A stretch of 29,417 nucleotides of DNA, taken from assembly GCA_000434475.1 (NCBI GenBank), contig FR879576.1, forward strand, positions 4,544 through 33,960. Direction: 5' to 3'. A program made the position numbers and the translations under genes. The stretch comes from Dialister sp. CAG:486. Lineage in GTDB: Bacteria; Bacillota; Negativicutes; Veillonellales; Dialisteraceae. Shown in pieces: positions 1 to 29,417 of the stretch (position 1 is the first letter of the stretch; each line of letters begins with the position of its first letter). The notes beneath the pieces are model-generated. The model had not been told where the DNA came from. It worked only from the letters and a program-made list of their open reading frames with translations, and did no database searches.

Positions 1-14
1 CGCCCCCCCCCCAC

Positions 15-56
15 CACTCCTCACTCCTCACTCCTCACTCCTCACTCCTCACTCCT
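15..56. repeat. Heptamer tandem repeat (CACTCCT x6)
   Basis: Six perfect head-to-tail copies of CACTCCT follow a run of ten C (3-12). The block lies in a non-coding stretch before the first gene and continues into sequence at 77-120 (an AATCAAAGGGC-like block, then CCCACGGGCTA) that resembles other intergenic repeat modules at about 16530 and 23875. It is probably the edge of a larger interspersed repeat cut by the window start. Copy number is likely to vary by slippage. Confidence 0.9.
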
Positions 57-156
57 AACTGGCGAGTAGAGCTTTCACACGCAATCAAAGGGCAGCACTC
101 CCCACGGGCTACCCTGAACCCTTGACCCCTTATCCCTTCTTCCCATTTCCCAAATA

Positions 157-165
157 TGTTAGAAT
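157..165 (+). promoter_or_regulatory. Extended -10 promoter of the HAD gene
   Basis: TGTTAGAAT is an extended -10 element (TGn then TAGAAT) about 45 bases before the HAD start codon. No good -35 is visible at 16-18 bp spacing, which is usual for extended -10 promoters. Confidence 0.4.
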
Positions 166-209
166 AAATGAAAATGATAGCCCATTTTATTTCCACGGAG
201 GAACCAATC

Positions 210-1349
210 ATGAAAAAAGTCATTTTCGATATAGACGGCGTCCTTTTGAGTGAAGAACGCTACTTCGATGTATCTGCTCTGACCGTATGGGAGATACTCT
301 ACAGCCCTGCGTACATGGGACTTCCCGGCGAACGCGACGATTTTAATGCGGGTCGCATCACCGAAGGGCAGATCGCCGGCTGCCGCAGCGTGGTGTGGGG
401 AAATGACGCCCTGCTATCCTGGCTGAAAGCGCGCGGCATCAATTCGAACTGGGATATGGTACACGCCGATCTCATCACCATCCTCTGGCTGATGGCAGAA
501 ACCTATAAAAAACGCTCCGGCGGAGAAAAAATGTCTTTTACCTTCCACCAGCCACAAGACTTGAAGCGCGCCGGGCAGGAGCTCATGGGACTACCCATGC
601 CGAAAGCAGAAGACGTACTCGATCGCTGGGAGAGTGCCGTCCCCGAAGGACTTCAGGGCGAAGACGTCTTCCGTGCGCTCAAGAGTGCCATGGCGGATAC
701 GATCGACGGCGATCTCTCCTGGACCGACCTTCGCTCCGATTTCTGGAAGATCCATACCGAAGCCTTTCAGGCCTGGTACCTCGGAGACGATACCTTCATT
801 TCCCTCCTGCATCACATGCCCTACAGCGCAGGAAAAACTGGCTTCCTCTCCCGTGAAGTCCCGCTTGCGCCCGCCGCTCACATCCTTTCCCTCTTCCGCA
901 CGCTGAAAGAGCGCGGCTATGACATCGCCATCGCGACCGGCCGTGCCAGAGAGGAGATGGAGATCCCCTTCAAGCTGTTCCACTGGTACGAGGAATTCGA
1001 TCCCTACACCATGGCGACTGCCTCCGATGCGGAAGAATCAGCCGTGAGGCTCGGCGGCCCCGTCCTCGACAAGCCGAATGCCTTCATCTTTTCCTGCGCC
1101 ATCTTTGGAAGAGATCCGGACAATTACAAGGCCTACTCCGAAGAGACCATGCAGCCGGCCAAGGAGGATGAGATCTACGTCTGCGGTGACTCCTACTCCG
1201 ACGTCATCGGCAGCCGCCGCGCCGGCGCGAAATGCATCGGCATCCTGACCGGTCTCGAAGGCAAGGACGCGATCCCGATGTTTGAGAAAGAAGGCGTCCC
1301 CTATGTGGACCGCGTGACGGATATTTTAGAGAAATTGGAGCAGAAGTGA
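210..1349 (+). CDS. HAD-superfamily hydrolase with large cap insertion
   Basis: Predicted cytoplasmic Mg-dependent phosphatase of the haloacid dehalogenase superfamily, 379 aa. Motif I is FDIDGV (nucleophile Asp7, acid Asp9). Motif II is the Thr of IATGR near residue 240. Motif III is probably the Lys of LDKPNA near 285. Motif IV is CGDSYSD near 324, followed by SRRAGAKCIG as in phosphoglycolate-phosphatase-like members. Roughly 225 residues separate motifs I and II, far more than in a typical 220-aa phosphatase, so the cap domain is unusually large and the substrate cannot be guessed. The start at 210 is chosen because GGAGGA (197-202) sits 7 bases upstream; an in-frame ATG at 168 lacks a ribosome binding site. 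It appears to be a single-gene transcript ending at the 1521-1570 hairpin. Confidence 0.85.
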   Translation: MKKVIFDIDGVLLSEERYFDVSALTVWEILYSPAYMGLPGERDDFNAGRITEGQIAGCRSVVWGNDALLSWLKARGINSNWDMVHADLITILWLMAETYKKRSGGEKMSFTFHQPQDLKRAGQELMGLPMPKAEDVLDRWESAVPEGLQGEDVFRALKSAMADTIDGDLSWTDLRSDFWKIHTEAFQAWYLGDDTFISLLHHMPYSAGKTGFLSREVPLAPAAHILSLFRTLKERGYDIAIATGRAREEMEIPFKLFHWYEEFDPYTMATASDAEESAVRLGGPVLDKPNAFIFSCAIFGRDPDNYKAYSEETMQPAKEDEIYVCGDSYSDVIGSRRAGAKCIGILTGLEGKDAIPMFEKEGVPYVDRVTDILEKLEQK

Positions 1350-1404
1350 CCGGCAGCAAGTGGCTGGTGACTCGTACATTTCGTCTGTCATTTCCCTTGC
1401 ACTG

Positions 1405-1429
1405 TCATTTCGAGCGAAGCGAGAAATCT
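1405..1429 (+). repeat. Copy A of the CGAGCGAAGCGAGAAATCT interspersed repeat
   Basis: A 25-bp core identical to the one at 16339-16363. Only the core and a short flank are conserved here, so this copy is partial compared with those at 12966, 16327 and 21928. It lies between the HAD stop and its terminator. Confidence 0.8.
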
Positions 1430-1520
1430 GTTTCGTCAGCAGAGAAAAGAGGAGTAGGGCAGCCATCCATGGAAAGCCTGACATCCCCTTCATGTGCGTG
1501 ATGGAGCTGGTCCTCACAGT

Positions 1521-1570
1521 AAAAACCGCGGGAAGAAAGAACTTCGGAGCTCTTTCTTCCCGCGGTTTTT
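1521..1570. terminator. Strong bidirectional Rho-independent terminator
   Basis: A perfect 20-bp stem (1521-1540 with 1551-1570) encloses a 10-base loop. The right arm ends in TTTTT and the left arm begins AAAAA, so it can act on both strands. It closes the HAD gene on the plus strand. Confidence 0.9.
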
Positions 1571-1734
1571 ATAAATTCAGAGGATCTGTTTCCCGGATCG
1601 TAACAGGAATGAGCGGCTAGTGACTACTGATTTGAATACCGCTTTCAGGCATCGCCCATATATATGCGCGGCACAGCCGCCACCACCATCCCTAATCCCT
1701 AGTCACCAGTCACTAGTCACTCATTCCGGACAGC
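1571..1734. other. Non-coding gap with repeat modules
   Basis: I see no gene here. The stretch holds a block GCGCGGCACAGCCGCCACC (about 1666-1684) and a block of CCCTAATCCCTAGTCACC type (about 1689-1718). Both recur in the gaps near 13000-13215, 16440-16490, 22030-22080 and 24100-24150. Confidence 0.6.
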
Positions 1735-2101
1735 AAAAAACATCCGGGGAACGCTTTCTGCCTTTACCCAAATACAGGCGGGACACGGAATCGGCGCCGG
1801 TGTGGTCAAATGTACCAAAGTACGGACGTCCTGGCTGTCGTCGGTGCTCGGCCTCGCAGGGGGCAGGGAAGCGTGGAAAGCATGGATTTCCCGGATATTT
1901 TTTTGTTTGTCTTACATGTTCAGCCTTAGACAGGTGGGGGAAAAAGACTGACATTTCCGTGCCCTGTCCGATGAGCCGGAGCGCAAAGCAAGATCTTCCT
2001 TCCGTAAGGCTGCTCTCTGTCGTATTTCTTAGCGCTAATGAATTCTGGAAATCAGAGAACAGCCGCGAAAAGGTGTACACACGATGCGCCCTTGGCTTCA
2101 T
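1735..2101 (-). ncRNA. Candidate structured non-coding RNA (unidentified)
   Basis: A near-consensus promoter (2108-2136, minus) points into about 367 nt with no convincing reading frame. Read on the minus strand it can form: a 12-bp helix (2053-2064 with 2008-2019, one U.G wobble); an enclosing 7-bp helix (2085-2091 with 1979-1985, one G.U); a possible H-type pseudoknot (1963-1968 with 1929-1934, crossed by 1946-1951 with 1920-1925); and a 3' domain closed by 1888-1896 with 1742-1751, containing ACGCUU/AAGCGU and CUGCC/GGCAG. A run of six U follows at 1740-1735. Two of the wobbles become A-C mismatches on the other strand, which favours minus transcription. I looked for RNase P, tmRNA, SRP and 6S hallmarks and saw none. 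The helices were found by eye and not by a folding program. Confidence 0.5.
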
Positions 2102-2107
2102 GTCTGT

Positions 2108-2136
2108 ATTGTATACCTTCTTTATGAAAATTGCAA
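2108..2136 (-). promoter_or_regulatory. Near-consensus sigma-70 promoter, minus strand
   Basis: On the minus strand, -35 TTGCAA (2136-2131), a 17-bp spacer and -10 TACAAT (2113-2108), with transcription expected to begin near 2101. It does not precede any recognisable protein gene, which is the main reason to suspect an RNA gene at 1735-2101. Confidence 0.65.
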
Positions 2137-2440
2137 GTCTATGTCTTACGAGCAGTTCACAAGAAATGGTGGATCACTAAAATCTATCAAGGAACGAGCG
2201 CATATATATAGAATCATCCGTCATCCACGAGCTCTTTTATTCACATGGCGGATTATGTCGTGATAAGGAGATGTTGGCAGATCAGTCAGTGAGATAGCAT
2301 TTCTTATTTTTGCTGAGAAAATGAGATGATCGGGGAACCCATTGCGGATAGCCGCCCTTTTAGGGGAAATACACCTTATCATATGAAAATTAGAAACAAG
2401 AGATACAAGGTTAACAAAAATAAAATTAAATTAAAAAATA
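2137..2440. other. Non-coding, AT-rich gap upstream of the receptor gene
   Basis: No credible reading frame. It becomes strongly AT-rich from about 2380 to 2460, as expected upstream of a promoter for the receptor gene. No clear Fur-type palindrome was found. Confidence 0.5.
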
Positions 2441-2598
2441 TTGGACAAAATAAGTAGTTTATGATAGTCTCTTAGAAGGTCATCACTGATCAGGGAATAG
2501 GTGATGAGGATTTTCATCTTTGCCGTGGAAACTCGGACACACTGGCTCTTGATGGAGAACGTTTTCTTCCCGCTCATTTTGGAAAGAGGAGAATGTTT
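2441..2598 (+). promoter_or_regulatory. Promoter region and leader of the TonB receptor gene
   Basis: A possible -35 TTGGAC (2441-2446) precedes an imperfect -10 (TGATAG or ATAGTC near 2462-2469). The leader after about 2470 contains two mutually exclusive pairings: TCATCAC (2480-2486) with GTGATGA (2501-2507), and GATGA (2503-2507) with TCATC (2514-2518). GAGGAG near 2586-2591 is the ribosome binding site and decides the start at 2599. I could not match the leader to a cobalamin or other known riboswitch. Confidence 0.3.
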
Positions 2599-4737
2599 AT
2601 GAGAAAAGGAATGTATAAGATGTTGGCTGCTGCCCTCATGCTCACAATTTCGGGGGGGGTAGTAGGTAGTGCTGCTGATACTGTACTGGATACAGTGTAT
2701 GTAAATGCAGATAGAGATAAGGCGGAAGATACTGTCGGTACACTTCCAGGCGGATTCATCAAAGAAGAACCAAGCGTTGGACTGTTAGGGCATCAGGATG
2801 TAATGGATGCCCCTTTTGCGGTGTCTGAAGTCAGTCAGAAGACGATCAAAGCTTTTGCGTCTCCTGTGAACGGTGTCAACGAAGCTCTTGCGCTGAACCC
2901 TTCTGTCACGATTCAGTCTGGGAGCTTGTATCAGGATATTGCGATTCGTGGATTCAGAACGAATGGTCATAGACAGTACGTAAATGGTATTCCAGGCCTT
3001 CTCTGTCAGGAAAATATTCCATACTACTGGGTAGATAGCGTCAGTGTGGTTTCCGGTCCGAATATCGGCGTCCGTGGTACAGGTCTGAGTGAAGCTATCG
3101 GTGGTGTCGTTGATTATACCTCCAAGAAAGCAGTAACCAATGCCACCGATCTGAAACTGGCGTATCGTGGCGGCAGTTCTTTTGAAGAAGGCGTTGATTA
3201 TCAGACGCGTCTTGGCAGCGATAAGAAATGGGGCGTTCGCGTTACTACGAATAACATTCATGGGGATACTGCAATCGATAACGAAAAGCTGGAACAGCAG
3301 AATATTTTCGTCAATATCGATCACAAAGCAGAGCGCTCAAAGACAAATTTCCTCTTTGGATATAATCATACCAAACATTATGGTGGTCCGTATGGGGTTA
3401 GCTTTGATTTTAAGACGGTAACCGATCTTCCTTCTGCGCCCAAGGGAAGCAACGGATTGAAACCTGATTGGTCTTATAATGCATATGAGAACTATATCAT
3501 GGCGTTCAACCATGAACAGAAGTTGTCTGAACATGTGACCGGTTTCGTGAATGCTGGGTATCATAAGGAAAACTGGTATGGCTTTATTGACGGAAGTCCG
3601 AATGTTTTAAATAATAATGGTGACTACCAAATTAAAATGTCTAACCTTCCGCTGTTCCTTGTGAAAACTTACTTAGGAATGGGCATCAAAGGGGATTTCA
3701 ACATTGGCAAAGTAAAAAATGAATACATGATCGGTGTGGATAAGAGTTGGGAAACCTACGACATTGACAACGGAAATCCTAACTATAAGTGGTCGGGACA
3801 TGGTAACATCTACCAGACCAACAGCTGGGCAAATCCGGGCGATGCACACTGGATTCCACTTCATTCTGATACCACACAGATGGAAGGCTGGCATGTTGTA
3901 GATACTCTGAAGGCACTGGATGATAAGCTACAGGTGACACTTGGCGTTCACGGTCACAGGGCCACAGTAAATCAGGTAGGAGCAACATCTCTGAAAAAGT
4001 CGGATGCCATTACTCCGACCTATGCGATTTCCTATAAATTTACGCCAGATTTCATGATGTATGCTGACCATACGGAAAGCTTCGGGATGGGCGCACGCGT
4101 CTCGACTGATCCTTCATTCAATTATGTCAATAAAGGTAAAATGCTTGATCCGGCCAAGACGAAGCAGAATGAAGTGGGCTTCAAAGTAAAGACTGGTAAA
4201 TTCCTGAACACACTGGCATACTTTGATATCAAACAGGCGAATGCAATTGACGTAAAACTGGCGAATGGCAGACTGCTCCGCGCACTGGATGGAGAGCAGG
4301 AAAATAACGGTTTTGAATGGGCCTTCACTGGAAACATCAATGACAGATGGGATCTCATCGGTGGCGCTATGTATATCGATGTCAAACAGACAAAGACGAA
4401 AAATGGAGCTAATGATGGTAAGCCGGTAGACGGCATCCCGCACTGGACGGCAAATGTCGGCGCGATTTATCATCCAAATAGCCAGTGGTCTATTATTGGA
4501 CGTGGCAATTACATTGGAACAGCGAAGATCAATGGGGATACGGTCAAAGTACCGTCTTCCTTCGTGTTTGATCTGGGTGCAACCTATGATACCACTTTTG
4601 GCAAGACGCCAGTGACTTTACAGGCGATGCTTTACAATGTAGCAGGAAAAGATTACTGGATTCCAAGCGGAAGCTCCAGCAGCTTGACTGTCGGCGGACC
4701 ACGCACCTTCGTATTCTCCGCTAATTTCCGTTTCTAA
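2599..4737 (+). CDS. TonB-dependent outer-membrane receptor (siderophore type)
   Basis: Outer-membrane beta-barrel that imports a scarce ligand (ferric siderophore, haem or corrinoid) using TonB energy; 712 aa. A signal peptide (MRKGMYKML, hydrophobic core, likely cut after Ala25-Ala26) is followed by a TonB-box-like DTVYV (31-35). The plug domain shows MDAPFAVSEVSQKTI, ALNPSV, IAIRGF, YVNGIPG and VVSGPN, the pattern of TonB-siderophore receptors. The rest is barrel and ends in the terminal Phe of FSANFRF, the usual assembly signal. The start at 2599 is preferred over 2593 because GAGGAG would overlap 2593. Codon use looks more AT-rich than in the ABC genes just downstream. The permease begins 19 bases after the stop with its own AAAGGAG, so receptor and ABC transporter probably form one operon. 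Confidence 0.93.
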   Translation: MRKGMYKMLAAALMLTISGGVVGSAADTVLDTVYVNADRDKAEDTVGTLPGGFIKEEPSVGLLGHQDVMDAPFAVSEVSQKTIKAFASPVNGVNEALALNPSVTIQSGSLYQDIAIRGFRTNGHRQYVNGIPGLLCQENIPYYWVDSVSVVSGPNIGVRGTGLSEAIGGVVDYTSKKAVTNATDLKLAYRGGSSFEEGVDYQTRLGSDKKWGVRVTTNNIHGDTAIDNEKLEQQNIFVNIDHKAERSKTNFLFGYNHTKHYGGPYGVSFDFKTVTDLPSAPKGSNGLKPDWSYNAYENYIMAFNHEQKLSEHVTGFVNAGYHKENWYGFIDGSPNVLNNNGDYQIKMSNLPLFLVKTYLGMGIKGDFNIGKVKNEYMIGVDKSWETYDIDNGNPNYKWSGHGNIYQTNSWANPGDAHWIPLHSDTTQMEGWHVVDTLKALDDKLQVTLGVHGHRATVNQVGATSLKKSDAITPTYAISYKFTPDFMMYADHTESFGMGARVSTDPSFNYVNKGKMLDPAKTKQNEVGFKVKTGKFLNTLAYFDIKQANAIDVKLANGRLLRALDGEQENNGFEWAFTGNINDRWDLIGGAMYIDVKQTKTKNGANDGKPVDGIPHWTANVGAIYHPNSQWSIIGRGNYIGTAKINGDTVKVPSSFVFDLGATYDTTFGKTPVTLQAMLYNVAGKDYWIPSGSSSSLTVGGPRTFVFSANFRF

Positions 4738-4756
4738 TCCAAAGGAGAAACAACCT

Positions 4757-5815
4757 ATGAGCAGAACTATCCGCCGGATGCCTCTGGCGATTCTTACGAT
4801 CATTCTCACCGTTCTGCTCCTCTTCTCCTGTCTCCTCGGACTGAAGCTCGGGTATCTTTCTGTGTCCTTGTCGGGGATCGTATCGATCCTTGCTTCGCAT
4901 CTTTCGGGAAGTGCGCTTCCTTCGGATATTGCGATGGGCATTGCGGATGCGGTCTGGGATCTTCGGCTCCCGCGCATCCTGCTCGCGCTGGCGGTCGGGA
5001 TGGGGCTTTCGCTTTCCGGTATGGTGATGCAGGCGATGTTTCGGAATCCGATGTCGGACCCTTACATCATGGGTGTGTCCTCCGGGGCATCGCTGGGGGC
5101 GGCTTCTGCCGTTTTCTTTGGCGCGGGGGCGGCTTTCGGGGTATCTGCGATCGGATGCGGGGCATTTCTCGGCGCCTTGGCGTTGTCACTCCTTCTCGCC
5201 ATCGCGGCAGGCCGCGTGGCACCGGGTGATTCATCCTATCTCCTGATCTTTGGCGCGGCGCTGGCGGCAGTCTGCGGCGGGATCACGAGTGTGCTGGTGT
5301 ATATCGGATCCAATGCGACGGGGATGGATGTGACGCTGTACTGGCTGATGGGCTCTGTTTCCTTCGCGAAACTCCTGCCGACGCTCTCTGTGCTAGCCAT
5401 CGTGCTTGCTTTCATCATTTTTTTCTCTACACAGGCAAGGATCCTGAATCTGATGCTGGAAGGGGAGGAAACTGCTGTCCCGCTGGGGCGGCAGCTCCTC
5501 CCTTTTCGGCGTCTCTATCTGGTGATGAATGCACTCCTGATGGGAAGTCTGGTGACGCAGGCGGGACTGATCGGCTTCGTAGGTCTTCTGGTGCCGCATG
5601 GCTGCCGGATGGTCATGGGGGCGGATCACAGGAAGCTCCTGCCTGTATCCGTTCTTTCGGGAGGACTGATGACGGTCTGGGCAGATATCTTAGGACGGAT
5701 ACTGATCCACGGTGTGGATATTCCTTTGGGTGTCAGCTTATCTCTGATCGGTGCGCCTGTATTTCTGGGGATGCTCATCCGGCGTTCGTATCATTTTGGA
5801 GGAGAAGGGGCATGA
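4757..5815 (+). CDS. FecCD-family ABC permease (first subunit)
   Basis: Inner-membrane permease of the BtuC/FhuB/FecCD family, 352 aa, expected to form half of the channel for an iron-siderophore or corrinoid importer. It has about ten hydrophobic segments and the family signatures MGLSLSGMVMQAMFRNPMSDPYIMGVSSGASLGA (about residues 85-120) and, near the C-terminus, IGFVGLLVPHG, the loop that contacts the ATPase. AAAGGAG at 4741-4747 supports the start. The stop overlaps the ATPase start by four bases (ATGA), indicating translational coupling. The substrate cannot be fixed from the permease; the upstream receptor favours a siderophore-like ligand. Confidence 0.93.
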   Translation: MSRTIRRMPLAILTIILTVLLLFSCLLGLKLGYLSVSLSGIVSILASHLSGSALPSDIAMGIADAVWDLRLPRILLALAVGMGLSLSGMVMQAMFRNPMSDPYIMGVSSGASLGAASAVFFGAGAAFGVSAIGCGAFLGALALSLLLAIAAGRVAPGDSSYLLIFGAALAAVCGGITSVLVYIGSNATGMDVTLYWLMGSVSFAKLLPTLSVLAIVLAFIIFFSTQARILNLMLEGEETAVPLGRQLLPFRRLYLVMNALLMGSLVTQAGLIGFVGLLVPHGCRMVMGADHRKLLPVSVLSGGLMTVWADILGRILIHGVDIPLGVSLSLIGAPVFLGMLIRRSYHFGGEGA

Positions 5816-6582
5816 ATATTTCAGTCAATCATATATCTGCCGGTTATGGGGGAAAGCAGGTGCTGAAGGATGTGTCGATTTACTTCGAAAGCGGACAGCT
5901 GACGGGTATCATCGGGCCGAACGGGTGCGGGAAGAGTACGCTTTTGAAGTGCATTTATCGTCTGCTTCCGCCTTGGTCCGGGGATATCCGGATCGGGGAT
6001 ACGGTTTTGAAGGATCTGCCGTATCGGGAAAGTGCGAAGCGCGTCGCGGTACTGGCGCAGCATCACGCAGCCGGTTTCGATTTTGATGTAGAAGAGGTCG
6101 TGCTGATGGGGCGCACGCCTTACAAAGGGATCACGGAGGGGAACAATCGGGAAGACCGTGACATCGCGCATCGGGCGATGAGGGAAACGGGCGTGGAAAC
6201 ATTAGCGGAGCAGAGTTTTTCTTTTCTCTCCGGCGGGGAGCAGCAGCGCGTGATGCTCGCGCGGGCTCTCACGCAGGAGACGCCCTGTCTCATCCTGGAT
6301 GAACCGACGAATCATCTGGATATCACCTACCAGCTGCAGATCATGGATCTGGTGAGCTCGCGTCATTTGACGGTGCTTGCGGCCATTCATGACCTGAATA
6401 TCGCAGCCATGTATTGTGACAAGATCGCAGCGATGAAGCATGGAGAGCTGGTCGCCTTCGGCAGGCCTGAAGAGGTCTTGACGGAGGAGCGGATCTGGGA
6501 TCTGTATCATGTGAAGGCTGAGGTTTTTCCGCGAAAAGATGGAAGGCCGGCTGTGATTTTTGAAAGAGGAGCCATCGTATGA
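5812..6582 (+). CDS. Iron/corrinoid-type ABC transporter ATPase
   Basis: Cytoplasmic ATPase of the FecE/FhuC/BtuD family, 256 aa, which powers the two flanking permeases. Walker A is GPNGCGKST (about 34-42), the Q-loop is in VAVLAQHH (about 80-87), the ABC signature is LSGGEQQRV (about 141), Walker B is CLILDEPTNHLD (about 160), and the H-loop is AAIHDLN (about 194). It overlaps the upstream permease by four bases and its own stop overlaps the next start by four bases. It sits between two different permease genes, an arrangement that implies a heterodimeric membrane channel. Confidence 0.95.
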   Translation: MNISVNHISAGYGGKQVLKDVSIYFESGQLTGIIGPNGCGKSTLLKCIYRLLPPWSGDIRIGDTVLKDLPYRESAKRVAVLAQHHAAGFDFDVEEVVLMGRTPYKGITEGNNREDRDIAHRAMRETGVETLAEQSFSFLSGGEQQRVMLARALTQETPCLILDEPTNHLDITYQLQIMDLVSSRHLTVLAAIHDLNIAAMYCDKIAAMKHGELVAFGRPEEVLTEERIWDLYHVKAEVFPRKDGRPAVIFERGAIV

Positions 6583-7595
6583 AGCCTGTCTATCGTGTGA
6601 TGCTCATCAGCTTTCTCTGCCTGCTCCTGACGCTTCTATCATTGGGGGTGGGAGAGGTCTCCCTTTCACCGGCAGAGACTTGTCATTATTTGTATCTGGC
6701 GCTGACTTCGCCGGAAGGAAGTGGGATGGTCGAGCAGGATGTGCTGCAGTTCATCCGTCTGCCGCATCTGGTACTGTCTTTCTTCATCGGGGCAGGACTC
6801 GCCGTCTGCGGGGCAGTGATGCAGGCGGTGATGAAGAATCCGCTGGCAGATCCGTATCTATTGGGGATTTCCTCTGGTGCAAGTCTGGGCGCGGTGCTGG
6901 CGATCGCACTCGGTATCGGGATGATCGGGAGCTTTGATGGGATCGGCGCCGCGGCTTTTCTTGGCGCCGGACTTGTTTCCCTTCTGATTCTTCTTATTTC
7001 TTCGATCAGCGGTAAAGGAGAGGGATTGACACTGCTTCTGGCAGGTTTTGCACTCAATGCAGCCTGCTCGGCTGCTGTGAGCTTCTTTGTCACCGTGGTG
7101 GCGGATACGTCGAAGACGCGGTCTATCCAGTTCTGGATGATGGGGAATATCCGTGCTGACTCCTGGATGGCGATCGGCATTTTGGCGATTCTAGTGACGG
7201 CTGGATGTTTCTACTTCTTCTCCCAAAGGCGCATCCTCGACCTGATGCTCATGGGGGATGACCTCTCTTTAACCATGGGGCAAAAACTTTCGACGTATCG
7301 AAAAGTGTATATCGCCGTCATGGCGCTTCTTGTCGGAGCGGTGGTGTACATGTCGGGTATGATCGGATTCGTCGGGCTCATCATCCCGCACGGCGTACGT
7401 CTCCTCGTGGGGAGCAGCCATGGACGTCTTCTTCCGCTGGCGGCGCTTACGGGAGGGACATTCCTCTGCTGGGCGGATATTCTGGGAAGAAATGCGATCT
7501 CCGGACTGGAGCTGCCTGTGGGCGTCATGGCCGCACTGGCAGGTTCGCCCTTTTTCCTGTGGATGCTGATATCCAGAAAGCAGGTGAGAAGATGA
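6579..7595 (+). CDS. FecCD-family ABC permease (second subunit)
   Basis: Second, non-identical permease of the FecCD family, 338 aa, with about ten membrane segments. It repeats the family signatures: GAGLAVCGAVMQAVMKNPLADPYLLGISSGASLGA (about 65-100) and IGFVGLIIPHGVRLLVG (about 262-280). The presence of two distinct permeases suggests a FecC/FecD- or FepD/FepG-like heterodimer and not the BtuC homodimer. It starts within the ATPase stop (ATGA) and ends within the start of the binding-protein gene (ATGA), so four transporter genes are translationally coupled. Confidence 0.93.
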   Translation: MKPVYRVMLISFLCLLLTLLSLGVGEVSLSPAETCHYLYLALTSPEGSGMVEQDVLQFIRLPHLVLSFFIGAGLAVCGAVMQAVMKNPLADPYLLGISSGASLGAVLAIALGIGMIGSFDGIGAAAFLGAGLVSLLILLISSISGKGEGLTLLLAGFALNAACSAAVSFFVTVVADTSKTRSIQFWMMGNIRADSWMAIGILAILVTAGCFYFFSQRRILDLMLMGDDLSLTMGQKLSTYRKVYIAVMALLVGAVVYMSGMIGFVGLIIPHGVRLLVGSSHGRLLPLAALTGGTFLCWADILGRNAISGLELPVGVMAALAGSPFFLWMLISRKQVRR

Positions 7596-8626
7596 AGAAG
7601 GCTTGGCTTCTCTCGCTCCTTCTGCCGCTCTGCCTATCAGGCTGTCAGTTGCAGAAGTCTCCTCCTGCCGAGGAATATTCGCGCCCCTTTGTGGAGAATA
7701 TTAAGGTAGAGAACTACTATGAGACGGGGGTGAATCGCGAGTACCTGTCGGATGTGCCGCAGCGCGTGATCGTCATCGGTGCGAATGAAACGGAGACGCT
7801 GCTGGATCTTGGTGTCGAAGATGCCATCCTCGCGGCAGATGATGGACAGAACAGTCAGTGGTATGGCATCAAGGCATCGAATGAAAAGGCCTTTCAGCGG
7901 CTGCCTCGCATCGGCCGCAGCACGATTCAGGCGGAGCATTTCCTGGAGATGCATCCTGATATGATCATCGCAGAGCAGCAATTCTTCTCGAAAACCCGTC
8001 TTGGCAGTACGGACTACTGGAACAGCAAGGGCATCCTCACTATGGTGCCGCTGAATACCACATCGCCGGGCAAGCTGAATCAGGTGGAAACCGTAGAGAA
8101 GGAAATGAAATTCATTCGTGATCTGGGGATCATTTTTCACAAAGAGGAAGAAGCAGAGAAAATCGTGAGCGCAACGGAAAACCGGATTCACGATATAGCG
8201 AAAACTGTGGAATATCATAAGAAACCGAAAGTCATGATTCTCGATCGTATGAGCATCCTCGCTTCTTATGGGCGAAAGAAGATCGCAGGGGATATGGCTA
8301 CCTCTATCGGTGGCATTGTCCCGGATACCACGGCGGCGGTCAGTGATGAGATGATGATGAAGCTGGACCCGGATGTCGTCTTTCTCGTCGTGTATCGCGA
8401 TGAGGAGAAGGAGCTGGCATGGCTCCGAAATAGGCCTGCTTTCCGAAATCTGAATTTCATAAAAAATAACCGTCTCTATGGCATACCGCTGAAATATGTG
8501 TATGGCCCGCAGACGCGGACTATCGATGCGATTGGCTATATGGCAGAGCGCATGTATCCGGGTATGTTTGATTTCCCGAAGGAATATGACTTCCATCCGT
8601 GTTTCCCTGGCCACTCGTCGCAATGA
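7592..8626 (+). CDS. Substrate-binding lipoprotein of the FecCD-type transporter
   Basis: Periplasmic ligand-binding protein (Peripla_BP_2 family), 344 aa, expected to receive the ligand from the TonB receptor and deliver it to the permeases. A lipoprotein signal peptide with lipobox LSGC puts the acylated Cys at residue 18. Family patterns include VPQRVIVIGANETETLLDLG near residue 50, MHPDMIIAEQQ near 125 and KLDPDVVFLVVY near 255. The start at 7592 is chosen because it begins the signal peptide and overlaps the permease stop; an upstream in-frame ATG at 7559 would destroy the signal peptide. No terminator directly follows. The last residues overlap a GTGTTTCCC string shared with the small palindromic repeats. 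Confidence 0.9.
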   Translation: MKKAWLLSLLLPLCLSGCQLQKSPPAEEYSRPFVENIKVENYYETGVNREYLSDVPQRVIVIGANETETLLDLGVEDAILAADDGQNSQWYGIKASNEKAFQRLPRIGRSTIQAEHFLEMHPDMIIAEQQFFSKTRLGSTDYWNSKGILTMVPLNTTSPGKLNQVETVEKEMKFIRDLGIIFHKEEEAEKIVSATENRIHDIAKTVEYHKKPKVMILDRMSILASYGRKKIAGDMATSIGGIVPDTTAAVSDEMMMKLDPDVVFLVVYRDEEKELAWLRNRPAFRNLNFIKNNRLYGIPLKYVYGPQTRTIDAIGYMAERMYPGMFDFPKEYDFHPCFPGHSSQ

Positions 8627-8887
8627 TTTCTTTGAAGTGAGAGGAGCAGGCGAAGCAAATCGTTTTTCCATCGCTTTTTCCCTTGCCTTTTGTTACAATA
8701 CAAGTAGAAAGGCGGTGGTGCCATGGGACGACTCAAACAGTGGGAAGAACTCACCTGCACCTTCGATTCCTTCGGAAAAAATCTTCCGATGTACACCTTC
8801 TGTTGTCTATTGACAACATCGCGGTCATGACGGACAGTCCGATCCCTTATGTGAAAGAAGTAGCCCGCGAAGCGGGATATTCTGTTT
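8627..8887. other. Gap with promoter-like sequence, no recognised gene
   Basis: A -10-like TACAAT near 8694 and a purine-rich site precede an ATG at 8723 that opens a 35-codon frame (MGRLKQWEELT...). A different frame then continues to 8889. Neither matches anything I recognise; this may be debris of a small gene with a frameshift. It lies just before the decayed toxin-antitoxin locus. Confidence 0.35.
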
Positions 8888-8935
8888 GACAAAAAAGAAG
8901 CAACGAGCTGAAGGGTTGGGTGCTTCTTTTTTGTC
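8888..8935. terminator. Perfect inverted repeat, terminator-like
   Basis: A 15-bp perfect stem (8888-8902 GACAAAAAAGAAGCA with 8921-8935) surrounds an 18-base loop. The right arm carries a T6 tract and the left an A6 tract, so it can act as a terminator in both directions. It is the nearest terminator downstream of the uptake operon. Confidence 0.6.
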
Positions 8936-8946
8936 ATATGGATATA

Positions 8947-9071
8947 GGAAAGCAGAAGACCCCTGCTCGTGAGAAATCAAGCGAGCAAAGAAAATGCGGG
9001 ATGAGTATGTGAATCGCAGCAGGAGGAGAAAGAAATGGATGATTTCGATAGATATCTCAATGAGCAGATGA
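8947..9071 (+). pseudogene. Remnant of a RelE/HigB (Gp49-like) toxin C-terminus
   Basis: Only the C-terminal part of a type II toxin remains. GKQKTPARE is encoded at 8947-8973. After two extra bases the frame resumes at 8976 as IKRAKKMRDEYVNR. Together these match the typical KTQKTPxREIxxAKK ending of Gp49-like/HigB toxins that sit directly upstream of Xre-type antitoxins. The catalytic body is not visible upstream, where the 8888-8935 hairpin lies. The restored frame overlaps the antitoxin start. No function is expected. Confidence 0.6.
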
Positions 9072-9469
9072 AGGATCCCGATTTCAAAAAAGAATGGGTT
9101 GAGAATGAAGCGCGCTATCAGCTGATGATGATGGTTCTTCGCGCACGGAATGAAGAACACTTGACGCATTTGAGCTGGCGGAGCGCACAGGGCTTCGGCA
9201 GTCTAGGGAAACACTGATTCAATCGTTGTTCGATTTTACTCTTGTATTTTCATGTAGCGCAAGGAAGAGCCCTCCTTAAATAGCGAGCTATTTAAGGAGG
9301 GCTCTGACGAAGCGTTGTATGAAAATATATGTGAAATCGAATTCTGCGATTGAATCAGCGTTTCCCTAATATCAGCCGCATTGAGAAAGGTCAGTCAATG
9401 CCTTCCATCGCTACACTTGCGAAGATCGCGCAGGGACTTGGAAAGCGGCTGGAAATCCGTTTTGTATAG
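9035..9469 (+). pseudogene. Xre/HTH antitoxin, broken by a deletion and a MITE insertion
   Basis: Type II antitoxin gene with an intact N-terminus (MDDFDRYLNEQMKDPDFKK..., AGGAGGAG at 9019-9026). One base is missing near 9168, where LTQ-FELAERTGLRQS would be expected: the frame switches but the residues ELAERTGLRQS are all encoded at about 9172-9204. Coding resumes after a 161-bp insertion (9206-9366) as NISRIEKGQSMPSIATLAKI...RLEIRFV with a stop at 9467-9469. Removing the insertion and one TA rejoins QS to NIS exactly. Two separate lesions show that the locus is dead, at least as a regulated toxin-antitoxin pair. Confidence 0.8.
9206..9366. mobile_element. 161-bp MITE-like hairpin element with TA target duplication
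   Basis: Terminal inverted repeats GGGAAACACTGATTCAATCG and, inverted, GGGAAACGCTGATTCAATCG. The two halves pair imperfectly along their whole length and meet in a perfect 18-bp stem with a 2-base loop (9267-9284 with 9287-9304). The element is flanked by TA at 9204-9205 and 9367-9368, and the interrupted antitoxin shows that only one TA was there before. TA duplication is typical of IS630/Tc1-mariner-type movement; the parent transposase is not in the window. No coding capacity. Confidence 0.8.
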
Positions 9470-9475
9470 TTTTTA

Positions 9476-9512
9476 GGGAAACGCTGATTCTGTGATTGAA
9501 TCAGCGTTTCCT
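9476..9512. repeat. Short palindrome sharing the MITE termini
   Basis: GGGAAACGCTGATTC (9476-9490) pairs with GAATCAGCGTTTCC (9498-9511) across a 7-base spacer. The unit is flanked by TA on both sides (9474-9475 and 9513-9514). It looks like an internally deleted derivative of the 161-bp element, landed just after the antitoxin stop, where it may also act as a transcription stop. Confidence 0.7.
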
Positions 9513-9530
9513 TAGTTTTACGCGCATGCA

Positions 9531-9566
9531 AAACCCCCGATTTGCCAAAAGGCAAATCGGGGGTTT
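9531..9566. terminator. Terminator hairpin of the P-type ATPase gene
   Basis: Perfect 16-bp stem (AAACCCCCGATTTGCC, 9531-9546, with 9551-9566) and an AAAA loop. It lies 19 bases beyond the ATPase stop on the minus strand and separates it from the toxin-antitoxin remnants. The T tract is short, so termination strength is uncertain. Confidence 0.7.
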
Positions 9567-9584
9567 CATCTATGTACCCATGAA

Positions 9585-12500
9585 TCAGAATTTCACTTTG
9601 AGCAGTCTTACGGCATAGAGGATACAGAGGATGGTGACGCCGGTATCTGCGAAGACGGCGACCCACATATTGGCATAGCCTAAGAGGCCCATGATCATGA
9701 CGGCGATCTTCACGATGAGAGCGAAGGCGACATTTTCCCAAGCGGTCTTGATGACTTTTCTGGCCACGCGGACGGCTTTGGAGATGGCGTCGACATTCGA
9801 ATTCAGGAAGACGACGTCAGCGGCTTCGATGGCAGCATCTGCGCCGCTGCCCATAGCGGCGCCTACATCAGCACCGGCGAGGACAGGAGCGTCATTGATG
9901 CCGTCGCCTACGAAGAGGACGGAGCCGATCTCTTTTCTGACTTTCTGCATTTCAGAGAGCTTGTCTTCCGGAAGGAGACCGGCGTGGATGTTCTCGATGC
10001 CGACGAGACTGCCAATGGCTTTTGCGCTCTTTTCATTATCCCCGGTCAGCATGACAGGGGTGATGTCGAGGGCTTTCAGGTCTTGGATGCCTTCGATGGT
10101 GTCGGACTTGATGGCATCGGAAATGGTGATGCGGCCAAGGAGGGTCTTGCCTTTGGCGACGTAGACGTCGGTGCCGACTTCTTTGTTTTCCGGAAGGGAT
10201 GGGACAGAGATGCCGGAAAGGGCGAGGAGCTTTTCATTTCCGATATAGATGTCTTCGCCGTTCTGTTTGGCTTTGACGCCGTGTCCGGCGATTTCCTGCA
10301 TGGAGGTGAGCTTGGGAAGAGAGAGACCTTTTTCATTCGCGCAGGTCACGATGGATTGGGCGATGGGGTGGGTGGAGTAGATCTCACCGGCAGCTGCGAG
10401 GGCAAGGATCTCGTCTTCGCTCTTGCCAGCGGTCTTCACGATGCTTCTGACTTTGAATTTTCCTTCGGTCAGAGTGCCGGTCTTATCGAGGACAGCGGCT
10501 TTGGTATTCGAGAGGGCTTCCATGACGGTGCCGCCCTTGAAGAGGATGCCTTCTTTCGATGCGGCACCGATGCCGGCAAAGAAGGAGAGCGGGACGGAGA
10601 TGACGAGCGCGCAGGGGCAGCTGATGACGAGGAAGGTGAGAGCGGTGTAGATGCATTTATCCCAGTCGGCGCCGAAGAGGAGCGGCGGGAGGACTGCGAC
10701 GGCGATCGCGACGAAGACGACGATCGGGGTGTACACGCGGGAGAAGCGGGTGATGAAACGGTCGATCTTTGGCTTGCTGGCGACGGCATTCTCGACGGAG
10801 TCGAGGATACGGGTGACCATGGATTCTGCGAGGACTTTTTCGACCTGGATGCGGATGGTGCCGGTCATATTGACGCAGCCGGAGTCTACGGGGTCGCCGA
10901 CGGCTGCGAGGACAGGCTTCGGTTCACCGGTGACGGCGGAGGTGTCGATCTGGGTCTCGCCTTCGGAAATGATGCCGTCAAGCGGGATGCGGTCGCCGGG
11001 GCGGATGAGAAGGATATCGCCGACTTCGGCTTCTTCTGCCGGGATGGTCTCGGTGCCGCTCGCGGTCACGCGCTGGACGACTTCCGGGCGCAGGTCGACG
11101 GCGTCCATGATCTGGTCGCGGCTGCGGTCGGCAGCGAGGTCCTGGAAGTATTCACCGATGCGATAGAAGAGCATGACACCGACGGCTTCCGGATATTCGT
11201 GGATCGCGAAGGCGCCGACGGTCGCAACGGTCATGAGGAAGGTCTCGTCGAAGAATTCCCCATGGGTGATGTTTTTGAGGGCGGTGTAGACGATGGGACC
11301 GCCTAAGATGAGGTAGGAGACGAAGAAGAAATAGTCTCCGATGGAGACAAGTCCTGCGAAGAGGCCTGCCGGCTGGTAGTGCATCAGCATGCCGATGACG
11401 AAGAGGAGGCCGCCGATGGTGAGCTGGCTTTTTTCGCTTTTCAGGCGTTCAAGGAAGGACGCTTCTTTTTTGGCCGCTGACTTTTTCTGTGCTTTGGTTG
11501 GGCGCTGTTTCTTTCGGATCTCGGTCGGACTTTCGACCTCGTTGCATTTCCTGGTCAGCTCGGGGATGAGGCTGTCCGGGTCTTTGGCGGTGAGTTTCAT
11601 CGTCTTGGTGGCGAAGGAGATCGAGGCAGAGAGGACGCCGGGCTGGCGGTTCACGAGCTTTTCGAGCTTGACGGCGCAGGCTGCACAGTCGAGGGTGGGG
11701 ATCTCATAGATCTCTGTCTTGAAATCGCCCTTGTCAGAGGGCGGTACGATGCCGATATTTTCATCGACGGTGCGGCAGACGGAGAGCAGCTGCGGGATGA
11801 GATTGTCCGGATTTTCTTTGGAAATGACGCGGAGCTCTTTCTTCGTGAAGGAGACCGAGGCGAAGAAGACGGATGGCATTTCGCGGATCTTCCCTTCCAT
11901 TTTCGCGGCGCATTCCATGCAGTCGAGGTGCTCCATGTGATAGAGGCCGCGTTTGTATTCCTTTCCTAAGAAATCGCACTGGCAGGAGGCAAGGTCTTTG
12001 CCGCAGTAGTCGCAGTCTTCTTCGTCGATGCAGTCATGGCAGTGACAGTCATTCTTGTGACCGTCATGATGGTGGACGCCCTTGTCATGGAAATGGCCGA
12101 AGGCGCGTCTTTCATCGATCGCGATGTCGGCTTCGCTCTCCATGACATCGATCTTATTGTCCTTGTATTTTGCCATTTCAGGGTCATTCGAGTGGTCATG
12201 GCTCTCTTCCGGGATCTCTTCGCAGCAGCCACAGCCGCAGCCATCATGCTCATGGTCATGCCCGCAGGCGCATCCGTGCTCGTGGGAGTGGCCTTCGTGG
12301 TCGTGGTCATGCCCGCAGCCGCATCCGTGCTCATGGGAGTGGCCTTCGTGGTCATGGTCATGCCCGCAGGTGCATCCGTGTTCATGGGAGTGGCCTTCGT
12401 GGTCATGGTCATGCCCGCAGGCGCATTCGTGCTCGTGGGAGTGGCCTTCGTGGCCATGGTCATGCCCGCAGGTGCATCCGTGTTCATGGGAGTGACCTTC

Positions 12501-12740
12501 GTGGTCATGGTCATGCTCGCAGCCGCATTCATGCTCATGGGAGTGACCTTCGTGGTCATGCCCGCAGCCGCATTCGTGTTCATGGGAGTGGCTTTCGTGG
12601 TCATGCCCGCAGCCGCAGCTGTGATTTTCTTCATCTTCCTCGTGGTGTGCATGCTCTTCGGTGCGATGGACGGATTCCTGTGCCTCATGGCAATGGCCGC
12701 ATCCGCAGTGATGTACATGCTTTTCATCGTGCTTTTCCAT
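9585..12740 (-). CDS. zntA: Zn/Cd-type P1B ATPase with His/Cys-rich repeat tail
   Basis: Inner-membrane metal-exporting ATPase, 1051 aa (usual family size about 650-800). The first 250 residues are extremely rich in His, Cys, Asp and Glu and hold tandem CGCGHDHxxGHSHEHx units (42-156). Two HMA metal-binding domains follow, with CMEC (274-277) and CAAC (352-355). The catalytic core has TGEPKPV (about 600), the CPC membrane motif (708-710), phosphorylated Asp752 in DKTGTLTEG, HPIAQS, LTGDNEKSA and GDGINDAP (about 940). A Lys in the penultimate helix and DTG in the last one, with CPC, mark the Zn/Cd/Pb subgroup and not the copper one. AAGGAG lies 9-14 bases before the start. It stands alone, with no adjacent metalloregulator. 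Confidence 0.93.
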   Translation of the reverse strand: MEKHDEKHVHHCGCGHCHEAQESVHRTEEHAHHEEDEENHSCGCGHDHESHSHEHECGCGHDHEGHSHEHECGCEHDHDHEGHSHEHGCTCGHDHGHEGHSHEHECACGHDHDHEGHSHEHGCTCGHDHDHEGHSHEHGCGCGHDHDHEGHSHEHGCACGHDHEHDGCGCGCCEEIPEESHDHSNDPEMAKYKDNKIDVMESEADIAIDERRAFGHFHDKGVHHHDGHKNDCHCHDCIDEEDCDYCGKDLASCQCDFLGKEYKRGLYHMEHLDCMECAAKMEGKIREMPSVFFASVSFTKKELRVISKENPDNLIPQLLSVCRTVDENIGIVPPSDKGDFKTEIYEIPTLDCAACAVKLEKLVNRQPGVLSASISFATKTMKLTAKDPDSLIPELTRKCNEVESPTEIRKKQRPTKAQKKSAAKKEASFLERLKSEKSQLTIGGLLFVIGMLMHYQPAGLFAGLVSIGDYFFFVSYLILGGPIVYTALKNITHGEFFDETFLMTVATVGAFAIHEYPEAVGVMLFYRIGEYFQDLAADRSRDQIMDAVDLRPEVVQRVTASGTETIPAEEAEVGDILLIRPGDRIPLDGIISEGETQIDTSAVTGEPKPVLAAVGDPVDSGCVNMTGTIRIQVEKVLAESMVTRILDSVENAVASKPKIDRFITRFSRVYTPIVVFVAIAVAVLPPLLFGADWDKCIYTALTFLVISCPCALVISVPLSFFAGIGAASKEGILFKGGTVMEALSNTKAAVLDKTGTLTEGKFKVRSIVKTAGKSEDEILALAAAGEIYSTHPIAQSIVTCANEKGLSLPKLTSMQEIAGHGVKAKQNGEDIYIGNEKLLALSGISVPSLPENKEVGTDVYVAKGKTLLGRITISDAIKSDTIEGIQDLKALDITPVMLTGDNEKSAKAIGSLVGIENIHAGLLPEDKLSEMQKVRKEIGSVLFVGDGINDAPVLAGADVGAAMGSGADAAIEAADVVFLNSNVDAISKAVRVARKVIKTAWENVAFALIVKIAVMIMGLLGYANMWVAVFADTGVTILCILYAVRLLKVKF
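12273..12617 (-). repeat. In-gene tandem repeats coding the His-rich tail
   Basis: Seven head-to-tail coding units, two of 45 bp followed by five of 51 bp, with an eighth partial unit to about 12222. Each encodes C-x-C-G-H-D-H-(D/G-H)-E-G-H-S-H-E-H-x. The near-identity of neighbouring DNA units implies recent slippage or unequal exchange. The opposite strand stays open because the unit length is a multiple of three, which creates false reading frames there. Confidence 0.9.
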
Positions 12741-12762
12741 GGTATATCTCCTTATCTGTAAT

Positions 12763-12777
12763 GGAAGCGTTGCTTCC
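12763..12777. promoter_or_regulatory. Inverted repeat GGAAGC-N3-GCTTCC in the ATPase leader
   Basis: A perfect 6-bp inverted repeat with a 3-base centre lies between the predicted ATPase promoter and its ribosome binding site. It could be an operator or a small mRNA hairpin; nothing in the sequence decides which. Confidence 0.3.
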
Positions 12778-12801
12778 TGAGCGGTATGATTCTATGGTGC
12801 T

Positions 12802-12830
12802 ATTTTAGCATTCTCCAGTTCCAACGTAAA
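12802..12830 (-). promoter_or_regulatory. Promoter of the P-type ATPase gene
   Basis: On the minus strand: -35 TTTACG (12830-12825), a 17-bp spacer and an extended -10 TGCTAAAAT (TAAAAT at 12807-12802). Transcription would begin about 55 bases before the start codon. Confidence 0.5.
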
Positions 12831-12965
12831 CGGAACATGAGAAACACTTTAATATTTCAAGTAGGAGAAGGGGAAACGATAGGTTTAGATAGGGCTAAAA
12901 AAGAATGAGTTCGAGAGGGGGGTAATAAAAATAAGAAAAGAAATGAGAAACGAGAAATGCGAAAT
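12831..12965. other. Short non-coding gap
   Basis: No gene is seen. The sequence is A-rich on the plus strand and leads into repeat copy B. Confidence 0.4.
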
Positions 12966-13122
12966 GGCGGTGCGGCGCATAAAAAGCAGAAGCGCCGCGG
13001 AGTATAAATGAGACAATGTTTGAAAGTGAGTGGGGAGCGGGTTTCCCGTTTGGGAGTTCCAAACATCGTCCGCCTGACCGCGAATGACAAAGATTTCTCG
13101 CTTACGCTCGAAATGACGATAC
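12966..13122 (-). repeat. Copy B of the interspersed modular repeat, inverted
   Basis: Reverse-oriented relative to copies C and D. In the minus direction it reads CGTATCGTCATTTCGAGCG, then the AAGCGAGAAATCT core with one extra T, a GCGG..GGA block, CCAAACGGGAA, and ends with ACTCCGCGGCGCTTCTG and TATGCGCCGCACC. It aligns with 16327-16490 over its whole length. The flank at about 13160-13215 holds CCCTAATCCCCAATCCCTAG and CAGTCACTAGTCACCAGTCA blocks. Confidence 0.8.
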
Positions 13123-13246
13123 GGGGGAGTCTTAAGTCTCCTAGTCTCCAGCTGCTCGAGATCCCTAATCCCCAATCCCTAGATACTAGTCCCTCGCTAT
13201 CAGTCACTAGTCACCAGTCACCTCTAATTGACCCGTAGCTTTTTTA

Positions 13247-13275
13247 TTGACATACCTGTATATTTATGCTACTAT
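13247..13275 (+). promoter_or_regulatory. Sigma-70 promoter of the amino-acid ABC operon
   Basis: Perfect -35 TTGACA (13247-13252), 17-bp spacer and -10 TACTAT (13270-13275), 30 bases before the ATPase start. Confidence 0.8.
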
Positions 13276-13304
13276 CTTGAATAAATAAGAAGGGTGTGAG
13301 GACT

Positions 13305-14054
13305 ATGTCAGATAAAAAAGTCATTTATGAGGTCAAACATTTGCAGAAATCGTTCGGCAAGGTCGAAGTACTGAGAGATATCAATATGAAGATCGAGAAC
13401 GGAGAAGTGTGTACCATTATCGGTCCGTCCGGGAGCGGGAAGAGTACCTTCCTGCGTTGCCTGAATCTGCTGGAAACGCCGACCGGGGGCGAGCTGTGGT
13501 TCGAAGGGAAGAAGGTCAATGAAAAGACCGATGTGAAGATGCTGCGCCGCGATGTCGGCATGGTTTTCCAGTCGTTCAATCTGTTCCCGATGTTCTCCGC
13601 AGTAGAGAATGTCATGTATGCGCCGGTACATATCAAGAAGCTGCCGAAAGCGGAGGCGAAAGAGGAAGCGATGGAGCTTCTCTCCCGTGTAGGTCTTGCC
13701 GAGCGTGCGGATTATTATCCGGGCGAGCTTTCCGGCGGGCAGCAGCAGCGTGTCGCTATCGCCAGGGCGCTTGCGATGAAGCCGAAGATGCTGCTCTTCG
13801 ATGAACCGACTTCTGCGCTTGATCCCGAGCTTGTCGGCGATGTACTGACCGTCATGAAGGAAGTCGCCTTAGCCGGCATGACCATGGCCGTCGTCACGCA
13901 CGAGATGCAGTTTGCCAGAAGCGTTTCCAATCACGTCATTTTCATGGATAAGGGCTATATCGTGGAGGAAGGAAATCCCGAAGATATCTTCACCCATCCA
14001 CAGGAAGAACGGACGCAGACATTCCTGAAGCGTCTGCTCCATGCTGATATTTAA
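13305..14054 (+). CDS. Polar amino-acid ABC transporter ATPase
   Basis: GlnQ/HisP-like cytoplasmic ATPase, 249 aa. Walker A is GPSGSGKST (about 38-46), the Q-loop is [11 protein letters not shown], the signature is LSGGQQQRV (about 140), Walker B is [14 protein letters not shown] (about 160) and the H-loop is VVTHEM. The start at 13305 is preferred over GTG at 13296 because AGAAGGG (13288-13294) is better placed. The stop codon overlaps the permease's AAGGAG, so the pair is tightly coupled. No substrate-binding protein gene is next to it, so the amino acid transported is unknown. Confidence 0.92.
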
Positions 14055-14069
14055 GGAGATGATGCGATT

Positions 14070-14762
14070 ATGGATATGGTATTAGATACAGCTGTCAAAT
14101 ATAATGACATTTTCATGTCAGGTGTGAAGATCACCATTATTATTTCTCTTCTGTCCTGCTTCTTTGGTCTTCTTCTCGGGATCATTCTGGCATTCATGAA
14201 GATCTCGGGTATCAAGGTCCTCCAGTGGATCTCGACGGCCTATGTAGAAGTCATCCGCGGTACGCCGGTCTTGGTACAGATCTCTCTCGTGTTTTTCGGG
14301 CTGCCGTTCCTCGGCATCCATTTCCCCAGCTTCCAGATCATGGGCGTCGACTTTGAAAGACTTTCCGCCGGTGTCCTTGCACTGATCCTGAATTCCGGTG
14401 CGTATGAGTGTGAGATCGTCCGCTCTGGTATCCAGTCCATCCCGAAGGGACAGCTCGAAGGCGCGATGTCGCTTGGCTTCTCGAAGTGGGAGTCTATGGT
14501 GCGCATCATCATCCCGCAGGCGATCCGCAACATCCTGCCCGTCATCGGGAATGAATTCGTCACCCTCATCAAAGAGTCCTCTCAGGTCTCTGTCATCGGT
14601 ATGGCCGATCTGATGTATACGGCGACCACCATTCAGGGCATCAGCTTCCAGCCATTCCCGCCGCTCGTCATCGTAGCGATCTACTACTTCATTATGACCT
14701 TCTTCGTCTCCATGTGCCTGCGCGTGCTCGAACGCCGCATGAAGGTGAAGAGTGTGAGATAG
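14070..14762 (+). CDS. Polar amino-acid ABC transporter permease
   Basis: Inner-membrane permease of the HisM/GlnP family, 230 aa, with five or so membrane segments. The family signature runs from RGTPVLVQISLVFFGLP (about 62-78), and the ATPase-contact (EAA-type) loop is at about 125-150 (GAMSLGFSKWESMVRIIIPQA). AAGGAG at 14053-14058 overlaps the ATPase stop and gives an 11-base spacing. A hairpin terminator follows. It must work with the adjacent ATPase and a binding protein encoded elsewhere. Confidence 0.92.
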   Translation: MDMVLDTAVKYNDIFMSGVKITIIISLLSCFFGLLLGIILAFMKISGIKVLQWISTAYVEVIRGTPVLVQISLVFFGLPFLGIHFPSFQIMGVDFERLSAGVLALILNSGAYECEIVRSGIQSIPKGQLEGAMSLGFSKWESMVRIIIPQAIRNILPVIGNEFVTLIKESSQVSVIGMADLMYTATTIQGISFQPFPPLVIVAIYYFIMTFFVSMCLRVLERRMKVKSVR

Positions 14763-14774
14763 CAGGAAATCGGC

Positions 14775-14806
14775 AAACGGTTCTTCGAAAGGAGAGCCGT
14801 TTTTTG
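14775..14806 (+). terminator. Rho-independent terminator of the amino-acid ABC operon
   Basis: AAACGGTTCT (14775-14784) pairs with AGAGCCGTTT (14793-14802) with one G.T wobble, followed by a T tract. The wobble orientation and T run indicate plus-strand termination. Confidence 0.8.
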
Positions 14807-14851
14807 ATTGGGGGGTGAGCAGCCCTCTCGCAACTATACCATGGCATTTGG

Positions 14852-14880
14852 ATGACAGAATCGCCATTTCGCTGTATAAT
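14852..14880 (+). promoter_or_regulatory. Sigma-70 promoter of obgE
   Basis: -35 ATGACA (14852-14857), 17-bp spacer and perfect -10 TATAAT (14875-14880). The leader to the ATG at 15011 is about 125 nt and contains no recognised element. Confidence 0.7.
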
Positions 14881-15010
14881 AAAATAGAATTTTTATGTAC
14901 AGATGGAAAGCGTGAGAGGCTCCGGGAGAGAGCGAGGAATACGGTATTCTTGTATCGCAGCCGGGCTCGCTCTTGCGCACCTTCCTTCTATTTCTCAAAC
15001 GAGGTACTCC

Positions 15011-16297
15011 ATGTTTATCGATAGAGCAAAGATTATTGTAGTCTCCGGTGCGGGCGGGGACGGGATGGTTTCCTTCCGCCGTGAAAAGTATGTACCGCGC
15101 GGCGGCCCGTCGGGCGGTGATGGCGGCAAGGGCGGCTCGGTCTTCATCAAAGCGAATAGCGACCTAAATACGCTGATCAATTTCCGCCGTCATAGAAAAT
15201 TCGCAGCCAAAGCCGGGGCCAACGGCGGCGCCAAAGAGATGTTCGGCAAAAATGCAGAGGACGTCTTCGTCGAGGTGCCGCTCGGAACGATGGTCTATGA
15301 CAATAAGACCGGCGAACTTCTGGCGGATATGACGCAGAATGGACAGGAAGCCCTCATCGTCAAAGGCGGGCATGGCGGCCGCGGAAATTCCCATTTCGCG
15401 ACATCGGCTGTCCGTGCGCCTCTTTATGCGGAAAAAGGCGAGCCGGGTGAAGAAAAGGAGCTGCGCCTCGAGCTGAAGGTGCTGGCGGATGTCGGTCTTC
15501 TGGGATTCCCGAGCGTAGGGAAATCCTCTCTCATCCGCAAGGTATCCGGTGCGAAGCCGGAAGTGGCGGCGTACCATTTCACGACGCTGAATCCGATCCT
15601 CGGTGTGGTGAATCTGGACTATGAGAGAAGCTTCGTCATGGCAGATATCCCGGGCCTGATCGAAGGCGCAAGTCAGGGGACCGGTCTTGGGGACGAATTT
15701 CTCCGCCATGTAGAGCGTACGAAGGTCCTCATCCATGTGCTTGATGCGGCGGGCAGCGAAGGCCGCGATCCATTGCATGATTTCCATATCATTAACAATG
15801 AGCTCGAGCTGTACAGCCCGGAGCTTCGTCAGAAGAAGCAGATCGTCGCAGCGAATAAGACCGATCTCATCGATGACCCGAAGAAGCTGGAAGAGTTGAA
15901 AAAGGCCATCGAGAAGGAAGGCTATGACTTCTATCCCATCTGCACGCTTTCCGGAGAAGGCACTCGTCCGCTCATGGAAGCCGTGTGGAAGCTTCTGCAG
16001 GAGATCCCCGATGTATCCTTCGAATCTCCGGAAAAGGCCATTGTATATGATGCGAACAAGCAGGAATTCGAGATCGAGTGCAAGAATGATGTGTACTATA
16101 TCAAGGGCAAGCGCGTGGAAAAGCTGGTCGGCATGACCGACTTCGAGGACTATGTCTCCCTGCGCCGCTTCGACAGAGCTTGGAGATTCATGGGCCTTGA
16201 CAAGCTCCTCCGCAAGGCAGGCTGTCAAGAAGGCGATACGGTCAATCTGTACGGCGTAGAATTCACCTGGTCGGAGAATCATAGTGAAGAGGAATAG
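15011..16297 (+). CDS. obgE: Obg-family GTPase
   Basis: Essential GTPase associated with 50S subunit maturation and stress signalling, 428 aa. The N-terminal glycine-rich Obg fold (about 1-158) includes FRREKYVPRGGPSGGDGGKGG. The G domain shows GFPSVGKSSL (G1, about 167), a threonine-containing FTTLNPILG (G2), ADIPGLIEGA (G3, about 212), NKTDLID (G4, about 283) and the usual C-terminal OCT domain (about 350-428), as in Gram-positive Obg. The start at 15011 is chosen because it begins the Obg fold and has GAGGT at 15001-15005; the frame is open upstream to 14903 without homology. First gene of a core block also containing yhbY. Confidence 0.96.
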   Translation: MFIDRAKIIVVSGAGGDGMVSFRREKYVPRGGPSGGDGGKGGSVFIKANSDLNTLINFRRHRKFAAKAGANGGAKEMFGKNAEDVFVEVPLGTMVYDNKTGELLADMTQNGQEALIVKGGHGGRGNSHFATSAVRAPLYAEKGEPGEEKELRLELKVLADVGLLGFPSVGKSSLIRKVSGAKPEVAAYHFTTLNPILGVVNLDYERSFVMADIPGLIEGASQGTGLGDEFLRHVERTKVLIHVLDAAGSEGRDPLHDFHIINNELELYSPELRQKKQIVAANKTDLIDDPKKLEELKKAIEKEGYDFYPICTLSGEGTRPLMEAVWKLLQEIPDVSFESPEKAIVYDANKQEFEIECKNDVYYIKGKRVEKLVGMTDFEDYVSLRRFDRAWRFMGLDKLLRKAGCQEGDTVNLYGVEFTWSENHSEEE

Positions 16298-16326
16298 CCG
16301 GTGACGGGGAGACTAGGAGACATCAG

Positions 16327-16490
16327 CCTCTCGTATCGTCATTTCGAGCGAAGCGAGAAATCTTTGTCATTTGCGGCCGAGTGGTTGATGTGTGGAAACC
16401 CCAAACGGGAAGCCTGTCATCAAGAGACCTTCGGGCATCGTCGCCATCTATACTCCGCGGCGCTTCTGATTTTTATGCGCCGCACCAGCC
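16327..16490 (+). repeat. Copy C of the interspersed modular repeat
   Basis: Fullest copy of the repeat: CTCTCGTATCGTCATTTCGA, the AGCGAAGCGAGAAATCT core (core 16339-16363), AAACGGGAAGCC, ACTCCGCGGCGCTTCTG and TATGCGCCGCACC. The left flank holds GACTAGGAGACATCAG, also found near 21913. It fills most of the 320-base gap between obgE and yhbY; the remainder (16491-16600) is a GAACCC and CGCAATCAAAAGGCG block like the one at 77-120. I see no gene in this gap. Confidence 0.85.
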
Positions 16491-16617
16491 CCTTTTGAAC
16501 CTTTTGAACCCATAGAACCCGCTCCCTCTCTTTCGAGCGCAATCAAAAGGCGTTACGCCCTAGAGGCTAACCCAGAACCATAAACCCATAAATCATTTTA
16601 ACCAAGGAGTTTTTTCC

Positions 16618-16908
16618 ATGCTTACAGGAAAACAGAAACAATACTTAAAGGCTCTTGCCGTGCAGCTGCCGGCGGTCGTGCAGATCGGTAAAGATGGCAT
16701 GAGTGAGACGGTCATCCAGAGTGTGGATGACGTCTTGACGGCACGCGAACTGATCAAAGTGAAGATCAATCAGAATTCGGACGAAGATATCAAGAGCACC
16801 GCTCTCTACCTCGCAGGGCATCTCTCCTGCGAGATCGTGCAGATCATCGGCAGAAACTGTGTTCTTTTCAAGAAAAAAGAAAAGAAGTCGCACTATGAAT
16901 TACCTTAA
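16618..16908 (+). CDS. yhbY: YhbY/CRM-domain RNA-binding protein
   Basis: Small ribosome-associated RNA-binding protein of the CRS1-YhbY family, 96 aa, matching the usual single-domain length. It begins LTGKQKQYLKALA, and VVQIGKDGMSETVIQSVDD is the conserved loop and helix region. AAGGAG lies 9 bases upstream. In Firmicutes and proteobacteria it is linked to pre-50S particles, consistent with obgE just before it. Its last 14 bases overlap the start of proB. Confidence 0.93.
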   Translation: MLTGKQKQYLKALAVQLPAVVQIGKDGMSETVIQSVDDVLTARELIKVKINQNSDEDIKSTALYLAGHLSCEIVQIIGRNCVLFKKKEKKSHYELP

Positions 16909-18037
16909 GACCGGAGATCGCGAAGCGATTCTGAAGAAAAAGCGTGTGGTCGTGAAGGTCGGTACCAGCTCGATCACCTATGAAAATGGGAAAGTGAATT
17001 TTCGCTACTTGGATCATCTGACGCGGCAGCTTGCTGACCTCAAGAACCGCGGTCTTGATGTGGTACTCGTCACTTCGGGGGCGATCGGCGTGGGACTGCC
17101 CATGCTTGGATTTCATAAGAAGCCGGATTTCCTGCCCTACAAACAGGCAGCAGCGGCCGTGGGGCAGGGCGCGCTCATGAATACCTATGAGCATCTCTTC
17201 CATGAATACGGGCAGACCGTTGGGCAGTTCCTTTTCACGAAGGGCGATGCGGTGAATTCGAAGCGCTATCTCTACATGAGAGGTACCATTCAGGCACTTC
17301 TTGAACTTGGAGCGATCCCGATCGTGAATGAAAATGATGCGGTATCCGCAGATGAGATCAAGATCGGCGACAATGACACGCTGTCTGCCATCGTCGCAAG
17401 CGTGGCAGAAGCCGACCTTTTGATTATTCTTTCCGACATTCAGGGGCTGTATACGAAGGATCCGAAGAGTCATCCGGATGCAGAGCTGATCCATGAAGTC
17501 CCCGCCTTCTCCCGTGAGCTTTTTGCCATTGCCGGCGGCGCGGGTACAGCGCGCGGTACGGGCGGCATGTATACGAAGATCCAGGCAGCGGAGATCTGCG
17601 TGCATTCTGGCATTGATATGATCATTGCGAAAAGCGATGAGAAAGAAGTCCTGCTGCGCATCATGGATGGGGAGGAGATCGGGACACTCTTCCGCGGTGA
17701 AAATGTGCATCCGCAGCTGAAGAAGCGGGATATCATCATCGGTACGGCGGTCAAAGGCAAGATCTTCGTCGATGAGGGATGCAGAAAGGCGCTCCTTGAG
17801 AAGGGCTCCTCACTCCTTCCTGTCGGCATCATCGATGTAGAAGGCGCTTTCAGTGATGGGGATACGGTGGCCGTGTACTTTGAGAATCAAGAACTGGCCC
17901 GCGGCATTTCCCACTACAGCAGTGAGGATGTACAGAAGATCATGGGACATCGCACCGAAGGGCTTTCCGAGGCTCTCGGCATGGCAGCGCCCTATGATAC
18001 GGTCATCCACAGAGACAATCTCTTGGTGATGAGATAA
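16895..18037 (+). CDS. proB: Glutamate 5-kinase
   Basis: First step of proline synthesis: ATP plus glutamate to glutamyl-5-phosphate, cytoplasmic, 380 aa. The amino-acid kinase domain (about 1-260) shows VVKVGTSSI (about 14), LVTSGAIGVG (about 55), NENDAVSADE (about 145) and IGDNDTLSAIVA. The C-terminal PUA domain (about 285-365) includes GIIDVEGAFSDGDTVAV. The ATG at 16895 gives the normal N-terminus; the frame opens at 16859 but that part is yhbY in another frame. The start overlaps yhbY by 14 bases with only a weak ribosome site, suggesting coupling. The partner gene proA, often adjacent, is not in the window. Confidence 0.95.
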   Translation: MNYLKTGDREAILKKKRVVVKVGTSSITYENGKVNFRYLDHLTRQLADLKNRGLDVVLVTSGAIGVGLPMLGFHKKPDFLPYKQAAAAVGQGALMNTYEHLFHEYGQTVGQFLFTKGDAVNSKRYLYMRGTIQALLELGAIPIVNENDAVSADEIKIGDNDTLSAIVASVAEADLLIILSDIQGLYTKDPKSHPDAELIHEVPAFSRELFAIAGGAGTARGTGGMYTKIQAAEICVHSGIDMIIAKSDEKEVLLRIMDGEEIGTLFRGENVHPQLKKRDIIIGTAVKGKIFVDEGCRKALLEKGSSLLPVGIIDVEGAFSDGDTVAVYFENQELARGISHYSSEDVQKIMGHRTEGLSEALGMAAPYDTVIHRDNLLVMR

Positions 18038-18077
18038 AGGGGACCACCGGTCTTATGGAGTGTTTCCCTAGGGAGTT

Positions 18078-18257
18078 ATGCGATTTCTGCTGGCAGACAA
18101 AATGAAATTTTCAGAAAAATTATACTGGATGGCGTACTACTATACCCGTCATCCGAAGGGGAGATTTGAACTGTCCCATATCCTGCAGCTTTGGGCATTT
18201 TGGGCAGTCTGTATTTTAGTGTGCGAAATGGTGCTGTATCTATGGCTGAACGGATAG
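18078..18257 (+). CDS. Small putative membrane protein, 59 aa
   Basis: Short frame not resembling any family I know. MRFLLADKMKFSEKLYWMAYYYTRHPKGRF is basic and aromatic; the C-terminal part (about 35-57, LQLWAFWAVCILVCEMVLYL) is a clear hydrophobic helix. GGGAG lies only 2 bases before the ATG at 18078, and an internal ATG at 18102 is an alternative start. The frame ends 16 bases inside nadD, which lacks a good ribosome site of its own, so this frame may couple nadD translation to proB. It fills most of the proB-nadD gap in the same direction. Real coding is plausible but unproven. Confidence 0.5.
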   Translation: MRFLLADKMKFSEKLYWMAYYYTRHPKGRFELSHILQLWAFWAVCILVCEMVLYLWLNG

Positions 18258-18844
18258 GTATTTTTGGCGGCTCTTTTAATCCCATTCATGTAGGACATTT
18301 GGTGATCGCAGAAGCGGCATGGCAGGAATTTTCGCTGCGCAAAGTCCTTTTCATTCCTTCCGGTGATACACCGAATAAGGATATGCACCACATTGACAAG
18401 AATATCCGCTATGCGATGGTGGAAAAGGCCATCGAAGGGAATGGGCATTTCATGATCTCACCCATTGAGCGTGACCGCCAAGGCCCTTCCTATACGGTGG
18501 ATACCATCCGTATCCTCCAGCGCGAGTTTGGCGATGATTATGAATTCTACTTCATCTGCGGCACCGATGCCGTGGCGGATTTGCCGACGTGGAAATACAA
18601 CAGGGAGCTTCTTTCTGCCTGTCATTTCATCTGCGCGAGCCGCCCTGGGAATGAAAATGAGATACAGAAGTCCATCGATTACTTTGGGGAACTGGGGAGG
18701 AAAAAGATCCATTTTCTAAAGACGCCGGAGCTGGCGATCTCCTCTACGATCCTCCGAGACTGGATCGCAGAGAAGAGATCCGTGCGCTACCTGATCCCGG
18801 ATGCGGTGATCGATATGATCCGCAGCAATAAATTGTATGAATGA
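18242..18844 (+). CDS. nadD: Nicotinate-nucleotide adenylyltransferase
   Basis: Converts nicotinate mononucleotide and ATP to deamido-NAD in NAD synthesis, cytoplasmic, 200 aa (family about 190-215). The nucleotidyltransferase signature GGSFNPIHVGHL (residues about 9-20) carries the HxGH-type site. FICGTDAVADLPTW is near 100, and SSTILRDWI (about 165) matches the ISSTxxR motif. The start at 18242 (MAERIGIFGG) is chosen from family N-termini; the frame is open to 18191. It overlaps the small ORF upstream and abuts yqeK, the normal Firmicute order. Confidence 0.95.
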   Translation: MAERIGIFGGSFNPIHVGHLVIAEAAWQEFSLRKVLFIPSGDTPNKDMHHIDKNIRYAMVEKAIEGNGHFMISPIERDRQGPSYTVDTIRILQREFGDDYEFYFICGTDAVADLPTWKYNRELLSACHFICASRPGNENEIQKSIDYFGELGRKKIHFLKTPELAISSTILRDWIAEKRSVRYLIPDAVIDMIRSNKLYE

Positions 18845-18878
18845 GGCGCGGGAAATACCACCACTTACTGAGGCTGTT

Positions 18879-19463
18879 ATGAAACTGGAAAAAATAGAAA
18901 AAGAACTGGAAAAGACATTGTCGCCGAAGCGGTTCCGTCATTCGGCGGGAGTCGCAGAGATGGCCCGTCATTTGGCGCATCTGTATGGGGCATCGGAAGA
19001 AAAGGCATACCTTGCCGGCTGGATCCATGACTGTGCGAAGGAGATGACACTCTCCGAAATGCAGCATGTTGTGAAGAAAGCACATCTGACATTTGATGAT
19101 GCAAAGCATATGCTTGGGAGCCGTGCGTTGCTGCATGGCCCGGCAGGGAGCGTCCTTGCCAAAACGGCATTTGGCATTGATGATGAAGAGATCCGGGGAG
19201 CGATCTATTATCATACGACGGGGCGCGTCGGCATGACGCTTCTCGAAAAGATCGTATTCCTCGCAGACTATATCGAGCCAAACCGCGATTTTCCCGGCGT
19301 CGAAGACCTGCGGCTCCTCGCAGAGAAAGACTTGGACGAAGCCGTACTTGCGGCGTATGATTCTACGATTTCCCATCTCATCGATCAGGAAGCGTACATT
19401 TATGGCCTCACTTTCTTAGGCCGCAATGATATGGTGGAAAAGCGGGAGAAGACCGATCGGTAG
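18879..19463 (+). CDS. yqeK: YqeK-type HD hydrolase (Ap4A hydrolase family)
   Basis: HD-domain metallohydrolase, 194 aa from this start. Members of the family are known to cleave diadenosine tetraphosphate symmetrically. Metal-binding residues lie in RFRHSAGVAEMA, IHDCAKEM, HGPAG and YHTTG, followed by DYIEPNR, the distinctive YqeK motif. ATG 18879 has TGAGG five bases upstream; ATG 18837 (adding 14 residues and overlapping nadD by eight bases) is the alternative. The position nadD-yqeK-LCP-rsfS is conserved in Firmicutes. Confidence 0.92.
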   Translation: MKLEKIEKELEKTLSPKRFRHSAGVAEMARHLAHLYGASEEKAYLAGWIHDCAKEMTLSEMQHVVKKAHLTFDDAKHMLGSRALLHGPAGSVLAKTAFGIDDEEIRGAIYYHTTGRVGMTLLEKIVFLADYIEPNRDFPGVEDLRLLAEKDLDEAVLAAYDSTISHLIDQEAYIYGLTFLGRNDMVEKREKTDR

Positions 19464-19505
19464 TCGGAGGTCGATCTGCTGCGAAAGAGAAACGCCTCTT
19501 GCGGT

Positions 19506-19610
19506 GTGAGTGCCGTGAAAGTCCATATCCTTCTTTTTACAGCGCTGCTTTGGGCATCAAGGTTTTCTGTGAAGATGATACATGAAGGAGGTTTTACCTC
19601 GAAGGTATGA
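19506..19610 (+). CDS. Possible 34-codon leader ORF before the LCP gene
   Basis: A GTG-started frame (MSAVKVHILLFTALLWASRF...) with a hydrophobic centre, whose TGA overlaps the LCP start codon (ATGA). The LCP gene's strong AAGGAGG (19585-19591) lies inside it, 15 bases from the ATG, within a small stem (GAGGT 19588-19592 with ACCTC 19596-19600). It could be a coupled leader peptide or chance. Confidence 0.2.
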   Translation: MSAVKVHILLFTALLWASRFSVKMIHEGGFTSKV

Positions 19611-20479
19611 TGAAAACGAAAAAAGGAAAGACAAAGATTAAGCTAAAAAAGCTTCTTCTTTTCCTGCTGATGGTGGTTTTGGCGATCGTGCTGCTCGTCT
19701 TGGGCACAGAAAAAATCGTACACTTTGCTACGGGGCGCATGCATGCCGATGAAGCAAAGCCGACCTACTACCTCTTCATCGGAGAGGATGAGACGGCAGG
19801 AAGCGAGGCGGATGCCATGCTGCTTCTGGCGGATAATGATAAGAAAAAAGAAATGACCTTCATTTCCATTCCGCCGAATACCAAGGTCGTCCGTCAGGAA
19901 AAGACAAATCTTCTTTTGAAGGATACGTTCAAAGAAGGCGGCGCAGAGGAGACAAAGTCAGCGGTGGAGAATCTGCTCCACATCCGCATCGACAAGTATG
20001 CGGTCGTGAACTATGCTGATTTTCGGGAGAATGTGTCGAAAGCCGGGCTCATTTCTCTCTATGTAGAAAAATATATGGAGCATCTTGATCGGGATGGATC
20101 CTTTGATATCGGACTGAATCAGGGCTACCAGCCGCTTGACAGCGAGCAGGCACTCGGCTATGTCCGCTACGTGGATAAGGAGGATGGAGAGATCGGCCGT
20201 ATCCAGCGACAGGAACGATTCCTCAAGATTTTCCTCTCGCATCTCCAAAGCCGCATGGCACTGCGGAACTGGCTGACCGTCCGCTACGGCTTCTGTGCGG
20301 TCGAGAGCGATATCACGCCGTCTGAGGCGGCCTCTTTGGCCTATCGGCTGACCGGCTATCCGCCGGAAGGATGCAAATTCATTATTTTCCCGGGCGAAAT
20401 GCAGACCATCGGGAAAGTCAGGACTTGGGTGGTGAATCCAGTGGAAGCACAGAAGGTGCTTTCTCTGACGATGGAATAG
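19607..20479 (+). CDS. LytR-CpsA-Psr (LCP) family protein
   Basis: Membrane-anchored, extracytoplasmic enzyme family that attaches anionic polymers or glycans to the cell wall; 290 aa. A basic N-terminus (KTKKGKTKIKLKK) and one membrane segment (about 14-34) precede the LCP domain. The domain shows FIGEDETAGSEADAMLLL (about 56-73), where family members have DxR-like residues, SIPPNTKV (the SIPRDT-like motif, altered), and the diagnostic LDSEQALGYVRYVDKEDGEIGRIQRQERFL near 180-210. The canonical SIPRDT is SIPPNT here, so catalytic competence is less certain. It lies between yqeK and rsfS as in many Firmicutes. Confidence 0.88.
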   Translation: MMKTKKGKTKIKLKKLLLFLLMVVLAIVLLVLGTEKIVHFATGRMHADEAKPTYYLFIGEDETAGSEADAMLLLADNDKKKEMTFISIPPNTKVVRQEKTNLLLKDTFKEGGAEETKSAVENLLHIRIDKYAVVNYADFRENVSKAGLISLYVEKYMEHLDRDGSFDIGLNQGYQPLDSEQALGYVRYVDKEDGEIGRIQRQERFLKIFLSHLQSRMALRNWLTVRYGFCAVESDITPSEAASLAYRLTGYPPEGCKFIIFPGEMQTIGKVRTWVVNPVEAQKVLSLTME

Positions 20480-20527
20480 ATGGGGCGCACCCAGGCATTA
20501 CCTATTAGAATAAAAAGGAGTATATGT

Positions 20528-20884
20528 ATGGAAACCAATCTTCAGACCATTTGTGAAGCATTATCGAATAAGAAAAGCGTACTCATTAAAGTACTGAATG
20601 TCCGTGATCTCACTTCGATCGCAGATTATTTCGTCCTCTGCTCGACCAGAAATCAGAAGCAGTCTCAGGCCGCGGCGGATGAAGTGGAAGAAAAGATGGC
20701 AGAACTCGGCGTGAAAGCGACCCGAAAAGAGGGCTACCGCGAAGGGGACTGGATCCTTCTCGACTTCGGCGATGTGATCGTTCACATTTTCACCGATGAA
20801 GAAAGACGTCATTACGATTTCGATACCCTCTGGAAAGAAGCGCCGGCAGAAGAATACCACGACGAGGGAGAAACGGAGAAATAA
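20528..20884 (+). CDS. rsfS: Ribosome silencing factor RsfS
   Basis: Binds ribosomal protein L14 on the 50S subunit and blocks subunit joining when nutrients are low; 118 aa, normal size. Family residues: SIADYFVLCSTRNQKQSQAAADEVEEKM (about 32-60), GYREGDWILLDFGDVIVHIFTDEERRHYDFDTLW (about 70-103). AAGGAG (20515-20520) is 7 bases before ATG 20528; an upstream extension to 20480 has no homology. Its TAA is immediately followed by the ATG of the next gene. Confidence 0.95.
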   Translation: METNLQTICEALSNKKSVLIKVLNVRDLTSIADYFVLCSTRNQKQSQAAADEVEEKMAELGVKATRKEGYREGDWILLDFGDVIVHIFTDEERRHYDFDTLWKEAPAEEYHDEGETEK

Positions 20885-21769
20885 ATGGAAGAGACCAGGA
20901 TTCCTGCCAAACAGGAAAGTATATATAAGGAAAACTCCATCGCAGAGCTCCCGGTCGTCCGTGCCTCCGGCTTTGGTGCCTTTTTGGACGGAGGTACAGG
21001 AAATTCGAAGGATGATATCCTCCTTCACAAAGGGCAGCAGACCCACGAGGTGAAGGAAGGGGAGAGGGTCAAGGTCTTCCTTTACCACGACCCGCATCAC
21101 CGTCTGACGGCCAGTATGCGCCTGCCGCAGATCGCCATCGGCGGCATCGGCTATGCGCCGGTACTTTTGACGACTCGTTTCGGCGCATTCGTCGACGTGG
21201 GGACGGAGCGAGGCATTTTCCTGCCCTTCTCTCAGATGATAGAGAATGTCACCGAAGGACAGCAGATCTGGGTCAAGCTTTACGAAGACAAGACCGGCCG
21301 TCTCGCTGTCACCATGCATGTTGATGAAGAAATGCGCGCCATCGCTTTGCCTTTCAAGGAGGCAAAGCTCGGGGACACGGTGACTGGCACCGTGTATAAT
21401 GAAACCGGAGAGGGCCTTTTCCTTGTGACAAGAGACCGCCACCTCGCGTTCATTCACAAGACAGAGCTTGCAAGATCCGTGCGCCTTGGGGAAGAAGTGA
21501 CGGGACGTATTTCTTACATCCGAAGTGACGGTCGTGTGAATCTCGCGCTTCGCCCGCAGAAGGAAAAAGCGATGGAAGGGGATATGGCTCTTCTCATCAG
21601 CTGCATGGAGCGCCATGGCGGTCTCCTTCCGCTTACCGACAAAAGCGATGCCGATCTCATCAAGAGTACCCTTGGCATCAGCAAGTCCGCTTTCAAAAGA
21701 GCGGTAGGCCATCTTTTGAAGGAACGGAAGATCACCATCACGGAAGGAAAGATCCGCTTGAAAGAGTAG
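20885..21769 (+). CDS. cvfB: CvfB-like S1 RNA-binding protein
   Basis: Cytoplasmic protein with tandem S1-like domains and a C-terminal winged helix (CvfB/YitL family), 294 aa. S1-type stretches include ASGFGAFLDGG (about 26), TRFGAFVDVGTERGIFLPFSQ (about 98) and a third near 170-220 ending in DGRVNLALRP. The last 60 residues (LPLTDKSDADLIKSTLGISKSAFKRAVGHLLKE) form the winged helix. Family members bind RNA and influence virulence-gene expression in staphylococci; the function here is inferred. It directly abuts rsfS and ends at a strong terminator. Confidence 0.88.
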   Translation: MEETRIPAKQESIYKENSIAELPVVRASGFGAFLDGGTGNSKDDILLHKGQQTHEVKEGERVKVFLYHDPHHRLTASMRLPQIAIGGIGYAPVLLTTRFGAFVDVGTERGIFLPFSQMIENVTEGQQIWVKLYEDKTGRLAVTMHVDEEMRAIALPFKEAKLGDTVTGTVYNETGEGLFLVTRDRHLAFIHKTELARSVRLGEEVTGRISYIRSDGRVNLALRPQKEKAMEGDMALLISCMERHGGLLPLTDKSDADLIKSTLGISKSAFKRAVGHLLKERKITITEGKIRLKE

Positions 21770-21816
21770 CGAGACGTTTTACTCCGCGCCTTTGGTGAAT
21801 GCATGAAAATGAAAAT

Positions 21817-21850
21817 GCGCCGATGAGCATATGGCTCATCGGCGCGTTTT
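21817..21850 (+). terminator. Rho-independent terminator ending the core block
   Basis: Perfect 12-bp stem GCGCCGATGAGC (21817-21828) with 21834-21845, a 5-base loop and a following T tract. An outer AAAATG/CATTTT pairing extends it, so it may also work on the minus strand. Confidence 0.9.
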
Positions 21851-21927
21851 TCATTTTGAGTAGCTAGGGATTAGTAGTTAGGGATTAGAGTTCTCGAGTA
21901 ACTCGTGACTGGTAGACATCAGACTCT

Positions 21928-22058
21928 CTCGTATCGTCATTTCGAGCGGAGCGAGAAATCTGTTTCGTTCGCGGTCAAACGGACGATGATAGGAAGGCCG
22001 AAACGGGAAATCTGGGATCAAGCCCCTCATATATTCGCGGCGAAGCCGCCACCCTAAT
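21928..22058 (+). repeat. Copy D of the interspersed modular repeat
   Basis: CTCGTATCGTCATTTCGAGC, then the core with one change (GGA for GAA; 21937-21961), a TTCGCGGTCAAACGGACGATG block shared with copy B, CGAAACGGGAA and a terminal GCGGCGAAGCCGCCACC. The flanks hold TAGGGATTAG (about 21866-21895) and CTAATCCCTGGTCACCAGTC (about 22061-22080). It occupies nearly all of the 315-base gap between cvfB and rqcH; no gene is seen there. Confidence 0.85.
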
Positions 22059-22084
22059 TCCTAATCCCTGGTCACCAGTCACCA

Positions 22085-23818
22085 CTATTCATCCTTTATT
22101 TCCGTTGGAATCGCTGCGATCGTCTTCTGATGTGTATAATTCACAAGGCCTGGTGGTCCGTTGGGGATCTTCTTGACGTAACGGATGAGTGTGTAGTCCA
22201 CATCCACCTTGCCGGAGTCTTTTCCCTTGCTGTTCCATGCGGCCAGGGCAGCGGCTTTTTCGATGGTTGCGAGGGGGACGGTCAAGCCTTCTGTCTCAAT
22301 CACGACGTGCGAGCCGGGGATCTGCCGCGCGTGCAGCCACAGATCCGTCTTGGCGGCTTTTTTGAGCGTGAGGAATTCATTCTGGGTATTGTTCTTCCCC
22401 ATGAGGACGCGGAAGCCGTCGATGGTGAGTGTGGTCAGGAGAGGTTCATTTTTACGCTTGTGGTTCACCGGTTTCTGTTTCCGCCCACCGATGCGCTCGA
22501 TGCCGGTATCTTTCAGCTCTTCTTTCAAAGCATCCAGATCCTTTTTAGTTTTGACCTCCGTCGCAAAATACAGCACATCTTCAAGGTAGCCGATCTTTTC
22601 ATGACATTCGTCCAGCTTTTCACGTCCGATGATGAGGCGCGTTTTCATTTTATTGTATTTTTTGAAATAGAGCTGGCTGTTTGCGGTGACAGAAAGAAGC
22701 GGATCGACAGGGATCGTTTCTTTCGTAGGGGGATCATTGAAAAGGTTCAAGACGGTGAGCGCTTTTCTTCCATTGATCTTTTCATAGGCGTAGATCGCAA
22801 GCAGATTGCCCCAGAGCTTGTATTGCTCCGTCTTGGAGGTCTCCTTCATTTCCCCTTCAATCTTCTGGATCTTTCGCTCTTCCCTTTTGATGAGGGTGTG
22901 GATCTTCTTTTGGTAGTCAGAGAGCTGTGCGGCCATGGTACCGCCGGAAGATTCGGCTTCCCTTTCGAGCCACGGGACGATGGGGCTGCATTCGATCTCC
23001 TCACCGAGAAAGGGCAGGGCGATCGGACTGACCATCGGCTTCCCCTTGGCATTCTGATAGATGTGAAGAGCATCCGAGGCCATGATATCCTCTTTGAGGG
23101 ACAGCATAGCCGTGAGCAAAGCATCCTCTTTTCCTTCCGAGAGCGAGGAGAGAGGCTCGCTCGTAGAAATCTGGCTCCGATGCCCCAGCTCGTCGACAAG
23201 GAAACGCGAGAAACCATTGAACGTGTGGAAAATCCACTCTTCGATCGTGGCTTCGCCCGTCTTGCTGTAGTCCAGAATGTTCTTCAGTTCCTCTTTGGAG
23301 AACTGCATGAAATTCATACGCGCGCTGTTTGTCGGAAGATGGTACACTTCCCCGGGGACGAGCAGGCGGTCGCCCTTCCTGCCGCGAAGACAAGCATCGA
23401 TGATCGTATCCCCTTCCGTCAGGACAAGATTCGGTGAGGAGGGGAGAAGCTCGGCCCAGAGCGTTTTGGTGACGATCTCTCCGGCGGCTTCGATGCGGTC
23501 GAAGGAAAAGGCCAGGATGCGGTCCATGTCGATCTGCCGTACTTCCGAGAGACGGCTTCCTTCCAGATGCTTGCGCAGTGTCATGCAGAAGGTCTGTGAC
23601 GGGGTATACTGATTTTGCACCTTGCTCTTCGATGTGAGGTATACGACGGGCGGCGTGTGGGTATTCGCGATCATGTGGACAGGCTTTGCATTCGGGCAGA
23701 ACAGCTCGATGTCCATGATGCGGTTGTCAATCTGATGGATCTGCCGCACCTGTGCAGGGATGAGGAGCTTTTGCAGCTCTTTGACGAAAAGATATAAAGA
23801 GGCACTGTCGATTTGCAT
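22085..23818 (-). CDS. rqcH: Rqc2/RqcH ribosome quality-control protein (NFACT family)
   Basis: Binds stalled 50S-peptidyl-tRNA complexes and, in Bacillus, directs alanine tailing of the nascent chain; formerly annotated as fibronectin-binding protein. 577 aa, normal size. The NFACT-N domain begins MQIDSASLYLFVKELQ and contains RQIDMDRILAFSFDRI with the Asp-Arg pair near residue 98. Coiled-coil helices run about 290-430 (KKIHTLIKREERKIQKIEGEM). The NFACT-R domain ends the protein (LWLHARQIPGSHVVI near 490, YTLIRYVKKIPNGPPGLVNYT near 550). AAGGAG lies 6 bases upstream. Single gene, flanked by repeats on both sides. Confidence 0.93.
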   Translation of the reverse strand: MQIDSASLYLFVKELQKLLIPAQVRQIHQIDNRIMDIELFCPNAKPVHMIANTHTPPVVYLTSKSKVQNQYTPSQTFCMTLRKHLEGSRLSEVRQIDMDRILAFSFDRIEAAGEIVTKTLWAELLPSSPNLVLTEGDTIIDACLRGRKGDRLLVPGEVYHLPTNSARMNFMQFSKEELKNILDYSKTGEATIEEWIFHTFNGFSRFLVDELGHRSQISTSEPLSSLSEGKEDALLTAMLSLKEDIMASDALHIYQNAKGKPMVSPIALPFLGEEIECSPIVPWLEREAESSGGTMAAQLSDYQKKIHTLIKREERKIQKIEGEMKETSKTEQYKLWGNLLAIYAYEKINGRKALTVLNLFNDPPTKETIPVDPLLSVTANSQLYFKKYNKMKTRLIIGREKLDECHEKIGYLEDVLYFATEVKTKKDLDALKEELKDTGIERIGGRKQKPVNHKRKNEPLLTTLTIDGFRVLMGKNNTQNEFLTLKKAAKTDLWLHARQIPGSHVVIETEGLTVPLATIEKAAALAAWNSKGKDSGKVDVDYTLIRYVKKIPNGPPGLVNYTHQKTIAAIPTEIKDE

Positions 23819-24195
23819 GAGAGACTCCTTTTGAGGGAAAAGATTATGGGGGACAAGGTTCGGGGTTCAGGGTTAGCCCACGGGGCGTGCCGTCCCTTGA
23901 TTGCGTACGAAAGAGGGGTAGTGGCTTCTACAGGTTCAGCGGGTTCAGAGGGGGCAGCGGGGGGGGGCGGCGCATTTCGTCATCCTGAGCGGAGAAAAAC
24001 GTCGTATGTTAAAGAATGGCTTATCTGAAAATATGAGAACTGAGTCGAAGGATCTAAGCTCCGCGGAGATTTGGAACTAGCGGTTTTCTCATATCGTAAA
24101 CCTAATCTCTAGCTACCAGTCACTAGTCACTTCTACTCCCTATTCCCTGCTTAATCGCAAAGCCTATGAAATACTTCTATAAGTATATCACGAAA
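23819..24195. repeat. Repeat-filled gap (copy E variant) between rqcH and dapF
   Basis: No gene. It holds blocks CACGGGGCGTGCCGTCCCTT and TTGATTGCG (about 23879-23905), relatives of 77-120 in inverted form, then a CGTCATCCTGAGCGGAG unit (about 23979-23996) and GAGTCGAAGGATCT (about 24042-24055). This is a sister motif of the CGAGCGAAGCGAGAAATCT core, but the unit is split by about 45 bases. It ends with CTCTAGCTACCAGTCACTAG (about 24101-24130). A run of nine G is near 23961. Confidence 0.65.
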
Positions 24196-24224
24196 GTGAA
24201 AGCGTGCGGGAAATATGGTAAAAT
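24196..24224 (+). promoter_or_regulatory. Promoter of dapF
   Basis: Extended -10 TGGTAAAAT (TAAAAT at 24219-24224) with a weak -35 GTGAAA (24196-24201) at 17 bp. A fragment GATCCGTGTTTCTCTAG (24246-24262) resembling the small palindromic repeat ends lies in the leader. Confidence 0.55.
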
Positions 24225-24290
24225 AACAATGATAGTTAGATATTTGATCCGTGTTTCTCTAGACTGTCATATAGAAAGGATGAAACCACT

Positions 24291-25124
24291 ATGCACTTTA
24301 CCAAATGGCATGGCTGCGGCAATGATTATGTATTTGTGAATGGCTTTGAAGAAAATTTCGATGACGTATACAGCAAGATCGTCGCCATCAGTGATCGACA
24401 CTTCGGCGTAGGCTCTGACGGCGTGATCTTCCTCCTGCCTTCGGACAAGGCAGATATTCGTATGCGTATGTTCAACAATGATGCTTCGGAAGGCGAGATG
24501 TGCGGGAATGGCATACGCTGTCTTTCGCGCTGGGCTTATGAGCTGGGACTGGTGAAAAAGAAGCGCTTCTCCGTCGAAACGGGGGCAGGCATCCTTTATC
24601 CGGAGATTCTCGAAGATGGGAATGTATGCGTCGATATGGGCAGACCGCATCTTCTGGCGGATGAGATCCCGGTCACGGGCTATGGCAAAGGACCTGTCAT
24701 CGCACAGCCGCTCACCAATGAAGCGAATGGCAAGACCTATACCGTCACCTGTGTTTCCATGGGAAATCCGCACTGTGTCATCTTCGTGGACGATATCAAA
24801 GACGTCGATCTCACCGGGGAAGGCCCGCATCTGGAGGTGGATGCCCATTTTCCGAAAAAAACGAATACGGAATTTGTAGAGCAGCTTGGCGAGCACCATT
24901 TCCGTATGCGTGTGTGGGAAAGAGGTACAGGGATCACCATGGCCTGCGGCACCGGCACCTGTGCGACTGTCGTCGCAGCGATCCTGAATGGCCGTACCAA
25001 AGACTATGCTGATGTCGATCTCGACGGCGGCGTGCTCCATATCGAGTGGGACGGAAAGCCGGACAGCCACGTCTTCATGACCGGGCCGGCAGTCAAAGTC
25101 TTTGAAGGAGATTATTTCGGATAA
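24291..25124 (+). CDS. dapF: Diaminopimelate epimerase
   Basis: Interconverts LL- and meso-diaminopimelate for lysine and peptidoglycan synthesis, cytoplasmic, 277 aa (normal). N-terminal MHFTKWHGCGNDYVFVN is the family signature. The two catalytic cysteines lie in GEMCGNGIRC (about 71) and MACGTGTCAT (about 220), and NNDASEGEMCGN and GNPHCV are also conserved. AAAGGA is about 10 bases before the start. The own promoter upstream and the palindrome downstream suggest it can be expressed alone, with possible read-through into yicC. Confidence 0.96.
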   Translation: MHFTKWHGCGNDYVFVNGFEENFDDVYSKIVAISDRHFGVGSDGVIFLLPSDKADIRMRMFNNDASEGEMCGNGIRCLSRWAYELGLVKKKRFSVETGAGILYPEILEDGNVCVDMGRPHLLADEIPVTGYGKGPVIAQPLTNEANGKTYTVTCVSMGNPHCVIFVDDIKDVDLTGEGPHLEVDAHFPKKTNTEFVEQLGEHHFRMRVWERGTGITMACGTGTCATVVAAILNGRTKDYADVDLDGGVLHIEWDGKPDSHVFMTGPAVKVFEGDYFG

Positions 25125-25150
25125 GAAGGATGCGTAACCACGCATCCGAT

Positions 25151-25195
25151 GTAAGGGAAACGCTGATTCCATCGCGGGATCCGTGTTTCCTTTAC
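25151..25195. repeat. Palindrome related to the MITE termini
   Basis: GTAAGGGAAACGCTGATTCC pairs imperfectly with GGGATCCGTGTTTCCTTTAC around a 5-base centre. It shares GGGAAACGCTGATTC exactly with 9476-9490. It sits between dapF and yicC, where it could also act as a weak terminator or mRNA stabiliser. Confidence 0.65.
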
Positions 25196-25216
25196 TATTT
25201 GATAAGGAGAACTATG

Positions 25217-26107
25217 ATGAACAGCATGACTGGTTTTGGCCGAGGGATCGGCGAAAGCGAGATCGGCTGCGTGACCGCAGAGATCAAAGCGGTGAACAGC
25301 CGATTTTTGGAAATCAATATCAGAAGTGATCATTTTTCCGGCAGTCTGGAAGAGATCGCCCGCGAGGCGGCGAAGAAAACACTTTCGCGCGGAAAGCTGA
25401 ATATTTTTCTGTCTTTTACACCGACGGCCTCGGCGAAAGCGACGCGCGTCGAGGTGGATGAAGGTCTGCTCTCTGCCTACCTTTCTGCGTTAGCCGATAT
25501 CAGCGGAAGAAAAGGTGTGAAAAAGGGGAAGGTGCATGTATCTGACCTGCTCTCTTTGCCGGAACCGTTTCTCACGATCAGAAAAGAGGCTGCGACTGAG
25601 GAAGAGATGGCACCGCTGGTGAAAGCAGCGATGGAGGGGGCGCTTGTCTCGCTCATCGAAATGCGCCAGCGTGAGGGTCATAACCTGAAAGTCGACCTGA
25701 AGCAGCGTCTGGCTTTCCTCCGGGAAAAGCTCGCCTTCCTGCTCTCCCGGCAGGATCTCGCCGCCAAAGCCTATGAAGAACGCCTGCGCCAGCGCATGGA
25801 GAAGATCTTGGAACAGATGAACTTCGAGGTCGATGAAGGCCGTATTCTGGAAGAGGTTGCTCTTTTCTCCGAAAAAACGGACTACACAGAAGAGGTCGTC
25901 CGTTTTGCAAGCCATCTGGATCAGTTCGATGCCATGCTCGAGAGCGAAGAACCCATCGGACGCAAGCTCGACTTCCTTCTCCAGGAGATCAATCGGGAAG
26001 CAAATACCACCGCTTCCAAGGCGAGCGATGCGGAAGTCATCGATACCGTCATCCAGATAAAGACCGAGCTCGAGAAGATCCGCGAGCAGGTACAGAATAT
26101 TGAATGA
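25217..26107 (+). CDS. yicC: YicC family endoribonuclease
   Basis: YicC/YloC family protein, 296 aa (usual about 290). Members have been reported to be endoribonucleases that act on RNA; the physiological role is poorly defined. The N-terminus MNSMTGFGRG is the family hallmark, with VNSRFLEINIR near 28 and the C-terminal domain ending GRKLDFLLQEINREANTTASKASDAEV (about 250-277), also diagnostic. AAGGAG (25204-25209) gives 7 bases to ATG 25217; ATG 25214 is an alternative one codon earlier, and the open frame further upstream is the palindrome. In many Firmicutes yicC precedes gmk; here it is followed by a terminator and convergent queF. Confidence 0.92.
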   Translation: MNSMTGFGRGIGESEIGCVTAEIKAVNSRFLEINIRSDHFSGSLEEIAREAAKKTLSRGKLNIFLSFTPTASAKATRVEVDEGLLSAYLSALADISGRKGVKKGKVHVSDLLSLPEPFLTIRKEAATEEEMAPLVKAAMEGALVSLIEMRQREGHNLKVDLKQRLAFLREKLAFLLSRQDLAAKAYEERLRQRMEKILEQMNFEVDEGRILEEVALFSEKTDYTEEVVRFASHLDQFDAMLESEEPIGRKLDFLLQEINREANTTASKASDAEVIDTVIQIKTELEKIREQVQNIE

Positions 26108-26129
26108 TCGGTGAGCGGGGATCAGGAAA

Positions 26130-26171
26130 GCATCAAAAAAGCAGCGAACGAGTCGCTGCTTTTTTTGATGC
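26130..26171. terminator. Bidirectional terminator between yicC and queF
   Basis: GCATCAAAAAAGCAGCGA pairs with TCGCTGCTTTTTTTGATGC (one extra T) around a short loop, with T and A tracts in the arms. It serves yicC from the left and queF from the right; queF stops 4 bases beyond it. Confidence 0.88.
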
Positions 26172-26174
26172 CTC

Positions 26175-26669
26175 TTATCTATTATTCACCATTTCCGGAT
26201 TCATATCATGATGCAGGAGACGGAAGCGGGCAAAGTCTTTCCATTCGGTATCCGGTGTGCCGTAGTTGCAGTACGGGTCGATGGAGAGCCCGCCGCGGGG
26301 GAGAAATTTGCCCCATACTTCGATATAGCGGGGATGGAGAAGCTCGATGAGGTCACTCATGATGATATTCACGCAGTCCTCGTGGAAATCGCCGTGATTG
26401 CGGAAGCTGAAAAGATAGAGCTTCAGGGACTTGCTTTCCACCATGTACTGATCGGGGATGTAGGAGATATAAATGGTCGCAAAGTCCGGCTGTCCTGTCT
26501 TCGGGCAGAGGCTGGTGAATTCCGGGCAGTTGAACTTGATGAAATAGTGACGATCTGCGTGCTTATTGGGGATGCGTTCCAAAAGCGAAGGATTGTAATC
26601 ATAGGTATACTTGGTATTCTGGCTTCCCAGCTGCTTCAGCTGGTCCAAGCCTTCGCGTGTATTTGGCAT
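26175..26669 (-). CDS. queF: PreQ0 reductase (NADPH-dependent 7-cyano-7-deazaguanine reductase)
   Basis: Reduces preQ0 to preQ1 in queuosine synthesis, cytoplasmic, 164 aa, the short single-domain type I (YkvM-like) form. The catalytic Cys lies in [14 protein letters not shown] (about 50-63). The QueF signature [21 protein letters not shown] spans about 77-97, with the NADPH-binding residues, and RGGLSIDPY is further on. AAAGGAG lies about 9 bases upstream. No queC, queD or queE is nearby, and I see no preQ1 riboswitch in the 84 bases before it, which follow the ppx stop, so it is probably co-transcribed with ppx. Confidence 0.95.
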
Positions 26670-26753
26670 GGGGATATGCTCCTTTATAAAAAATGAGAAA
26701 AATGCGTGTCGATTTCAGGGAAACTCGTGCTTTTCCGATCCACTGGCTTATTT

Positions 26754-28331
26754 TCACAGCTTTTGTGCTGCTTCGACGAGCTCATTCCTGTGGCTGCTTC
26801 CAGGGAACCACTGGATGCGGAAGGGAAGATGGAATGTTTTTTCAAAGTCTTTGACAAAAGACGCTGTCGCGTGAGCAGGGACATCGAAATTTTCCCGATC
26901 CGTATAGACGCGAAGATCCATCGCAGCCTTGTAGGAGGTACAGATGACACGGGTGATGCAGTGCTCCTGACTTTCATCGAGGCCTTCCGCCATGGCAAGG
27001 AAGAGGGAGAGGATGCGGACCTGACGCATCTGTGCAGCCGTCAGGATATGTGCCTGCCCATTCGCTTTGAGGTACTTTCCGGAGTATCCATGGTGAAAAG
27101 CGCAGATCAGAGCGCACATCACTTGTTCGCTGTGTGTCCAGCCGAAGATATGCGCATTCGCTGTCATGTAGCAGCTGTGGCGGGCGTGGCTGTAGTAATT
27201 GATCAGATTTCCTATGTCATGCAGGCGGGCTGCCGCGGCGAGAATATCACGCATGCGCGGGTCAAGCTTGTGGACCTTCTGCCACTGATCGAACATGGCG
27301 AGTGCGGTCGCGGTGACATACTTGGTGTGGAAATCATAGGTTATCGGAAGGGTATCGAGATAATTCTGCACCGAGCAGCGGAGCATGTCGTGCTGCTTTT
27401 CTCCGCTTTTGTCGTAGATGGGATCATAGTAGTGGAAGAATAGCCCTTCACGCAGACCGCAACCGGAAATCGTGAGATACGACGCCTTCGCTTTCCGCAG
27501 GATTTCCTGAATGACGAGCGCACCTGCGATGATGATGTCGGCGCGCTCGGAAGAGAGCCCGCTGATCTTCTGCCGCTCCTCATAGGATTTCCCCGTGATC
27601 ATGCGGACTTCTTCGAAGACATCTTCGACGGTGAAACGATAGTTGTGGAGCTTCGGCAGAGGATAATTCACTGCGCGCTGGTGGATCTTGGCGAGATTTC
27701 GGACAGTACCGCCGATGCCGATGACCGGCAGAGGCTCGCTGGGAAACCACTCGACTTTGGAAAGCACATTCTGGATGAAGCGCTGTATGGTCTCGATCTT
27801 ATCCTGATTCACTTCGCGGGAGGATTGAAACATCTCCGTCAGCGTCACCGCACCGATCGGGATGCTGATAGAATGGATGCGTTTTTTGTTTTTGACGAGG
27901 GAGATCTCTACGCTTGCCCCGCCCAGATCGAAAAGGAGGAAATCCTTCTGATCGATGGTATGGCTGACACCGGCAAAGCCAAGCGCAGCCTCGGCCTTGC
28001 CACTGATGATCGTCATGGGGATGCCGGTCGACATGCGGACGCGCTTCAAGAAAGAAGCCCCGTTGATGGCATTTCTGACGGCTGCCGTCGCGACAGCGAG
28101 TACCTTTTTGATCTTTTGCACTTCGATGATATGGGAGTAGACGGCAAGACAGTTGAGGGCCCGCTGCTGCGCTTCCTCTGTCAGAAGGCGAGAGGTGAGC
28201 GTCATCCCTTCCGCCAGGCGGATAGATTTCTTTTCCTGATAGATCAATTTGTAAGCGCCGTGCTCTCCGATCTGCATGATGATGAAGCGGATGGAGTTCG
28301 AGCCTAAGTCAATGATCGCGATGCGTTCCAT
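26754..28331 (-). CDS. ppx: Ppx/GppA family exopolyphosphatase with HD domain
   Basis: ASKHA-fold phosphatase acting on polyphosphate and/or pppGpp, 525 aa. The N-terminal domains (about 1-310) show IDLGSNSIRF (phosphate 1 loop, about 7-16), ATAAVRNAING, FLLFDLGGASVEI (phosphate 2 loop, about 130), and GIGGTVRNLAKI (about 205). The C-terminal HD-type domain (about 325-525) has AARLHDIGN and HARHSCYM. This long architecture matches bacterial Ppx/GppA; which substrate dominates cannot be read from sequence. AAGGAG lies 6-8 bases before the start. Followed by queF in the same direction. Confidence 0.92.
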   Translation of the reverse strand: MERIAIIDLGSNSIRFIIMQIGEHGAYKLIYQEKKSIRLAEGMTLTSRLLTEEAQQRALNCLAVYSHIIEVQKIKKVLAVATAAVRNAINGASFLKRVRMSTGIPMTIISGKAEAALGFAGVSHTIDQKDFLLFDLGGASVEISLVKNKKRIHSISIPIGAVTLTEMFQSSREVNQDKIETIQRFIQNVLSKVEWFPSEPLPVIGIGGTVRNLAKIHQRAVNYPLPKLHNYRFTVEDVFEEVRMITGKSYEERQKISGLSSERADIIIAGALVIQEILRKAKASYLTISGCGLREGLFFHYYDPIYDKSGEKQHDMLRCSVQNYLDTLPITYDFHTKYVTATALAMFDQWQKVHKLDPRMRDILAAAARLHDIGNLINYYSHARHSCYMTANAHIFGWTHSEQVMCALICAFHHGYSGKYLKANGQAHILTAAQMRQVRILSLFLAMAEGLDESQEHCITRVICTSYKAAMDLRVYTDRENFDVPAHATASFVKDFEKTFHLPFRIQWFPGSSHRNELVEAAQKL

Positions 28332-28489
28332 GGAGTCTCCTTAAAAATAAGAAATGGAAAAGCCGGAGGAGAGATGCTTCCTCTTTTTTAAGTCATTTCT
28401 CTCTATGATTTTATTGCGGTTCTTTTCTATTCTACAACATTCGCGAAATGCTGAAAAGGGGCGCGATGGTCGCGAATTTCCGCTTATTG
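28332..28489. other. Divergent intergenic region
   Basis: Separates the minus-strand ppx gene and the plus-strand CydB-like gene. It contains an imperfect hairpin (about 28363-28390, AGGA with TTCCT, then T6) in the ppx leader. No gene is seen. Confidence 0.4.
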
Positions 28490-28498
28490 TGATATACT
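28490..28498 (+). promoter_or_regulatory. Extended -10 promoter of the CydB-like gene
   Basis: TGATATACT (TGn then TATACT) lies about 55 bases before the start. No convincing -35 is present at 17 bp. Confidence 0.5.
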
Positions 28499-28552
28499 TT
28501 TGTAGAAAAGTGCTTCCATGATTGTTGATAGAAGGAGGATAAGGAGGATTAT

Positions 28553-29417
28553 ATGAATTCCGTCACACCCATCTGGCCCGCTGTCTTTTTAGGCATGTAT
28601 CTGTTTCTGGAATTGCTGGACTGGGGGCTGTCACTCGCTGCCCCTTTTGTAGCAAGGAATCAGGAGGAGAACAAAGCGGTGCTCTCTCTTTTAAAACCGG
28701 GTATCGATCTCAATGAAGCCTGGCTGATCTTTGGCCTGTCGCTCGTCGCATCGGCAATGCCTGCGGCTGCGGGAGATACGATGCATGACTCCGTCACGGC
28801 GGTGCTTTCCGTGGCTGTCGTGGGCGGCGCGCTTCGCATCCTCGCGGCTTTCTTCAAAAATGTGTTCGGAAGTGCGCTGATTATGAAAGGGATGAGTTTT
28901 TATTCCGGTCTTGCTCTGTTTGTGATCGGACTTTCCTGCGGTTCTATGGTGACAGGCGGAGATCTGATGTCCGGGGTGGGGATCGTGATCTCACTCTGGC
29001 TCATTCTGGCCGCTTTCGAGCTCGCTGCTCTCTATGGCGCAGTAAAGATCATGAACCCGCTCGGCGAGCGCTGCCGCGCAGCTTTCCTGGTATCGAGCAT
29101 TCTCCAGCTGCTCTTCTTCCTCGGCATGGCATTTCTGCTGAAAGGGGATATCGCAGACGGTCCGCTCTCCGGCCTCTTCTGGATCGGCCTTGCCGTATCG
29201 TCCGTTTTGAGCATTGCTGCCTTCGTCCTCGCCCGCATGCGCCGCACGATGGTCGCTCTGGCTGCACTGTATATTGCGACATTCTTCTCCGTCAGTCTGT
29301 TTGCGGCCGGGCTTTCGACCAAACTGCAGGGCGCATCGACGCCGGATTCCATGGTCATGGCGGTCATCACCGGATGGACTATCGCTGTTCTCCTGTGGCG
29401 TCTCTATCGGAAGAGAG
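28553..29417 (+). CDS. Divergent CydB-like membrane protein, cut by the window end
   Basis: Open frame of 288 codons running off the window, so it has no stop here. Preceded by AGGAGG (28543-28548 region). The N-terminus resembles cytochrome bd oxidase subunit II: WPAVFLGMYLFLELLDWGLSLAAPF corresponds to the FLxGFDFG helix of CydB, and GIDLNEAWLIFGLSLVASAMP corresponds to the GNEVWLI..AFP segment. Eight or nine membrane helices are visible. The usual Phe-Asp-Phe-Gly is Leu-Asp-Trp-Gly. No cydA lies upstream, since the neighbour is ppx on the other strand. Subunit I may follow beyond the window, or this is an orphan paralogue. Family call is by pattern recognition. Confidence 0.65.
   Translation, partial: MNSVTPIWPAVFLGMYLFLELLDWGLSLAAPFVARNQEENKAVLSLLKPGIDLNEAWLIFGLSLVASAMPAAAGDTMHDSVTAVLSVAVVGGALRILAAFFKNVFGSALIMKGMSFYSGLALFVIGLSCGSMVTGGDLMSGVGIVISLWLILAAFELAALYGAVKIMNPLGERCRAAFLVSSILQLLFFLGMAFLLKGDIADGPLSGLFWIGLAVSSVLSIAAFVLARMRRTMVALAALYIATFFSVSLFAAGLSTKLQGASTPDSMVMAVITGWTIAVLLWRLYRKR

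What the first reader, a model, noticed from the sequence alone, without database searches (positions are those of the whole stretch)
1735..2136. Minus-strand promoter driving a large, highly structured RNA of unknown class
Seen: TTGCAA-17-TACAAT on the minus strand, about 367 nt with no gene-like frame, then a U6 tract right after a closing helix. Long-range helices by eye: 12 bp (2053-2064/2008-2019), 7 bp (2085-2091/1979-1985), a possible pseudoknot (1963-1968/1929-1934 crossed by 1946-1951/1920-1925), and a 3' domain (1888-1896/1742-1751 plus ACGCUU/AAGCGU and CUGCC/GGCAG). Wobble pairs in two helices fit only minus transcription. Known: hallmarks of RNase P (GAGGAAAGTCC), tmRNA (tRNA-like ends), SRP and 6S were looked for and not found. 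Inference: a standalone structured RNA, possibly lineage-specific, next to an iron-uptake operon.
Basis: partly seen in the sequence, partly recalled or inferred. Interest (0 to 1): 0.75.

Follow-up and report, generated by a model that had tools for sequence, protein, structure and literature searches.

The report
New structured RNA gene in Dialister
A stretch between two genes of a gut Dialister-like bacterium looks like a gene whose product is a folded RNA of about 367 bases with its own start and stop signals, and it matches no catalogued RNA family.

Summary
The finding holds up in its main points. On the minus strand, 1735-2136 carries a sigma-70-type promoter, about 367 nt that fold better than shuffles (z -2.7), and a T6 end after a closing helix. 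No Rfam family matches. 'No gene-like frame' is wrong: a 126-aa minus ORF and a 186-aa plus ORF cover it. Protein searches with these ORFs gave 206 protein records (67 and 139). Of the 187 that could be examined, 153 carry one- or two-base indels inside the unit, so neither ORF is a gene. Bases read back from those translations show a conserved unit from the -35 box to the T6 tract (5-8% of codons differ inside, 24-35% in the flanks). No convincing match occurs in 380 Negativicutes genomes, so the RNA is narrow. At least two downstream contexts exist. Best reading: a standalone structured noncoding RNA of a new family. Its function is inferred, not shown. Covariation does not settle the strand, and no transcript was seen.

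The parts
2108..2136 (-). sigma-70-type promoter: TTGCAA (2136-2131), 17-nt spacer, TACAAT (2113-2108)
   Evidence: conserved in copies
1735..2101 (-). structured noncoding RNA, about 367 nt; +1 near 2101 and 3' end at T6 (1740-1735) inferred
   Evidence: fold z -2.71; conserved unit; indels exclude a protein
1971..2101 (-). 5' domain: long hairpin with the 12-bp helix 2053-2064/2008-2019 and the 7-bp helix 2085-2091/1979-1985
   Evidence: few informative cells, no pair with changes on both sides
2029..2047 (-). 19-nt apical loop holding the 10-nt palindrome UUAGCGCUAA (2038-2029), possible kissing-loop dimer site
   Evidence: bases nearly invariant in copies
1920..1969 (-). H-type pseudoknot: 1963-1969/1928-1934 crossed by 1944-1951/1920-1927
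   Evidence: U1947-G1924 becomes U-A in 5 records
1904..1919 (-). A-rich single-stranded linker
1735..1903 (-). 3' domain: long helix closed by 1890-1903/1735-1748, ending in T6
1805..1827 (-). tip of the 3' domain with two pairs changed on both sides (1825-1807, 1822-1813)
1721..2101 (-). spurious 126-aa ORF over the RNA
1620..2180 (+). spurious 186-aa ORF antisense to the RNA

Best explanation
A standalone noncoding RNA gene. RNA polymerase starts at the conserved promoter (2136-2108, minus) and makes an RNA of about 367 nt ending at the U6 tract at 1735. The RNA itself is the product. It folds into a 5' hairpin domain, an H-type pseudoknot, an A-rich linker and a long 3' helix domain. Supported by sequence comparison: the conserved unit, its edges, its non-coding nature and parts of the fold. 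Inferred: that it is transcribed, and on which strand (promoter, T6 end, fold scores). How it acts is a further inference, about 0.4 likely: as a folded scaffold or protein-binding RNA in the manner of OLE or raiA RNA rather than as an antisense regulator, because conservation covers the whole length and the pseudoknot rather than one short seed.
For: The conserved unit matches the predicted gene: 5-8% of codons differ inside 1735-2136 against 24-35% outside. Fold z is -2.71 on the minus and -0.87 on the plus strand. Determined bases form standard pairs in 99.03% of 4530 cells, with 3 pairs and 40 cells changed on both sides; six slid controls give 38-49%, at most 1 pair and 2 cells. Consensus fold of 51 imputed rows -117.2 kcal/mol, against -94.6 +/- 5.6 for 60 column shuffles and -111.7 for the plus strand. 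44 of 67 and 109 of 120 records carry frame-breaking indels inside the unit. Two downstream contexts diverge within a few bases of the T6 tract.
Against: No transcript data. Homologue bases were inferred from predicted proteins, so synonymous positions are unseen, and related records inflate the counts. The plus-strand fold does nearly as well (98.41% of 5145 cells, 2 pairs and 36 cells changed on both sides). The 5' domain has few informative cells and no such pair. Some pairs break: 2061-2011 is non-standard in 26 rows, 6 of them with both bases determined; a two-base deletion at 2088-2089 in the 7-bp helix occurs in 31 of 120 plus-strand records. Variable sites are not rarer in paired than in unpaired positions (28 of 187 against 14 of 119). 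No homologue found in any named genome.
Confidence: 0.8

Rival explanations
1. An iron-linked antisense sRNA: the RNA is made near the TonB/FecCD operon and base-pairs with its mRNA or other iron-uptake mRNAs through an exposed loop such as the C-rich stretch of the pseudoknot.
For: It lies just upstream of and divergent from the TonB receptor/FecCD/ABC operon; a C-rich loop (UUUCCCCCA) is present. Homology in some records runs on toward the operon, to 2436 in one (P0160).
Against: No target or Fur-site search was run; conservation is spread over the whole RNA; other downstream contexts exist; the TonB receptor found no match in 12 of 12 family genomes.
Confidence: 0.2
2. A plus-strand RNA or a two-way terminator/DNA element: the conserved inverted repeats matter as DNA or in a plus-strand transcript.
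For: The plus-strand fold scores nearly as well on covariation, and the closing helix of the 3' domain has A/T tracts on both sides.
Against: The minus fold is better against shuffles; the conserved edge at the -35 box of a minus promoter is not explained.
Confidence: 0.1
3. A dispersed non-autonomous repeat (MITE-like) whose fold is a by-product of mobility.
For: More than one downstream context; RNA alleles occur with both flanks; the window holds other dispersed repeats.
Against: Only one copy in 29 kb; no empty site: 11 of 11 records with the second flank carry the RNA; a promoter is conserved with the unit. Terminal inverted repeats were not sought at the unit's ends as such.
Confidence: 0.1
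4. A real small protein is encoded on either strand.
For: ORFs of 126 and 186 aa with many database relatives.
Against: 153 of 187 records have one- or two-base indels inside the unit; no Pfam match for either ORF.
Confidence: 0.02

Closest known systems
Ornate standalone bacterial RNAs: OLE, ROOL, GOLLD, raiA/ModT
   Same: Noncoding RNA with long helices and pseudoknot-type contacts (partly recalled); symmetric palindromic kissing loops are part of the OLE, ROOL and GOLLD homo-oligomers (PMC12286853, passages seen).
   Different: No match to any Rfam model. Narrow: no convincing match in 380 Negativicutes genomes, whereas raiA is reported in more than 2,500 species (PMC11706538, start of abstract in the listing). 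Oligomerisation untested.
Housekeeping RNAs: RNase P RNA, tmRNA, 6S RNA, SRP RNA
   Same: tmRNA and RNase P RNA have a similar length and contain pseudoknots (recalled).
   Different: No Rfam model gives a match to the RNA.
Multi-copy regulatory sRNAs such as Listeria LhrC (PMC4132741, listing only)
   Same: Standalone RNA with its own promoter, found in more than one context.
   Different: LhrC members are shorter (recalled). Copy number per genome and targets of this RNA are unknown.

Membership tests
Any Rfam 15 family (RNase P, tmRNA, 6S, SRP, OLE, ROOL, GOLLD, raiA; that these are among the 4227 models is recalled) | score at or above the family's gathering threshold | tested here: not met
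   0 matches in the window; at E up to 10 on 1400-2500 all 13 matches lie at 1416-1633, outside the RNA
Standalone structured noncoding RNA | no conserved reading frame | tested here: met
   44 of 67 minus-frame and 109 of 120 plus-frame records have one- or two-base indels inside the unit
Standalone structured noncoding RNA | fold more stable than shuffled sequence | tested here: met
   z -2.71, 0 of 100 shuffles as good
Standalone structured noncoding RNA | compensatory base changes in helices | tested here: met
   3 pairs, 40 cells, against at most 1 pair and 2 cells in six slid controls; bases inferred from translations; only in the 3' domain
Standalone structured noncoding RNA | own promoter and terminator | tested here: inconclusive
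   promoter-like site, conserved in copies; T6 end not scored as a terminator by the scan
Standalone structured noncoding RNA | observed transcript | not testable with these tools
   no RNA-seq available
Homo-oligomeric ornate RNA (OLE/ROOL/GOLLD-like) | self-complementary exposed loop | tested here: met
   UUAGCGCUAA in a 19-nt predicted loop; 37 of 2000 shuffled loops have a 10-nt palindrome, so modest
Homo-oligomeric ornate RNA (OLE/ROOL/GOLLD-like) | defined multimer in vitro or in cells | not testable with these tools
   needs native gel, mass photometry or cryo-EM
Iron-responsive antisense sRNA | target pairing and iron control | not tested
   no target or Fur-site search was run

The most novel reading that the evidence does not exclude
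A new class of ornate RNA restricted to a lineage of gut Dialister: an RNA with a pseudoknot core that dimerises through a palindromic 10-nt loop, is carried in more than one genomic context and kept alike by recombination, and works as an RNA or RNA-protein assembly rather than as an antisense regulator.
Probability: 0.2. Interest if true: 0.75.

Novelty: new variant of a known kind. Interest (0 to 1): 0.55.

Why it matters
If real, it is an uncatalogued, sizeable structured RNA, frequent enough in public sequence data to appear as 206 protein records in two searches, in a genus for which my paper searches found no RNA work. Gene callers read it as nameless proteins on both strands, so it pollutes protein databases. 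It also shows that translated records can be read back into bases to test an RNA structure when the DNA is not at hand.

Tried and rejected
Protein-coding reading: rejected because of indels among relatives. Known RNA: no Rfam match.

Phage or plasmid origin: no match in phages, plasmids, E. coli genomes or viral contigs (in one search, 213 stretches matched a pattern and none was confirmed).

Homologues in genomes: 0 of 6 genomes behind L001-L006, 0 of 6, 0 of 12 and 0 of 61 Veillonellales genomes by BLAST; overlapping sets. 1 of 380 Negativicutes genomes by covariance model of the 5' part, a 73-base match of 22.9 bits against 228.5 for the window copy; 1 of 380 by BLAST, 29 bases over an A-rich stretch at 90%. 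I judged both to be chance and did not look at them further. No genome known to carry the RNA was held, so these negatives have no positive control.

Empty-site test: 11 of 11 proteins matching the second downstream flank carry the RNA, all of them already known. Strand from covariation: not decided. TonB receptor as an anchor: 0 of 12 family genomes.

Papers: 0 papers hold Dialister, small RNA and Rfam together; 0 hold three of four Dialister/repeat terms. 'Dialister' has 0 occurrences in the main texts of PMC8040213, PMC6429828 and PMC8632094 (term searches and passages only; supplements not open to me). The listings (15 of 1,352; 2 of 2; 1 of 1) named no such RNA. The open-licence library lacks most subscription papers.

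Full report
WHAT IS THERE. The window belongs to a Dialister-like bacterium: the 464-aa protein at 14903-16297 gives 84, 83 and 79% identity to the three best of 12 genomes of the Dialister family set, and the HAD protein at 168-1349 gives 70-71% to three contigs titled Dialister. The finding lies between that HAD gene (plus) and a TonB receptor/FecCD/ABC operon (plus, from 2593). On the minus strand there is TTGCAA-17-TACAAT at 2136-2108, then about 367 nt, then T6 at 1740-1735. The minus strand folds at -123.1 kcal/mol against -106.2 +/- 6.24 for shuffles (z -2.71, 0 of 100 as good); the plus strand gives z -0.87 (15 of 100). The crossing pseudoknot helix extends to 8 bp (1944-1951/1920-1927).

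NOT A PROTEIN. I used them to find copies. The minus frame gave 67 protein records of 71 candidates; the plus frame gave 139 of 204, of which 120 were listed. None of the 187 listed has a name or a Pfam domain. One DNA copy may stand behind a record on each strand, so 206 records are not 206 copies. I aligned all 187 to the window DNA allowing frame changes. Inside 1735-2101, 44 of 67 minus and 109 of 120 plus records have one- or two-base indels, mostly in the A7/T7 run near 1895-1905, at 1935-1939 and at 2085-2089. So both ORFs are by-products of a conserved non-coding sequence.

THE CONSERVED UNIT. Mean fraction of aligned codons that differ from the window, plus-strand records: downstream flank 0.267 (66 rows), 3' domain 0.066 (102), linker 0.062 (119), pseudoknot 0.049 (120), 5' domain 0.049 (119), promoter 0.083 (118), upstream 2141-2177 0.241 (104), upstream 2178-2330 0.258 (16). 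Minus-strand records show the same shape (flanks 0.25-0.35 on 9, 8 and 2 rows; unit 0.05-0.07). The edges fall at the -35 box and at the T6 tract. The alignments are local, so flank divergence is probably understated.

STRUCTURE TEST. Bases were read back from amino acids. Counting only determined bases, 99.03% of 4530 cells of the minus fold are standard pairs and three pairs change on both sides (40 cells). Sliding the partners by 1-3 bases gives 38-49%, at most 1 pair and 2 cells. Determined counts: 1825-1807 U-A 33, C-G 24, U-G 6; 1822-1813 U-A 88, C-G 12, C-A 1; 1862-1768 C-G 38, U-A 4, U-G 1, C-A 1. With parsimony-filled bases, wobble-type changes that fit a minus RNA occur at 2068-2002, 2090-1980, 1882-1752, 1879-1755, 1857-1774 and 2087-1983, and U1947-G1924 of the pseudoknot becomes U-A in 5 records. 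Against: 2061-2011 is non-standard in 26 rows (6 with both bases determined); 1862-1768 reads C-A in 13 rows, 12 of them with an assumed C; several A-C mismatches occur in 2-5 rows each; a two-base deletion at 2088-2089 occurs in 31 of 120 plus records; many pairs of the 5' domain have few or no determined cells. The plus-strand fold does nearly as well on its own pairs (98.41% of 5145 cells; 2 pairs, 36 cells), so the strand rests on the promoter, the T6 end and the fold scores. Variable sites were not depleted in paired positions (28 of 187 against 14 of 119). The consensus fold of 51 imputed rows is -117.2, against -94.6 +/- 5.6 for 60 column shuffles, and -111.7 on the plus strand; its covariance term did not favour the real alignment over the shuffles.

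KNOWN OR NEW. No Rfam family matches. No match in 61 Veillonellales genomes and only two short matches, judged chance, in 380 Negativicutes genomes; none in phages, plasmids, E. coli or viral contigs. The carrier species is not known to be in the searched sets, so these negatives show only that the RNA is narrow. The paper searches found no description of it.

CONTEXTS AND COPIES. Most records that reach it share a downstream flank like the window's, part of which is a dispersed repeat (54 bases at 1660-1713 recur at 22029-22082, 85%). Fifteen minus records and one plus record have a second, unrelated flank that starts within a few bases of the T6 tract; P0188 may have a third. Translated RNA alleles such as RPYFGTFD and RSYFGTCN occur with both flanks. 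This fits either several loci kept alike by recombination or different strains; I cannot decide without the DNA. By-eye back-translation of the second flank suggests a hairpin with a T-rich run behind it, oriented for minus transcription; this was not computed.

HOW IT MAY WORK. Near-uniform conservation, the pseudoknot and the long helices argue for a folded RNA as the end product. A 19-nt apical loop holds the only 10-nt palindrome of the RNA (37 of 2000 shuffled loops have one; 73 of 2000 pair with themselves as strongly), a possible kissing-loop dimer site; such symmetric loops occur in OLE, ROOL and GOLLD (PMC12286853, passages). This is a suggestion, not a result. The iron-operon neighbour makes an iron-linked sRNA a fair rival.

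Noticed in passing
2652-2659: Run of eight G near the start of the TonB-dependent receptor gene (2593-4737); a possible slipped-strand (phase-variation) site.
   Followed up: no
12969-13149, 16308-16486, 21878-22010, 1404-1436, 1660-1713, 22029-22082: Dispersed intergenic repeats, about 80% alike or shorter and more alike, recurring several times in the window.
   Followed up: partly
12240-12623: Tandem repeat inside the N-terminal part of the P-type ATPase gene (9585-12740, minus); match offsets of about 102, 153 and 204 bases suggest a 51-base unit.
   Followed up: no
1520-1571: 24-bp, 96% complementary hairpin with A/T tracts on both sides, a likely two-way terminator behind the HAD gene.
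   Followed up: no
9204-9368: Long imperfect palindrome of 165 bases, 78% identical to its own reverse complement.
   Followed up: no
related record P0024: A translated copy that follows the RNA to about 1808 and then runs into other sequence, apparently an internal deletion.
   Followed up: partly
records P0077/P0111 and P0105/P0133: Pairs of different copies list exactly the same longest-contig length and source (3469, ena; 12104, lgn), a hint that one contig can hold two copies; other equal lengths among short contigs look like chance.
   Followed up: no
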